A stretch of 64,000 bases of DNA from an uncultured Ignatzschineria sp. Its GTDB lineage: Bacteria; Pseudomonadota; Gammaproteobacteria; Cardiobacteriales; Wohlfahrtiimonadaceae. The stretch covers positions 1-64,000 of the forward strand of contig CALZEE010000008.1 in NCBI GenBank assembly GCA_945639195.1, written 5' to 3'. Numbering within the stretch: position 1 is the first letter of the stretch; each line of letters opens with the position of its first letter. This document shows, piece by piece, positions 1 through 64,000 of this stretch. The position numbers and the translations under genes were made by a program. Under the pieces are notes generated by a model. It saw only the letters and a program-made list of their open reading frames with translations. It was not told the DNA's origin and ran no database searches.

Positions 1-340
1 TTCTGGCGTTGTGATCGGTTGTTCTGGTCTGTCTGTTTCCGGCGCATCATTTACCTTCGTCACTGTGATCGGCACAGTGATAGTGACAGATTCACCCTCT
101 GGATCTTTAACAACAACGGTGAATTGATCTTCACCATTAAAGTCTAAGTTCGGCGTATAAGTATATTCACCGGTTTTCTCATCGATCGTGACCGTACCAT
201 TTGTTGGCTGTTTGCCTAACTCATAAGTAAGCTCATCACCATCTTTATCCGTTACATCGATGATTTGTCCCGTCTTTGGCTGATCTTCTGGCGTTGTGAT
301 CGGTTGTTCTGGTCTGTCTGTTTCCGGCGCATCATTTACC
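1..340 (-). repeat. 285-bp period direct repeat inside the adhesin gene
   Basis: Bases 1-55 are identical to 286-340, giving a period of exactly 285 bp (95 codons). This marks the start of successive Ig-like domains. Identity at DNA level, not just protein level, suggests recent repeat duplication or ongoing homogenisation by recombination. Confidence 0.85.
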
Positions 341-987
341 GGCGTTACAGTCACAGGAACCGTAATCGTCACCGTTTCACCATCTGGATCTTTTGCGATA
401 ACCGTAAACTCATCTGGTCCGTTGTAATCTTCGTTTGGCGTATACGTATATGAGCCATCTTTATTGACCACAACTGTCCCATGCTCTGGCATATCACCCA
501 CTTCATAAGTGAGCGTATCGCCATCTTTATCAACAACATCCTTTATTTCACCTGAGATCGGAGTATCTTCCGCAGTCTCAATAGGTTGTTCAGACTGGCT
601 TGTTTCTGGGGCATTATTAGTAGGTTTTTCACCTTCTGGGCGATTATTACCTACATCATTTCCACCATTACTATCAACGATAGCCGCTGCACCTGCAACA
701 CCAGCGCCTCCGCCTAAAAGAAGCGGTAACCATGGTAAACCACAATCTTCATCTTCGAATAACAGATCTGACTCTTCATCCTCATGCTTGAGGAAGAAGT
801 TAACGATCACAATCGTTTTACCACTTTTAAGCTTTAAAATTAAGTCATTACCATCTTGAATGAACTCAGCGACATCCGCGCGATATAAGTGCGTATGAAC
901 CTCTGAAGCTGCGTTTAATATGATTTTTGACTCATCAACCTTAACTTCATTTAATGATTTCTTATCTACAACAACAAATGCTGACAT
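1..987 (-). CDS. Large Bap/Lap-type repeat adhesin, N-terminal part (gene runs off the window)
   Basis: An uninterrupted minus-strand frame runs from an ATG at 987 to base 1 (329 codons) with no stop, so only the N-terminus is present. Residues 1 to about 90 resemble the short prefix domain of BapA/LapF-type adhesins (start MSAFVVVDKK, then a hydrophilic beta-rich stretch and an acidic patch ending in EDEDCGLPWLP). A Gly/Ala-rich segment (LLLGGGAGVAGAAA) follows. Then come Ig-like/cadherin-like repeats of about 95 residues, each starting near PEQPI-T-ED, containing DKDGD, YTPN and PVNDAP, and ending in TVTIT. Such proteins are secreted by type I systems and act in biofilm or cell-cell adhesion; the divergent TolC/ABC/HlyD genes are the likely exporter. 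An AAGG about 9 nt before the ATG can serve as the ribosome site. The C-terminal secretion signal lies outside the window. Family assignment is by pattern only. Confidence 0.85.
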   Translation of the reverse strand, partial: MSAFVVVDKKSLNEVKVDESKIILNAASEVHTHLYRADVAEFIQDGNDLILKLKSGKTIVIVNFFLKHEDEESDLLFEDEDCGLPWLPLLLGGGAGVAGAAAIVDSNGGNDVGNNRPEGEKPTNNAPETSQSEQPIETAEDTPISGEIKDVVDKDGDTLTYEVGDMPEHGTVVVNKDGSYTYTPNEDYNGPDEFTVIAKDPDGETVTITVPVTVTPVNDAPETDRPEQPITTPEDQPKTGQIIDVTDKDGDELTYELGKQPTNGTVTIDEKTGEYTYTPNLDFNGEDQFTVVVKDPEGESVTITVPITVTKVNDAPETDRPEQPITTPE

Positions 988-1192
988 AATGTTTGACCTT
1001 GATTTTAATAATTTTAAAAGCAGAAAATTCTTGTTTTTTAATACGAGTGGAGGGGAGTTTTTAAATTTTTTCAAAACAAAACCCCAAGGCATTTACCTGG
1101 TGATAGTCTGTTATTCACATAATTTAAAATTGACGTCCCTACCTAGATTTATTTATCTAAATATATTTAATTCATATTGAGATTTTCATTAT

Positions 1193-1615
1193 TTACTTTC
1201 GAATAATGAAAGGTTTCCCTTTTGCATCTACAGAAAGAACAAATGCTGGAGCTGTCATATCAGCCTTTACCACCACATCTACGTCATACGCAGAACAACG
1301 GCCTTGACAGTTTTTAACTTGTAAATGATAGGTACCTGGCATCAAGTAGTAATCTAAGTGATCATTCACTAAATAATCCCCTGCCTTTTTATCATTAATA
1401 TAAAAAGTAATCGGACAATCTTGAGTCGCATTATCATTACGACGATACGCTTTACTATCTCTTGATACCTTAATGAGTTGGCTATCTTCACTCTGTTTCG
1501 TCTGATAAGTCATCTCAGAGATATCGGTACTTGCACATCCAGCTAAGCCAATAGCAATGATAAAAATAGATGGAATTTTGCAGAAAGAATCGAATATAGA
1601 ATTTTTTGTTTTCAT
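1193..1615 (-). CDS. Small putative lipoprotein of unknown function next to the type I secretion locus
   Basis: 140 aa. The N-terminus has a hydrophobic stretch ending in a lipobox (L24-A-G-C27), so the mature protein should be lipid-anchored. The body has several Cys residues (CPITF, NCQGRC) and short beta-like segments such as ADYLV-type and YYLMPGTYHLQV, which resembles the DUF2846-like/PEGA-like small lipoproteins only loosely. I do not recognise a family. It lies between the adhesin and the divergent TolC-like gene and is co-directional with the adhesin, so an accessory role in adhesin display or secretion is possible but unproven. The 249-bp AT-rich gap upstream separates it from the exporter genes and probably holds divergent promoters. 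Confidence 0.75.
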   Translation of the reverse strand: MKTKNSIFDSFCKIPSIFIIAIGLAGCASTDISEMTYQTKQSEDSQLIKVSRDSKAYRRNDNATQDCPITFYINDKKAGDYLVNDHLDYYLMPGTYHLQVKNCQGRCSAYDVDVVVKADMTAPAFVLSVDAKGKPFIIRK

Positions 1616-1864
1616 ATAACAAGCCTAAAAAAATATAACTGATGAAATATCATCGTATTAAAATATGTAATATACTGTAGCGAAATATAATAAAATTGTT
1701 GAGTATAGTCAATAAAAGTAAAATATATTATAAATAAATAGCGATTTAGGATTGCAGTATGTTAAACAAATAACATAGAATACTCTCAGTTATTTACGAA
1801 TCAAAACAATATCAAACAGGACGTCAGTGGACGTCTTTTAACCAAAAACGGCATATTAATATCG

Positions 1865-3253
1865 ATGAATACATGGTACAGACTGAAAAAACCCCTTACT
1901 TTTTTAAGTATCTCTTTCCTGACTGCTTGTGCGAGTGATCAATCACTTACAAATATAGAAGCCTCTTCTGAGCGAAAAAATCCTGAGAACATCAATATCC
2001 AAATTGAAATGTCTCAGACAATATCTGAAAAAAGAGAGTCGCCTAAAACAATTTCACTTCAAGATGCTGCCGCGCTTGTTGTTGCCTATCATCCTCGAAT
2101 CGCTCAGGCAAGAAATAGCGAGAAAGGTGAAGCAGAGATGGTGAATGTTGCCAAGTCGAACTATTATCCTCAGATTACAGGGGGCACAAGAGTTGAATAT
2201 AATGATCGCCCTGAAGGCAACCAGCGCCATCAAAACAAAATCCTCGAGCTAGAAGTACGTCAAACACTTTACGATTTTGGTAAAACAGCCAATACAGTAA
2301 AAGGTGCAGAATATGACTACGAAGGGGCAAAAGTAAACACAACTGCAACCAATGAAAGCTTTATTCATGCCGCAACATCAAGCGTTGTGGAATCTGTAAG
2401 ACAAGAAAAACTGATCGCTCTCGCAAAACAACAAGTCAGCCAAGTTAATGCTTTGGTGAATCTCGTAGAAGAACGTCATGATAAAGGAGCAAGTAATCTC
2501 TCCGATCTCCTGCATGCAAAATCTCGTTTAAACGATGTCCAGTCAGAATCACTCGACTCGCAAACACAATATCAAGTTCAACTACAGAATCTTCGATATT
2601 TAACAGGCGTATCCTCTGTGCGTAAAGTCAGTATTGATAACCCTCCAAAAGCATTAGAACAAGCTTGCTCACTCCCTATTGATTGGCGTAATGTTCCGGA
2701 ATATGTGATTGCTGAACTAGAAGCTAAAAAAGCTTTAGCAGACTTAGAATTGTCTAAATCTGAAGAAAAACCGACAATTTATGTGACAGGTACAGCATCT
2801 CACTCTTTAGATCAAAATAGCTCACCCAGATATAACTCTCGCTCAGACTCCAAGATCTCGCTCAATATCTCTGTTCCGCTTTATCAAGGGGGCGGGTTAT
2901 CAGCAAAAAAACGCGCCTCTGAAAATTGGGCTCATGCGGCATCTGCTCGTCAAGAAACTGTAAAACTTGATGTTAGCAAAACAATGGATGATGCCAAAAT
3001 AAAACTCCAAAATATGAAAAGCAGACAATCCCTTTTAACACAGCGTGTTAACAACCTTCAAGGCACACGCGAGCTCTATAAGCGTCAATATTTAGACTTA
3101 GGTTCACGCTCACTTGTTGATCTTTTAAACTCAGAGCAAGAGTTCCACAAGGCACAAGTCGATGTAGTAAATAACAAGCTCGACATCATCCAAACTCAAT
3201 TGGATTGTGCGTATTACCATGGGCAGCTCGAAGCATACTTCGACATCCAATAG
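1865..3253 (+). CDS. TolC-family outer membrane channel of a type I secretion system
   Basis: 462 aa. The N-terminus carries a lipobox (L19-T-A-C22), so it is a lipid-anchored TolC/LapE-type outer membrane factor. Two outer-membrane-efflux domains follow, each with long amphipathic helices rich in Gln, Ala, Glu and Asn (for example LVEERHDKGASNLSDLLHA and the matching later QYLDLGSRSLVDLLNSEQ), the internal duplication typical of TolC proteins. It would form the exit duct for the ABC exporter and HlyD-like adaptor encoded just downstream. A 203-bp gap with two hairpins separates it from the ABC gene, so the operon may be partly attenuated there. Length is normal for the family. Confidence 0.9.
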   Translation: MNTWYRLKKPLTFLSISFLTACASDQSLTNIEASSERKNPENINIQIEMSQTISEKRESPKTISLQDAAALVVAYHPRIAQARNSEKGEAEMVNVAKSNYYPQITGGTRVEYNDRPEGNQRHQNKILELEVRQTLYDFGKTANTVKGAEYDYEGAKVNTTATNESFIHAATSSVVESVRQEKLIALAKQQVSQVNALVNLVEERHDKGASNLSDLLHAKSRLNDVQSESLDSQTQYQVQLQNLRYLTGVSSVRKVSIDNPPKALEQACSLPIDWRNVPEYVIAELEAKKALADLELSKSEEKPTIYVTGTASHSLDQNSSPRYNSRSDSKISLNISVPLYQGGGLSAKKRASENWAHAASARQETVKLDVSKTMDDAKIKLQNMKSRQSLLTQRVNNLQGTRELYKRQYLDLGSRSLVDLLNSEQEFHKAQVDVVNNKLDIIQTQLDCAYYHGQLEAYFDIQ

Positions 3254-3274
3254 ATTAGCAATAAAATTTAACAT

Positions 3275-3300
3275 ACGAGTGAAGCCCTAACTTCACTCGT
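3275..3300 (+). terminator. Hairpin between TolC-like and ABC exporter genes
   Basis: Perfect 10-bp stem ACGAGTGAAG / CTTCACTCGT with a 6-nt loop, 21 nt after the TolC-like stop codon. No T-tract follows, so it may be a weak or Rho-assisted terminator, an attenuator or an mRNA-stabilising hairpin. A second, imperfect hairpin lies at about 3364-3393. Confidence 0.55.
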
Positions 3301-3456
3301 AACACTCTGTGATCTAAATTTATCACAATTTATTCCGCTCAATGCCACTTATACCCATTACGCTTCACCGATGTTACCCTGTAATAACGGTGAATAATTG
3401 TTTTTAGACTGAGGGATCATCTCAGCAACATTACTAGCAACAATAAAGATACATAC

Positions 3457-5574
3457 ATGAAAGATCATACCGAATACGATAATTGGATCGAGGCAATCAT
3501 TACGATTGCCAAACATTATCGCCTTGAATTTTCTAAAGAAAACATCTCATTAACAAGCGCCTGGCTCCAAAACAATCCACTGAGCGATACACTTAGAGCC
3601 ATGTCTCGACAAGCGGGTTTAACCGTGAGCGTGATTAAGCTCACCGAAAAAGACCTTAATGTCTGGCGCTTGCCTTTAGTAATTCAATTCAAGAATGGGC
3701 AAATTGCAGTGATTGATACGATTGATCAAAATGATCAGGTCAGTATTACTTACTGCGGCGATGATGGTTTAAAGAGTAGCATCTCTAAAATGGAGCTACT
3801 TGATAATGTCAATATTGCGGTCATCTTACGTCCTTCTCGCACCGTCGCTGATTCTCGTATCAAAGATTACACTGAAGCTCACGATAAACACTGGTTTAAA
3901 AATATCGTACTCAGAGACTGGAAACCTTACGCCCATATATTTGTGGCCTCTCTCATGGTTAACATACTGTCTCTTGCCGGGATTCTATTTACTCGCCAAG
4001 TCTACGATCGCGTTATTCCTGCAGAATCCTACCCAACACTTTATGTGCTCTTTAGTGGGGTACTCATCGCGATTATTTTTGGATTTATCTTGCGCCAACT
4101 ACGCACAAAAGTCACCGATCTTCTAGGTAAACGCGCAGACCTCAAGATCTCGGATCGTGTCTTTGGGCATGCTTTACGCATTAAAAATGCCCACCGACCA
4201 CGCTCTACCGGCACTTTCATCTCTCAAATTAGGGAATTGGACAGTGTTAGAGAACTATTGACCTCGACCACCGTTATGGCATTTGCAGATATGCCCTTTT
4301 TCTTCCTATTTTGTATCGTATTTTGGTATATCGCTGGTGCTCTCGTATGGATTCCCATTGCTGCCGTGATCCTTATGGTATTACCTGGCTTATTTGCACA
4401 GAAGAAACTCCATTACTATGCAAATCTCAACATGAAAGAGAGCTCCCTAAGAAATGCAATGCTCGTTGAAAGCGTACAAGGAAGTGAAGATATTAAATCC
4501 CTTCAAGCAGAACAACGTTTTCAGCATCAATGGAATAACTACAATGCGGTATTAGCGGATATTAACTTAAAATCACGCTCTTTAACCAATAGTCTTTCAG
4601 CATGGACTCAAACAGTTCAAACAGGGGCCTTTGCCGTCATTGTACTCTTTGGTGCTCCCATGGTAATACAAGGGGATTTAAGTACGGGTTCCTTAATTGC
4701 AGCATCGATCTTAGGTAGCAGAATGATTGGTCCTATGGCAGGACTAACACAGGTATTAAACCGCTGGCAGCAAGCCAAAGTCTCTTTAAATGGGCTAAAC
4801 CAACTCATGGAACTTCCTGTCGATAACCCTTATCACTCTAAGAAAATTCATAAAAATATTCTTAAAGGAGATTATTCTCTCAAAAATGCTGCATTTTTCT
4901 ATGGAGAAACAAGCCAAGTCCCTGCCCTATACGTTCAAAACCTCAATATCAAAGCGGGAGAAAAAATTGCAGTATTAGGGAGAAATGGTGCGGGAAAATC
5001 AACTCTACTACAGGCTCTTTCAGGATTACTAGAACCTCGTAGTGGAATCGTGAATCTCGACAACATCAATATAAACCATATTGACCCAGCTGATGTACGC
5101 AGAGATATCTCTTTAATGAGTCAAAACTCAACACTATTCCATGGATCACTTCGTGAAAACTTGATGTTAGGTGCGCCGAGAGCCACGGATGAAGAACTCT
5201 ATACAGCCTTAAAAATTACAGGTGCTTTCGACTTTATCCAAAAACTTTCCACCGGTTTAGACTATGTCATTGCAGAAGGTGGAATGGGGTTATCAGGCGG
5301 ACAGAGACAATCTTTACTCTTATCTAGAGCGCTCGTAAGATCCCCTAATATCTTACTTTTAGATGAACCTACAGCAGCACTAGATGACATTACCGAACGC
5401 CAGTTTATTATGAACCTCAATCAAGTTGCTAAAGATAAAACCGTTATTATCGCCACCCACAAAATGAGTATTATCAATATTGTTGATCGAATTGTGACGA
5501 TTGCTAACGGGCAAATTGTTTTAGATGAAGCTAAAGACGTTGCCCTCGCAAAACTTTCGAGCCACGCTCAATAA
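3457..5574 (+). CDS. Type I secretion ABC transporter (LapB/RtxB-like permease-ATPase)
   Basis: 705 aa, normal for a fused type I exporter. Residues 1 to about 125 form a C39-peptidase-like domain whose only cysteine is C100, outside the catalytic position, so it is a non-cleaving substrate-docking domain as in LapB/HlyB. Residues about 150-430 hold the transmembrane domain. The nucleotide-binding domain has Walker A GRNGAGKST at 508-516, signature LSGGQ at 612-616, Walker B with D636-E637 and a switch histidine at H668. It would use ATP to drive the adhesin through the inner membrane into the adaptor and TolC-like channel. The next gene (adaptor) starts 26 bp after its stop, so they are co-transcribed. 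Confidence 0.93.
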   Translation: MKDHTEYDNWIEAIITIAKHYRLEFSKENISLTSAWLQNNPLSDTLRAMSRQAGLTVSVIKLTEKDLNVWRLPLVIQFKNGQIAVIDTIDQNDQVSITYCGDDGLKSSISKMELLDNVNIAVILRPSRTVADSRIKDYTEAHDKHWFKNIVLRDWKPYAHIFVASLMVNILSLAGILFTRQVYDRVIPAESYPTLYVLFSGVLIAIIFGFILRQLRTKVTDLLGKRADLKISDRVFGHALRIKNAHRPRSTGTFISQIRELDSVRELLTSTTVMAFADMPFFFLFCIVFWYIAGALVWIPIAAVILMVLPGLFAQKKLHYYANLNMKESSLRNAMLVESVQGSEDIKSLQAEQRFQHQWNNYNAVLADINLKSRSLTNSLSAWTQTVQTGAFAVIVLFGAPMVIQGDLSTGSLIAASILGSRMIGPMAGLTQVLNRWQQAKVSLNGLNQLMELPVDNPYHSKKIHKNILKGDYSLKNAAFFYGETSQVPALYVQNLNIKAGEKIAVLGRNGAGKSTLLQALSGLLEPRSGIVNLDNININHIDPADVRRDISLMSQNSTLFHGSLRENLMLGAPRATDEELYTALKITGAFDFIQKLSTGLDYVIAEGGMGLSGGQRQSLLLSRALVRSPNILLLDEPTAALDDITERQFIMNLNQVAKDKTVIIATHKMSIINIVDRIVTIANGQIVLDEAKDVALAKLSSHAQ

Positions 5575-5600
5575 TTTGACCTTTGATTGGAGAATCACCC

Positions 5601-6971
5601 ATGATCAATCAACCTAATATCATTCCTTCGGCATCGGCTAAGACTAAATCCGCAACCGAAGGCTCCTCACCCGATACTACAAATGACAATATTACTGTGC
5701 AAGAAAATCTAACTCAAGATCTAGATAATTCGCAAAGTAGCACTTCTAATGTAGGTAAAAAAACAAGTGAAGATAATATGCTTCTCCTTAACTATGATGA
5801 GGACAAGCAGCGATATAAAGACCATGTTGATGAGGCAGAGATCGTTAAATCTTCGCGTATTATCTGGGCTTTTGTCGCTCTCATTGCCGCTTTTATTATC
5901 TGGTCTTACTTTGCTGTATTAGTCGAAGTCACGACCGGTACAGGTAAAGTTGTCCCAACGTCGCGTGAGCAAGTCATTCAATCCTTAGAAGGAGGAATTA
6001 TCTCTGAGCTATACGTGAAAGAAGGAGACCAAGTAGAAAAAGATCAGATTTTAGCGCAATTAGATTTAACCCGTAATGAAGCAAATGTTGAAGAGAGTGC
6101 AACAAGATACCGAGCGGCACTTGCTAAAATTGCCCGTTTAGAAGCGGAAGTAAACCAAGAAGACCTAGTTTTTCCTGATGAATTAGAAGCATTTACTCAC
6201 TTAGTACAAGTCGAAAAACGCTTATACCAAGTGCGTCAAAAGGCATTACAGGAATCGATATCTGGGATTCAAGAATCTTTAGATCTAGTGCAAGAAGAGT
6301 TAAAACTTACTAAAGGCTTAGCGGCACAGGGAGCGGCTAGCAATGTTGAAGTCTTAAAACTTCAGCGCCAAGTCTCAGAATTACAATTAAAAATTACCGA
6401 TAAAAATTCAGAATATATGGTCCGTGCTCGTGAAGAGCTCAGCCAAGTAAAAGCTGAGGCAGAGTCATTAGAGTCTGTGATTAAGGGGCGCGAAGATTCT
6501 CTTTCTCGTATGACACTGAGATCACCTGTCCGTGGGATTGTTAAAGATATTGCTGTAACCACAAAAGGCGGCGTTATTCCTCCTAATGGTGAGCTGATGC
6601 AAATTGTCCCTTTAGAAGATCAGCTCTTAATAGAAGCGCGTATCTCTCCTAGAGATATTGCCTATATCTACCCTGGGCAACCTGCAAAGGTCAAAATAAC
6701 CGCCTATGATTATTCGATCTTTGGTGGACTTGATGGGAAAGTGACCCTTATTTCCCCAGATAGTATCCAAGATAAATTCAAACCAGAAATTTTCTACTAC
6801 CGCGTATTTATTCGGACTACTTCAGACTCATTGGTAGATAAGAGTGGTAAACCCTTTGCCATCGTCCCGGGAATGATTGCTACAGCGGATATTCAAACCG
6901 GTGAAAAAACCGTATTTGACTACCTGATGAAGCCCTTTGGTAGAATAAAAGATGCATTACGAGAACGATAA
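5601..6971 (+). CDS. HlyD-family type I secretion adaptor (LapC-like)
   Basis: 456 aa from the ATG at 5601, which has GGAG 8 nt upstream; an in-frame TTG at 5583 is less likely. It has an acidic and Ser/Thr-rich cytoplasmic tail (about 1-86), one transmembrane helix (about 87-107, IIWAFVALIAAFIIW), a lipoyl-like half-motif (GGIISELYVKEGDQVEKDQ), a long coiled coil (about 160-300), the second lipoyl half (SPVRGIVKDI) and a C-terminal beta-barrel ending in the family hallmark (PGMIATADIQTGEKTV-DYL-KP). It bridges the ABC exporter and the TolC-like protein. It is the last gene of the exporter operon and is followed by a good terminator. Confidence 0.93.
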   Translation: MINQPNIIPSASAKTKSATEGSSPDTTNDNITVQENLTQDLDNSQSSTSNVGKKTSEDNMLLLNYDEDKQRYKDHVDEAEIVKSSRIIWAFVALIAAFIIWSYFAVLVEVTTGTGKVVPTSREQVIQSLEGGIISELYVKEGDQVEKDQILAQLDLTRNEANVEESATRYRAALAKIARLEAEVNQEDLVFPDELEAFTHLVQVEKRLYQVRQKALQESISGIQESLDLVQEELKLTKGLAAQGAASNVEVLKLQRQVSELQLKITDKNSEYMVRAREELSQVKAEAESLESVIKGREDSLSRMTLRSPVRGIVKDIAVTTKGGVIPPNGELMQIVPLEDQLLIEARISPRDIAYIYPGQPAKVKITAYDYSIFGGLDGKVTLISPDSIQDKFKPEIFYYRVFIRTTSDSLVDKSGKPFAIVPGMIATADIQTGEKTVFDYLMKPFGRIKDALRER

Positions 6972-7011
6972 AACAAGGGGCAATCTAGACACGTACCTAA
7001 AATAACAGAAC

Positions 7012-7045
7012 AAAAGCGACTTTATTTTTATTAAGTCGCTTTTTT
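7012..7045 (+). terminator. Intrinsic terminator of the type I secretion operon
   Basis: Stem AAAAGCGACTT (7012-7022) pairs with AAGTCGCTTTT (7033-7043) around a 10-nt AT-rich loop, ending in a T-run, 40 bp after the adaptor stop codon. Confidence 0.85.
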
Positions 7046-7300
7046 AATATTTGAATCCGCCACTTAATTTGAGCCTCATTGGCTATTATTTTTATATCCT
7101 CTAAACGTAGAGGAAAATTTGCTCACGAATATCTGAAATCCTTTCATTCCACTCAAATAATAGAAATATGGCTAATTCTAGGTCATACGAACGATCACTA
7201 GAAGAAATATCTCTCACCGTTATCCACAGTTTGTACAATGAACCTTCACTGTAATCCTCCCTTTTTTAACACCATTTAAAAGTAGAAGATTCTTCATGGT

Positions 7301-8110
7301 TTATTGAAGCTGGCACGGCGGCACAGATCCAATTGCTGAATGCGGTCGTTCGTTATTATAACTCCATAACCATTTTGTGGAATAAATTTGTGCATCTTCT
7401 ATTGTTTCAAATAGATAGCTCGATAATAACTCTTCTCGCGCTGTTCGATTAAATCGTTCAATATAAGCATTTTGTGTCGGCTTTCCTGGCTGAGTGTAAA
7501 TCAGAGTAATTCTCTTTGAATTCGCCCATTCAATCAGCCTTTGATGATATATTCAGGGCCATTAGCGCATCGAAGTGCTGCGTGCTTGCCTCGCCATTCA
7601 ATGATACTTTTTCAGTCGGCAAACTAAAGTCAATATCCATGCAAAGAGCCTCTCGATTATAGTCATCAATTACATTAAATGTCCGAAAATGCCGACCATT
7701 TTGTAAGCTGTCGGACATGAAATCCATCGACCAAATTTGATTGATACTCGTCGTTAATCCCAATGCTTCCGGCTGTTTTCTAACAATCCGTTTCTTAGGC
7801 TTGATTCTGAGATTGAGCGCTAATTGCCGATAGATTCTTAAAACTCGTTTATGATTCCACGGAAACTTTTTAACATTTCTCAGATAATCAAAACATAAGT
7901 CAAAACCCCAGCGTTTATGCGCCTTGGTGAGTTTCAATAACCAAGTTTCAATAACCAAGTTTCAATCAGTTGATCTTCCGCCGGCATTTTAGCTTGATAG
8001 TGAAACGCCGTTTTACTCACGCCAAATGCTTCGCAAAGCAGTCGAATGGAGAAATTTTGAGTCTTCAAAACGGCTTTCGCCATCTCTTTCCGTAGAGACG
8101 GCTTTACCAT
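7301..8110 (-). pseudogene. IS3-family transposase OrfB (DDE integrase), multiply frameshifted
   Basis: The ATG at 8110 overlaps the orfA stop codon, the usual IS3 arrangement. Frame 1 gives MVKPSLRKEMAKAVLK and AFGVSKTAFHY. A 14-bp tandem duplication (TTTCAATAACCAAG repeated at about 7929-7966) shifts the frame. The middle encodes the first catalytic Asp region (IWSMDFMSD) up to LPTEK; two more shifts follow before LIEWANSKRITLIYTQPGKPTQNAYIERFN and the family C-terminus NNERPHSAIG. In the recovered sequence the second catalytic Asp motif reads LRCANGPEY where LRCDNGPEY is expected, so the D is also lost. It cannot make an active transposase. Confidence 0.85.
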
Positions 8111-8337
8111 TTTCCCTCAAGCGCTTCTTGGCGAAGACGTGATTTAATGCACTCTTCGGCATACATTTTTTTCAAGCGAGCATTCTCTGCTTCAAGCTCT
8201 TTTAAGCGAGTAATCATGGTGGCATCCATTCCACCATATTTTGAACGCCATTTATAAAAAGTCGCTGAGCTAATTCCATGTTCCCGACACAAATCAGTCA
8301 CTTTAACGCCGGCTTTGTTTTGTTTTAAAATGGACAT
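8104..8337 (-). CDS. IS3-family transposase OrfA
   Basis: 77 aa. Residues 1-35 form the IS3 helix-turn-helix (VKVTDLCREHGISSATFYKWRSKYGG), followed by a heptad-like segment (LKELEAENARLKKMYAE). It recognises IS ends and normally forms OrfAB by frameshifting. It seems intact, but its partner orfB is dead. Confidence 0.85.
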   Translation of the reverse strand: MSILKQNKAGVKVTDLCREHGISSATFYKWRSKYGGMDATMITRLKELEAENARLKKMYAEECIKSRLRQEALEGKW

Positions 8338-8953
8338 GATTTATGAGTCTGTAAATTTTGATTTTTTCATAGTTAATTTCTCCTAGGTAAATAATACGAG
8401 AAAATTTTACTTATCATCAGTATTATTTTTAGGGAGGATTACACATTGAGATATCCGTAAAAAATTGATGAAAAATAAGTGATAATCTCAAGATTTTTTT
8501 CATCAAAATTGAGTCCTAATTGCTGAATTCTATCTGTAAACAGCTCTCGACTGGTTAAAACCTCACGGAATCCTTGTAAGGCATTGATGGAGCTTTTATG
8601 TTGCAGCGCTTGATCATTAGCCCTATTTTTAGCACTAAATAGATGCACTATCGGATGGGTAATACGAATATATGCGAGCGTGTTTTGAGGAAGTTTATCC
8701 CTAAAATAGGCATATTGTCCGATTGAGTCATCGATCTTTGGTCGTTTAACCTGTGATGTTTCTGAAAAGCTCATATTTCAAGAGGAGATAAGCGCAAAGG
8801 TTGCGGCGATTACTGTTTTTATTCTCATATTTATAAGGCCTTTATGATCACAACTACTATTTAAATATCGGAATCATAACACTTTTTATGATTTGTAATG
8901 GGATAAAAGTATTAAAATCTTATTTTTCTCGACATTGAGAAATGACGTGATGA

Positions 8954-9751
8954 TTAGCGCCGATGATTTGGGTCTATTTTAAAAGTGACTGTAAAATGAT
9001 AATCATAGCTAACCTTCTTTCCTGCTCTTACCGCTGGCTGGTAATGATATTTTTCAGCAGCTTTCAATGCAGCATTGTCTAATCTTGGATAACCACTACT
9101 TTGAAATATCTTGACATACTCTGCCTTACCTGAGGGGAGAACATGGGCCAATAGTGTCACTCGCCCCTCCTCTTTACGACGAATGGACAGTTCTGGATAT
9201 TGAGGTCTTCGATTACCGAGCTTCGCTCCTTGATGGGAGGGAGGCGTAAAAGATTGTGCGATTGCATCATTACCCTCTCTTGTAGCTGTTTGGATATTTG
9301 CGCGAGAGCCGCTGCTTCTCGATCTGCTCTTTATTGAAGATGCGGAATTTGAGTTTAGGGATGAATCCGATGATGGCTTAGATTGAGAAGAAGATCCTTG
9401 ATTTTGTTTTTGCAAATCAGGGGCTATTTTCATTTCTGGGGATAATGTTTGTACAGCATTGTCTAATGGTTTAGTCACCTCTTCTTTTTGAATACTTTTG
9501 GGGAGATGAGGTGCTGTTGTAGCTGTTTCTATTGTAATTATGTCGGCTACTTTAGTCCCACTATTGCTCGAACCTTGAAGCGTTGCTGCTGATTGGGGAA
9601 TTTCGATAAAAGTCATCTCTAATATTGTGCCGGCGATGGTAAGGTTTTGTTCATGCATTTTTGGGGTTTGGGATGCAAATAATGCATGAACAACTACCCA
9701 ATGGGCAACAATTACAATTGCCAAGATCACAATATTAGAGACTCTAACCAT
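8954..9751 (-). CDS. tonB: TonB energy transducer
   Basis: 265 aa. One N-terminal membrane anchor (about 7-25, IVILAIVIVAHWVVVHALFA), a long Ser/Asn/Gln-rich periplasmic linker instead of the usual Pro-Lys-rich one, and a C-terminal TonB domain (about 185-262: PQYPELSIRRKEEGRVTLLAHV, GYPRLDNAALKAAEKYHYQPA). TonB passes proton-motive force from ExbB-ExbD to outer membrane receptors. No exbB/exbD is adjacent. The receptor gene immediately upstream on the same strand (91-bp gap) is the likely client, so this may be a dedicated TonB for copper uptake. Confidence 0.88.
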   Translation of the reverse strand: MVRVSNIVILAIVIVAHWVVVHALFASQTPKMHEQNLTIAGTILEMTFIEIPQSAATLQGSSNSGTKVADIITIETATTAPHLPKSIQKEEVTKPLDNAVQTLSPEMKIAPDLQKQNQGSSSQSKPSSDSSLNSNSASSIKSRSRSSGSRANIQTATREGNDAIAQSFTPPSHQGAKLGNRRPQYPELSIRRKEEGRVTLLAHVLPSGKAEYVKIFQSSGYPRLDNAALKAAEKYHYQPAVRAGKKVSYDYHFTVTFKIDPNHRR

Positions 9752-9842
9752 AAAACTTTTAAATTATTTTCTGACGAAGTAATAATTTTTTTGTAGAGAC
9801 TTAAGGATAATTTTCAGATCGTTTTAAGTCTCTTAAAAAAAT

Positions 9843-11834
9843 CTATAGATCGATATTCATTCGAAGCCAAAGCCTGCGTCCTGGCTCATTCACTCGATAT
9901 TTTCCTTCAATATTATAAGTATCAATGCCGTGTGTACCTCGGCTAACAAATTCTGAATACTCCTTATTGAAAACGTTATCTATACCCGCCATCAGCGTCA
10001 ATTCTCGGCGGACTTTCCAAGAGGCATTCAGAGATACCACTCCGAAACCAGCACCCTTACCAATATCATTTCCAAAAATATTTCCTTGCCCTTTAGCATA
10101 ACGATGTTGAGAATTGACGACTCTCCAAACAGCGCCGGCACTAAACTCATCATTATGCCAATTAATACTACTATTCCACTCTAACGGTGCGATTTGTGCG
10201 AGTGGATGATGATCTGTTTTATTCTTACCATAAGTATACGCAAGACTACTACTGACATTCCATTGTGGTGTAATATTCCATTGCACTTGCGCTTCAATAC
10301 CATAGCGATCTGCATCAATATTACGTGCAGATTTCTGATCTATTAAAATAAAATCTTTGATTCTACTTGCAAAAAGCGTAGTAGAGAACGCTAATGTGTC
10401 ATTTTGAAAAATGACGCCAAGGTCAATTTCGTGGTTTGTCTCTTTTTTCAAATATTGGCCTTGTTCTTTACTTCTCTCCCAGAAATCTGGGGCTCGTTGT
10501 GCCATACCATAACCAGCATGCAGCATCCAATCATTAAGTTGATGCTCATAACGAATAAAAGCAGAGTCCAAATGATAGCGCTTCGTGCGAAGATGAGGTT
10601 CTATCGATAAATTTTTAGCAAAACCAGTATCATATGTGGACTCATTACGATCATGACGATAACCTAATACCCATTTTTGATCATCATTCATAAACCATTC
10701 AGTTTCTACAAAAAAACCCCAGTTTTTAAACTTTTGGTTGTTTAAATAAGGCATGTTCTTATAATTTTCAGCTGCTGGTAAGGACATTTTCATCCCTGTC
10801 ATTCGAAGCTTATGACGATCATCCATCCAGTCAAGTCCTACCACTGACTGAGTATTTCCTATTGCTAACTCCGCAAAGAGCTTAGCTGATTGTGTCGTAC
10901 GGGCGGGGTTACTTACTGCATACATTTTAGCCTGACGATAGGTGTAATTATCCATGACATGATCAATTTTATTATGGCTGTATTCAAACTGTAGGTTCGT
11001 TAACCAGTCTGTAATGTTTTCTTGTTTAGCCTTTAATCGCCAACTATCACGATCGAATTTAATACCATCCATCATTCGATCGGCATAAAAAGTGTGACCG
11101 CGACTACGATCATAACCTAATTCGATTAAGGTATTGTCCGTGGGTGTCCATCCTGCTTCTAATGTTTGACTTTCACGCTTATATTCTGAGTGGATCTTAT
11201 CGCCTGCCCCATCCTTATAGTTATGCGATCGGTTATAAGTAGCATTTGCATGAATCCAGCCCCATTGATTGCCAATAATCCCATCCAAATAAGACTCTAT
11301 ACGATCATAAGATCCGCCTAAAAGAGAACCGCTCAATTTTGCAGTTTTTTCATCAAAACGAAGATCATGACGAATAAATCGAGCAATCCCGGCAATATTA
11401 CCTGGTCCATACTGTACGGATTGAGGACCTTTGATAAGCATTACTTCATCATATGATTCGGGGTAAATATATGCTGTTGGTGGATCCATTCGTCCCCCAC
11501 AGCCACCAAGAATCTGATGGTCATTACTTAAAATTCTTAAGCGAGATCCCCCTAAACCTCTAAATAGTGGCTCTCCCCCACCGCCACCTTTACGAGCAAT
11601 ACTCATATTAGGAATAAGCTTTAGTAATTCCGCACCATCTTGTGCCGGCATCGGCTGAATAGCTTCTTTAGGGTTAATGTACTGAACATTGGGTTGATCT
11701 GATATTTTTGCAATAACTTGAATGTCATCAAGAGTTACAAGCGCATCATTCTCCTGATTATTCGCTTGATTTTGGGCAAAAACATGAGGTATAGAGATCG
11801 CAAATATCGCCATGCACAACGCTTTTTGTTTCAT
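9843..11834 (-). CDS. oprC: TonB-dependent copper receptor (OprC/NosA type)
   Basis: 663 aa with a cleavable signal peptide (MKQKALCMAIFAISIPHVFA). A TonB box-like segment (DDIQVIA, about 36-42) precedes the plug domain (about 50-165), which has the family-specific string GGCGGRMDPPTAYI. Its C112-x3-M116 corresponds to the CxxxM copper site known in Pseudomonas OprC. A 22-strand beta barrel follows, ending in an aromatic-poor RLWLRMNIDL terminus. It imports copper across the outer membrane, as known for the family. tonB follows directly. A truncated SafE-like gene lies upstream, suggesting a former copper-handling cluster. Confidence 0.9.
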   Translation of the reverse strand: MKQKALCMAIFAISIPHVFAQNQANNQENDALVTLDDIQVIAKISDQPNVQYINPKEAIQPMPAQDGAELLKLIPNMSIARKGGGGGEPLFRGLGGSRLRILSNDHQILGGCGGRMDPPTAYIYPESYDEVMLIKGPQSVQYGPGNIAGIARFIRHDLRFDEKTAKLSGSLLGGSYDRIESYLDGIIGNQWGWIHANATYNRSHNYKDGAGDKIHSEYKRESQTLEAGWTPTDNTLIELGYDRSRGHTFYADRMMDGIKFDRDSWRLKAKQENITDWLTNLQFEYSHNKIDHVMDNYTYRQAKMYAVSNPARTTQSAKLFAELAIGNTQSVVGLDWMDDRHKLRMTGMKMSLPAAENYKNMPYLNNQKFKNWGFFVETEWFMNDDQKWVLGYRHDRNESTYDTGFAKNLSIEPHLRTKRYHLDSAFIRYEHQLNDWMLHAGYGMAQRAPDFWERSKEQGQYLKKETNHEIDLGVIFQNDTLAFSTTLFASRIKDFILIDQKSARNIDADRYGIEAQVQWNITPQWNVSSSLAYTYGKNKTDHHPLAQIAPLEWNSSINWHNDEFSAGAVWRVVNSQHRYAKGQGNIFGNDIGKGAGFGVVSLNASWKVRRELTLMAGIDNVFNKEYSEFVSRGTHGIDTYNIEGKYRVNEPGRRLWLRMNIDL

Positions 11835-11900
11835 AGTTTGTCCTTAAATGATATGAAAGTAATGGATGATAGAGATCTATTCATCATCTATGAGGATGAA

Positions 11901-12344
11901 TTAGTGATTCATATTGGAGTGATCCATGTTGGAATGGTCCATGTTGGAATGATCCATGTTCGAGTGATCCATATTGGAATGATTCCTATTGGAGTGATCC
12001 ATACTGGAATGATCCATGTTCGAGTAGTCCATATTGGAATGATCCATGTTGGAATGATCCCCATGTCCATGATGATCATGATTGTGACCACCCTTTCCTA
12101 AATCTCCCATAATCATGGTGCCCATATAAAATAATGTCATCATTAACACAAGGATACCCGCGATTTTTCTGGCTTTAGGCGAAGAGAAAAGACTTCCGAA
12201 AAAGTTTCCTGAAATGCTGAGAGTTAGCATCATTGGTAATGTCCCTAGTCCAAATAACAGCATAGCAAGCGGTGCACCAAAAAACCCTTGAGCTCCTAGG
12301 CTCATAGCGAAAGCTGCATATACCATTCCACACTCTAATTCCAA
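11901..12344 (-). pseudogene. TauE/SafE-family membrane protein, 5'-truncated, with His/Met-rich tail
   Basis: The frame encodes only the C-terminal half of a COG2836-type (SafE) membrane protein: CGMVYAAFAMSLGAQGF and LAMLLFGLGTLPMMLTL match the second half-repeat, followed by one more helix (KIAGILVLMMTLFYMGTMI). The N-terminal half is missing. The residue before CGMVY is Glu, not the expected Pro, and the only start is a TTG made at the junction near 12331-12346, where sequence switches to an unrelated gene on the other strand. The tail is ten DHSNM-like pentapeptides after HNHDHHGHG, a likely copper- or zinc-binding segment. Relatives are linked with cytochrome oxidase copper supply. Probably non-functional. 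Confidence 0.75.
11910..12059 (-). repeat. Ten 15-bp tandem repeats encoding DHSNM
   Basis: In-frame 15-bp units encode DHSNM with variants DYSNM, DHSSM, DHSNR and NHSNM. They alternate His and Met, residues suited to Cu(I)/Cu(II). The repeated pattern also makes a spurious plus-strand open frame. Confidence 0.85.
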
Positions 12345-12691
12345 AGCATGTATCTATAGGTATTAGTGGTGATTCTTGTGCAGCAATCGGATTGAACGCA
12401 GGATGTGACGTTTGGTATTCAGTCATTGGTGGCTTATTCCCTAAAGTGGCTCAATCGATTACAGCAGCAGCGAAAAAAGGGGATGCAAAAGAAGCATTGC
12501 GCCTATCAAAACGCTTAACTCCGATGTGGGAACTGTTCTATCGCAATGGAGGAAGCCTTCGTGTTGTGGCTGCCGCTGCTGAGATCCAAAACTTAGTTAA
12601 GCCTCCTTGTTTGCCGTTGCCACTTAGGACATTAGAGGGACAAGAAAGAAAAGAACTAGCATTATTGCTTAATAATTTAGAATTATCATGA
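12344..12691 (+). pseudogene. DapA-family (dihydrodipicolinate synthase-like) C-terminal fragment
   Basis: The frame from the junction reads KHVSIGISGDSCAAIGLNAGCDVWYSVIGGLFP, then a helical tail rich in Ala and Leu to a TGA at 12691. This matches the C-terminal third of the DapA/NAL class I aldolase family (GADAWYSVIGGLFP-type motif). The catalytic Tyr and Schiff-base Lys parts are absent, and there is no true start (the TTG at 12392 is internal). A remnant produced by the same rearrangement that truncated the divergent SafE-like gene. Confidence 0.75.
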
Positions 12692-12748
12692 TGTTAAGTG
12701 AGATGGTAAGTATGCCAATTCACAATGATATCGTTGGGGATGATTGCA

Positions 12749-13084
12749 ATGAATACTATTAATTATCCTTTAATCTTAATGGCAGCATTAGCTGCAATAG
12801 CAAGCCCTGGACCTCTGGCGTGCTAACCGGCTCACTGTTCTGATCTTGTAGTGCAGCTTTTGGTTTACTGCGCTGCTCAGTTCAAATGTTTGGATATTTG
12901 AAGTCATACGGTTTGTAACGTTGCTTATTTGATTTATTTGATTTATTTGATTTATTTGTCATTGAAATCTTTACGTTCAGCCGTTGGTAAATCAACATGG
13001 ACGCTAGTTCAAAGTCACTCAACAACATTACCCAATATTGAGCTTAATAAAAAGCCTGAATCTTCTTGTAAAACAACTAATTAA
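12749..13084 (+). pseudogene. LysE/RhtB-family exporter remnant
   Basis: The ATG at 12749 gives MNTINYPLILMAALAAIASPGPL, the typical LysE N-terminus, but a TAA follows at codon 26. After about 80 bp of damaged sequence, another frame gives YLIYLIYLIYLIYLSLKSLRSAVGKST, the LysE helix ending in the WKSLRSA-type motif, down to TAA at 13084. The middle and the C-terminal helices are lost. Confidence 0.65.
12925..12958 (+). repeat. 9-bp microsatellite (TTATTTGAT) in the LysE remnant
   Basis: Three full copies and a partial fourth of TTATTTGAT. Each unit adds three codons (LIY), so the repeat would be frame-neutral in a working membrane protein. Confidence 0.85.
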
Positions 13085-13099
13085 ATACAGAACCATCCT

Positions 13100-13467
13100 T
13101 AAGAAAACCCCCGCAGAAATGTATACACCCAATCTCGTGAAAATGGATTTTAATCCGAAAAAAACTAATCAGGTATGGGGAGAAAAGATTACCTATTTAA
13201 AGACACAAAATAGCTTGTGCTATTTAAGTATTATGATGGATTTATATTCCCAAAGAATCATTGGTTGGGCTTTCGGGAAGTCAATGACCACTGAGTTAGT
13301 TAAGCGCCCATTATTACAAGCTAAGGAGATATCCCAAAAATGTCATCTTTCACAGCGATCGAGGCTCTCAGTAATATAGTAGTAAGTTATTGGGCGCATT
13401 TTTAAGAGAAGTATTTTACCCCCGAGGAGATGAAAATTATAAAGTAAAAGTGTCCGCTGTAGCTTGA
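13100..13467 (+). pseudogene. IS3-family OrfB remnant
   Basis: The translation TPNLVKMDFNPKKTNQVWGEKITYLKTQ..LYSQRIIGWAFGKSMTTELVKRPL matches the IS3 OrfB core. The first catalytic motif is WGEKITY where WVGDITY is usual, so the Asp is lost. After about 13350 the frame shifts to HSDRGSQ-TAA-YSSKLLGAF and on to a TGA at 13467. It is unrelated in sequence to the IS at 7250-8443 and has no visible ends. Confidence 0.75.
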
Positions 13468-13491
13468 TCAGAGCATAACCAATCCGGTTCA

Positions 13492-15336
13492 TTAACATAA
13501 TTCTTCTTTAGAAAATGATTCCAATATCCCTTTCAAGTACACTTTTTGCCTCAATTTCACATCCCAATCATAATCTATTGTTTTTTGACTTGAATTTTCC
13601 AACAACCTTGGCAAATTTTTTGTGCGATATCCTCTTTCTCTAACAAAGTGAGTCAATATTGTATATTTTGACTTAAATTCAACCATATGGATATCACGAA
13701 TATATCGAGCTCTTCCACAAACTTCATGGTTAATTAGTTTCGAATTAACTAATTGATATGCAAACTCTTGATGAATATCCCAGTAAATCGCAAACTCAGG
13801 GATAGTAAAGTATCCGGGCATTTTAATCTGGGTTGAAATCCAATGCTCTAAAGAAGCTTTACAAATGATAAAGCTCTGGAGAGAAATCTTCTCGCTCCTA
13901 TTAATTACAGCCCTGCTTGGATTATAAAAAATGGTGATTTTCTCTTCTAAAATAGCCCTTAGAAGACTTACAAAAGCCTGGGGTATTCTCCCACAAATAA
14001 TTCTCATTGCAGTTCCAAATGCAATGCCTTTCGAGCCCCTTATAGCGGCTATCTTATATAATTTATCGATAAACTCTTCTAAAACGCTTTGAGGAATTAT
14101 CCACGTATTCCTAGTATTTCTTTGAGGAGAAACAGCGTCCGGAAAAAAACCACTTTCAAGTAATTCATACAATTGTTTTTTAGTTATTTTAAGAATACCC
14201 ACAGCTCTAGTAAATGATGCTATTTCTGTTAAATATTCTCCTAATACAAATAAGTTAGGCCGATAAACTAAAGTATACGTATTTTGTAGCTTTTTATAAG
14301 ACACTGATAACAAACGCCCATCTTCAATAGCTCTATATAAATCAGATGGTGCAAGCCTCATAGACTTGCTTGCTTTTTCAATAGTAATCCAAGGATATCC
14401 TTTAATTAGTTTGTGACTAAAAAATGAATTTCTATGAGTAATCGGCTTTTTCCATTCCTGTAGGATAAAGTTTTCTATCCATTTTTTATACACATCGAAT
14501 ATATGGCATTCAAAGTTTCTATAAAAATATCTATAAAATCCCACAAAAATATTATCTACCCCAGAAGGTAGTTTAATAATTTTAAGCTGATTCAACTGTA
14601 ACAGATAATCCATAAATGATTTTTGTGAGCCAAAAAAGATAAGGGAAATATCATCTAATATCTCTAACGATAATGGCATTTTTTTATCATTCTTATCTTT
14701 ATATAAGATACTCTCAAGACTCCAACTTGCTAATTTAATTACAAACTGATCTCGATCTGCTAAAGACAGATCTTTAGCCTTTACATTTGCAAGTGCTCCA
14801 CCTGACTGAAATGTCTTTCTTTCAATAAATAATTGTAGATTTAATGCTGGTTGACTGGCTTTTACCATTGGCAGAATGCTTAAATCAGCGCCACAGATGC
14901 AGTACCCTACACGCCCCTTACTTACAGGAATCTTGTTCAAACACTCAGGGCAATACTCTTGTAAATACGCCTTATGAACTAAACAAACAAGAGCTGACTT
15001 CCTTTGCCAATGCATACGATAGTATCTTTTTTCCATTAAGCACTCTGGACAAAACTTAATTGTTTGTTTATTCAGGAGTACAGCAGGAAAATTCACAATC
15101 TCTTCTATTAATGGTGATGCCTTATAGTCTAACCACGCAGTTGACTTTAATAAGTAAAAAGTTGCATGGTGTGTTAATGCAAAGCGTTTTTCTGTCTTAG
15201 AAAATATCATCCATGCTATAGCATTATAAGAATTACTATTCACAAGCCGCATTAAATAGCTTATAGGATCTTCATCCATATAAGGTTTAACATGTATTAA
15301 AGGCTTAATGATTTCAAAATTAGGAATTGAACTCAC
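13492..15336 (-). CDS. tniQ: TniQ/TnsD-like target-site selector of the Tn7-like element
   Basis: 614 aa from a GTG at 15336 that overlaps the tnsC stop as GTGA and has GGAGAGAGGG upstream; an ATG at 15393 inside tnsC is the alternative. The N-terminal TniQ domain (about 10-180) holds zinc ligands C96-x2-C99, a second C-x2-H pair, CPEC and CxC (FCPECLMEKRYYR, LVCLVH, YCPECLNK, YCICG). The long C-terminal half has HTH-like segments (LAPSDLYRAIEDG, GILKITKKQLYELLESG). In Tn7, TnsD binds the end of glmS and recruits TnsC; here the single long TniQ probably recognises the end of gyrB. There is no second TniQ, TnsE or Cas gene nearby. Confidence 0.85.
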   Translation of the reverse strand: MSSIPNFEIIKPLIHVKPYMDEDPISYLMRLVNSNSYNAIAWMIFSKTEKRFALTHHATFYLLKSTAWLDYKASPLIEEIVNFPAVLLNKQTIKFCPECLMEKRYYRMHWQRKSALVCLVHKAYLQEYCPECLNKIPVSKGRVGYCICGADLSILPMVKASQPALNLQLFIERKTFQSGGALANVKAKDLSLADRDQFVIKLASWSLESILYKDKNDKKMPLSLEILDDISLIFFGSQKSFMDYLLQLNQLKIIKLPSGVDNIFVGFYRYFYRNFECHIFDVYKKWIENFILQEWKKPITHRNSFFSHKLIKGYPWITIEKASKSMRLAPSDLYRAIEDGRLLSVSYKKLQNTYTLVYRPNLFVLGEYLTEIASFTRAVGILKITKKQLYELLESGFFPDAVSPQRNTRNTWIIPQSVLEEFIDKLYKIAAIRGSKGIAFGTAMRIICGRIPQAFVSLLRAILEEKITIFYNPSRAVINRSEKISLQSFIICKASLEHWISTQIKMPGYFTIPEFAIYWDIHQEFAYQLVNSKLINHEVCGRARYIRDIHMVEFKSKYTILTHFVRERGYRTKNLPRLLENSSQKTIDYDWDVKLRQKVYLKGILESFSKEELC

Positions 15337-16274
15337 TGTACCCTCTCTCCTGCAACATGGAATGGCATATTTAATTGAGTTAACGATTTCCATGTAAATT
15401 TATCATGAAAAGGATTTAACTCATCTGGAGCATCACTCCAAATATATCGCTTAAACGCTTCATAAAAAGATTCTTGAGTAATTGAAATATTTCCATTTAA
15501 CAACGCAGTTTCACAGGCTCCAATCATAACTTTAACTATATAATCAATTATTCCATTGGAAGCATAATGTAACCTTTCTAATACCTCAGAATCACGAATA
15601 TTGATATCCATTGGGTAATCGTGCAACTCTTGTAATTTAAAAACAACACCAGCAAAGGTTTGATAATCATCTTTATCTTTCAAATCAAAAGCTTTTAAAT
15701 GAATTCTTTGATTAAAGCGGCGGCGTAACTGCTCATTCACTTTTAAAATTTGTTCACTACGCTCTAACCCCATTAAAACTGTTGGTATATTAGCTTTATC
15801 AACAAGATTTTTAAGCCAATCCGCAACTTGATAAGGTGTATTTTTTCTTCCTTGATCTATAAAATGCTGTAGTTCATCAAAAATAATTAATTGAACTCTG
15901 CATTTTTCTAAAAAGGATAATATACGTACTGTCTTGTTTTCAGCTGTACCTTTTCCTGCTAATGGGTCCCCAAAAGCCAAAAGCATTGTTTCAGCAATAT
16001 TTTTTACTGTTGGTATTGCTGGTGTATCAACTGTTAGAACTGGGATGATAGGTACTCCTACAACTACTTTTCTAGGGTAAGCTTTCTCTACCTCCTTCTT
16101 TATAGTACTTTTTCCCGTCCCTGCAGCGCCAATACATAATAAGTTCTGTGAAATTCCCGTAAATTTTTTAAGCTCTAAAATGGACTGTATTTGTTGATAA
16201 GCTATTTCAAACTGTGGATAACGAATTACTTTTTGTTTTAACAAAGCTATCATCCTAAATCGTTGACTATTCAT
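15333..16274 (-). CDS. tnsC: TnsC-like AAA+ ATPase regulator
   Basis: 313 aa from an ATG at 16274 with a strong AGGAGG site; the upstream start at 16295 is less likely. Walker A GAAGTGKST at 49-57, Walker B LIIFDE with D133-E134, and a later GLERSEQILKVNEQLRRRFNQRI arginine-finger/sensor region. It links TniQ-bound target DNA to the TnsA-TnsB transposase. It is much shorter than Tn7 TnsC (about 555 aa) and closer in size to TniB and to the TnsC of other Tn7-like elements. Its start overlaps the tnsB stop by 8 bp and its stop overlaps tniQ, showing a translationally coupled operon. Confidence 0.88.
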   Translation of the reverse strand: MNSQRFRMIALLKQKVIRYPQFEIAYQQIQSILELKKFTGISQNLLCIGAAGTGKSTIKKEVEKAYPRKVVVGVPIIPVLTVDTPAIPTVKNIAETMLLAFGDPLAGKGTAENKTVRILSFLEKCRVQLIIFDELQHFIDQGRKNTPYQVADWLKNLVDKANIPTVLMGLERSEQILKVNEQLRRRFNQRIHLKAFDLKDKDDYQTFAGVVFKLQELHDYPMDINIRDSEVLERLHYASNGIIDYIVKVMIGACETALLNGNISITQESFYEAFKRYIWSDAPDELNPFHDKFTWKSLTQLNMPFHVAGERVQ

Positions 16275-18189
16275 TATCCTCCTCCTTGTCCCCAAGCACC
16301 TTAAAATCAGGAATCTTATCTAATAAAAATCGCGGGCTTTTCTTATTTATCTTTTTTAGAGGAACAGCCTCAATATTAAAAATGTTAATATCTCCGATAC
16401 GCACCGCTTGAGAGCGTTTTTTAATACCTTTACTGCTACTCAAACTTTTTAGTTTTTCATTCAATTTTGTTTTAGCTTCTCTTAAACTATTTACGGTCTC
16501 TTCTTCTACTATTTTTTGCTGCTCTAACCTCTCCTTTAAAACCATTTCTTGCTGTAATAGTGTTAAGTTTTTTGCATATTCTTCATCTGTACAGGGTACT
16601 TCTATGAAAACATCATTACCTTGATCATAAACCCATATTTTTTCTATATTTTCTGGGTCAACACGTATTTGCACTTTAGCCCTATTTCCATATAAAATTC
16701 TCAGCATTCTTAATGACTCCGAGTTATAGGTTAGCCTCTTAAAATGAATCCCCTCATGACTCATTGATCTGTCGTATTGCTTAGCACAAATTAAATTAAA
16801 TTGATCTCTATCTTTAGGGAAAATAGCAGGAACTCTTTGAATATCTTTTATCCACTGCTGATAAGGTGTCGTTCCTAATGTTCCATGAACGGTTTGTAAG
16901 TAAATATCTACAATCCAAAAATAAATAATATTTTGTAGCTCCAAGAGGGTAATCGTTGCTTCTGATATCGAGTTATAATCACCTCTTTCCCTAATATTCG
17001 AGAAAGTAGTTCCACGAATTCTTTGAGAAACTTGCCCATTAAGTGTTCCTAAAAATCGCTCAACGCGACCTTTATAATTTGGTTCATGCTTAGGACAGAA
17101 CATTAGTTCAATATTAAGTTCTCCACAAATTCTGCGAAGATGGGCAGAATGAAACTCAAGTCCGTTATCACAAACTAGTAATGCGGGAACCCCAAATGCA
17201 GGCCACTCCCCTTTAATATCAGGTACATTTTTTATTAAATCATCTTTCCCCCAAATAGCCTGCTTCAATGCTCGTACAACTGATAGTTCAGAAGGCGGCT
17301 CAAATCCTATAGAAACAGCTAAAGGCATTCGTGTATGACTGTCTAGCAAACAAGTTAAATAAGGCCTTCCAATTACTAGTCCTGTTCTTTCATCTAAAAC
17401 CATGACATCCAAAGGTGTATGGTCGATTTCCACTCGTTCTAGGGGATAAGTTGTTCTAATACCTTTACCTGAAATCCGATAATACTTATTAGCTGCTTTA
17501 ATACCATGTCTTTCAGCCATAACTGTATAATCATCTAGCTCACCTATCATTCTATAAACTGTCGCTCTTGATGGAGACTCAATAGCGGTTTTCATAACAT
17601 GGTTATAATTTTTAATCCGACTTATCAAGCTAAAATATACTTCCTGTTTACTTTGTCGCTCCTTAGTTAAATAAATTTCGTTAACCACTTCATAAAAAAT
17701 ATCACCAATCGTTTCTTTATATTTCCGATATCCTTTTTTTCCATCAGGTTTATTTTCTAATGAGTTTAATTGATGTCCAGATTCTTCCCACTTTTTCCAC
17801 CACCTGTAAAGAGTAAGGCTAGAAGGAGGGGAACAATCCTCAATATTATTAGCAACCCGAACAATTAACTCTTCTAACCCAACTCTTTGAGGCCATGGAT
17901 ATTCTTTTTGAGCCGCCTTCACATACTCATATCTCCTTAAAACTTCTTCTCTTTGTGATTCAGATATCAACGAAAAAACTCGACCTTCATCTGTTAAAAT
18001 TGAATCTTCTTCAATAAACTTTATAGTTCCTAATCTAAGCAATCTCTCAGCTTCATTCAAAGCAAGTTTAAGCTCTTGCAGATTTCCAACTTCTTTTAAA
18101 ATAATCTCTTCATGAGAGATAGAGAATATTTGGTAATATATATTATTAAAAATCAGGTGCTGACCGATATTGAAATAAGTATGTTTCAT
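16267..18189 (-). CDS. tnsB: TnsB-like DDE transposase
   Basis: 640 aa from the ATG at 18189 (AAGGG 7 nt upstream; ATG at 18195 has no spacing). N-terminal end-binding HTH region (LTLYRWWKKWEESGHQLNSLENKP), then an RNase H-fold core with catalytic residues D256 (EIDHTP), D341 (VCDNGLEF) and E377 (RVERFLG). A mu-transposase-type beta barrel (IHFKRLTYNSESLRMLRILYGNRAKVQIRVDPENIEKIWVY split over this region) and a basic C-terminal tail that would contact TnsC follow. It binds the repeated end sites and joins 3' ends to the target. It overlaps the 3' end of tnsA by 44 bp. Confidence 0.9.
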   Translation of the reverse strand: MKHTYFNIGQHLIFNNIYYQIFSISHEEIILKEVGNLQELKLALNEAERLLRLGTIKFIEEDSILTDEGRVFSLISESQREEVLRRYEYVKAAQKEYPWPQRVGLEELIVRVANNIEDCSPPSSLTLYRWWKKWEESGHQLNSLENKPDGKKGYRKYKETIGDIFYEVVNEIYLTKERQSKQEVYFSLISRIKNYNHVMKTAIESPSRATVYRMIGELDDYTVMAERHGIKAANKYYRISGKGIRTTYPLERVEIDHTPLDVMVLDERTGLVIGRPYLTCLLDSHTRMPLAVSIGFEPPSELSVVRALKQAIWGKDDLIKNVPDIKGEWPAFGVPALLVCDNGLEFHSAHLRRICGELNIELMFCPKHEPNYKGRVERFLGTLNGQVSQRIRGTTFSNIRERGDYNSISEATITLLELQNIIYFWIVDIYLQTVHGTLGTTPYQQWIKDIQRVPAIFPKDRDQFNLICAKQYDRSMSHEGIHFKRLTYNSESLRMLRILYGNRAKVQIRVDPENIEKIWVYDQGNDVFIEVPCTDEEYAKNLTLLQQEMVLKERLEQQKIVEEETVNSLREAKTKLNEKLKSLSSSKGIKKRSQAVRIGDINIFNIEAVPLKKINKKSPRFLLDKIPDFKVLGDKEEDNE

Positions 18190-18895
18190 AAACATTCCCT
18201 TTATTTATATTTAAAAAAATAGATGTATTGCTCGTTAATTCAGCATATAAATCACAAACTAGATACCCATTTGCAATAGCACTATAAATAAACCCCATTT
18301 CATAAAAACAAGCTAAATCCTTTAAAGTCATTGAGTTACAATCATTTCTAGCATAAGCTTCATTTAATGAAAGCTGATCTTCTCTAGTTATTTCTAAATT
18401 CTGAAATTGCCTTAGTATCAATAAATTATGCTCTCTTATTGGATTTATTAACTCTTTATCAGTCAATACAATAAAATCAATATGTTGCTTTAAAAAATAA
18501 AGCGAAACATGATTAAAATAATCTTTTAAATTAATTAATTTATTTAATGGCTTTATTTCACAATAACTAATCTCTCCAAATTGATTTATAATTTCAAAAT
18601 CAGGAGTATAACGTTTAATTTCACTTTTAAATGGAATAGAAAAGCGTTCTGGCTGCTCTTTAAAAGATAAAATATTAGATGAAAACTCAAATAGATAACA
18701 TGCTCTACGCTCTAACTGAGACTCCCACGCAATCATTCTTTGCATCTTTTTAGAAGGAAACTGTCCTCGTACAGTCATACGCGAAGGCGTTACTGGATTT
18801 CTAACTCTATAATTATTTTTTTCTGCCAAGCTTCGCTTCAGTATTGAAATACCAGATAACTTCTGCACGATAAGTCGTTTGTTTTTTACAGACAT
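18146..18895 (-). CDS. tnsA: TnsA-like endonuclease
   Basis: 249 aa from the ATG at 18895; an in-frame upstream start at 19042 would add an unlikely hydrophobic extension. The restriction-enzyme-like catalytic set is visible: E58 or E62 (WESQLERR), D99 (YTPDFEI) and E113-x-K115 (YCEIKP). This matches the Tn7 TnsA order E63-D114-Q130-K132. It makes the 5' cuts that allow cut-and-paste movement, working with TnsB. The C-terminal region (LSLNEAYARNDCNSMTLKDLACFYEMGFI) is a winged-helix-like partner domain. Confidence 0.87.
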   Translation of the reverse strand: MSVKNKRLIVQKLSGISILKRSLAEKNNYRVRNPVTPSRMTVRGQFPSKKMQRMIAWESQLERRACYLFEFSSNILSFKEQPERFSIPFKSEIKRYTPDFEIINQFGEISYCEIKPLNKLINLKDYFNHVSLYFLKQHIDFIVLTDKELINPIREHNLLILRQFQNLEITREDQLSLNEAYARNDCNSMTLKDLACFYEMGFIYSAIANGYLVCDLYAELTSNTSIFLNINKGNVYETYLFQYRSAPDF

Positions 18896-19024
18896 AAAAG
18901 ATCCTTGCCAAATCATTTTGACAATAAAAAAATATATAAATGAAAGGATCAACTTGACGTAGCCTTTAATAAAATAGATACTTACAACGACCAAGGAGTA
19001 AGAATTTATCTTATTCATTACAAG

Positions 19025-19058
19025 ACGGGGCAAGTTAATCACTTCGCCTCGTTTTTTA
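19025..19058 (+). terminator. Plus-strand intrinsic terminator between tnsA and the RHH gene
   Basis: Stem ACGGGGC (19025-19031) and GCCTCGT (19046-19052, one G-T pair) followed by six T in the plus direction. No plus-strand gene precedes it, so it would stop antisense transcription of tnsA or end an unannotated small RNA. In the minus direction there is no T-run. Confidence 0.6.
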
Positions 19059-19074
19059 TTTACTATGCTTTAAA

Positions 19075-19248
19075 TTACTTATTTTCCACCTCCCTTTCTA
19101 TTTGCAAAATGTATTCCTCTTGCATTAATTGTTCAAGTACTACAGTAATAAAACTAGCAAGAGACCTATGGTTCTTTTCAGCCTTATTCCTAGCCCAGTC
19201 TCGAACATTAACCGGCACTCTAATATTCATTTGAACTTTATTTTCCAT
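19075..19248 (-). CDS. Small ribbon-helix-helix (Arc/CopG-like) regulator of the Tn7-like element
   Basis: 57 aa, MENKVQMNIRVPVNVRDWARN followed by helices with KNHRSLASFITVVLEQL. The N-terminal beta strand (VQMNIRVP), the helix and the RSLASFI segment match Arc-type RHH DNA-binding proteins. Such proteins bind as dimers to short inverted or direct repeats. It lies just upstream of tnsA on the same strand and is divergent from a second RHH protein, with matched 14-bp sites between them. It therefore probably controls transposase expression, itself, or both. Confidence 0.8.
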   Translation of the reverse strand: MENKVQMNIRVPVNVRDWARNKAEKNHRSLASFITVVLEQLMQEEYILQIEREVENK

Positions 19249-19268
19249 CACCATCTCATCTTTTTATA

Positions 19269-19344
19269 CTATCATAATGCTAACCTAGCAAAACAATAGT
19301 ATTGCGTCAAGCTATAGATTAATCTACTATTAGCATAATGATAG
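19269..19344. promoter_or_regulatory. Divergent operator region with an inverted pair of 14-bp sites
   Basis: CTATCATAATGCTA (19269-19282) and TAGCATAATGATAG (19331-19344) are reverse complements at 13 of 14 positions. A perfect 11-bp palindrome CAATAGTATTG lies between them (19294-19304). The sites flank the divergent starts of the two RHH genes (19248 minus, 19372 plus), an arrangement suited to autoregulation of both. Confidence 0.6.
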
Positions 19345-19371
19345 CATTTCAATAATCTGGGAGTAATCGAT

Positions 19372-20289
19372 GTGTCGAAAGTAGATATACAATTTAACTT
19401 ACGAGTCCCTAGCGAATTAAAAGAAAAAATTGAGGTATCAGCTCAACATAACAACCGTTCTATTAACGCAGAGGCTGTATCTCGTTTATATAATTCCTTT
19501 TCAGAATCTCAACAAAACTTATCCGCCAGCATTAAGGCTTTTGAAGAGATGTTGAGACAAAATCGCCCATCTTCTAGAAGAACCAAAATAGCAGCTCGTC
19601 TCAATATCTCTTTAGAAAAGGTCAATGAAGCTCTCACGTACAGCAAGAAACTATCCCCTGCTCGTATCGCAAAAAACATGGGGAATAACTACGCGGAACC
19701 TATGGAAAATTTTTTCATGGGGCTAGAGGAACCCTCTTTTTCTCAACTTGAGAACATTGCCGAGTACCTGAATATTAATTCAGACTGGTTATTATTTGGA
19801 GAAGGTTCTATCTTTTCTATATCATATTCTCGCGTTCCAACACCAGAACAAGATGGTGTAAACTGGCTTACAGATAAAAATCTAAATAATAATTTAACTC
19901 ACTTATATTTTTTACGACAGGATAGTGAGGCTGGGGAACTTATAATTATCAAACAATATGGTAATTGGCATTGCAAAGTATTTAAGACACCATATCATAT
20001 TAGCGAAGTAATCGGCGCTACAGGTGAGTCCAATCTTATACGTCTATTTTCAACTTGGAAGCTTCTTGACAAACAAAGTCCACCACCTTCAGTAAGAAGC
20101 TTTCTAATCTCACCAAAGGACTACCAAACCATATTATCGGGTGAAACTCATCCTTTAACTATCATTAATCAACTAACAGATAAACCTTGGTGGGAAGATA
20201 TATGGGATCATAATGTGTATGAAAAAATGGATTACTGGGATGGATGGAAATCTCTTTGTAGAAGAATAAATAATTTAAGAAAATCATAA
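19372..20289 (+). CDS. Arc-type RHH plus HTH transcriptional regulator of the Tn7-like element
   Basis: 305 aa from a GTG at 19372 with GGGAG 8 nt upstream. Residues about 1-45 are an Arc-like RHH domain (VDIQFNLRVPSELKEKIEVSAQHNNRSINAEAV broken here as strand, helix, helix). Residues about 65-145 look like XRE/Cro-type helices (ARIAKNMGNNYAEPMENFFMGLEEPSFSQLENIAEYLNINSDWLLFGEG in segments). The C-terminal ~150 residues are unrecognised and aromatic-rich. It sits between the transposon right end and tnsA but points towards gyrB. Its position and dual DNA-binding domains suggest the main switch for transposition or for gene expression near the end. Confidence 0.72.
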   Translation: MSKVDIQFNLRVPSELKEKIEVSAQHNNRSINAEAVSRLYNSFSESQQNLSASIKAFEEMLRQNRPSSRRTKIAARLNISLEKVNEALTYSKKLSPARIAKNMGNNYAEPMENFFMGLEEPSFSQLENIAEYLNINSDWLLFGEGSIFSISYSRVPTPEQDGVNWLTDKNLNNNLTHLYFLRQDSEAGELIIIKQYGNWHCKVFKTPYHISEVIGATGESNLIRLFSTWKLLDKQSPPPSVRSFLISPKDYQTILSGETHPLTIINQLTDKPWWEDIWDHNVYEKMDYWDGWKSLCRRINNLRKS

Positions 20290-20301
20290 ATCACGTAAAA
20301 A

Positions 20302-20329
20302 ATAAGCCTCTTCTTAAGAAGAGGCTTAT
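20302..20329 (-). terminator. Strong terminator inside the transposon right end, facing gyrB read-through
   Basis: A perfect 28-bp palindrome with arm ATAAGCCTCTTCTT. On the minus strand it is followed by a TTTTTT run, so it should stop transcripts entering from gyrB before they reach tnsA. On the plus strand it may also end the RHH-HTH gene, with a poorer T-run. Confidence 0.8.
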
Positions 20330-20348
20330 CTATATAATTCTTAAATTT

Positions 20349-20531
20349 GGTATCACGGTTTGAGATTTGGTATCACAGTTTGAGACACCGTTTCATCATT
20401 CATGAGATTCGACACTCTATTAAATTGAATGATGAGAGCTTAATCTTTTCTGTCATATTTTCCTCCGTTTCATAGTTTGAGATTTTATTTCACTATTTGA
20501 TATGCCGTTTCATCACTATCGAGATTCGACA
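20349..20531. repeat. Transposon right-end array of TnsB-site-like repeats with duplicated terminal motif
   Basis: Six related ~20-bp sites: 20349, 20369 and 20389, then 20466, 20487 and 20506. The core is TTTCAT/TATCAC, A/G-TTTGAGA. The third and sixth sites are extended to nearly the same terminal sequence, CGTTTCATCA...GAGATTCGACACT, ending at about 20416 and 20533. Each group is spaced at about 20 bp. The outermost CGACA at 20531 is the likely element end; the one at 20414 could be a second or older end. Confidence 0.75.
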
Positions 20532-20545
20532 CTGAGGTTTACACC

Positions 20546-22939
<2,394 letters not shown>

Positions 22940-22994
22940 TCACAATACCTCTTTATGATTCTTATAAAACTAACCTTAACGTAATAGCTCGGTA

Positions 22995-24089
22995 TTATAC
23001 CATTTTTTGAGCAACTCCGTCATTAAGTTGATAATGATTCATGATCTTTGCTAACGCAGGATCTGTGAGCTCTGGGAACTCATTTTCTTCCAAACAGGTC
23101 ACGAAAAGTTGCGACTTTTGTGCGATCAATTCATCGAGTAAAATGACACGTTTATCTTGATCGAGCTCTGCCGTTAAATCATCCATTAACAAAATAGTCG
23201 ATGATTGATTCAGCGCCTGATGAAGCCGAATCTGCGTCAGCATCAATGCAATCGTCGCGAGCTTAATCTGCCCACGTGAAAGATGCTGCGCCACTAAACG
23301 GCCATTGCATTTAAGCGCAAAATCCCCGCGATGAGGTCCTGTTCTCGTAAACGTCATCTGCCGATCACGAGCGCGTGTTTCATCAAGCTCTTCGCGTAGA
23401 CGCCCTTCTGTAAAGCCCGGGATATACTCCAAGCTCCATACAATATCAGGGCTGATCAAGCGAGAAAGGAGTTCAATCACAAGCGGCGTCATCTCTTCAA
23501 TAAAGGCGCGACGTGCACGATTGAGGCTTTCGCCGGCATCGGCCATCTCATCTTCAATACTGATCAGCACCGCATCTGCGTAATGGCCTTTTAATGCCGC
23601 ATTACGCTGTGAAAGTGCCCGATCATATCGCTGCCACACACGGTGATAAGTCTCGTAATTTTGAAACAGCCCCCAATCCATAAATTGCCGGCGTGCTTTA
23701 GGCTCTTCCATTAAGTTAGTCCCGGTATCAGGACCTAGGAAAAGCATCGGTAAGAGTTTCGCTAAGTGAGATCGCTTCTGAATTGTCTCGCCATCTTGGC
23801 GAACTTTCACTTCTCCACGGGTACGCTCGATTCCTAAACGCGACTCTACATCGAGTTTTGGAGAGTAGAGCTTTGCAATCACGCGGAAGTAATCTTCCCC
23901 TTCACAGATTGCTTGGTTAATTCGAGAAGTCCGAAAAGAACCTACTTGCGAAAGGAAATAGAGCGATTCAAGAAGGGAGGTTTTGCCGGACGCATTTTTT
24001 CCGACAATTAAATTAAAACGCGAGTCAAACTCGAAGGTCTGACTCGCTAAATGTCTAAAGTTTTCAACTTGGAGAGATTGAATAATCAC
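22995..24089 (-). CDS. recF: DNA replication and repair protein RecF
   Basis: 364 aa SMC-like ATPase. Walker A GKNASGKTS near residue 30, signature LSRGQIKLATIAL, Walker B ILLMDDLTAELD. RecF loads RecA at gaps with RecO and RecR. It starts 6 bp after the dnaN stop and is followed by gyrB 55 bp later, the conserved bacterial order. Confidence 0.96.
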   Translation of the reverse strand: MIIQSLQVENFRHLASQTFEFDSRFNLIVGKNASGKTSLLESLYFLSQVGSFRTSRINQAICEGEDYFRVIAKLYSPKLDVESRLGIERTRGEVKVRQDGETIQKRSHLAKLLPMLFLGPDTGTNLMEEPKARRQFMDWGLFQNYETYHRVWQRYDRALSQRNAALKGHYADAVLISIEDEMADAGESLNRARRAFIEEMTPLVIELLSRLISPDIVWSLEYIPGFTEGRLREELDETRARDRQMTFTRTGPHRGDFALKCNGRLVAQHLSRGQIKLATIALMLTQIRLHQALNQSSTILLMDDLTAELDQDKRVILLDELIAQKSQLFVTCLEENEFPELTDPALAKIMNHYQLNDGVAQKMV

Positions 24090-24095
24090 TCGAAA

Positions 24096-25196
24096 TTAGA
24101 GCCTCATTGGCATCACAACATAACGAACCGCATCACTATCTGAGTTTTGGATCAAACAGCTTGAGTTGGTTGCTGTGAAGCTTAAACGGACCATGTCATC
24201 ATCAAGGGCTTTCAGCGCATCAATGAGATAGCCAACGTTAAAGGCCGTGGTGAAGTTTTCCCCTTGGTAGTTCACTTCCACTTCTTCTTCTGCTTGCTCT
24301 TGCTCGGGGTTATTCACCTGAAGCTTTAAGAGATAGTCTGAAACCGTGAAACGAATACCGCGGAATTTATCTTGTGAAAGCACTGACGCACGGGTCAATG
24401 CTTCGATTAATCCTTGACGATCTGCCACAATAATCTTGTCACCAAGGGGTGGCACAACGCGTTTATAATCTGGGAATTTCCCATCGATCAGTTTTGTCGT
24501 AAAGACAATGCTCCCAAGCTCCACACGTAAGTGGTTTTCACTTAATTCTAAGTGAAGCGGCGCTGATTCATTTTCGATGAGTTTCAATAGCTCCTCAACC
24601 CCTTTTCTCGGGATAATGAGTTGCTTTTGTAAACCTGATGATTCAGAGAGCGTGAGATACGATACAGAAAGACGATGTCCATCTGTCGCGACCGCATTAA
24701 GCTCAACGCCATTAACATCTAGAAGCAGACCATTTAAGAAGTAACGCACATCTGATACCGCCATTGAGAACGCAACGCGCTCGATCAATTTACGGAGCTC
24801 ATTTTTAGGAAGTGTGAGGGTTTTCTCAAACTCTAAATGATCAGATACAGGATACTCTTCCACCGGCAAGCAGCTCAGCGTAAAGCGTGAACGCCCTGCA
24901 GTAATAGTGGCACGAAGTTCAGATACTTCAATTTGCACTTCGATACCATCAGGAAGTGCTTTTAAAATATCGAAAAGCTTACGCCCTGGGAAAGTGATTT
25001 CACCCTGCTCGATCGGAATATGCGGGAATGAACAGGTCAGTTCAATCTCTAGATCCGTTGTCGTTAAGGTAATTTCATCCTCACTTACAACACACTTTAC
25101 ATTCGCTAAAATCGGGAGCGTTTGTGTTCTATCAATCACACCGATGATCGCCTGTAGTGGCTTCATCAACTGTTCTCTTTGAATAACTAACTTCAT
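24096..25196 (-). CDS. dnaN: DNA polymerase III beta sliding clamp
   Basis: 366 aa, exactly the usual length, with three clamp domains. N-terminus MKLVIQREQLMKPLQAIIGVIDRTQTLPILANV and C-terminus YVVMPMRL are diagnostic. It tethers polymerase and other clamp-binding proteins to DNA. dnaA, usually just upstream, is missing here; the upstream neighbour is an unrelated membrane protein. Confidence 0.97.
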   Translation of the reverse strand: MKLVIQREQLMKPLQAIIGVIDRTQTLPILANVKCVVSEDEITLTTTDLEIELTCSFPHIPIEQGEITFPGRKLFDILKALPDGIEVQIEVSELRATITAGRSRFTLSCLPVEEYPVSDHLEFEKTLTLPKNELRKLIERVAFSMAVSDVRYFLNGLLLDVNGVELNAVATDGHRLSVSYLTLSESSGLQKQLIIPRKGVEELLKLIENESAPLHLELSENHLRVELGSIVFTTKLIDGKFPDYKRVVPPLGDKIIVADRQGLIEALTRASVLSQDKFRGIRFTVSDYLLKLQVNNPEQEQAEEEVEVNYQGENFTTAFNVGYLIDALKALDDDMVRLSFTATNSSCLIQNSDSDAVRYVVMPMRL

Positions 25197-25516
25197 ATGT
25201 CCTCTTCTAGAATCTTATGTTAGTGAGTAATAAGTATCTGCTCTCTTTGATATCTACTCTTTTAAGGCTTAAATCACTGTATAAGATCGTATCCGTAAAA
25301 AAGAATAATTTAACTCAAAAAATTATAGCATGATATTTCGAAGCGTGCCATCTGTAAAAAGCGTGCAATAATGAGCGATTTGGAGCTTTCGCCACAAAAC
25401 ATCTAGCTCTACAAGGCTTATCCACAAACTTGTAAACAGCGTCTATTTTGCCAGAATATCGCATTCTTTAAAAAGACCGCCTGTTCAACTGGTTAGGGTT
25501 TATTTTAAGCCTCTAT
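25197..25516. other. Intergenic region upstream of dnaN with one perfect DnaA box
   Basis: 320 bp without a gene. It holds a perfect TTATCCACA (25418-25426) and an AT-rich patch at about 25300-25335. No cluster of DnaA boxes is visible, so it may simply carry the dnaN promoter, perhaps DnaA-regulated, rather than be oriC. Confidence 0.5.
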
Positions 25517-25927
25517 TTAAAAGGGCGGATGATAGAGGCGAAATGGCATCTTAAAATGAATATCTAACGTCTCATAAAACCCTAAATACCCCAAAATATA
25601 AAACGATACCGCTACAAAAACGGTGATCCCCATGATCCGTAAAACCCTTCGTAAAATAGAGCGTGAGGATTGTTTGACCACCCACATGCGAACAACATTT
25701 ACCACGGTTAAAAATACGCCCAAAAGGTATAAAATGCCGGTGATGACAAAATTCTTCGTCAAAATGACATCTACATAATCGTAATCATTATAGATATCAA
25801 TCGGCGGCGGCGAACTGATGAACAGTATAAGCGCACTCACCAGCAGCACTATCGCCCCCATCAGTAATCCATTATCCATAAGACGATTACTACTCACCAT
25901 CTTTTCCATCAACATCCTTATTTTCAA
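25517..25927 (-). CDS. Small membrane protein of unknown function
   Basis: 136 aa with three hydrophobic segments (about 19-38 LLMGAIVLLVSALILFISS, 57-82 and 96-117 MGITVFVAVSFYILGYLGF). A short basic loop (VVKQSSRSILRRVLR) follows the second segment. I do not recognise a family. It lies 19 bp downstream of the carbonic-anhydrase-like gene, so the two are probably co-transcribed. Confidence 0.65.
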   Translation of the reverse strand: MKIRMLMEKMVSSNRLMDNGLLMGAIVLLVSALILFISSPPPIDIYNDYDYVDVILTKNFVITGILYLLGVFLTVVNVVRMWVVKQSSRSILRRVLRIMGITVFVAVSFYILGYLGFYETLDIHFKMPFRLYHPPF

Positions 25928-25946
25928 TGCTATTTATCATTAGTAC

Positions 25947-26507
25947 TTATTTCATCTCGGCGTCTTTCCGAGCATCATCTTTTAAATACCGATCTTTCAA
26001 TGCCACATATTGCGCAGCAGAGCGATAGAGCCCTTCGATCTCAGCATCGCTCAATGTTCTGACCTTTCTGGCCGGTGATCCCATCCAGAGCTCGCCAGAT
26101 TTCACGACTTTCCCCGGGGCTAATAATGAGCCAGCACCTAAAATAGCATGTTTTTCAACGCGCGCACCATCGAGCAAAATCGCACGCATACCAATTAATG
26201 TCGCCTCTTCAACAATACAACCATGGAGCATCACGCCATGCCCAATCGTGACATCACTCCCGATAATCGTAGGGAATCCTTCATCATTTAATCGCCCATG
26301 ACTCGTGACATGAATAATCGATCCATCTTGGATATTTGTCCGATCTCCCACCACGATTTGATGGACGTCTCCCCGCATAATCACGCCGGGCCAGACAGAA
26401 ACATCTTTTCCTAACTGCACATCGCCAATAATGGTCGTGGCAGGATGAATCCATGTTCCTGCACCTATCTCTGGATTTTTATCTTCGAAAGCCATAATAT
26501 TATTCAT
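25947..26507 (-). CDS. yrdA: Gamma-carbonic anhydrase-like hexapeptide-repeat protein (YrdA type)
   Basis: 186 aa left-handed beta helix with hexapeptide repeats (GTWIHPATTIIGDV, VWPGVIMRGDV) and the three expected zinc-ligand histidine regions (IIHVTSH, TIGHGVMLHGC). The C-terminal helix starts near LSDAEIEGLYRSA. Family members bind metal; many bacterial ones show little carbonic anhydrase activity, so its true reaction is uncertain. Confidence 0.9.
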   Translation of the reverse strand: MNNIMAFEDKNPEIGAGTWIHPATTIIGDVQLGKDVSVWPGVIMRGDVHQIVVGDRTNIQDGSIIHVTSHGRLNDEGFPTIIGSDVTIGHGVMLHGCIVEEATLIGMRAILLDGARVEKHAILGAGSLLAPGKVVKSGELWMGSPARKVRTLSDAEIEGLYRSAAQYVALKDRYLKDDARKDAEMK

Positions 26508-26838
26508 TGTCCACCTTCAATTGTATGTTACTACTACTTATGATGACGATGACATATCGCATGATCAAGATGATCTCAAGATTGATGCAATAGCCGTAAA
26601 ATATCATTCATAAAATGATTAATAGGTGATGAATGTTGTCACTCACCAACCTTTAACAGCAGACTTGATAACAGATGCACCGCATATGTTACAAGGGAGT
26701 TTCTTTAAGAAAACCGCCATCAGCTGTGAACCAATACTTTATAAAGCATACCGCTTTATTCTCAAAAATGACACGATAAACCCCTCTGGTGATTGAGCTT
26801 TCCATCACTCGGAAACTCATGAAAGATATGGAAAAAAG
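26508..26838. other. Divergent intergenic region between yrdA and pheA
   Basis: 331 bp with no gene. I looked for a Phe-rich leader peptide upstream of pheA and saw none; only a small ATAAAGC/GCTTTAT hairpin near 26742-26760. It should carry both promoters. Confidence 0.4.
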
Positions 26839-27930
26839 ATGACTAACGACAAAAAGCCTGATCCATTAGGCATTCATAGAGACGCCATTGATAAGATCGA
26901 TACGGAGATTTTAAAACTCCTCAATGAGCGCGCAAAATCGGCCAAAGCGATCGGCGACATCAAGATTGCCAGTGGTGACACAGAAATGTATCGCCCAGAA
27001 CGCGAAGCGCAAGTGCTTGCCGGCAAGATGAAACTCAATCCGGGACCTATTTCGGATACGGATATCGCACGACTCTTTAGAGAGATCATGTCTGTCTGCC
27101 TCTCGATGGAAAAGCCTCTTAATATTGCTTATCTTGGTCCTGAGGGAACGTTTACAGAAGAAGCCACGATCAAGCATTTTGGCGGCTCTGCAAATCGCGC
27201 GCCGATTCGCACGATTGATGAGATCTTCCATGCAGTTGAATCTGGCAAGTTTGATTTTGGCGTTGTGCCGATTGAAAACTCCACGGAAGGCGCTGTGAAT
27301 CAAACGCTCGATTGCTTCCCGACTTCTAATGTCTATATCTGCGGAGAAGCAGAGCTCAAAATTCATCAAAACCTGATGACGCATGAGACGGATCTTGCGA
27401 AGATCAAAACGGTTTACGCACATCCGCAGTCGTTAGCACAGTGCCGTTCTTGGCTCGATGAGCATCTTCCGCACGCAGAACGCATCGCAACCAACTCCAA
27501 TGCCGGCGCTGTACAACGCGCAGCGGTTGAAGAAGGGACTGCCGCGCTCGGGGGGAAACAAGCATCGGAGGTTTACAATATTCCGATCTTAGAGAAAAAC
27601 ATCGAAGATAATCTCACCAATAGCACCCGCTTCTTAATCATCGGCAGTAAGCGTATTCCGCCAAGTGGCAATGATAAAACTACGATCCTTGTTTCTGCAA
27701 ATGATCGCCCGGGTCTATTACTTCACCTCATTGCCCCGCTCTCTAAATATAATATTACGATGAGCCGCATTGAATCACGCCCTTCCAAAAACAGTAACTG
27801 GAGCTATGTCTTCTTTATTGATGTCCTCGGGCATTATGAAGAGCACGGCTTAAAACTCGCACTCAAAGAGATCGAAGAAGTCTCATCCTTCTTTAAAGTG
27901 CTCGGCTCTTATCCTGTTGCCCTCTATTAA
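26839..27930 (+). CDS. pheA: Bifunctional chorismate mutase / prephenate dehydratase (P-protein)
   Basis: 363 aa. AroQ chorismate mutase domain at about 10-95 (IDKIDTEILKLLNERAKSAKAIGDIK). Prephenate dehydratase at about 95-275, with YLGPEGTFTEEA and the catalytic-region TRFLIIG motif. C-terminal ACT domain at about 283-360 with GLLLHLIAPLSKYNI and ESRPSKNSNWSYVFFIDVLGH, which binds phenylalanine for feedback inhibition. It converts chorismate to phenylpyruvate. It stands alone, followed by a terminator and folB. Confidence 0.96.
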   Translation: MTNDKKPDPLGIHRDAIDKIDTEILKLLNERAKSAKAIGDIKIASGDTEMYRPEREAQVLAGKMKLNPGPISDTDIARLFREIMSVCLSMEKPLNIAYLGPEGTFTEEATIKHFGGSANRAPIRTIDEIFHAVESGKFDFGVVPIENSTEGAVNQTLDCFPTSNVYICGEAELKIHQNLMTHETDLAKIKTVYAHPQSLAQCRSWLDEHLPHAERIATNSNAGAVQRAAVEEGTAALGGKQASEVYNIPILEKNIEDNLTNSTRFLIIGSKRIPPSGNDKTTILVSANDRPGLLLHLIAPLSKYNITMSRIESRPSKNSNWSYVFFIDVLGHYEEHGLKLALKEIEEVSSFFKVLGSYPVALY

Positions 27931-28021
27931 CAACGATTTCCTTGCGGACTGATTCATCGTCCGCTTGAGAGATTAGTTTTGATCATTATCTCGATAGAGA
28001 TGATAGGGATCACTTCAAATA

Positions 28022-28046
28022 TGCCGGCATTTCTCCGGCATTTTTA
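28022..28046 (+). terminator. Terminator after pheA
   Basis: TGCCGG / CCGGCA stem with 7-nt loop and a T-run, between pheA and folB. It is made from the GCCGGC-type palindrome common in this genome. Confidence 0.6.
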
Positions 28047-28073
28047 TTATCAAACTACGGATTTCGCACAATT

Positions 28074-28475
28074 ATGCAAAACAACGCTATTTCAAGACCA
28101 GACATTGTCTTCATTAAGAACCTCAAACTCGATATCATTATCGGTATCTATCCCCACGAACGCACCAATATCCAGCCGATTACGCTCAACTTGGAGATGG
28201 AGTGGGATAACCGCCCTTCTGCTAAAACAGATGATATTGCGCTCACGCTCGATTATGAAAAGGTGAGTAATTTTATTAAGGATTTCGCGAAGGATTCAGC
28301 CTTTTTACTCGTAGAAACCTTCACGGAAGTATTAGCGAAGAAGCTCATTGAAACCTTCAATATTCCGGCACTCATGATTGAGCTTAACAAGCTCACCGCG
28401 ATCCCACAAACAGACGCCGTCGGCGTTCGTATCTATCGTGAAAAAGCGCATTACCTCGATCATAGCGCGCTCTAA
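28074..28475 (+). CDS. folB: Dihydroneopterin aldolase
   Basis: 133 aa, family length. Active-site regions IIGIYPHERTNIQPITLNLEM near the N-terminus and LVETFTEVLAKKLIETF in the middle are typical. It cleaves 7,8-dihydroneopterin to the pterin precursor of folate. The ATG at 28074 follows the pheA terminator closely, so its promoter is probably within the 143 bp after pheA. Confidence 0.93.
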   Translation: MQNNAISRPDIVFIKNLKLDIIIGIYPHERTNIQPITLNLEMEWDNRPSAKTDDIALTLDYEKVSNFIKDFAKDSAFLLVETFTEVLAKKLIETFNIPALMIELNKLTAIPQTDAVGVRIYREKAHYLDHSAL

Positions 28476-28515
28476 GATTTTCAGACATCATTGTCTATTC
28501 ATACGATTAACATCG

Positions 28516-28550
28516 AAAAGGCTAAAATCATTGTGATTTCAGCCTTTTTT
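28516..28550 (+). terminator. Terminator after folB
   Basis: AAAAGGCT-A-AAATCA pairs with TGATTT-C-AGCCTTTT, ending in a T-run, 41 bp after the folB stop. Confidence 0.8.
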
Positions 28551-28718
28551 AATTTCTTACTAAAAATTAGAATCCTGCCCGTAGAATCTCTCGTCACAAC
28601 GATCTCAAATAATTAGCGTTCTAATATCCCTTCTCTCGCCGATTTCTTTCGTAAATTTCTTTCGTAGATTTCTTGCGTCGATATATTGAGTCAGTTTTCT
28701 AAATCAGTCCCGGCGTGA

Positions 28719-29225
28719 CTATTTCACTGTTAATGTGAGTTCAATACGATCTCGGCATTGAATGCCGGCTTCAAAGATCGGCTCAGGATAATGTTCCACA
28801 AAGTAGTCTGTAACAATCTGCGTAATCTCAAACCCACAAGATTGATAAAGCTTGAGCTGATGCAAACTGCTATTGCCCGTCGCGATCTTCAGTGTCGTCA
28901 CACCACATGCTTTCGCATACTCAATCCCGGCATTTAATAACTGCCGTCCCAATCCTTGCTGTTGATAGCGCTCATCTACCGCCAGATTCATCACTTCCAT
29001 CGTCTTCGCATCTTGACGCAAGAGAACAATAATGCCGGCAATAATCGAATCATCCACCCCATTTTCCGGCATTTCAGCGAGCAAGCAATGGGACATCGGT
29101 AGATACTGCATAATCGCTTCCTCACTCGGATCAGCAAGGCGCAGTAACGCCATCGGCGGCGTATTATCTACCGGCAATAAGCGAATATTTGCCGCACTCA
29201 TCGTCTGGGGCTTTCTTGCAATCAT
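28719..29225 (-). CDS. GNAT-family N-acetyltransferase
   Basis: 168 aa. The acetyl-CoA-binding motif A is clear: VMNLAVDERYQQQGLGRQLLNAGIEYAKACG (Q-x-x-G-x-G/R type), followed by LKIATGNSSLHQLKLYQSCGFE. The substrate cannot be told from sequence. No operon partner; convergent with folB. Confidence 0.88.
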   Translation of the reverse strand: MIARKPQTMSAANIRLLPVDNTPPMALLRLADPSEEAIMQYLPMSHCLLAEMPENGVDDSIIAGIIVLLRQDAKTMEVMNLAVDERYQQQGLGRQLLNAGIEYAKACGVTTLKIATGNSSLHQLKLYQSCGFEITQIVTDYFVEHYPEPIFEAGIQCRDRIELTLTVK

Positions 29226-29293
29226 GATTTAATGCATCTCATTGTGAATGATTCTTGAGGTTTAAATAATTTTAAATAATACTTTTAATAATA

Positions 29294-29324
29294 CAAAAAA
29301 AGGTTAGTGATCACACTAACCTTT
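29294..29324 (-). terminator. Terminator after dadA
   Basis: Perfect 11-bp stem AAAGGTTAGTG / CACTAACCTTT with 4-nt loop; the minus strand continues with a T-run. Confidence 0.85.
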
Positions 29325-29356
29325 CGCTAAAACAGCATACGTAAAATATTGAGCAA

Positions 29357-30613
29357 CTACTTATAACGCGTAATATCGAGCCCTTCTGTACTAATTTCTG
29401 GCGTTTCGCCGGCAATCAAGTCACTCACATAACGACCAGAACCCGCAGCCATTGTCCAGCCGAGTGTTCCGTGTCCAATATTCAGGAAGAGATTATCGTA
29501 TTTTGCACGGCCTAAAATAGGGGTTCCATCTGGCGTTGCCGGACGAAGCCCTGTCCAGAACTCAGCCGCAGGAATATCGCCGCCATCTGGGTAGAGATCT
29601 TTTGTCACAAACTCTAAGGTTTCACGGCGACGCGGATCAAGACTTAAATCATAACCCATCACTTCTGCCATGCCGCCCACGCGAATACGATCATTAAAGC
29701 GCGTAATCGCAATTTTATAAGTCTCATCTAAAATTGTTGATTTTGGTGCCATATCAGGATTCGTAATCGGAATCGTGAGTGAGTAACCTTTAAGCGGATA
29801 TACCGGAATCTTAATACCGATTGGTGCGAGCTTTTCTGCACCGTAGCTGCCCATACAAACCGCATAAGCATCTGCTTTTAAGAGCTCGCCATCTACACGC
29901 ACGCCCATCACTTTATTGCCCGATACTTCGATCGACTCAATATTGCAATCAAACTTAAATTCAACACCCAATGCTTTCGCTTTTTCTGCTAAACGGCTTG
30001 TGTAGAGGTAGCAATCGCCTGTCTCATCATTTGGTAGACGTAAACCACCGGCTAATTTATGCGCTGTTTTCTCAAGTGCAGGTTCAGCTGCAATAATGCC
30101 CGCCTGATCCAATACTTCATAAGGTACATTAAATTGCTCTAATACTGCGATATCACTCTGAATCGCTTGCATCTGTTTATCAGTACGAAGCAATTGTGTT
30201 GTCCCTAATGAACGCTCTTCATAATGGAGATCTGCATCTGCTCTTAGCGCCACTAAACAATCACGGCTATATTCTGCAATACGCACCATGCGGGCTTTAT
30301 TAATAGAATATTTTTTCTCAGTACAGTTTAAGAGAAGATCCCACATCCATTTATATTGCTTCGCACTAGATGTTGGGCGAATCGCTAATGGTGCGTGTTT
30401 CTTCTGCATCATCCATTTTGCAGCTTTTAACGGAATTCCTGGCGCTGCCCATGGTGATGAGTATCCCGGCGATATCTGTCCGGCATTGCCGTAACTGGTT
30501 TCAAGACCTGCGCCATTTTGACGGTCAACAACGGTTACTTTAAAACCTTTTTTCGCTAAATAATATGCGAGTGTTGTTCCTACTGCGCCACTTCCTAATA
30601 CTAATACTTGCAT
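29357..30613 (-). CDS. dadA: D-amino acid dehydrogenase small subunit
   Basis: 418 aa from the ATG at 30613, which is preceded by GGGGGAG and matches the family start [19 protein letters not shown]; the longer frame from 30652 adds 13 unlikely residues. FAD-binding GxGxxG at the N-terminus, and C-terminal [21 protein letters not shown]. It oxidises D-alanine and other D-amino acids at the membrane, feeding electrons to quinones. A TATAAT at 30747-30752 on the minus strand is a promoter candidate. It is divergent from an alanine transporter. No alanine racemase (dadX) is adjacent. Confidence 0.93.
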
Positions 30614-31157
30614 GCTCAAGCTCCCCCTATCACATAACATCTCGTCAATCATTGATGGTATAAACTATCTATCAATACATTCATTCGCTTACGTATTATG
30701 AGACAAAATAACCTGTCTAATAATCATTATAAATAAGCACGAAAACATTATACAGGCTTCCACCCCATTGCTGAAAATCTTTCAGGGTAAGTCTTGTTCC
30801 TTGTCTATTTCTTGGCACGCTTAAATCTCCACCAACCATTTGATGCGGCACGTCATCACACTCAGCACGATTGCTTTATAAGTCGCGTAAAGCCGATTAA
30901 TACCCATGATGGCTCAACAGCCCTTTTACAAAAGGCCGTAAATGTCTGAAGATTTTTCGGCGCTTTTTAGCATCGAGACTTCTATCTTTCTCCTTTTATG
31001 CTTATAATAATCGTTTTTAGAGATAGATAGAATATCAGCCGATGTACGATCTTGTTAAAATCAGCTCCCTCTGCTTTTAATGCCGGCATCTAAGGTCATT
31101 CGATCTATCTCTTCTGTTTTATTCCCTCATTATTTAATGTAAGGCTTATTTGAAGTT
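30614..31157. other. Divergent intergenic region dadA / AGCS transporter
   Basis: 544 bp without a convincing gene. It holds a possible dadA -10 (30747-30752, minus) and a TGCCGGCA palindrome near 31081. I saw no glycine-riboswitch-like pattern. Confidence 0.4.
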
Positions 31158-32591
31158 ATGTTTGAGTCAATTCTGACAACCATCCAGACCATTCTCTGGG
31201 ATTATCTCCTTGTCTACCTCCTTTGTGGAACCGGTATTCTCTATACCTTTATGCTAAAAGGCATTCAAGTTCGTAAATTTAAGACGGCGCTTACGGCACT
31301 CTTTTCGAAGTTTAATCTCTCCGGAAAGAAAGCAGACAAAGGCGGCATGAGCTCATTCCAAGCTGTTTCAACGGCCATCGCCGGACAAGTAGGAACAGGG
31401 AACTTAGCAGGACCTGCTACGGCGATTATTGCTGGTGGTCCTGGCACGATCTTCTGGATGTGGGTCTCCTCTTTCTTTGGGATGGCGACCATCTACGCAG
31501 AAGCAATGCTCGCACAGAAATACCGCACGAAAGATCGAACTGGGCAAATGGTGGGCGGCCCGGCTTACTATATTGAGAAAGGGCTTGGGCTCAAATGGCT
31601 TGCCGTACTCTTTGCCATCTTCATTATCTTAGCGCTCGGATTAATTGGGAATATGGTGCAATCAAACTCTATTGCCTCCGCTTTTGAAAAATCTCTCAAT
31701 ATCCCCACGTGGGCAACCGGTCTTGGTGTTGCGGTATTAGTGGCATTTGTGATTATTGGTGGTATCCGTAATATTGCCGCCTTTACAGAAAAAGTTGTTC
31801 CTTCAATGGCATTTTTCTATCTCTTAGGGGCGATTATTGTTCTGGCGATGAATTATCAATATATATTGCCGGCATTTAGAGCGATCTTTGTCGCCGCCTT
31901 TAATCCTACCGCCGTCCTTGGTGGGGGCGCGGGTATTGCGATTCAGCAAGCGATGCGTCTTGGGATTGCTCGAGGTCTCTTCTCAAACGAAGCGGGTATG
32001 GGATCAACCCCTCATGCTCACGCCGTAGCAAAAGTAAAAACGCCGGAAGAGCAGGGATATATTGCCATGATGGGCGTCTTTGTTGTTGGGGTGATTGTGA
32101 CCTTAACTGGCCTTGTGATTATTACATCGGGTATTCGCGGATGGGAGTTATCTGGCTCAACAAATCCTTCTTTCCTCTCCTTCTTTGAAGGACAAGGCAC
32201 CGGCATTACCATTACGCAATATGCTTATGAGATGGTCTTTGGCTCTGTCGGCGGGATATTTATTGCCTTCTCGCTGCTCTTCTTTGCCTTCTCCACCATT
32301 ATTGGTTGGTACTATTATGCAGAGACGAATGTTCGCTACCTCTTTAAGAGCCGCGCAGCCGTTCCGATGTTCCAGCTTGTTGCCGTTATCGGGATCTTTG
32401 GCGCCTCATTTGTGAAGGTGGATATCGTCTGGCAGCTCGCCGACGTATTTAATGGATTAATGGTTCTCCCGAATCTCACCGCGCTGCTGCTACTCGCGCC
32501 GATCGTTGTGATGGAGACATCAGGACTGCGCTGGGAGAGTATTCCTCTTCTCGGAAAAATCCGCGTTAAAGCAACGAAAACACCATTGTAA
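31158..32591 (+). CDS. alsT: AGCS-family sodium:alanine/glycine symporter
   Basis: 477 aa with about 11 membrane helices. Family motifs GGMSSFQAVSTAIAGQVGTGNLAGPATAI and ARGLFSNEAGMGSTPHAHA are clear. It imports alanine or glycine with sodium or protons. The divergent dadA suggests that the substrate includes D- or L-alanine used as carbon and nitrogen source. Followed by a strong terminator. Confidence 0.93.
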   Translation: MFESILTTIQTILWDYLLVYLLCGTGILYTFMLKGIQVRKFKTALTALFSKFNLSGKKADKGGMSSFQAVSTAIAGQVGTGNLAGPATAIIAGGPGTIFWMWVSSFFGMATIYAEAMLAQKYRTKDRTGQMVGGPAYYIEKGLGLKWLAVLFAIFIILALGLIGNMVQSNSIASAFEKSLNIPTWATGLGVAVLVAFVIIGGIRNIAAFTEKVVPSMAFFYLLGAIIVLAMNYQYILPAFRAIFVAAFNPTAVLGGGAGIAIQQAMRLGIARGLFSNEAGMGSTPHAHAVAKVKTPEEQGYIAMMGVFVVGVIVTLTGLVIITSGIRGWELSGSTNPSFLSFFEGQGTGITITQYAYEMVFGSVGGIFIAFSLLFFAFSTIIGWYYYAETNVRYLFKSRAAVPMFQLVAVIGIFGASFVKVDIVWQLADVFNGLMVLPNLTALLLLAPIVVMETSGLRWESIPLLGKIRVKATKTPL

Positions 32592-32624
32592 GCGCTACCA
32601 AAATATAATAAAAAGACCTATAGT

Positions 32625-32658
32625 AGGGGGAATTCGAAAGCATTCCCCCTAATTTTTT
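32625..32658 (+). terminator. Terminator after the AGCS transporter
   Basis: AGGGGGAAT (32625-32633) pairs with ATTCCCCCT (32642-32650), then AATTTTTT. Confidence 0.85.
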
Positions 32659-32746
32659 AGCGGAATTTGGCTTAGGACATATGCCTGTCATAAAAAACAG
32701 GTACAATCAGAGTGTAAGCGCAATATCACTGTTATAGAGGAGTTAT

Positions 32747-33142
32747 ATGAAACGATTATCCATCGGCCTTGTGGCGCATGATGCTAAGAAGAAACTACTT
32801 GTTGACTGGATCGGTGATTATCTCCCCTACTTCCGCCAACATGAGCTTTATGCCACCGGTACAACTGGGAAACAGATTCTCGAAGCCTATCCGGACTTCA
32901 CCCTAACGCGCCTAAAAAGTGGACCGCTTGGGGGCGATCAACAACTCGGATCGATGATCTGTTCAGACAAGCTCGATATGCTCATCTTCTTCACCGATGC
33001 CCTCACGCCGATGCCACATGATGTCGATGTTAAAGCCCTTATTCGCCTCTCGACACTCTATAATATTCCCATCGCCTGTAACACCGCGACGGCGAGTCTC
33101 TTAATGAAGGCGATTTTGATCGATAACGATTACGATATTTAA
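32747..33142 (+). CDS. mgsA: Methylglyoxal synthase
   Basis: 131 aa, somewhat shorter than E. coli MgsA (152). Family signatures are present: VAHDAKK at the N-terminus, catalytic Asp in SGPLGGDQQLG (D64), and the His in PMPHDVDVKALIR (H91). It converts dihydroxyacetone phosphate to methylglyoxal, a bypass when phosphate is short. A good ribosome site (GAGGAG) precedes the ATG. Confidence 0.94.
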   Translation: MKRLSIGLVAHDAKKKLLVDWIGDYLPYFRQHELYATGTTGKQILEAYPDFTLTRLKSGPLGGDQQLGSMICSDKLDMLIFFTDALTPMPHDVDVKALIRLSTLYNIPIACNTATASLLMKAILIDNDYDI

Positions 33143-33170
33143 GCCCCTCATCATAGCGACTGCTCAATAA

Positions 33171-33196
33171 GCCTTTCTTCCTTGAAAGGCTTTTTT
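33171..33196 (+). terminator. Terminator after mgsA
   Basis: GCCTTTC / GAAAGGC stem with 6-nt loop and TTTTTT. Confidence 0.85.
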
Positions 33197-33499
33197 ATTG
33201 CCGGCAATAAATCTGATCAATCCCCCTCAAATAAATACGTCGCTGATATCCCAAGCAATATTAATTGCCCGCATCATTCTTAAAAAGAGATTGACCTGAT
33301 CTATAATTTGTATCGTTTTGCGTGCAACTCTTCTAGATCAATAGTAGACTTATTCCTTTTTATTATTTCTATATTTTTCACAGATTTCACATTTTTTATA
33401 ACGATTATGCGTTGATGTCTTGCGTAATTGTTATAAAACATCCTGAATCTATGAAATCCCTATTTTTGTTATGTCACAACAGTAAAATAAAGGATCGTC
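33197..33499. other. Intergenic region upstream of the OPT transporter
   Basis: About 300 bp, AT-rich, with a TGCCGGCA palindrome at its left edge. Presumably the promoter of the downstream transporter; no gene seen. Confidence 0.4.
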
Positions 33500-35557
33500 A
33501 TGAATCAAATGCGAGAACTGACGCTCCGAGGTATGATCCTTGGGGCGTTAATCACAATTGTCTTTACGGCATCAAATGTCTATTTAGGACTAAAAGTCGG
33601 GCTTACCTTCTCTTCTGCTATTCCTGCAGCTGTCATCTCCATGGCAGTATTAAGACTCTTCTCCGGTGCAACAATCTTAGAGAATAATATGGTGCAGACC
33701 CAAGCGTCCGCAGCCGGAACGCTCTCTTCGATTATCTTCGTTATCCCGGGACTTCTCATGATTGGATATTGGCAAGATTTCCACTTCATGATGACCTTCT
33801 TTATCTGCGCTGCCGGCGGAATGCTCGGAGTCCTCTTCTCGATTCCGCTTCGTCATGTCATGGTTGTAAAAAGCGATCTCCCATATCCTGAAGGCGTTGC
33901 CGCTGCTGAGATTTTGAAAGCAGGCTGTAACGAAACAGATAGCGAAGATGGTAAAAACTCTTCAAAAGAGGGACTCAAAGATATCCTCTTTGGCGGCGCA
34001 ATTGCGGCAGCCGTAACTGTCTTTACAAGCGGCTTTAGAGTACTCTCTGGCGGGGCTGCTTACTGGGTAACTGCCGGTAAAGCGATCTTCCAAATTCCGC
34101 TTGGCTTCTCACTTGCACTTATGAGTGCGGGTTATCTCGTTGGAATCGTCTCTTGTATTGCCATCATCATCGGTGCCTTTATGGCATGGGGCATTGCCGT
34201 GCCATATTTAAGTAGTGTCGGCGACTTCCCTGCAGATATGGAATACGCAGCTATTGCTTCTAGCATCTGGGCGAATGATGTTCGCTTTATTGGGGCTGGT
34301 ACGCTTGCCATCGCTGCATTATGGACGCTTTTATCCCTCTTTAAACCTGTCATCGAAGGCATTAAAATGTCGCTCGGGGCGCTCAAAGGTGACACAGGGA
34401 ATGCAGCAAACCGTACAGAGCAAGATCTCTCTCCTAAAACGATTCTCCTGATTATGATCGCCATGATCATTATTCTTGTTGGGACGTTCTACACCTTTAT
34501 CGCCGATGCAAATCTCTCAACAGGTTTTGCCTGGACGCTTGTCGGCTTCTCAGTTCTCTTTGCCTTTATCATGGGCTTCTTAGTCGCTGCTGCAAGTGGC
34601 TATATGGCAGGACTCGTAGGATCATCTGCAAGCCCGATCTCAGGGATTGGGATCGTCGCCGTCACCATCGCTGCACTTCTACTCCTCTTAGTCGGAGAAG
34701 CAGGCGGCTTAATGGATACGGTTGATGGGACGAAATTTGCCACAGCACTTGCACTCTTTACAACAAGTGCAGTGGTCGCGATTGCCTGTATTTCTAACGA
34801 TAACCTTCAAGATCTCAAAACAGGTTATCTCATTCATGCAACGCCTTGGCGTCAACAGGTTGCGCTCTTAATCGGCTGTATTGTAGGGGCAATTGTTATT
34901 GCACCGATTCTTGATATTCTCTATCAAGCCTACGGTTTCACTGGGGCAATGCCTCGTGCAGGAATGGATGAAACACAGGTATTAGCAGCGCCTCAAGCAA
35001 CGCTAATGGCAACGATCTCATCTGGCATCTTCTCTCGTAATCTTGAGTGGACAATGATTATTATCGGACTTGGACTCGGCGCGGTTATTATTGTGCTCGA
35101 CTTCATTCTCCAAAGATCCGGCTCAAAATTCCGTCTACCTGCTCTTGCAGTCGGTATGGGAATCTATCTCCCCCCAAGCATCACAACACCGATCTTCATT
35201 GGTGGATTACTCTCATGGATCATTAAACGCATTGTGCATAAACGCCTTGCAAACAAGCCAGAGGCAGAGCGTAAAGCCGCGCATCAGAAAGCTGATCGTA
35301 AAAGTGCCCTTATTGCTTCAGGTTTAATCGTCGGTGAGAGTTTAGTCGGCGTAATTATGGCGACTGTGATCGTAGTAAGTATGAACATCGATGCAATTCC
35401 TGATGATCGCAAAAATGCGCCACTGTCCCTTTTAGGTGGCATGACAGATCTCTTCGGTTCATCAACGCCGATGATTCAACAATGGTTAGGCCTTGCGGTC
35501 TTTATCACCGTTGCCATCATGTTTGTCAGACGCGCCTTATCAGTGCTTAAGAAATAG
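33500..35557 (+). CDS. OPT-family oligopeptide transporter
   Basis: 685 aa with about 14-16 membrane helices. The N-terminus (RELTLRGMILGALITIVFTASNVYLGLKVGLTFSSAIPAAVI in segments) and NNMVQTQASAAGTLSS are typical of bacterial OPT proteins. Substrates in the family are small peptides or metal-chelate complexes; the exact one cannot be told here. Stands alone with its own terminator. Confidence 0.92.
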   Translation: MNQMRELTLRGMILGALITIVFTASNVYLGLKVGLTFSSAIPAAVISMAVLRLFSGATILENNMVQTQASAAGTLSSIIFVIPGLLMIGYWQDFHFMMTFFICAAGGMLGVLFSIPLRHVMVVKSDLPYPEGVAAAEILKAGCNETDSEDGKNSSKEGLKDILFGGAIAAAVTVFTSGFRVLSGGAAYWVTAGKAIFQIPLGFSLALMSAGYLVGIVSCIAIIIGAFMAWGIAVPYLSSVGDFPADMEYAAIASSIWANDVRFIGAGTLAIAALWTLLSLFKPVIEGIKMSLGALKGDTGNAANRTEQDLSPKTILLIMIAMIIILVGTFYTFIADANLSTGFAWTLVGFSVLFAFIMGFLVAAASGYMAGLVGSSASPISGIGIVAVTIAALLLLLVGEAGGLMDTVDGTKFATALALFTTSAVVAIACISNDNLQDLKTGYLIHATPWRQQVALLIGCIVGAIVIAPILDILYQAYGFTGAMPRAGMDETQVLAAPQATLMATISSGIFSRNLEWTMIIIGLGLGAVIIVLDFILQRSGSKFRLPALAVGMGIYLPPSITTPIFIGGLLSWIIKRIVHKRLANKPEAERKAAHQKADRKSALIASGLIVGESLVGVIMATVIVVSMNIDAIPDDRKNAPLSLLGGMTDLFGSSTPMIQQWLGLAVFITVAIMFVRRALSVLKK

Positions 35558-35584
35558 TTTTCGGTCTTATCCGGCAAACAACAA

Positions 35585-35618
35585 AAATCCCTCAAGGCCT
35601 GTGCCTGAGGGATTTTTT
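35585..35618 (+). terminator. Terminator after the OPT transporter
   Basis: AAATCCCTCA-A-GGC pairs with GCCTGAGGGATTT (one bulge), then a T-run, 28 bp after the stop codon. Confidence 0.85.
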
Positions 35619-35629
35619 ATGAGCTAAAC

Positions 35630-35737
35630 AAAGCATCAATACTTTTAAGGTGCTCTCAAAGCCGGGGAGAATATTTGCACGCTTCCGGCATTTCAATTGC
35701 CGGCATTAAAGGGAAGCTTCGCCTAATGTGCCAGAGC
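35630..35737. repeat. Partial copy of the ~172-bp intergenic repeat, downstream of sppA
   Basis: It starts AAAGCATCAATACTTTTAAG and contains the core CTCTCAAnGCCGGGGAGAAT (anchor 35653), CAATTGCCGGCATTAA and GCTTCGCCTAA, matching the three copies upstream of sppA. The match ends close to the sppA stop codon at 35738. Confidence 0.85.
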
Positions 35738-36775
35738 CTAACGCCACTCTACTTCTGGGAAGGCAGCTCTAACGCCTGATACTACACCCATTCCTAATTC
35801 CTTCATCATCTTCGCAAAAGGATCTTCTTTCTGGGTGAAATCTGCGAGGTAAGGTGCTTGGAGCTTTTCTCTTGCGATAGTTGCGGTTGAACCGAGTCCA
35901 TCAATTAAACCAAGCGCTAGTGCTTGCTCGCCATTCCAGATTAAGCCGCTATAAAGATCCGGATTATCTTTGGCGATTAAGCGATCACCACGACCACTTT
36001 CTACCGCATGAATAAACTGCTGATGTACGCCACCGAGCACCTCTTTCCAGAAAGCCGTTTCTTCCGCATTTTGTGGAGAGAATGGATCTAGGAACGCTTT
36101 ATGCTCGCCAGAGGTATAAAGGCGACGCTCAATACCGATGCGCCCGATTAATTCATTAAATCCAAATCCTGCAGCCGTCACCCCGATCGAACCGACTAAA
36201 CTCGCTTTATCGGCAAAGATCTCATCCGTTGCGGCGGCGATATAATACGCGCCAGATGCGCCAATATCTTCTACCACACTATAAATCGGCTTTTGTGGAT
36301 AGAGCGCTCTTAAACGATTAATCTCATCATAAACATAACCACTTTGCACCGGTGAGCCGCCACCTGAGTTAATACGTAAAATAATGCCGGCAGCTTTCGG
36401 GTCATTGTACGCACGTTGAATCCCATCAATAATGCGACTCGCGCTCGCATCGCTATTCTCGGCAATCACGCCTTTCACATCAATCACTGCGGTATAGCGA
36501 TTCACGATATTGCCCTGATCATCAAAATAGATACCACTGCCTTTTCCAGATTTATCCGCAAAAATGCCGGCAATAATCAACAGGAAAATCAGCCCAAAGA
36601 TCAATCTAAAAAAGATCGCCCAACGGCGTTTACGACGTGCTTCTGTCGTCGCGTTATTGAGCGCATCTGCTAATGTTTTTGCAAGAAGGTCATTGCTCAC
36701 GCCACTTTGCCCCGACGATCTGTGAGAGATCGCACTGCCATCAAGAGAAGGCGGGTTTGAAGAGTAATCACTCAT
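35738..36775 (-). CDS. sppA: Signal peptide peptidase SppA (S49 family)
   Basis: 345 aa, the short SppA form. One N-terminal membrane anchor (about 50-70, IFFRLIFGLIFLLIIAGIFA), then the S49 protease fold. The serine nucleophile is in EDIGASGAYYIAAA and the general-base lysine probably in TSGEHKAFLDPFSP. The helix-forming RINSGGGSPVQSG is conserved. It degrades leftover signal peptides in the inner membrane. Flanked on both sides by copies of an intergenic repeat. Confidence 0.93.
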   Translation of the reverse strand: MSDYSSNPPSLDGSAISHRSSGQSGVSNDLLAKTLADALNNATTEARRKRRWAIFFRLIFGLIFLLIIAGIFADKSGKGSGIYFDDQGNIVNRYTAVIDVKGVIAENSDASASRIIDGIQRAYNDPKAAGIILRINSGGGSPVQSGYVYDEINRLRALYPQKPIYSVVEDIGASGAYYIAAATDEIFADKASLVGSIGVTAAGFGFNELIGRIGIERRLYTSGEHKAFLDPFSPQNAEETAFWKEVLGGVHQQFIHAVESGRGDRLIAKDNPDLYSGLIWNGEQALALGLIDGLGSTATIAREKLQAPYLADFTQKEDPFAKMMKELGMGVVSGVRAAFPEVEWR

Positions 36776-36852
36776 AAGGAATCCTTTAACTATCTGATTG
36801 ATGGTTCTTAGTATAACGAAATCTTAAAGGTTGTTTTAAAAGAGATCATTTT

Positions 36853-37320
36853 TTAAAGCACTCTCAATGCCGGGGAGAATGTTTGCATGCTTCCAGCATT
36901 TCAATTGCCGGCGTTTAGGAATGCTTCGCCTAAAGTATAAATCTTGCTTCCTTAGCCGGTATGCATTCTATGGCTTTCGGGATCTTCGCTCCGGCGATGC
37001 GTCGGCTTTTAAAGCATCAATACTTTTAAGGCGCTCTCAATGCCGGGGAGAATGCTTGCATGCTTCTGGCACTTCAATTGCCGGCATTAAGGGATGCTTC
37101 GCCTAAGGCGTGATCTTGCTATCTTAGCCGGCACACATTCTATGGCTTTCGAGATCTTCGCTCCGGCGATGCGTCGGCTTTTAAAGCATCAATACTTTCA
37201 AAATGCTCTCAATGCCGGGGAGAATGTTTACATGCTTCTGGCACTTCAATTGCCGGCACTCGAAAGCGCTACTTACAAAGCGTGAGTCCTCTTTTCTCCG
37301 GCATTAAAGGATGCTTCTTC
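36853..37320. repeat. Three tandem copies of a ~172-bp structured intergenic repeat
   Basis: Core CTCTCAATGCCGGGGAGAAT recurs at 36861, 37034 and 37206 (periods 173 and 172 bp). Each unit also has CAATTGCCGGC, GCTTCGCCTAA, TTAGCCGG, ATTCTATGGCTTTCG-GATCTTCGCTCCGGCGATGCGTCGGCTTTT in segments, and AAAGCATCAATACTTT. The third copy is degenerate past about 37260. Units are rich in short inverted repeats (TGCCGGCA, TTGCATGC), suggesting a REP/BIME-like or transcribed structured element. Open frames across it merely repeat with the unit and are not genes. Confidence 0.9.
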
Positions 37321-37329
37321 TAAAGATAT

Positions 37330-37359
37330 AAAAAAGCCCTCATCAACGATAAGGGCTTT
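37330..37359 (-). terminator. Terminator after ffh
   Basis: AAAGCCCT (37333-37340) pairs with AGGGCTTT (37352-37359); the minus strand continues with a T-run. It lies between the ffh stop and the repeat array. Confidence 0.85.
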
Positions 37360-37400
37360 GCAAGAATCTTCCGGCATTTTATACAAAATGCGGGGTCATC

Positions 37401-38750
37401 CTAGCGTTTTGGCATTTTACCTTTTAAGGTGCGCATCATCTTACGAACACCGCCGCCTTTAAATTGCTTCATCATACGTTGCATCTGGTCAAACTCTTTT
37501 AAGAGCTTGTGCACATCTTGAATATTCACACCTGCACCATCGGCAATACGCTTACGGCGTGGCGCTTTAATCAATTTGTGATCTGCACGTTCTGCCGGCG
37601 TCATTGAATTGATCATCGCGATTTTCTGTACGAAGATCTTATCATCCACTTTGCCTTTGGCTTTCTCAGCAATATCACCCATTCCCGGCAATTTTGTTAA
37701 GAGCGTGTTAATCCCGCCCATATTGAGCATCTGCTCCATCTGTGATTTGAAGTCATTAAGATCAAGACCGTCGCCTTTCTTAAATTTATCAGTGATTCTC
37801 GCAGCTTCTGCGTGATCCACTTTTGACTCCATCTCTTCAACAAGAGATAACACATCTCCCATATCCAAAATACGAGATGCCAAGCGATCCGGATGGAAAG
37901 GCTCAAGCGCTTCAAGTTTCTCACCAACCCCCAAGAATTTGATCGGCTTTTGGGTAATATGACGAATCGAAAGCGCCGCACCACCACGTGCATCCCCATC
38001 AATCTTGGTGAGGATAATACCGGTTAATGGCAACGCATCATTGAAGGCTTTTGCGGTATTCGCCGCATCTTGCCCCGTCATACTATCTACCACGAAGAGG
38101 GTTTCGATAGGATTTAACACCGCGTGCACATCAATGATCTCGCCCATAAGCGTCTCATCAATGTGTAAACGACCGGCCGTATCCACGATTAACACATCCG
38201 CGTTCATGAGTTTTGCACTCTCAACCGCACGACGCGCAATATCCACAGGTTTCTCATCACCGGTTGAAGGGATAAACTCTGCCCCTACCTGACCCGCAAC
38301 TGTTTTCAACTGCTCGATCGCAGCCGGACGATAAACGTCGGCACTCACAACAGCCACTTTCTTCTTCTCGCGTTCTTTAAGGTATCTTGCAAGTTTCCCC
38401 ACGCTCGTGGTTTTACCCGCACCCTGAAGACCTGCCATCAAGATAATCGCAGGTGGCTGAGTATGAAGGTTTAATGATTCATTACTCTCACCCATGATTT
38501 TGATGAGCTCTTCATGAACCACTTTAATAAATACTTGTCCCGGATTGAGGCTATCAATCACCTCACGTCCGACCGCTCGCTCTTTCACCTGCTTGATGAA
38601 GTCACGGACAACAGGAAGCGCAACGTCTGCTTCTAAGAGCGCCATACGCACTTCACGAAGCGCGTCTTGAATATTGCTCTCTGTTAATCTCGCCTGACCA
38701 CGTAGCGAGCGCATCGTTTGTCGTAAACGACCGCTTAAATTCTCAAACAT
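37401..38750 (-). CDS. ffh: Signal recognition particle protein Ffh
   Basis: 449 aa. N domain, G domain with GLQGAGKTTSVGKLA, DTAGRL and TKIDGDARGG, then the M domain with Met-rich helices and MNSMTPAERADHK-like and RRKRIADGAG motifs that bind 4.5S RNA. It targets nascent membrane proteins with FtsY. Divergent from ypjD, a neighbourhood conserved in many proteobacteria. Confidence 0.97.
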   Translation of the reverse strand: MFENLSGRLRQTMRSLRGQARLTESNIQDALREVRMALLEADVALPVVRDFIKQVKERAVGREVIDSLNPGQVFIKVVHEELIKIMGESNESLNLHTQPPAIILMAGLQGAGKTTSVGKLARYLKEREKKKVAVVSADVYRPAAIEQLKTVAGQVGAEFIPSTGDEKPVDIARRAVESAKLMNADVLIVDTAGRLHIDETLMGEIIDVHAVLNPIETLFVVDSMTGQDAANTAKAFNDALPLTGIILTKIDGDARGGAALSIRHITQKPIKFLGVGEKLEALEPFHPDRLASRILDMGDVLSLVEEMESKVDHAEAARITDKFKKGDGLDLNDFKSQMEQMLNMGGINTLLTKLPGMGDIAEKAKGKVDDKIFVQKIAMINSMTPAERADHKLIKAPRRKRIADGAGVNIQDVHKLLKEFDQMQRMMKQFKGGGVRKMMRTLKGKMPKR

Positions 38751-38878
38751 AAAAACCCTTTTTAGCTTTTAGTTATATTTCTTATGAAATTTCTAGTAAA
38801 ATCACTGTATAGTTTACTAGAATTAGGGACTTCTTTAAAGTTCCCTCCCAGATATAAAAAGGTAAGTATCTTAAGACC

Positions 38879-39646
38879 ATGACGTTAGTATCACTCAATA
38901 TTGGACTCTATCTTTTATCGTCGCTCTTTTTACTTGGTGCGCTTTTAAGAAAAGGACAAAAGTGGTGGCTTCCTGTAAGTTACCTCACCTTAATCTCCGG
39001 CATTGTTGTGCACGGAACGACCCTAGCACTTAGCGACTTTACCCATATCAGCGCAGCAGAGGCACTTTCGCTTACCTCGTTGATTATGTTATTAGTCCTA
39101 CTACCCTATATTAAAAGACATCTTAACACGGCGATTGTCCTCACGCTCTTTGCTGCAGCGATGCAATTCTTCTCACTTTTTGACACCAATGAAGTGGGAT
39201 TTAGTACGCCCTCAGCATGGCTAAGTGCGCATATTTTAACCTCTATTATCGCTTATGCCATTCTGTTATTGGCATCGATTCAGGCTCTTTTAGTCTATCT
39301 TAGAGACCGTGCATTAAAGCAAAGAAAGTCGCTTACGCACAAATTACCGCCCATTATGCGGATGGAACTCCTGCTTTTTAGACTACTATTGATCGGCTTT
39401 ATTGTTCTAACCGTAAGCTTACTCACCAGCTTTGCCTTTATTGACCAATGGTTTAGCCCGCACTTTGTACATAAAACAGTGCTCACAGGTCTTGCATGGA
39501 TTCTTTACGGCGGCATTTTATTGGCGCACCGTTTTTACGGTTTAAGAGGCAGACCTGCCGCGAAGTTTATTCTCATGACCGCAGTCATTTTACTTTTTGG
39601 CATCACCGGTACACGCTTAATTCAAGAATATATCTTTGCGTCCTAA
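38879..39646 (+). CDS. ypjD: CcsA/YpjD-family cytochrome c assembly-like membrane protein
   Basis: 255 aa with about eight membrane helices. C-terminal HKTVLTGLAWILYGGILLAHRFYGLRGRPAAKF is the YpjD/CcsA-type signature, with conserved His. Family members are heme-handling or uncharacterised; YpjD itself has no firm role. Its position divergent from ffh supports the YpjD assignment. tatC follows 42 bp later. Confidence 0.88.
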   Translation: MTLVSLNIGLYLLSSLFLLGALLRKGQKWWLPVSYLTLISGIVVHGTTLALSDFTHISAAEALSLTSLIMLLVLLPYIKRHLNTAIVLTLFAAAMQFFSLFDTNEVGFSTPSAWLSAHILTSIIAYAILLLASIQALLVYLRDRALKQRKSLTHKLPPIMRMELLLFRLLLIGFIVLTVSLLTSFAFIDQWFSPHFVHKTVLTGLAWILYGGILLAHRFYGLRGRPAAKFILMTAVILLFGITGTRLIQEYIFAS

Positions 39647-39688
39647 TTTTTCCGAAAGGCCTTACCTCGTTTTAAACAGAACCCTAAT

Positions 39689-40486
39689 ATGACGAATACG
39701 AACACCAACACTAAAGAACAGACCTTTATTCATCACCTTATTGAACTGCGAGATCGACTGATCCGCGCAGGTCTTGGGGTCTTGATCGTGTTTGTCTGCC
39801 TTGTTTACTTCTCAAATGATATCTACAACTTCGTAGCAACACCGCTATTAAAAGTGATCCCTGAGGGCGGTAAGATGATCGCCACCGATGTGATCGCGCC
39901 CTTTATTGTGCCGATTAAGCTCACGTTATGGGTCTCGTTCTTTATCGCGATTCCTTGGGTACTTTATCAAGTATGGGAGTTTGTCGCGCCGGGTCTCTAT
40001 CAACATGAGAAGAAGGTCGCATTCCCAATTATCTTTACGAGTGTGCTGCTCTTTTATCTCGGTATGCTCTTTGCCTACTACGCCGTGATGCCGGTGATGT
40101 TTAAATTCCTCTCCGGATCTGCGCCTGCGGGGGTTGAAATTGCGACAGATATTAACAAATATCTCTCCACCGTACTCCGTCTCTTCTTCTTCTTTGGGAT
40201 TGTCTTTGAGATCCCAATTGTCCTCATTATTTTGATCAGCCTGCGGATTGTTAAAACGGCAAGCCTTGTGAAAAAACGCCCTTATATCATTATTGGGGTC
40301 TTCACCTTCTCTGCCATTGCAACCCCGCCAGATCCCTTCTCAATGATGATCTTCGCCACCGCTGCCCTTCTCCTTTTTGAGATTGGTCTTTATATCGGGA
40401 AACGTATTGAAAAACGCCGCGATGAGAAAGAGCGCTTAGCAGAGAACGATGATCAAGCAGTATCAACCCAAACAGAAGAGCCGTAA
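39689..40486 (+). CDS. tatC: Sec-independent translocase subunit TatC
   Basis: 265 aa with six membrane helices. Diagnostic segments: FIHHLIELRDRLIRA, VAPGLYQHEKKVAFPIIFTS, and FFGIVFEIPIVLI, with the conserved ATPPDPFSM near the last helices. It binds twin-arginine signal peptides. tatA and tatB are not adjacent, unlike the usual tatABC operon. Confidence 0.95.
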   Translation: MTNTNTNTKEQTFIHHLIELRDRLIRAGLGVLIVFVCLVYFSNDIYNFVATPLLKVIPEGGKMIATDVIAPFIVPIKLTLWVSFFIAIPWVLYQVWEFVAPGLYQHEKKVAFPIIFTSVLLFYLGMLFAYYAVMPVMFKFLSGSAPAGVEIATDINKYLSTVLRLFFFFGIVFEIPIVLIILISLRIVKTASLVKKRPYIIIGVFTFSAIATPPDPFSMMIFATAALLLFEIGLYIGKRIEKRRDEKERLAENDDQAVSTQTEEP

Positions 40487-40608
40487 TGCATGCGCATTCC
40501 TCTTAAATAAGCCGATTAATCTGCGGGAACACTTCCAAAAGTGATATAATTACCCGCGTAAAACGGTCTTTTTATTCATTTTTTATACGGACAGTGTGAT
40601 CAATTATT

Positions 40609-42024
40609 ATGATTAAAACTCGCTTCGCCCCATCTCCAACGGGCTATCTTCATATCGGTGGCGCTAGAACTGCGCTCTTCTCTCACCTTTTTGCGCTACA
40701 CAATAAAGGGACAACAGTCCTTCGTATTGAAGATACTGACCTAGAACGCTCAACGCCGGAAGCCGTTGATGCAATCATGGAGAGCCTTGAGTGGCTTGGC
40801 TTTAAGTATGATGAAGGTCCTTACTACCAAACAAAACGCTTCGATCGCTACAAAGAAGTTGTAGAAGAGCTCCTTGAAAAAGGCATGGCTTACTACTGCT
40901 ACTGTACACAAGAAGAGCTCGCAGAGATGCGCGCTGTGGCAGAAGCTAAAAAAGAGAAACCTCGTTACGATGGCACATGGCGCCCAGAGCCTGGTAAAAC
41001 ATTACCAGCGATTCCTGAGGGCATTCGTCCTGTTGTGCGTTTCAAACAACCACAAATTGGCGTTACGAGCTTCTCTGACCTTGTTCATGGCAACTTAAGC
41101 GTACAAAACAGCGAGCTTGATGACTTGATCATCGCGCGCGGTGATGGTTCACCTACTTATAACTTCTGTGTTGTGATTGATGACGTGGACATGGAAATCA
41201 CCCACATTATCCGCGGTGATGACCATATCAATAATACTTATCGTCAAGTGAATATCTTCAAAGCAATGGGCAAAGAAGTACCTAAATTTGCGCATCTTGC
41301 GATGATTCTTGGGGATGATGGTCAAAAACTCTCTAAACGTCACGGCGCGGTTGGTGTAATGGAATATTATGATCGCGGATTCTTACCTGAAGCCGTCATC
41401 AACTATCTCGTGCGTTTAGGTTGGTCTAATGGCGATCAGGAGATCTTCTCTTTTGAAGAGATGGTGAAATACTTCGATTTAAGTCACGTGACAAAATCTG
41501 CAAGTGCATTCAACACTTCTAAACTGCTCTGGCTCAATCAGCATTACATGATCGAGAAAAACCCAGCAGAACTCGCACAACTTACCAAGCCATTCCTCGA
41601 GAAAATTGGGGTTAAAACAGAGAATACGCCTGAATTTGATAACTACCTCACAGAAGTAGTTGCGGCGCATGTGAAGCGTACAGAAACACTTGTTGAGCTT
41701 GCATCAATGATTCAGTACCTCTTCACCACTGAAATCGAAATGGATGAAGCGGCAAAAGCAAAACAGCTTACGCCTGTTTCTAAACCTGTTTTAGAAGAGC
41801 TCGTTCGTGTACTTTCAGCCGTTGAAAACTGGCAGCCAGAAGTGCTTGATGCGGCCGTGAAAGAAGTCACGACAAATCTTGAAGTGGGAATGGGTAAAGT
41901 AGGTATGCCGCTTCGCACCGCGATTGTGGGTCGTACAAACTCTCCAAATCTCGATGAAACGCTCTACCTCGTTGGTAAAGAGCGCACGCTTGAGCGTCTT
42001 ACAAAAGCGATCGCGATGATCTAA
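40609..42024 (+). CDS. gltX: Glutamyl-tRNA synthetase
   Basis: 471 aa class I synthetase. HIGH motif in APSPTGYLHIGGARTALF, KMSKS-type KLSKRHGAVGV, and zinc-site-like CYCTQEELAEM in the connecting region. It charges tRNA-Glu. A perfect TATAAT lies at 40545-40550 but its -35 is poor. A strong terminator follows. Confidence 0.97.
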   Translation: MIKTRFAPSPTGYLHIGGARTALFSHLFALHNKGTTVLRIEDTDLERSTPEAVDAIMESLEWLGFKYDEGPYYQTKRFDRYKEVVEELLEKGMAYYCYCTQEELAEMRAVAEAKKEKPRYDGTWRPEPGKTLPAIPEGIRPVVRFKQPQIGVTSFSDLVHGNLSVQNSELDDLIIARGDGSPTYNFCVVIDDVDMEITHIIRGDDHINNTYRQVNIFKAMGKEVPKFAHLAMILGDDGQKLSKRHGAVGVMEYYDRGFLPEAVINYLVRLGWSNGDQEIFSFEEMVKYFDLSHVTKSASAFNTSKLLWLNQHYMIEKNPAELAQLTKPFLEKIGVKTENTPEFDNYLTEVVAAHVKRTETLVELASMIQYLFTTEIEMDEAAKAKQLTPVSKPVLEELVRVLSAVENWQPEVLDAAVKEVTTNLEVGMGKVGMPLRTAIVGRTNSPNLDETLYLVGKERTLERLTKAIAMI

Positions 42025-42066
42025 TATCGGTTCAAGATTCTCTTACAAATAGAGATGACAAACCTA

Positions 42067-42103
42067 AAAACCCCGCTATGATACAGATTAGCGGGGTTTT
42101 TTA
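42067..42103 (+). terminator. Terminator after gltX
   Basis: Twelve-bp perfect stem AAAACCCCGCTA / TAGCGGGGTTTT, loop of 10 nt, then T-run. Confidence 0.9.
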
Positions 42104-42185
42104 TGATCTAAAATCGACCCCCATCTATATAAATTCCCTTTGATGAGTCGCTTCTCATCAATAATCACTGATATAAGGAGATATC

Positions 42186-42626
42186 ATGGCCAAGAGCATT
42201 ACGGCAGTTGAAGCCAAATTAGAAGACCAATTACGCGTTGCAGTCAGCGCGCGCCATCATCACATCATCTTGGATGAGCCGAAAGATTTTGGCAGCTCAG
42301 ACGAGGGCATGACGCCGATCGAAGCGCTACTTGGCGCACTTGGGGCATGTAAATGTATCGTCGCTCGTAGCTTTGCGAAGAAATTTGACGTGGTCTTTAC
42401 GGATCTCTCTATCAAAATAGAAGGCGAGCTCGACACAGATGGCTTTATGGGTCTCAATCCTGAAGCGAAAATTGGCCTCAGTGAGGTAAAAACAACCTAT
42501 CACTTTGTATCAGAATCTGCGCCCGATAAAATCGCGGCACTCGTAGAATTTGTCGATAAGACCTGCCCCGTCGCAGATTCGATGATGAATACGCCGGCGC
42601 TTGAATCGGTTGTTACCATTAAATAG
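42186..42626 (+). CDS. OsmC-family peroxide-handling or related protein
   Basis: 146 aa OsmC fold. The two Cys regions are present: LLGALGACKCIVARS and VDKTCPVADSM. Members reduce organic hydroperoxides; the K-C spacing GACKC is closer to the YhfA-like branch, whose role is less certain. ATAAGGAGATATC gives a good ribosome site. Confidence 0.88.
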   Translation: MAKSITAVEAKLEDQLRVAVSARHHHIILDEPKDFGSSDEGMTPIEALLGALGACKCIVARSFAKKFDVVFTDLSIKIEGELDTDGFMGLNPEAKIGLSEVKTTYHFVSESAPDKIAALVEFVDKTCPVADSMMNTPALESVVTIK

Positions 42627-42675
42627 CGTGAATGATTCACGTGAATCATTGCTGAAATAAACACTCAAAATGCAT

Positions 42676-42713
42676 AATGCCGAGTAACAATCCTGTTACT
42701 CGGCATTTTTATT
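42676..42713 (+). terminator. Terminator after the OsmC-family gene
   Basis: 14-bp perfect stem AATGCCGAGTAACA / TGTTACTCGGCATT with a 4-nt loop, then TTTATTATT. Confidence 0.88.
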
Positions 42714-42746
42714 ATTTTCAATAACCAATAGCGTACATGAGATCGG

Positions 42747-44075
42747 CTATTTTCGCCGATTACGGGATGTTGCATCCAACGACTCAAGATACTTCAATTT
42801 CTCACCAATCTGGCGCTCTAGCCCCCGATCTGTGGGCTGATACCACTTCTGCTCTGCCATTCCCTCAGGGAAATAGACTTCGCCGGCAGCATAAGCACCC
42901 GGTTCATCATGGGCATAACGATAACCTTGTCCATGCCCGAGCTCTGCCATCAGTTTTGTGGGCGCATTACGAAGATGGAGTGGCACAGGCCGCGTTTGAT
43001 CGCCGGCAACAAAGCTTCTCGCCATTTTCGCAGCCATATATCCGGCATTGGATTTCGCCGCACACGAGAGATAAATCACGGCTTGCGCTAGTGCAAGATC
43101 GCCCTCTGGGCTTCCTAAACGCTCATACGTTGATAACGCATCGGTTGCAATCTGTGTTCCACGTGGATCAGCAAGCCCCACATCTTCCCAAGCGATCATT
43201 AGAATTCTTCGCCCCAAATAACGCGGATCAACGCCACTCTCCATCATCAGCGAAAACCAATAGAGCGCCGCATCAGGATCGGAGCCGCGAATAGACTTAT
43301 GTAGCGCTGAGATCTGATCGTAGAAATAATCGCCGCCCTTATCAAACTTCTTCGGCTGGCTCGTCAATGTTTTCTCAACGAGCGCCTTTTCAATCACCGT
43401 TTGATCATAGCTTTTAGCGACCGTGAGAAGTTGCTGTAAAAGATTTAATGAACGCCGACCATCACCGCCCGCATATTCGATCAACATCTTTTTGCCATCA
43501 TCGGCTATCGTATATTCTGGGTAATATTCTGTAATCGCACGATCAATCAGTGCTGCAACCGCGGTATCATCGAGCGCTTCCAAGACATACACGAATGCCC
43601 TTGAAAGGAGTGCTTGGTTAATCTCAAACGAGGGGTTTTCTGTCGTGGCCCCAATAAACGTAACAAGCCCTGATTCTACAAAAGGTAACAAGGCATCTTG
43701 TTGCCCCTTATTAAAACGGTGGATCTCATCAATAAAAAGGATGGTCCGGCGGCCCTGTAAACGGTAACCTTCCGCTTCTTTAATCGCTTCACGAATCTCT
43801 TTAACGCCGGAGAACACTGCAGAGAGCGAAATAAACTCCGCATCAAACTGATCTGCAACGAGGTTCGCGAGCGTTGTTTTACCAACGCCTGGCGGTCCCC
43901 AAAAAATCATCGAGTGAGGAACACCGCCTTTAAAGGCTTCATAAAGCGGCTTTCCCTCACCTAAAAGATGCTTTTGTCCAACGACGTCAGCTAATGTTTT
44001 AGGTCTTGCTAAATCTGCTAGTGGCGAGAATTGGAGTGTTGTTTCTTTTACCAAATCCTCAAATAGATCATTCAT
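42747..44075 (-). CDS. rarA: Replication-associated recombination protein A (RarA/MgsA ATPase)
   Basis: 442 aa from the ATG at 44075, which gives the family-like N-terminus before LADLARPKTLADVVGQKHLLG; a GTG at 44108 would add 11 residues. AAA+ motifs: Walker A WGPPGVGKTTLANLVA, Walker B LFIDEIHRFNKGQQD, sensor GATTENPSFEIN. The C-terminal half forms the tetramer (RKSIRGSDPDAALYWFSLMMESGVDP-like). It acts at stalled replication forks. lolA lies just upstream on the same strand, a conserved pairing. Confidence 0.94.
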   Translation of the reverse strand: MNDLFEDLVKETTLQFSPLADLARPKTLADVVGQKHLLGEGKPLYEAFKGGVPHSMIFWGPPGVGKTTLANLVADQFDAEFISLSAVFSGVKEIREAIKEAEGYRLQGRRTILFIDEIHRFNKGQQDALLPFVESGLVTFIGATTENPSFEINQALLSRAFVYVLEALDDTAVAALIDRAITEYYPEYTIADDGKKMLIEYAGGDGRRSLNLLQQLLTVAKSYDQTVIEKALVEKTLTSQPKKFDKGGDYFYDQISALHKSIRGSDPDAALYWFSLMMESGVDPRYLGRRILMIAWEDVGLADPRGTQIATDALSTYERLGSPEGDLALAQAVIYLSCAAKSNAGYMAAKMARSFVAGDQTRPVPLHLRNAPTKLMAELGHGQGYRYAHDEPGAYAAGEVYFPEGMAEQKWYQPTDRGLERQIGEKLKYLESLDATSRNRRK

Positions 44076-44146
44076 GATTTTTCTCGATATCTTTGGTTCA
44101 TATGACACATTGTCATAAGGGGCATTTGATGGTTATAGGTCGCGAC

Positions 44147-44833
44147 CTACTTTGTTTCATCAATCACATCAACACCTGCCGGCATTTGGAATTCAAAACG
44201 CGAAGCATCTACTGCTCTGTTCTCTACTACGCTCTTCACAACAAATGAGATGGTTTGGCCTGTCATATCTTGCACCTTAAATGAGTAAATTTTACGATTT
44301 GCAAAGATCACCTGGATATCCGTAATCTCCATATCGTTATTCACAAATTTAGGCGTTAAGAGGTATTCACGACGATCTCTCACCGTCTGGATATTAAAGT
44401 TATCACTGAGCGCCTCATTACTTAACAGAATCTGAAGGACAGGATTATTGATCACTTCTTGAATCGGCTTAATGATGACTTGCATAAGATCGACGTCATA
44501 AAACCAAAATTTCACACCATTACTGACTAAAATTTGATGATAAGGCTTTGTATAGTCAAAGAGGAACTTCGGGTTTTGAGCCCCCATTTTCCCTTGTTGC
44601 GACGTCCCTTTTGTAGAAGAATCGATGAAACTTTCTACCGAACCTTTATCAATAATTAGCTCGCCAGAAGTTGTATCCTTACGATCTTTAGTGCTAATCT
44701 CTTGTGTGAAGTTTGCCTCTAGTGTCTGAAAATTCTTGAAATAATCGACAATAAACTGTTGATTTGCAAAAGTTGTCGTTGGGTAAATCATGACAATTGT
44801 CAGGACTATCGATCTTAAGATTTTTTTCATCAT
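44147..44833 (-). CDS. lolA: Outer membrane lipoprotein carrier LolA
   Basis: 228 aa with signal peptide (MMKKILRSIVLTIVMIYPTTTFA). Family motifs FKNFQTLEANFTQEI, SGELIIDKG-like, PKFLFDYTKPYHQILVSNGVKFWFYD. It shuttles lipoproteins across the periplasm from LolCDE to LolB, and so serves the lipoproteins encoded at 1193-3253. It has an insertion (VESFIDSSTKGTSQQGKMGAQN) not usual in short LolA. Followed by rarA after 71 bp. Confidence 0.93.
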   Translation of the reverse strand: MMKKILRSIVLTIVMIYPTTTFANQQFIVDYFKNFQTLEANFTQEISTKDRKDTTSGELIIDKGSVESFIDSSTKGTSQQGKMGAQNPKFLFDYTKPYHQILVSNGVKFWFYDVDLMQVIIKPIQEVINNPVLQILLSNEALSDNFNIQTVRDRREYLLTPKFVNNDMEITDIQVIFANRKIYSFKVQDMTGQTISFVVKSVVENRAVDASRFEFQMPAGVDVIDETK

Positions 44834-45099
44834 CGGTGCTAGCCTCTGGTTAATTTCTGGAATTTTAGATCATTATTATAACAGATCACTCTAAACTTAT
44901 AGAAGCATCTGAATAGATGACCTATACAAATAGGAAGCCAAGTATTCTTTAGGCTATTTAAAAGTTTTATACAACTATTCGTACCATTTTAAAAAAATAT
45001 TGGTCATTTTACATCCCCCATTACCCATGGGGTAGCGAGATATTTTCTAAAAATTAAGAAAATTCAATAATCACTGCTTTATTACAAGGAGTCACCTCG

Positions 45100-46377
45100 A
45101 TGATAAGCTCAAATATGATATCTTTTGATGTCTACGGAACCATAGTTATGGCCTGTTTAACTCTGTTACTCGGTCGTGTTGTTGTTGCAAAAATCCCAGC
45201 GTTAGATAGATTCACGATCCCAAGTCCTGTCGCGGGTGGGTTAATTGTTGCATTCACAATCCTCATTTTAAAAACTGTGTTTGATTTCGAAGTGAAATTC
45301 GATACTGTTTTACAAACACCGTTAATGCTCATGTTCTTCGCGACCATTGGTCTTAATGCGAACTTCAGAAGCTTACTTTCAGGTGGACTTTCACTTATCA
45401 TCTTCCTCGTTGTAGTGATTCTTTTCCTCACGATTCAAAATGGGGTGGGTGTTGGTCTCGCTTCAGCACTCGGCCTTGATCCTTTAATGGGTTTACTTGC
45501 AGGTTCTATTACGCTTTCAGGCGGACATGGTACCGGCGCAGCTTGGGGTAAAACCTTTGCCGAAGATTATGGCTTTGCAAATGCGACTGAAATCGCGATG
45601 GCATGTGCGACCTTCGGATTAGTACTCGGCGGATTAGTAGGTGGACCTGTTGCGAAATTCTTACTCCGCAATCGCCAACCAGTATTAGACGACGCGAATA
45701 TCGATAACTCAAAACCTGTTGAAGCATCAGATAATATCACTGCATTTGAGCAACCTCGTGCGAGCCGCCGTATTACTTCAACCGCGCTCCTTGAAACGAT
45801 CACAATGATTCTTGTATCAATCATGGTCGGAACGCTTATCTCAAATGCGTTAAGTGGTACAAAATTAGCCCTTCCAACCTTCGTATGTGTGCTCTTCGTT
45901 GGCGTTATTATCAATAACGTACTCTCACTCATTAGCGAAAAAATTATCTTCGAGCGCTCCGTTGCAATCGTCGGGAACGTCAGCTTATCTCTCTTCTTAG
46001 CTATGGCACTCATGAGCCTTAAACTTTGGGAGCTTAAATCATTAGCCGTTCCAATGATTATTATCTTAGGGGTGCAAGCAGGTTTCATGGCGCTTTATGC
46101 GATCTTTGTCACCTATAATATTATGGGTAGAAATCTCGATGGTGCCGTCTTTGCTGCCGGTCACTGTGGATTTGGTTTAGGAGCAACGCCTACCGCAATT
46201 GCAAACATGCAAGCTGTAACAGAGCGTTTTGGCCCGTCTCCAAAAGCTTTCTTAGTAGTGCCTATGGTCGGTGCATTCTTTATTGACCTTGTGAACGTGA
46301 TTGTCATTAAGCTCTATCTATTGCTTCCTATCTTCCCATCCGTAACGAAAGCAGCAGCACAAGTTGTTGGTGGTTAA
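45100..46377 (+). CDS. gltS: Sodium/glutamate symporter GltS
   Basis: 425 aa, about ten helices in two inverted halves. GSITLSGGHGTGAAWG and GHCGFGLGATPTAIANMQ are the paired substrate-site loops of GltS. It imports glutamate with sodium. AAGGAG lies 8 nt upstream of the ATG. The region upstream has a near-palindrome TACCCATGGGGTA (45022-45034), a possible operator. Confidence 0.95.
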   Translation: MISSNMISFDVYGTIVMACLTLLLGRVVVAKIPALDRFTIPSPVAGGLIVAFTILILKTVFDFEVKFDTVLQTPLMLMFFATIGLNANFRSLLSGGLSLIIFLVVVILFLTIQNGVGVGLASALGLDPLMGLLAGSITLSGGHGTGAAWGKTFAEDYGFANATEIAMACATFGLVLGGLVGGPVAKFLLRNRQPVLDDANIDNSKPVEASDNITAFEQPRASRRITSTALLETITMILVSIMVGTLISNALSGTKLALPTFVCVLFVGVIINNVLSLISEKIIFERSVAIVGNVSLSLFLAMALMSLKLWELKSLAVPMIIILGVQAGFMALYAIFVTYNIMGRNLDGAVFAAGHCGFGLGATPTAIANMQAVTERFGPSPKAFLVVPMVGAFFIDLVNVIVIKLYLLLPIFPSVTKAAAQVVGG

Positions 46378-46444
46378 GTCAGCCCAATAGAACATCTTCC
46401 ATGATGTGAGCAACTACGCATTATGGTTAAATGATCAATTTCAG

Positions 46445-46478
46445 AAATCCCGCAATGGACACCATCGCGGGATTTTTT
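46445..46478 (+). terminator. Terminator after gltS
   Basis: AAATCCCGC / GCGGGATTT with an inner ATGG/CCAT pairing, then T-run. Confidence 0.88.
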
Positions 46479-46525
46479 ATATCGTGAGAAAGCCGTTATT
46501 CAAGCGAATCGCTGAAACCCGTCAC

Positions 46526-47197
46526 CTAATTGCCGCGAACAATCGGTAACAGATCTTGGAAATGATCCAATATATACGTCGGGTTTTCATCGGAAATCGG
46601 ATGCCCAAAGTTATACCCATAGGTTAAACCAATGGTCTTAACGCCGGCATCTCTCCCACACGCGATATCGTTACGAGAGTCGCCCACAAAGATCATTTCG
46701 GCTTGCGTTAAGCCCAATGCGCCAAGTGTTTGGAAGATCGGTGCAGGATGCGGTTTTCTAGCGGCGACATCATCTGCCCCTAGCACCCACTCAAACATCG
46801 TATTCATGCCTAAATCATTGAGCAATGCCGGCAAAAATTTCGTGGGTTTATTCGTAATTAAAGCTAAGCGAAACCCCTCTTTTTGCAATGTTTTTAGCGT
46901 TTCCCTAACATTAGGATAAAGCATACTTCCTTGCTTTAAAATTTCGGTATAACAGGTATTAAAGATCTTAATCGCTTCATCAAACTGCGCCAAAGCTGGC
47001 TCGCCGCCGGCAAAGTCCAATGCTGTTTTCACAAGATGCTCAGCACCATGACCAATCCAAACAGAGACTTGTGCCAATCCTGCCGGTGCATAACCAAGCG
47101 ACTCCAACATTTGATCAATGCCCTCGGCTAAACCTTTACCGCTATCAATCAACGTACCATCTAAATCAAAAGCGACCGCTTTTATCCCTTGCGTCAT
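46526..47197 (-). CDS. gph: Phosphoglycolate phosphatase (HAD family)
   Basis: 223 aa. HAD motifs: I VAFDLDGTLIDS, II ALITNKP, III K near ARKPHPAP, IV IFVGDSRNDI. The cap helices contain IGHGAEHLVKTAL, typical of Gph. It clears 2-phosphoglycolate from oxidative DNA damage repair. Confidence 0.92.
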   Translation of the reverse strand: MTQGIKAVAFDLDGTLIDSGKGLAEGIDQMLESLGYAPAGLAQVSVWIGHGAEHLVKTALDFAGGEPALAQFDEAIKIFNTCYTEILKQGSMLYPNVRETLKTLQKEGFRLALITNKPTKFLPALLNDLGMNTMFEWVLGADDVAARKPHPAPIFQTLGALGLTQAEMIFVGDSRNDIACGRDAGVKTIGLTYGYNFGHPISDENPTYILDHFQDLLPIVRGN

Positions 47198-47568
47198 TAC
47201 TCGTTCCCCTTATCTGCAGCTATTATCCTAACCCCAAGCATTATATTGCCGGCATTATCATCTTGATATCGGGCGGTAGTATGATTAATCGCCCGACGTT
47301 CCAGAAACATTGTAGAACATTCTATGCACATCTCTTATCTGCAATGCTAAATAAAAACCATAAAAATCAACTTACTCACGAATGTTTGCATTATTTTACG
47401 ACTTAAAAATCACCATAAGTGAGGCTATTAGCGGATATTTCAGAACGTTAAGCCAGTAAATGCCTATAAAGCGATTTAACCCCTCGATTTTTAAGGATCA
47501 TTTAGGTATATTGCCCCTGTGCCATACTGATGGCGTTTAATTCACTCTTTTTTGGAGATAGGATAATC
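47198..47568. other. Intergenic region gph / yjdM
   Basis: 371 bp without a gene. Contains a TGCCGGCA palindrome near 47249; otherwise AT-rich and unremarkable. Confidence 0.4.
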
Positions 47569-47907
47569 ATGATGAATTTACCCCCATGCCCACAATGTGG
47601 AATGGAACATACTTATAGTGATACTGAATTTTACATCTGCCCAGATTGCGCGCATGAATGGTCAATGACTGAAGAAGCAGCCCCTGCAGAAGTCGGCTTA
47701 ACGGCAAAAGATGCTCATGGTACACCGTTAGTTGATGGCGACTCTGTCACCGTGATTAAAGATCTTAAAGTTCGTGGCTCATCGCTTGTGATCAAGCAAG
47801 GCACCATGATTAAAGGCATCCGTATTATCGATGGTGACCATGATATCGACTGTAAAGTAAATGGCACCAGCCTTCAGCTTAAGTCTGAGTTTATGAAAAA
47901 AGCATAA
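47569..47907 (+). CDS. yjdM: YjdM/PhnA-family zinc-ribbon protein
   Basis: 112 aa from the ATG at 47569 (or 111 from 47572), with AGGA upstream; the longer frame from 47530 has no family support. Zinc ribbon CPQCGMEHTYSDTEFYICPDC at 5-26, then the C-terminal domain (DGDSVTVIKDLKVRGSS, GDHDIDCKVNG, LKSEFMKKA) as in E. coli YjdM. Its role is unknown; the old phosphonate name is not supported functionally. Confidence 0.93.
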   Translation: MMNLPPCPQCGMEHTYSDTEFYICPDCAHEWSMTEEAAPAEVGLTAKDAHGTPLVDGDSVTVIKDLKVRGSSLVIKQGTMIKGIRIIDGDHDIDCKVNGTSLQLKSEFMKKA

Positions 47908-47975
47908 TCTCGCCGCACTCAAGTTGAGTATTCAACGACTGACGTACTGAATAATACACTCGTCAGATAATCATT

Positions 47976-48020
47976 AATCCCCAAGGAGATCATTATTATT
48001 TTCTCCTTGGGGATTTTTTT
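47976..48020 (+). terminator. Terminator after yjdM
   Basis: 14-bp perfect stem AATCCCCAAGGAGA / TCTCCTTGGGGATT, then T-run. Confidence 0.88.
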
Positions 48021-48183
48021 ATGATCGCTCGCCCATATGACAATAAAGTGACCCATAAAGGGATCAATCAAATCACTGATAAATAAGCGGTTAAATCTGT
48101 AATTGTATTGTTATTTGTAAATATTTAACTTAATATGAAAAGATCAATATTTATCCACCCACGTCACAATTAGGAGTTTGCAG

Positions 48184-49269
48184 ATGAAAGAAACAATGAG
48201 AGCAATGGTCTATTACGGCGCAGATGATCTACGTTTTGAAGAGCGTCCGACGCCCAAAATCTTAGCCCCCACAGATGCGGTTATTAAACTAACCAAAACA
48301 ACGATTTGTGGCACGGACTTAGGGATTATGAAAGGTAAAAATCCTGAGATCGCGGCGGTGGCGAAAGAAAAAACAGGCAACTTTAATGGGCGAATCTTAG
48401 GTCATGAAGGGATCGGTATTGTGGCAGAAGTCGGCAGTGCGGTGAAGAACTTCAAAGTCGGTGATAAAGTCATTATCTCTTGCGTAAGCCGCTGTGGAAC
48501 GTGTGAAAACTGTCAAAAACAACTCAACGCGCACTGCATGAATGAAGGTGGCTGGATCATGGGTTATATGATTGATGGCACGCAAGCAGAATATGTGAGA
48601 ACCCCTTTCGCAGATACTTCCCTCTATCACCTTCCGGCAGAGCTCAGCGAAGATGTCGCGGTGTTACTCTCTGATGCCCTCCCAACCTCTCATGAGATCG
48701 GTGTACAATACGGAGATGTGCAACCGGGCGATACCGTTGCAATTGTTGGTGCAGGTCCCATTGGTATGGCAGCTCTTTTAACCGCACAACTCTATTCACC
48801 AAGTGAAATCATTGTGGCAGATACCGACCAAAATCGTCTAGAGATGGCTTTAGAGATGGGCGCAACACAAGTTGTTAACTCGGCAACAGAGAATGCCATT
48901 GAGCGTATTTTAGAGCTAACGAATGGCCGAGGCGTTGATTGCGCAATCGAAGCTGTTGGAATCCCGGCAACATGGGATGTCTGTCAACATGTCGTAAAAG
49001 AAGGCGGGAACATCGCAAACGTTGGCGTTCATGGTCAGCCGGTTGAGTTCGCGCTTGAAAAACTCTGGATTAAAAATCTTAAAATCACTACGGGCTTAGT
49101 CAATGCTAATACCACGGGCATGCTCCTAAAAACATGCTGCGCAGGTAAACTCCCACTCGAAAAGATGATCACCCATCACTTTAAATTTGATGAGCTTGAG
49201 CATGCTTATAAAGTCTTTAAAAATGCCGCAGATGAAAAGGCGATGAAAGTCATTATCGATTACGCATAA
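48184..49269 (+). CDS. Zinc-dependent alcohol dehydrogenase (MDR family)
   Basis: 361 aa from the ATG at 48184, AGGAG 7 nt upstream. Catalytic-zinc Cys C42 (TICGTDLG) and GHEGIG; structural-zinc cysteines in SRCGTCENCQKQLNAHC; Rossmann GAGPIGMAALLTAQ. It oxidises alcohols with NAD(P). The exact substrate is not clear; relatives include broad alcohol and threonine/butanediol-type dehydrogenases. Own terminator, no operon partner. Confidence 0.9.
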   Translation: MKETMRAMVYYGADDLRFEERPTPKILAPTDAVIKLTKTTICGTDLGIMKGKNPEIAAVAKEKTGNFNGRILGHEGIGIVAEVGSAVKNFKVGDKVIISCVSRCGTCENCQKQLNAHCMNEGGWIMGYMIDGTQAEYVRTPFADTSLYHLPAELSEDVAVLLSDALPTSHEIGVQYGDVQPGDTVAIVGAGPIGMAALLTAQLYSPSEIIVADTDQNRLEMALEMGATQVVNSATENAIERILELTNGRGVDCAIEAVGIPATWDVCQHVVKEGGNIANVGVHGQPVEFALEKLWIKNLKITTGLVNANTTGMLLKTCCAGKLPLEKMITHHFKFDELEHAYKVFKNAADEKAMKVIIDYA

Positions 49270-49307
49270 ATCAACTAATAGGGATACAGTCATCCCCTAG
49301 ATATCTA

Positions 49308-49342
49308 AAAGCCCCCGGCATTTTGTTGCTGGGGGCTTTCTT
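49308..49342 (+). terminator. Terminator after the alcohol dehydrogenase
   Basis: AAAGCCCCCGGCA pairs with TGCTGGGGGCTTT (one mismatch), then TCTTG; modest T-run. Confidence 0.75.
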
Positions 49343-49421
49343 GTTTGAACCGCTATCATGATTGCGATCACATGTCTGCGGCAGACTGTTTCTCCGGCAT
49401 TAGCAGCATGACTGCATCACA

Positions 49422-51827
49422 CTACTTAAGCAGTCTCAAGCTATTCATAATCACAATCAGACTTGCGCCCACATCGGCAAATACCGCCGCCCACATGCTC
49501 TCATAACCAAAGATAATCGCTAAGAAGAAGACTGCTTTAATCCCCAGAGCCATAAAGATATTTTGCTGAATGATCCGCACTGCACGTCTTGAAACTTCGA
49601 TAAAGAGCGGTATTTTGGCTAAGTCATCATCCATAATGGCAACATTCGCTGTTTCGATCGAGATATCACTTCCCACAGCGCCCATGGCAAAGCCGACATC
49701 CGCTTGCGCTAAAGCGGGAGCGTCATTAATCCCATCGCCAATCATCCCTATCGCTTGTTTTCCCACTTGATGCGTTTTAAGAATACGTAGCTTATCTTCC
49801 GGCAATAAGGCGCCATGCGCTTCCTTGATAGCAATCATATTCGCCACATGACTTACCGCGCCCTGATGATCCCCTGAGAGTAATATCGGGGTGATATCCA
49901 ATCCTTTTAAAGCTTGCATCACCGCTCCGGCATTCTCTTTAACCGGGTCTGATACAACAAAGATCAGACGCACTTCCCCGCCTATCGCAAAGATCGTTAA
50001 ACTCGCGCCCATCGCTTCAATCCGGGCAAGCGCTGAATCTACCGCGGTTAAAGAGATATTATTGTTAGTCATCATTTTACGATTACCTAATAATAACGTT
50101 GCCTCTCCGACAATTCCTTGTGTCCCATATCCGGCAATGGCACTAAATCCATCGATCTCGCGTAAAGCTTTATCATATCCTGCGACAATGGCTTTTGAGA
50201 TAGGATGATCCGATCTCGCAGCTAAGCTATTTGCGAACAAGAGAATCTCATCTTTACCAAGTACTTGCCCTTGCGCATCAATCAGCGGCTGCGCAGCATC
50301 AAAATAAAGCGTCTCTGTTAACACCGGTTTCCCGGCCGTTAATGTGCCCGTTTTATCAAATGAGAGATGCGTTAAATGCGCCCCTTTTTCAATAAATTCT
50401 CCGCCTTTTACTAAAATACCGTGACGCGCTAATTGCGTGAGCGCACTCACAATCGCGACCGGAGTAGAGATGACTAATGCACAAGGGCACGCGATAATTA
50501 ACACCACTAAGGCTTTATAGATTGCATCAAACCATGTCATTCCAAAGAGCGGAGAAATCACGGCAATGAGGATTGCCACAATGAAAACAATCGGCGTATA
50601 GATTGCGGCAAAACGGTCAATAAAACGTTGTACGGGCGCTTTCTTAACTTGCGCTTCTTCAATCGTTCGAACGATTTTAGCAAGTGTTGAGTTACTCGAT
50701 GTAGATGTCGCGCGGTAATCAATCTCGCCTTGTTGATTTATGCTCCCTGCATACACAACCTCTTCCACAGACTTATCCACAGGCAAACTTTCACCGGTGA
50801 TCGCTGATTCATCAAAACTGGAATGCCCGCGAACGATGATTCCATCAAGCGGGAGGCGCCCTCCAGGGATCACGCGCACAATATCATTAAGCGCGATATC
50901 CTCAACAGGCTTTTCCACAATGCCGGCATTTGTGACTAACATTGCCGTATCAGGTGCCAACTTTAAGAGCTTTTCCACCGCATTTTGCGCTTTAGTCAAT
51001 GACTTGGCTTCGATAATTTCAGACAAGGTAAAGAGGAAGATCACCATTGCCGCTTCTGGGAAGATCCCTAACAGCAATGCCCCTGTCACCGCCACACTCA
51101 TCAATGCATTGATATTGAGCGTACGGTTTTTGATCGCAACCCATCCTTTCTTATACGTAGAAAGTCCGACAAGGGCGATGGTGATAAAGGCAAAAAGTGC
51201 ACTCCACCAGAGGCTAAAGCCCGCGAACTCAAAGGCTTCAGAAACCCCTGCAGAAATCCCGGCAAGCACTAATCTTACCGTTTCATAGCGCTCATAACGC
51301 GACTTTTCAATGACGATTTTCTCACCATCTGTTACTAAAAAGGCACTCATGTTTAGCCCTTTTATCTTCGCGATGATCTCCGAAATAGCGCCATTATGAA
51401 TCACATAGGCTTCACGTTTTAAATAGTTAAAGCGCAGCGTATCTACCGCACTATTACCGGCTAATGCTTTTTCAATGAGGAGCGACTCCATCGGACAATC
51501 CATCTCTTTTATATAGAGAATATCCTGCACATATCCAAAAGGGATATCACTCTCGCTGGGCTCGTAGTTCTCTTGAGGAATACTGCAACAGCTTGTTTCA
51601 CCAGAATCACTACCATCTTCTACATGATTATGGGTATGAGCATCCGTATCAACGTGATCGTGATCGTGACAAAGATCATCGCCGACAGCTGATACTGTGT
51701 CATTCGATAAAATCTCTACGGCATTATCCCCATTGTTCGCTACATTATCCTGAGAATGACAACCACAACGCGCCTCAACAGGGGGTTGTAATGCATTATG
51801 GGGAGATTGAAGTTGTTTTTTATTCAT
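49422..51827 (-). CDS. Heavy-metal P1B-type ATPase (Zn/Cd/Pb exporter type)
   Basis: 801 aa from the ATG at 51827 (AAGGGA upstream). The longer frame to 51968 starts upstream of the mapped promoter and is rejected. N-terminus is Cys/His-rich (CGC at 21-23, CHDHDHVDTDAHTHNH at about 53-68, CC at 80-81), then a degenerate heavy-metal-associated domain with MDCPMES (109-115), where the second Cys of the usual CxxC is missing. Membrane metal site C447-P-C449, phosphorylated D491 (DKTGT), and GDGINDAPAL. It exports Zn/Cd/Pb-type ions. Divergent MerR gene; ZntA/CadA-like. Confidence 0.93.
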   Translation of the reverse strand: MNKKQLQSPHNALQPPVEARCGCHSQDNVANNGDNAVEILSNDTVSAVGDDLCHDHDHVDTDAHTHNHVEDGSDSGETSCCSIPQENYEPSESDIPFGYVQDILYIKEMDCPMESLLIEKALAGNSAVDTLRFNYLKREAYVIHNGAISEIIAKIKGLNMSAFLVTDGEKIVIEKSRYERYETVRLVLAGISAGVSEAFEFAGFSLWWSALFAFITIALVGLSTYKKGWVAIKNRTLNINALMSVAVTGALLLGIFPEAAMVIFLFTLSEIIEAKSLTKAQNAVEKLLKLAPDTAMLVTNAGIVEKPVEDIALNDIVRVIPGGRLPLDGIIVRGHSSFDESAITGESLPVDKSVEEVVYAGSINQQGEIDYRATSTSSNSTLAKIVRTIEEAQVKKAPVQRFIDRFAAIYTPIVFIVAILIAVISPLFGMTWFDAIYKALVVLIIACPCALVISTPVAIVSALTQLARHGILVKGGEFIEKGAHLTHLSFDKTGTLTAGKPVLTETLYFDAAQPLIDAQGQVLGKDEILLFANSLAARSDHPISKAIVAGYDKALREIDGFSAIAGYGTQGIVGEATLLLGNRKMMTNNNISLTAVDSALARIEAMGASLTIFAIGGEVRLIFVVSDPVKENAGAVMQALKGLDITPILLSGDHQGAVSHVANMIAIKEAHGALLPEDKLRILKTHQVGKQAIGMIGDGINDAPALAQADVGFAMGAVGSDISIETANVAIMDDDLAKIPLFIEVSRRAVRIIQQNIFMALGIKAVFFLAIIFGYESMWAAVFADVGASLIVIMNSLRLLK

Positions 51828-51922
51828 AAGGATCCCTTCCTTGTCCTGAGTCTTCAGCAGTAATAGTTGCATGTTTATTGAAAACAATACCCCTATCTCA
51901 GTATTTGTTTGATTATGACTCA

Positions 51923-51953
51923 TTAAACACCCTATAGTAGCTATAGGGTCAAG
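51923..51953 (-). promoter_or_regulatory. MerR-type promoter and operator of the metal ATPase
   Basis: On the minus strand, -35 TTGACC (51953-51948) and -10 TTTAAT (51928-51923) are separated by 19 bp, the long spacer typical of MerR-controlled promoters. A perfect inverted repeat ACCCTATAG-N3-CTATAGGGT (51930-51950) fills the spacer. Confidence 0.85.
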
Positions 51954-51991
51954 TATTTGATCCGGCAAAACACCATAAGGAAGGAAATACG

Positions 51992-52465
51992 ATGTCAGCT
52001 ACTGCTAAAACACCCCCCGCTATTCCTCGCGCATACCAGATCGGAGAACTTGCTAAACTGAGTAAAGTTCCGGTCGAAACGATTCGTTATTATGAGAAAG
52101 AAACCCTCATTGATGCGCCAGAACGTGCCGATAACAATTACCGCATCTATCGCTCACATCATCTTAAAAGATTACGGCTTATTCGTAATTGCCGGGCTTT
52201 TGATATGAGCTTAGAAGAGATTCGACAAATTATTCAAGCCACAAAAAATGAGGATACAAGCTGTACCCCCATTAATGAGATTATTCAAGATCATCTCTTT
52301 CATATTGATAAGCGGATTCAAGAACTCACCAGCTTAAAAGCAGAGCTCAGCGAGATCCAAGCACGTTGCAGTCAAGATCACGAAGCAAATAACTGCTCGA
52401 TTATTGATGAGATCAATCAGCTTGATCCCGATACCACAGATAAAACCACCACCCATCTTTCGTAA
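51992..52465 (+). CDS. MerR-family heavy-metal-responsive regulator (CadR/PbrR-like)
   Basis: 157 aa with AAGGAAA upstream of the ATG. HTH YQIGELAKLSKVPVETIRYYEKETLI at about 15-40, effector-side Cys in ATKNEDTSCTPINEII and a C-terminal region with ARCSQDHEANNCSI (Cys-His cluster). This matches the Cd/Pb/Zn branch of MerR. It likely senses the metal and untwists the divergent ATPase promoter. Confidence 0.9.
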   Translation: MSATAKTPPAIPRAYQIGELAKLSKVPVETIRYYEKETLIDAPERADNNYRIYRSHHLKRLRLIRNCRAFDMSLEEIRQIIQATKNEDTSCTPINEIIQDHLFHIDKRIQELTSLKAELSEIQARCSQDHEANNCSIIDEINQLDPDTTDKTTTHLS

Positions 52466-52515
52466 GACCGCTCCGGCAATCGAAATACATACAATGCTTT
52501 TTAGGACGTCGAAGA

Positions 52516-54315
52516 TTAAAGAGCATCCGGCGAATGATCTTGCGTACTTTGACATACTTCACAAAGAGATTGCGCCAATACAACCGCACTTTCTCGATCC
52601 TCCGCCCAATAGAGATCCTCCCGTTTTTTGGGAGAAATCCCTGCTTTTCCTAACACGGCTTTGACATCATTATTGAGTCCCGATAGCACCACTTGAATAC
52701 CTTTTTTATCAAGCCGCTCGAGCATTGATTTAAAGGCAATCAATCCGGTGAGATCGATCAACGGGACTTTATCGAGATAAATAATCATCACTTCGATCTC
52801 CCGATTTAAGTAGGGTAATCGATCTAATGATTCAATTGTTTTACGTGCAGGTCCAAAGAAAAAGGCCCCTTTAATCTCATAATGCAGAATTAAAGGCGCT
52901 GATTTTTGCAACATTTCATCATTCTCAAGCATCACTAAATCATCTTGAAGATCGCCCTCAAACTCATCACTCATCAAAAATTCTGATTGCGTGAAATCTG
53001 CCATTCTCGCCATAAAGAGGAAGCTAGAGAGCACCATCCCCACAGCAACAGCCACCACCATATCAAAGACGACTGTCAAAATAAGACACGTAAAGAGCAC
53101 CGCAAGGTCTGCTCTTGGAGACATTCTCACTGTCTCTTTAAAGTAAGGAAGATCTGCCATACTCCACGCCACCATTAAGAGCATCGCCCCTAAGCTTGCC
53201 ATGGGTAAATAGCCCAGTAATTTGGCAAAAAAGAGAAGCGTCAGCAAAACAAACAACGCATGAATCATACCCGCAACAGGGGTGTTTCCACCGGCGCGAA
53301 TATTAGCTGCCGTTCTTGCTAATGCCGCGGTTGCCGCAAAACCGCCAAAACAAGGCGCAAGAATATTTCCCACACCCTGCCCGACGAGCTCCGCATTGGG
53401 ATTATGCCGGGTATTTTGCATACCATCTGCCACAACCGAACATAAGAGCGATTCTATCGCGCCTAAAATCGCGATCACAAAGGCGCTCGGTAAGAGTTCT
53501 CGAATCAGCCCCAACGTGATAATGCTCTCCCCAGATTCATCAATCCACGGCAATTTAAACTCTGGCAGAAAGTGTGGAATCCCCTGATGAATCTCGCCTT
53601 GATACTCATAGCTAAAGACGGATTGAATCGTTCTAAATTCATATCCAAAATAGGCGAGTAACGCGCCCAATATCCCGCTTAATCCCAAGATGATTAAATG
53701 TGGCGGCATTTTGCTAAAGAACTTAGGTAAAATCACTAATCCTAATAACGTAAAGATTCCCAAACCTAAATCCACCAGTGAAAACCGAGGAATCATCTCG
53801 GCGATACTAGCCATTCTCTCTATAAATCCATCCGCAGATACTGGATCGTTAATACCTAATAAGTCAGGAATTTGCGTCATCGCAATCACAATCGCAATCC
53901 CCGTACTAAAGCCGGCAGTCACGGAATAGGGAACAAAATGGATCATTTTGCCAATCTTGAATATCCCCATTAATATCAGGATCACTCCCGCCATACTTGT
54001 CGCAAGAATAAGCCCTGTTAAACCATACTGGCTCGTGATGGGCTGTAAAATAACAATAAACGCCGCCGTAGGTCCGGAAATGTTAAACCGAGATCCACCA
54101 CATAGCGCGATAAAAAATCCTGCAACAATTGAGGTATAGAGCCCATATTGCGGCGCAACCCCGGTATTAATCGCTAATGCCATAGAGAGCGGCACAGCAA
54201 TCATACCGACAGTTAAGCCCCCCATCAGATCTTGGCGGAACTTATGCCGATTATATCCCTGCATCATCTGAATAAAGGGAATCTGCCAAAACCATGCGAA
54301 ATGTTTCATGCTCAC
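52516..54315 (-). CDS. dauA: SulP-family transporter with STAS domain (DauA-like)
   Basis: 599 aa. The membrane part (about 25-420) has GLTVGMIAVPLSMALAINTGVAPQYGLYTS and GGSRFNISGPTAAFIVIL, the SLC26/SulP signatures, then a STAS domain (about 455-565) with VPLIDLTGLIAFKSMLERLDKKG. Resembles E. coli DauA, a C4-dicarboxylate transporter; sulfate or bicarbonate transport cannot be excluded. Convergent with the MerR gene. Confidence 0.88.
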   Translation of the reverse strand: MSMKHFAWFWQIPFIQMMQGYNRHKFRQDLMGGLTVGMIAVPLSMALAINTGVAPQYGLYTSIVAGFFIALCGGSRFNISGPTAAFIVILQPITSQYGLTGLILATSMAGVILILMGIFKIGKMIHFVPYSVTAGFSTGIAIVIAMTQIPDLLGINDPVSADGFIERMASIAEMIPRFSLVDLGLGIFTLLGLVILPKFFSKMPPHLIILGLSGILGALLAYFGYEFRTIQSVFSYEYQGEIHQGIPHFLPEFKLPWIDESGESIITLGLIRELLPSAFVIAILGAIESLLCSVVADGMQNTRHNPNAELVGQGVGNILAPCFGGFAATAALARTAANIRAGGNTPVAGMIHALFVLLTLLFFAKLLGYLPMASLGAMLLMVAWSMADLPYFKETVRMSPRADLAVLFTCLILTVVFDMVVAVAVGMVLSSFLFMARMADFTQSEFLMSDEFEGDLQDDLVMLENDEMLQKSAPLILHYEIKGAFFFGPARKTIESLDRLPYLNREIEVMIIYLDKVPLIDLTGLIAFKSMLERLDKKGIQVVLSGLNNDVKAVLGKAGISPKKREDLYWAEDRESAVVLAQSLCEVCQSTQDHSPDAL

Positions 54316-54757
54316 CTCTGATCGTTAAATGTTCTCCGCTGAAAATACAGTCAATATTCAGCTTTCATACGGATATTTACCACGGATAATATTTTATATA
54401 ATGCAATATGCTCTGGCATCACGTCTTATACAGCGAAAACTTGATGAGCCGTATTGAGTGTTTGAGGCGATTTAATCATCGCCTTCCTTCGTGATAATCA
54501 AGCTAGCGTATTCTAAAATGAATCAATATCGATATCGTTATCATCTCCGCCTTACGTGCCGAGATTATTGATAATCCCGCGATATAACCCCTTATAACTA
54601 TGGCGAGTTTTTTGAAATAATTCAACAATTGCCCCTAAAGTAGGGTTCCTCACTGTAAAATAGCCTAAAAAAAAGACCACCTAAAGTCGTCTTTTCTTGT
54701 TCTTATTGGGCGCTTGTATCATCAATTACGATCGCCATAAATACAGCTAACAATCCT
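54316..54757. other. Intergenic region between dauA-like and PG-binding genes
   Basis: 442 bp with no gene; holds the terminator at 54667-54695 and probably the dauA-like promoter. Confidence 0.4.
54667..54695 (-). terminator. Terminator of the PG-binding-domain gene
   Basis: AAAAGAC / GTCTTTT stem; on the minus strand it continues into a T-run. Confidence 0.7.
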
Positions 54758-55732
54758 TTAACAAATCGGCGTAACGCCTAACATTTTAAGATCCTTGAGG
54801 GTGGCAATACCATCTGCACGCAGACCTGCCTCTTTTTGATAACGATAGAGCGCTTCTGCGGTGTAACCATTAAACGTCCCTTTATCAATGATGTTTTCAT
54901 CTAAGAATCCGTGCTGCATTAAAGCTTCCTGCAGTAACCGAACATTCATTCCTCGCGAGCCTTGCAGTAACCTTACACTATTTTCTCCCGCAGCAATCAG
55001 CTCTAAATGTCGAGCATGCGTTAAGAGATATTGGTAAGGCGTTGCGATCTCAAACGGTGAGGGCTGCGCAGATTGACCTGCTAAAATTCGGAATGTTTGG
55101 TAAAAACCTGTCGGCGCTGCCGGCGGTGTATGATCTCCCTCAATCACCTGACAACCCGCTGATGAGAAGCTAATCCCGCCAATTTGAGTCGTTGATTGAG
55201 CACTATGAATATGATCATTCACCACAGATAAGGTTGGCACCCCATTTTCTACAGAAAATCGATGAGACGGCGTATAAAAGCGCCAAGCAAATGCAGGCTG
55301 CTCTCTCGTTAAACGAAAAGCACCTTCTTCAAAAGGTCGCCCTTCTGGCTCATGCGCACCCACCTTATAATGATAGAGCCCACTACCTAAGCAGTTAGCA
55401 ATCTTTTTCTCCGGCATTTCAATCTGCTTTTGTTGCCATGCCCGATGAGGGATCGTTGATGCGGGGAATAGGGCTATTTTATGTGTTTGACGATTCCAAA
55501 TTCCCAATAAGCATCCCAACTGCTCACCATCGAGTAATTGCTCAGCAATCACTGCGTCGGTCAACCATTGTCCATAATTCCCTTCAAGCAGTTTCCCGGC
55601 ACGAATACCAAATAACAAATAATCTTGCGCTAAAGGATAAGCCATGTTTTCGGCAAGTCTTGCGAGCATTGCACCACTTAAAACAAAGGGTTCAAAAGAA
55701 GCGGGAGTATTGAGATGCGCCGTATCAATCAT
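54758..55732 (-). CDS. Protein with C-terminal peptidoglycan-binding domain, otherwise unknown
   Basis: 324 aa. The last ~65 residues (SVRLLQGSRGMNVRLLQEALMQHGFLDENIIDKGTFNGYTAEALYRYQKEAGLRADGIA in segments) are a PGBD-1 domain. The first 250 residues are unrecognised: aromatic-rich, with FEEGAFRLTREQPAFAWRFYTPSHRFS. No signal peptide is visible, so a cytoplasmic or holin/other-route protein, possibly of phage-like origin, is conceivable. Own terminator; no operon partner. Confidence 0.7.
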   Translation of the reverse strand: MIDTAHLNTPASFEPFVLSGAMLARLAENMAYPLAQDYLLFGIRAGKLLEGNYGQWLTDAVIAEQLLDGEQLGCLLGIWNRQTHKIALFPASTIPHRAWQQKQIEMPEKKIANCLGSGLYHYKVGAHEPEGRPFEEGAFRLTREQPAFAWRFYTPSHRFSVENGVPTLSVVNDHIHSAQSTTQIGGISFSSAGCQVIEGDHTPPAAPTGFYQTFRILAGQSAQPSPFEIATPYQYLLTHARHLELIAAGENSVRLLQGSRGMNVRLLQEALMQHGFLDENIIDKGTFNGYTAEALYRYQKEAGLRADGIATLKDLKMLGVTPIC

Positions 55733-56035
55733 AGAATTGGAAGTCTCTAAAGTAAGATGAAATCGAATCTGTACTTTATCATATTCAACGTCAAACTACG
55801 ATTTTGCCCCTTTGTGAATCCAGCCAGTTCAACATGATATTGCCCCCTTCTGAAGACGCTTTACACACTAAAACAGCCCATGGGACTGTAGAGAAAGGGA
55901 CGAAAGGTAGTAGCCTTACCGCAATCTTTAGTAGAATAGCGCAGATAGATCGCCAATTAAGGCGTAAAATCTCAAGCGATCACGCGGGATCACGCGGGAT
56001 CTCCTCTTCCCTTCTAAACAGACTGAGAGTTTACG
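55733..56035. other. Divergent intergenic region upstream of ubiA
   Basis: 303 bp without a convincing gene. Contains a small tandem repeat (GATCACGCGG twice, 55978-55997). I looked for ubiC here and did not find it. Confidence 0.4.
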
Positions 56036-56908
56036 ATGTTAAAAATCCAAAATATCCCCTACTACCTGCAACTCATGAGAGTGGAAAAACCCATTGGGAG
56101 CTACCTGTTGATGTGGCCCACGTTATGGGGGATCTGGATTGCCAGTGAAGGGCTTCCTTCGGCTAAAGTGCTGATTATCTTTATGTTAGGGGTATTTGTC
56201 ATGCGCTCTGCAGGCTGCGTGATTAATGATATCGCAGACCGTGATATTGATAAGTTTGTCGAAAGAACCAAAGATCGCCCCTTAACTGCCGGAAAAGTAT
56301 CGCTCAAAGAAGCGCTGACACTACTTGGCGTATTGGTATTCATCGCCGCACTCTTAGCCCTTCCGCTATCACTCAATACCATATTATTAAGTATTCCCGC
56401 TCTCTTAATCGCCCTCTCTTATCCCTTTATGAAGCGTTTTCACTCCCTCCCGCAAGCCCATTTAGGCGTTGCTTTTGCCTTTGGTATTCCCATGGCATTT
56501 ATGGAGATTCAAGGATCGCTCCCCCTCACCGCTTACTTGCTCTTCTTCACAAATATCTGCTGGACACTGATTTATGATACCGAGTATGCCATGAGTGATC
56601 GGGAAGATGACAAATCCATCAATATCAAATCATCGGCGCTCCTTTTTGAATCTTGGCTCGGCGATAAAGATTACTACATCATTATCGGCTTACAATGCAT
56701 GATGACAATCTTACTGTTATCGATCATGAGCATCGAGCAATTAACCCCCTATTTTATGTTGGCTATTTTCTTTGTCATCGGCTTGTTTTATTATCAGATT
56801 ACACTCATTAAAAATCACGATAGAATGAAGTGTTTCCATGCCTTCCTGCACAATAACTGGGTGGGACTGGTACTCTTTATCGGACTCTTCTTAAACTACC
56901 TTCCGTAG
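56036..56908 (+). CDS. ubiA: 4-hydroxybenzoate octaprenyltransferase
   Basis: 290 aa, about eight helices. Both Asp-rich motifs are visible: NDIADRDIDKFVERTKDRPL and YDTEYAMSDREDDKSINIKSSA. It prenylates 4-hydroxybenzoate in ubiquinone synthesis. ubiC is not adjacent. Followed after 37 bp by the adenosyltransferase gene with GGAGG at its ribosome site. Confidence 0.95.
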   Translation: MLKIQNIPYYLQLMRVEKPIGSYLLMWPTLWGIWIASEGLPSAKVLIIFMLGVFVMRSAGCVINDIADRDIDKFVERTKDRPLTAGKVSLKEALTLLGVLVFIAALLALPLSLNTILLSIPALLIALSYPFMKRFHSLPQAHLGVAFAFGIPMAFMEIQGSLPLTAYLLFFTNICWTLIYDTEYAMSDREDDKSINIKSSALLFESWLGDKDYYIIIGLQCMMTILLLSIMSIEQLTPYFMLAIFFVIGLFYYQITLIKNHDRMKCFHAFLHNNWVGLVLFIGLFLNYLP

Positions 56909-56945
56909 TTTAAGGGAGCTCAAACAACGCTTCTAGGAGGCTTCT

Positions 56946-57521
56946 ATGGGAAATCGTTTATCGAAAATTGTGACAAAAACAGGGGATAGCGGGACAACCG
57001 GTATTGCCGGCAATGTTCGCCTTGCAAAGTATCATCCGCGGATTGAAACGATTGGGTTAATTGATGAACTCAACTCACTCATTGGTATTGGCTTAGCAGA
57101 GCTTAATCTCCGCGCAAGCCTCGAATCACTCTCAGATATTGCACATGAGTGGGCGCTGATTCAACATGAGCTCTTCAACCTTGGCGGCGAGCTCTCTATG
57201 CCAGGAACAGAATTAATTACGGCAAGCGCTGTTGAAACATTGGAAGAGTGGCTGACAGAATATAATGAGGCGTTAGAACCGCTCAAAGAATTTATCTTAC
57301 CCGGCGGTTCTCCTTTAGTGGCAAAAACACACTATATTCGTGCGATTAGCCGTAAAGTAGAACGCTCATTATGGGCGCTCAATAGCCAAAGTGATAATGC
57401 GGTGAATCCCAACTCACTCAAATATCTCAATCGCCTCTCGGATTATTTCTTCGTCATGGCCAGAACGATTGCGAAAAGAACCAATAGCCCTGAAGTATTC
57501 TGGAATCATCAGAAAAAATGA
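56946..57521 (+). CDS. PduO-type ATP:cob(I)alamin adenosyltransferase
   Basis: 191 aa. Family motifs: TKTGDSGTTGIAGNVRLAK, ETIGLIDELNSLIGI, FNLGGELS, FILPGGSPLVAKTHYIRAISRKVERS. It makes adenosylcobalamin. It overlaps the next gene by 4 bp (ATGA), showing co-translation. Confidence 0.92.
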   Translation: MGNRLSKIVTKTGDSGTTGIAGNVRLAKYHPRIETIGLIDELNSLIGIGLAELNLRASLESLSDIAHEWALIQHELFNLGGELSMPGTELITASAVETLEEWLTEYNEALEPLKEFILPGGSPLVAKTHYIRAISRKVERSLWALNSQSDNAVNPNSLKYLNRLSDYFFVMARTIAKRTNSPEVFWNHQKK

Positions 57522-58291
57522 ACCAAGCACGCTTTATTCTTCTCGAAATAGATACGGCAGCAATTGCGTGGGCTCGTGCGCATTATCCGCAATTTTGGCA
57601 GGAACATTTAGGCAATAAAAAACGCACTAGCTATCTACTTAGCCGTGCGCTTTTGCTTCATACGCTCAAGACGTATTATGGAATCTCTGTTTTACCAGAG
57701 ATGATCTATAACCAACATCAAAAACCATTCTTTAAGGATCTACCGATCTCTTTTAATCTCACCCACTCTGACACCTTTATCGGACTGCTAATTGCGCCCG
57801 GTAATATCTCATTAGGGATTGATATTGAATCGATAAAAACACGCAGAAATTTTTCTGGCTTACTCAAAAGAACATTTAAGCCGGCAGAAATTAAGTGGAT
57901 ATTGAGGCAGGAAACCCTACCTCAACAAGGAGATGATCTCCTTTCATTACACCCCTGCGCAATGATCCGCTTCTTTTTGTTGTGGTCAGCTAAAGAAGCT
58001 TATTTAAAGGCAGATGGTCGCGGCTTACAAGGCTTAGATTCCCTAGATCTTTACCCGCAAGAACAGGTGGTCTGTGGGGAATTATCTGAAGGCTCTTTAC
58101 GTATCGCTACGCTTGCTCATCACCTAAACCCAGACCACAGTTCTCTCGCTCTCTATTTACCCAATCGCTTCTTTAACTTATTCACTATAGCGTCGCTGAC
58201 GATCAAAAATGTCGATCACTTTTTCTATAGCAATTTATCAATTTCGTGGTCACTCTCTTTGCAAGATAAGATGATCAATCAACAAGATTGA
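57518..58291 (+). CDS. 4'-phosphopantetheinyl transferase superfamily protein
   Basis: 257 aa. Metal and CoA motifs ISFNLTHSDTFIGLLIA, LGIDIE and LWSAKEAYLKADGRGLQG are present (Sfp/AcpT type). It transfers phosphopantetheine to carrier proteins; whether it is the main AcpS-like enzyme or a specialised one cannot be told. Coupled by 4-bp overlap to the cobalamin adenosyltransferase, an odd pairing. Confidence 0.88.
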   Translation: MNQARFILLEIDTAAIAWARAHYPQFWQEHLGNKKRTSYLLSRALLLHTLKTYYGISVLPEMIYNQHQKPFFKDLPISFNLTHSDTFIGLLIAPGNISLGIDIESIKTRRNFSGLLKRTFKPAEIKWILRQETLPQQGDDLLSLHPCAMIRFFLLWSAKEAYLKADGRGLQGLDSLDLYPQEQVVCGELSEGSLRIATLAHHLNPDHSSLALYLPNRFFNLFTIASLTIKNVDHFFYSNLSISWSLSLQDKMINQQD

Positions 58292-58364
58292 TTTAAATAT
58301 TCTCTTACGTTACAAAAAAAGTCCCAGATAATCTCTTTAAAATGATCTTTCAATTATCTTGAAA

Positions 58365-58694
58365 TTAATCTTCTGCTAATAAAAAGTCTTCTTTCTTTGC
58401 GCCTGCTTCTACTTTTTCTTTCATCCATAAAGGCATTTTTCCACGACCACTCCAAAGTTGCTCGGCGTTGTCAGGATTACCATATTTCATTGGTATTTTA
58501 CGACCTTTACGACCCACTTTATCTTTAAAAACATCGTGGAAAGAAAATCCTGAGTGATCCAAAAGTTTCTCAATTTCTTTACGAATTTGATCTGCTTCAG
58601 CCGCACGACGGCTCTCAATCTCTTGGCTTAATTCAGTAATTAACGTTTCCATCTTGTCGATACTTAGCCCATTTAAATTTAACTCTTTCATCAA
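58365..58694 (-). CDS. H-NS family nucleoid protein
   Basis: 109 aa. N-terminal coiled-coil region (LSIDKMETLITELSQEIESRRAAEADQ) and C-terminal DNA-binding motif YGNPDNAEQLWSGRGKMPLWM, typical of the BpH3/H-NS family. Likely silences AT-rich DNA such as the accessory regions here. Convergent with the PPTase gene. Confidence 0.9.
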   Translation of the reverse strand: MMKELNLNGLSIDKMETLITELSQEIESRRAAEADQIRKEIEKLLDHSGFSFHDVFKDKVGRKGRKIPMKYGNPDNAEQLWSGRGKMPLWMKEKVEAGAKKEDFLLAED

Positions 58695-58804
58695 TTATCT
58701 ATCTCCATTCAATAATATTGATTTTAAAATACTTCCCTACTTAGTTTAACCTCAAACTCTTGAGGTTAAACCATTATATAAATAATATTAATTATATTAA
58801 ATAA

Positions 58805-60997
58805 TTATTTGTGCTTAATTGAAAAACACTGTCTGATTTTGGGATTTCGTTTGAAATCTTCAGGAAGTGTTTTACTCGAAATATTGATTATTTCAAACAT
58901 TTCAATCAGCTCAGGATCCATTTTGAATCCTCTCAAATTCGTTGAAAACAGTAACTCTCCACCATTCGCTAAAAGTTTCATTGCGTCGGTAATGAGTTCA
59001 AAGTGATCTCGCTGAATATCAAGGACGCCTTCCATTTTCTTTGAGTTAGAAAATGTTGGTGGATCCATAAAAATAAGATCAAACTTATCCTCATTTCTTC
59101 TTAAAAGTGGTTTTTCTCGCATATGATCAACACGAATCTTTAACCACTCCATGACGTCAGCCTGAATCAATTCATGCCCACCGAAATGTCCATTTAACGC
59201 AAGATTCTTATCAGCCCAGCTTAGATAGGTCCGTGAAAGATCCACAGATAATGTTTCACTTGCACCGCCATTCGCCGCGTGTACAGTTGCACTTGCGGTA
59301 TAACAGAAAAGATTCAAGAAGCGTTTACGTTTTGCATCTTTACCAATTCTTAAACGCACATCTCTATGGTCTAGGAATAATCCGGTATCTAAATAGTCAG
59401 TAAGATTTACAAGAAGCTTGGCATTACCCTCTTTAATCTCAAAAAGATGCCCATCTTCATCTGAATGACGCTCATATTGTGTTTTCCCACGTTGGCGTGA
59501 ACGCTGTTTAACATGAATATCCGCTAGAGAGATATCATCAAAAACATGCGGGACAATATGCACAACTTTATTAAAGCGCGTCTCTGCAACTGTTTTACTG
59601 ATCTCTGAAGGTGCCGCGTACTCATAAATCACAATTTGATCTTTATAGAGATCAATCGCGACATTGAACTCAGGCAAATCAGCGTCATAAACACGATACG
59701 CTTCAACACCTTCTCTTGCTGCCCATTTTGCAAGATGCTTCTTATTTTTAAGGAGTCGATTCATAAATGCTTCACCCCCTTCCGTTAAGAGATCATCAAG
59801 CGCCATGCGCTGCTCATTCTTGTTCGCTTTATCACGATCCACAAAGTTTGTAGGATCAATCTCAAATTGTAGATAGACACAATCAAGCGGACCGTTCCAG
59901 AATTTATTAATCTTCTTCGCACGGATTCCCATCACACGCCCAAGTTCTGGCGAGGAAGTGATAACGCCGGCATTAAAGCCTTCATAATCTCGGAGGAAAT
60001 CTCCCAGATCCATGTACGTATTAACTAAATGTTCTTTTTCGCCTAAACGCTCACCATAAGGAGGGTTACAAGCAATAAGACCTGTTGTAAGAGAGAGATC
60101 ACGCTCATAATCTTGGAAACTCATGTGCTTAAAGACCATGTTTTTTAAAACGCGTGCTCTATCAGCGTTCGCCTTGGTAATCCCAATCATCATCGAGCTG
60201 CGCTCAACACCGACTAAAGTTCCCTCGTAACGCGCTTCGCCTTCAACGGCTCTCTGTTTCGCCGCTTGGTAACATTCGTCCCATTCAGCCTTTTTAAAAT
60301 GTCTCCAGCGCATAAAGCCAAAGTCATTACGATAAATACCCGGGGCAATATCACGCGCCATTAATGCCGCTTCGATCAAGATCGTGCCGGCACCACAAAG
60401 CGGATCAATAAAGTTCTCGTTATTTGCCGCTTTCTCTGGCCAATTAGAACGATAAAGTAATGCCGCCGCAAGGTTCTCCTTAATCGGTGCTGCCCCTTGC
60501 TCTGTTCTAAATCCACGCTTGTGAAGTGGGTCACCACTCATATCTAGATAGAGCGTATAACGATCTTCTGAAATATGGAGGTAAAAACGTAAATCGGGAT
60601 CATCAACATCCACATTCGGACGAGTTCCCATTAAATCTGTAAAGTAATCAACAATCGCATCTTTAACGCGAAGTGCAGCAAAGTGTGTATGAATATTGCC
60701 GGCGCGACGAATGGTTACTTTTGTGGAAAAAGTATCTGTTTCACGCATATGCGAAGACCAAGGAAACAACGTCAACTCTTTATGTAGCTGATCTAAAGAG
60801 GTAAATTTACCCTCTTTTAATTCCAATAGTACGCGCGAGCCACAGCGAACCCAAAGGCATGCATTGTAAGCATCTTTGAATTCTCCGGTAAATGTAACAC
60901 CTGTACCACTCTCCGTGGCATCGACCCCTATCGCAAGAAGCTCATTTCTAACATAAGGTGCAAGACCTTGGGCACAGGTAACATAAAATTTTGACAT
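58805..60997 (-). CDS. rlmL: Bifunctional 23S rRNA methyltransferase RlmK/L
   Basis: 730 aa (E. coli 702). THUMP domain at the N-terminus, then RlmL methyltransferase (FIDPLCGAGTILIEAALMA, LIACNPPYGERLG), then RlmK domain (FLNLFCYTASATVHAANGGA, LIFMDPPTFSNSK). It modifies G2445 and G2069 of 23S rRNA in E. coli. Confidence 0.96.
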   Translation of the reverse strand: MSKFYVTCAQGLAPYVRNELLAIGVDATESGTGVTFTGEFKDAYNACLWVRCGSRVLLELKEGKFTSLDQLHKELTLFPWSSHMRETDTFSTKVTIRRAGNIHTHFAALRVKDAIVDYFTDLMGTRPNVDVDDPDLRFYLHISEDRYTLYLDMSGDPLHKRGFRTEQGAAPIKENLAAALLYRSNWPEKAANNENFIDPLCGAGTILIEAALMARDIAPGIYRNDFGFMRWRHFKKAEWDECYQAAKQRAVEGEARYEGTLVGVERSSMMIGITKANADRARVLKNMVFKHMSFQDYERDLSLTTGLIACNPPYGERLGEKEHLVNTYMDLGDFLRDYEGFNAGVITSSPELGRVMGIRAKKINKFWNGPLDCVYLQFEIDPTNFVDRDKANKNEQRMALDDLLTEGGEAFMNRLLKNKKHLAKWAAREGVEAYRVYDADLPEFNVAIDLYKDQIVIYEYAAPSEISKTVAETRFNKVVHIVPHVFDDISLADIHVKQRSRQRGKTQYERHSDEDGHLFEIKEGNAKLLVNLTDYLDTGLFLDHRDVRLRIGKDAKRKRFLNLFCYTASATVHAANGGASETLSVDLSRTYLSWADKNLALNGHFGGHELIQADVMEWLKIRVDHMREKPLLRRNEDKFDLIFMDPPTFSNSKKMEGVLDIQRDHFELITDAMKLLANGGELLFSTNLRGFKMDPELIEMFEIINISSKTLPEDFKRNPKIRQCFSIKHK

Positions 60998-61450
60998 AGA
61001 ATCTCTCTAATGAATTGGTAACTACAAATTTAACTTTTTGCCATTCCAAATGATTATTTCGTCATCTCACAACATAAAACTGTCTGATTTTTTTTGTTAA
61101 GTGCTGAAGTATACTAGAAAGCATATGTATATAACATATATTAACAAAAGAAATCCAATTTATAGCGATATATTTAATGAAATCAAGTAAATAAAAAATG
61201 TAAATGTTTTAAATATAAGGAATATATAAGAAAAATATCCTGCATTATCACACAGATCGCGATCGACTAAACGAGTATCATTCAAAAGAACTTTAACACT
61301 TGAAGTCTGAGGGATTATCTGCCTATATTAGGAGAACTACATTTAATTCATCTAGAATATTAAAATAACCCTCTAAAATAGAGGTATCTTCTAGTTCTGA
61401 CAAGCATTTTTATGAAAATATAATAATTAACACAACAAAGGATAGACACT
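60998..61450. other. AT-rich divergent intergenic region rlmL / CoA-transferase
   Basis: 453 bp, very AT-rich. It holds near-palindromic TATGTATATAACATATA around 61123 and a CCTCTAAAATAGAGG hairpin near 61372. Presumably promoters of both genes; no gene seen. Confidence 0.4.
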
Positions 61451-62965
61451 ATGAGCGCAGATTTAAGCAAAAAAATTCGCCATGCGGCGTTTCTTGATAA
61501 AATTGTCTCGGCTGATGAAGCCGCCTCGTGGATTGAAGATGGCATGACACTCGGGATGAGTGGCTTTACTCTCTTTGGTGAGCCAAAAGTATTTCCTAAA
61601 GCGCTTGCAGCGCGTGGAAAAAATGAAAAATTCAAAGTAAATCTCTTTACGGGTGCGTCTCTTGGTCCTGATGCTGACCAAGCAATGGCAGAAGCAGATA
61701 TTATTAATCTTCGCGTACCTTACCAAGGTAATCCGGTCATGCGTAAAATGATTAATGCTGGTCAAATCAAATATATAGACCAACATTTATCACATACTGC
61801 CGAAACGCTTCGTCAAGGTAATCTTGGCAAGATTGATTATGCCATTATTGAAGCAGCTGCTATTACGGAAGATGGGCTTGTTATTCCAACAGGTTCTGTG
61901 GGTAACTCACCGATCTTTATAGATAAAGCGGATCACGTCATTATCGAGCTCAACACGAGCACCCCTGAAAGCTATGAAGGGATTCATGATATCTACATCC
62001 CGAAAGCGCAAGGCGAAAACCGTGAAGCCATTCCTGTTTATGATGACTTAAGCAAGCGTATCGGCGAAATCGGTATTAAAGTTGATCCGGCAAAAGTTCG
62101 TGGTGTGATTCTTTCAGATCGCCCTGACACACCATCGCCACTCTTCGAGCCAAATGAAGAGACCCAAGCAATTGCCAACAATCTCTTAGATTTCTTAGGC
62201 AATGAAGTAGACTCTGGTCGCTTAGGTCCAAACCTTGCACCACTCCAATCAGGTGTTGGTTCTGTTGCGAACGCGGTACTGAGCGGCATGGCAAAATCTG
62301 ATCGTTTCAAAAACCTCACAGTTGCATCAGAAGTATTACAAGATGGTATCTTCGACCTTATTGATGCCGGCGTTGTTGATTTTGCGGTTGCAACTGCATT
62401 CTCGCTCTCTAAAAAGCGCGTAGATCAACTTGCATCTGACCTTGCGAAATATAAAGATAAAATTCTTTTCCGTCCGCAAGAGATCACCAACCATCCTGAA
62501 GTGATTCGTCGTTTAGGCGTTATCGCTTTCAACACAGCGCTTGAAGTAGATATTTACGGTAACGTAAACTCAACTCACGTTAGCGGAACACATGTGATGA
62601 ACGGTATCGGCGGATCTGCAGACTTCGCGCGTAACGCTCGTATCACGATCTTCGTGACCCAATCAACCGCAAAAGGGGGCAATATATCAGCCATCGTTCC
62701 TTTTGTAACGCATGTTGACCACACAAACCATGAAGTAGACGTGATTGTAACTGAGCAAGGATATGCAGATATCCGCGGTCTTTGCCCAACAGATGCGGCA
62801 GTGAAAATCATCGAAAACTGTATGCATCCAAAATATAAAGCACAAGCACTCAAGTACTTTGAAGATGCAAAAGCAAAACGTGGCGGGAATACTCCACATC
62901 TCTTAGATGAAGCATTCTCATGGCACATCAATCTTGCTGAAAAAGGCACTATGCTTTTAGATTAA
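61451..62965 (+). CDS. Acetyl-CoA hydrolase/transferase family protein (succinate:acetate CoA-transferase type)
   Basis: 504 aa, the length of AarC/Ach1-type enzymes. Segments GMTLGMSGFTLFGEPKVFPKALA, GSGVANAVLS-like SVANAVLSGM and GGSADFARNARITIFVTQSTAKGGNISAIVPFVTHVDHTNHEVDVIVTEQG (split over this region) are diagnostic. It moves CoA between succinyl-CoA and acetate or other acids. Preceded by an AT-rich region; terminator follows. Confidence 0.9.
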   Translation: MSADLSKKIRHAAFLDKIVSADEAASWIEDGMTLGMSGFTLFGEPKVFPKALAARGKNEKFKVNLFTGASLGPDADQAMAEADIINLRVPYQGNPVMRKMINAGQIKYIDQHLSHTAETLRQGNLGKIDYAIIEAAAITEDGLVIPTGSVGNSPIFIDKADHVIIELNTSTPESYEGIHDIYIPKAQGENREAIPVYDDLSKRIGEIGIKVDPAKVRGVILSDRPDTPSPLFEPNEETQAIANNLLDFLGNEVDSGRLGPNLAPLQSGVGSVANAVLSGMAKSDRFKNLTVASEVLQDGIFDLIDAGVVDFAVATAFSLSKKRVDQLASDLAKYKDKILFRPQEITNHPEVIRRLGVIAFNTALEVDIYGNVNSTHVSGTHVMNGIGGSADFARNARITIFVTQSTAKGGNISAIVPFVTHVDHTNHEVDVIVTEQGYADIRGLCPTDAAVKIIENCMHPKYKAQALKYFEDAKAKRGGNTPHLLDEAFSWHINLAEKGTMLLD

Positions 62966-63015
62966 AAAGATGAGGGTATTACGACTCTCGTCAATTTAAT
63001 CGCAGCTAATAGTTT

Positions 63016-63043
63016 AAAACCGACATTCATATGTCGGTTTTTT
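63016..63043 (+). terminator. Terminator after the CoA-transferase
   Basis: 11-bp perfect stem AAAACCGACAT / ATGTCGGTTTT with a 4-nt loop, then T-run. Confidence 0.9.
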
Positions 63044-63433
63044 ATTATCTGATGTTTATGCCTTTTAATTCTGATGATCTGCCGGACAATAATGATCCAT
63101 CAGATAGCCAGAGATAAATCACATTGCAAATGTGCATGCTATCCCTTTTCAGTAAATAGACTATAGATCAGGAAGAATAACCTTTTTGATACATACTTAT
63201 CCAGTCCAAGGGTTTTATTGCCGAGCTCACTTTCGTAAAATATTGGTGCGCTTTCAGTAATAAAACATGTCATTACTCATTTCTATGGTAATAATGAAGG
63301 CAATCAAATTTTAATCTAATACATTTAGTTCTGCCGCCCCGCCATTCCCGAGAATATTCATCCATTATGAATTCCTTTCTCTCTCAGTACCCATGAGCGA
63401 GTGGCAGACTATTTTAATTTTAAGGAGAATCTT
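63044..63433. other. Intergenic region upstream of the NSS transporter
   Basis: About 390 bp without a gene; promoter region of the following gene presumed. Confidence 0.4.
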
Positions 63434-64000
63434 ATGGCTCGTGAGAATTGGAGTAGTAAACTCATTTATATCTCAACCGTTGCCGGTGCTACCATTGGTT
63501 TTGGTGCAACTTGGCGCTTTCCCTATCTTGTGGGCGAAAATGGAGGTGGGGCTTATCTCGTCGTCTTCTTTATTGCCATGCTCGTCTTAGGCGTTCCCAT
63601 GTTGGTGGCTGAACACCTTATTGGCCGTCGCTTACATACCAACGTCGTTGACTCCTTTAGTGGCGAAGGGTTAGATCGCCCCACCTCCAAACTTTGGAAA
63701 GGAGTGGGAATTTTAGCGATTCTAGGCGCATTTGGGATACTCGCCTACTACATGGTCCTCGGGGGCTGGGTAATGAGCTATATTGGCGGTATTTCGCTGG
63801 GAGAGATCGATCTCTCAACGCCGCTTAGTGCTGAAGCTGCCAAAGGCTTCTTTGAGAGCTCCACCAGTAATCCCTGGAAGATGATTCTCTACACCTTTAT
63901 CTTTGTCGCTGTGAACTACTATATTCTCGTGAAAGGGATTATTGATGGTATTGAGAAGGTCATTCGCTGGGTCATGCCGCTCTTCCTTATTCTTGTGTTG
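63434..64000 (+). CDS. SNF/NSS-family sodium-dependent transporter, N-terminal part (runs off the window)
   Basis: 189 codons from the ATG at 63434 (AGGAG at 63423-63427) open to the last base. NWSSKLIYISTVAGATIGFGATWRFPYLVGENGGGAYLVVFF in segments is the NSS signature region of helix 1 (G-N-x-W-R-F type). Family members import amino acids with sodium. C-terminal part not in window. Confidence 0.92.
   Translation, partial: MARENWSSKLIYISTVAGATIGFGATWRFPYLVGENGGGAYLVVFFIAMLVLGVPMLVAEHLIGRRLHTNVVDSFSGEGLDRPTSKLWKGVGILAILGAFGILAYYMVLGGWVMSYIGGISLGEIDLSTPLSAEAAKGFFESSTSNPWKMILYTFIFVAVNYYILVKGIIDGIEKVIRWVMPLFLILVL

Follow-up and report, generated by a model that had tools for sequence, protein, structure and literature searches.

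Paired right ends beside gyrB in an uncultured Ignatzschineria sp. probably derive from two related Tn7-like elements

Introduction

Tn7 and Tn7-like elements home to particular attachment genes with TnsD/TniQ proteins, to glmS and, in some I-F3 CASTs, to parE. According to a review of these elements (PMC11406308), both ends carry arrays of TnsB sites, insertion makes a 5-bp duplication, target immunity occurs and there is a TnsD that homes to parE. Pile-ups of Tn7-like ends are already known as a type of event, since islands with multiple ends have been attributed to elements that insert within or adjacent to each other (Benler et al. 2021, PMC8649781, with citation of Peters et al. 2014 for adjacent and nested Tn7-like insertions). 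In the literature searched, with most subscription papers outside its coverage, there was no gyrB-homing Tn7-like element; one candidate source, PMC12452197, was set aside because gyrB serves there solely as a phylogenetic marker.

Here, we analyzed a stretch of 64,000 nucleotides (the window) that starts at base 1 of contig C8 from an uncultured Ignatzschineria sp. Like Tn7 and Tn7-like elements, the locus has a tnsA-tnsB-tnsC-tniQ set, repeated arrays of 20-bp sites at its right ends, TGT..ACA termini, a 5-bp duplication and a right end next to the target gene. Unlike in those elements, the attachment gene is gyrB, a paralogue of the known target parE, and the TniQ matches known TniQ structures weakly. 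The closest solved relatives of the window proteins, the TnsB of Tn6677 and the TnsA of PseTnsAB, belong to the Tn6677/I-F3 CAST TnsB/TnsAB lineage, but no CRISPR-Cas component was seen here and the TniQ is long and TnsD-like; the proteins scanned contain no Cas domain. As in the nested and adjacent islands of PMC8649781, extra ends lie beside the homing site, whereas the extra one here consists of a bare right end at a distance of 117 bp, and stacks with differing partners occur in several relatives. One family and one attachment site offer a natural series of empty sites, single insertions, a lone relic end and stacked ends, which lets one ask how far a resident end must diverge before a second Tn7-like element settles and so bears on target immunity; gyrB is added as an apparent docking gene for this group.

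Results

A repeat search of the 64-kb window returned two 67-nt copies of a single family (20350-20416 and 20467-20533), which have 78% identity and are 117 bp apart. The pattern CCGTTTCATCA-N(4-8)-GAGATTCGACACT was seen twice in the 64 kb (20388-20416 and 20505-20533), against a mean of 0.00 in 100 dinucleotide shuffles, and the combined terminal pattern is beyond chance expectation. An earlier sequence-only reading had described a terminal motif present twice at the right end, 117 bp apart, and two groups of three ~20-bp sites; the repeat search and the shuffles bear out the first statement and the layout the second: in each group, two units at a 20-bp interval (starts 20350/20370 and 20467/20487) precede a terminal unit whose last bases are GAGATTCGACA. 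That reading was right about the existence of the two end groups but had them ending near 20416 and 20533, while the relatives and the target-site duplication place the true termini at 20414 and 20531, the 'CT' at 20415-20416 and 20532-20533 being flanking DNA outside the ends. A site matrix found no further clusters of end-type sites in the 64 kb.

Both groups are flanked on one side by a cargo gene that neighbors tnsA and on the other by the stop codon of gyrB. The inner right end (20350..20414, plus strand, E 3.4e-21) and the outer right end (20467..20531, plus strand, E 4.6e-17) have the same layout of two 20-bp TnsB-site-like units and a terminal unit, and are 79% identical to each other. 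The outer terminus is 14 bp downstream of the stop codon of gyrB and is followed by CTGAG (20532..20536), a 5-bp target-site duplication. The 52-bp spacer between the two ends (20415..20466) is unlike the DNA after the inner-type terminus of genomes G001, G004 and G013, and starts with CTCTA, a possible target duplication of the inner element whose partner was not found. Just inside the inner end, a perfect 14-bp inverted repeat beside an A-run (T-run in the gyrB direction) is a possible terminator at 20302..20329 that a terminator scan did not call. Comparable hairpins lie inside the ends of G008, G011 and G016 (for example L017 5205-5242 and L114 1463-1494), and hairpins of this kind could substitute for the gyrB terminator displaced by insertion.

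TnsA, a DDE TnsB, an AAA+ TnsC and TniQ are encoded together on the minus strand, as in Tn7-like elements. The TnsA-like endonuclease (tnsA, 18146..19042) matches the Pfam TnsA N-terminal domain below its curated cut-off and, in the PDB, the TnsA part of the PseTnsAB fusion (E 6e-11). The DDE transposase (tnsB, 16267..18195) carries rve and Mu-transpos_C domains and has Tn6677 TnsB as its closest solved structure (E 2.8e-66), with the D-D-E motif positions aligned. The TniB-type AAA+ protein (tnsC, 15333..16295) matches PF05621 (E 2.5e-28), and the 633-aa target selector (tniQ/tnsD-like, 13492..15393) contains TniQ and HTH_17 domains, the latter a helix-turn-helix. The window TnsB and TniQ are 59% and 30% identical, respectively, to their counterparts in the gyrB island of G011. 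In a TniQ search of 369 genomes of the class, the protein was found in the source genome only. A TnsB search of genome contigs gave one relative, the 3.2-kb contig JAAZCI010000133.1, and TnsB matches on plasmids were all below 60% identity. The cargo gene with an Arc-like DNA-binding domain (19372..20289, plus strand) adjoins the inner end, and its DNA is conserved in G013, G004 and G001; the attachment gene gyrB follows at 20546..22939 on the minus strand. Just beyond tniQ, at 12350-13490, there are apparent gene fragments and insertion-sequence remnants, which mark a likely point at which the tns element lost its left part.

A strict left-end pattern had no match in the source genome (G000), and its left end, at C15:30242, was located later via GAGATTCGACA; the remaining GAGATTCGACA matches in that genome, which have no end-type sites around them, were set aside. 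The left end has CTGAG on its outer side (C15:30237-30241), the same 5 bp as at 20532-20536, and its flank carries a hairpin and a T-run, as found downstream of gyrB in unoccupied relatives. Arrays of putative TnsB sites and TGT..ACA termini are present at the left end on C15 as at the right, and a 5-bp duplication joins this left end to the outer right end. Since CTGAG is common to both, the outer end was used, and 20531 and C15:30242 are shown, at the level of sequence, to bound one island. At their ends, contigs C15 and C8 share adhesin repeats (93% over 84 bp) and appear to hold the two halves of one BapA-like adhesin gene, the N-terminal part of which lies at 1..1092 on the minus strand, with the repeats resuming at the end of C15. 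From these shared repeats the island is read as C15:30242-36273, a repeat gap and C8:1-20531; we infer this joining of C15 to C8 from the repeats and not from the assembly. The joined island has a single left end and a pair of right ends. The island proteins scanned, encoded on either side of the adhesin gap, contain no Cas domains. Its cargo includes, besides the adhesin, an outer-membrane channel, an ABC exporter and an HlyD-type protein (window 1-6971 and L101:16654-18273).

The family survey covered 18 genomes and located gyrB in 17. Eight of them (G002, G003, G005, G006, G007, G009, G012 and G014) have no such end within 400 bp after gyrB. The sister genomes G004 and G001 have a single inner-type end directly beside the gene, at 9-10 bp from its stop codon and with a terminal unit preceded by five array units, so that elements with the inner-type end alone, which the sequence-only reading had suggested looking for, do occur. 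In G013 (the same contig as JAAZCI010000133.1), an inner-type end is followed by a different outer end 75 bp away. The stack in G011 has a spacing of 177 bp, and its outer end is identical to the G013 outer end over 65 bp. The alignment of related right ends proposed in the same reading shows partner ends and spacings that differ in G013 and G011. An end followed by another repeat array makes G016 probably a further stack, and in G017 the contig starts within an end. Beside gyrB in G008 there is a lone right end with a hairpin and other genes directly after it, which is a relic end (L114:1501-1565, on contig C183, with ordinary genes adjoining); a second end-like stretch, degraded, lies near L114:1376-1403.

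A right-end model found 11 ends at E<1e-7 in the 18 family genomes, all 11 in gyrB islands and 10 within 200 bp of gyrB. The outermost ends lie 4-14 bp past the gyrB stop in G000, G001, G004, G008, G011 and G013, with the right end toward gyrB. Such site-specific insertion in a fixed orientation next to one gene is typical of Tn7-like elements, and the survey shows that one docking site at gyrB has been colonised repeatedly by them. Away from gyrB, a left-end-like stretch (E 6.5e-7) was seen in G005 beside a symporter-like gene (L122:1501-1626, C11:405471-405596); the G005 genome gave no TnsB match.

Ends in three other genomes match the inner end at 95-97% identity, those of G004 and G001 among them at 97%. 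The outer end resembles the inner one no more than it does the ends of other elements. Identity reaches 96.4% for the tns region in the comparison with G004 and 97.6% for the 2.8 kb to the left of the inner terminus in that with G013, whereas the gyrB 3' DNA is just 79-80% identical in the same comparisons, and similarity stops at 20414 each time. That the similarity of the tns block ends at 20414 next to a gyrB of ~80% identity shows that a unit ending at this position has moved between species, and by these comparisons the inner terminus is one that has been used. Both termini, then, were used, in different events.

Discussion

Taken with the single-end genomes, the identity values point to the second end as that of a distinct element and not a duplicate, and we hold it highly probable that the groups come from two Tn7-like elements, different but related, as the right end of each. 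Successive insertions of related gyrB-homing Tn7-like elements are, with good though somewhat lower confidence, the overall account that we favor. Of the two origins that the sequence-only reading had proposed, successive insertions at one site gain support from the single ends of G001 and G004, the varied stacks and the identities, and a duplicated end does not, as the inner end shares 97% identity with its counterparts in G004 and G001 against 79% with its outer neighbor.

The element that owns the inner end, here M, carries tnsABC-tniQ and, by the comparisons above, moves between species as a unit ending at 20414. Its TniQ would, by analogy with Tn7, recognize the 3' end of gyrB, and its TnsB would bind the 20-bp units. 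M is most likely the later arrival, inserted just inside the right end of a resident element N, and its own left end together with the transposition genes of N may have been lost after the insertion. Taken as a whole, this order, with M arriving later inside the right end of N and losses following, has in our judgment about an even chance of being correct. As in G000, the outermost ends of G011, left and right, have a duplication in common (AATTT/AATTA, with one mismatch), and the remaining ends lie inside; the inner termini are base-precise, or nearly so, against differing neighbor sequence in three genomes. Outermost shared duplications in G000 and G011 and precise inner termini fit a later insertion of a tns-bearing element inside a resident. 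The G013 stack is not a simple nest and has a more complex history, as its far-left flank (ATTTC) and outer right flank (TCGAT) share no duplication. No target duplication was found for the inner end, nor was a left end of M with CTCTA, the G004 copy being interrupted near the tniQ end and the G001 copy lying on a short contig; in G004, pattern, site matrix and model all gave no left end. The G004 chromosome has ~40 copies of one insertion sequence, a relative of that in the C15 left end, and one copy ends close to the break of the tns block near tniQ (C1:2295645-2295855).

In stacks, 79-187 bp separate the inner terminus from the gyrB stop, against 9-10 bp in single insertions, a difference not predicted by fixed-distance homing. 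The reverse order does agree with such homing: M would have come first, with the C15 left end and CTGAG, and a second element would have entered between M and gyrB at the same 5 bp, to be reduced later to a right end and 52 bp. The same CTGAG pattern, with one left end and a pair of right ends, could result from a newer element that entered at precisely these 5 bp and collapsed later; the DNA that follows the inner terminus begins with CT, as CTGAG does. However, this order needs a deletion that starts 0-5 bp from the inner terminus in three genomes, where CTCTA, TTGGG and GGATG follow the terminus, and in G011 and G013 there is no remnant of the expected duplication after it, which makes the reverse order doubtful. 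An improbable alternative is that both ends form the right edge of one composite unit, with its left end on C15, that jumped whole to gyrB and made CTGAG. A jump of this kind would account for the single left end, the two right ends and the one duplication, with no need for later losses here, but the same pair occurs in no second genome, and the stacking would merely be shifted to an earlier host. If a single element had duplicated its right end in tandem, the shared layout and 78% identity would be explained, yet this is very unlikely given that the inner copy is much closer to the ends of three other genomes (95-97%) than to its neighbor (79%), and that the outer end has no special closeness to the inner one. 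Scarcely credible is a single composite right end of six TnsB sites with the outer terminus alone in use, an array whose conservation would, by the test that the sequence-only reading had set, have spoken against stacking: the sole recognizable target duplication in the source genome is that of the outer terminus and unit number in such arrays varies anyway, but G004 and G001 end at an inner-type terminus and the outer sequences and spacings vary between genomes.

With successive insertion as the preferred account, the stacks also touch on target immunity. Within a stack, identity between the ends is 81% at most, while the inner-type ends in four genomes are at least 95% identical, which suggests, from the sequences of three to four stacks, that divergence may allow elements to settle side by side. 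A tentative idea, which we regard as possible but unlikely, is that at an occupied gyrB the incomer is displaced and not blocked, inserting inside the TnsB-coated right end of the resident, so that the pile-up grows inward and the resident stays outermost. Ordinary tandem insertions are expected to leave 5 bp between ends; 24 kb inside the gyrB island of G011, a right end abuts a left end with zero bases between them (GAGATTCGACA|TGTCGAATCTC; C1:263172-263193, L016:1173-1194).
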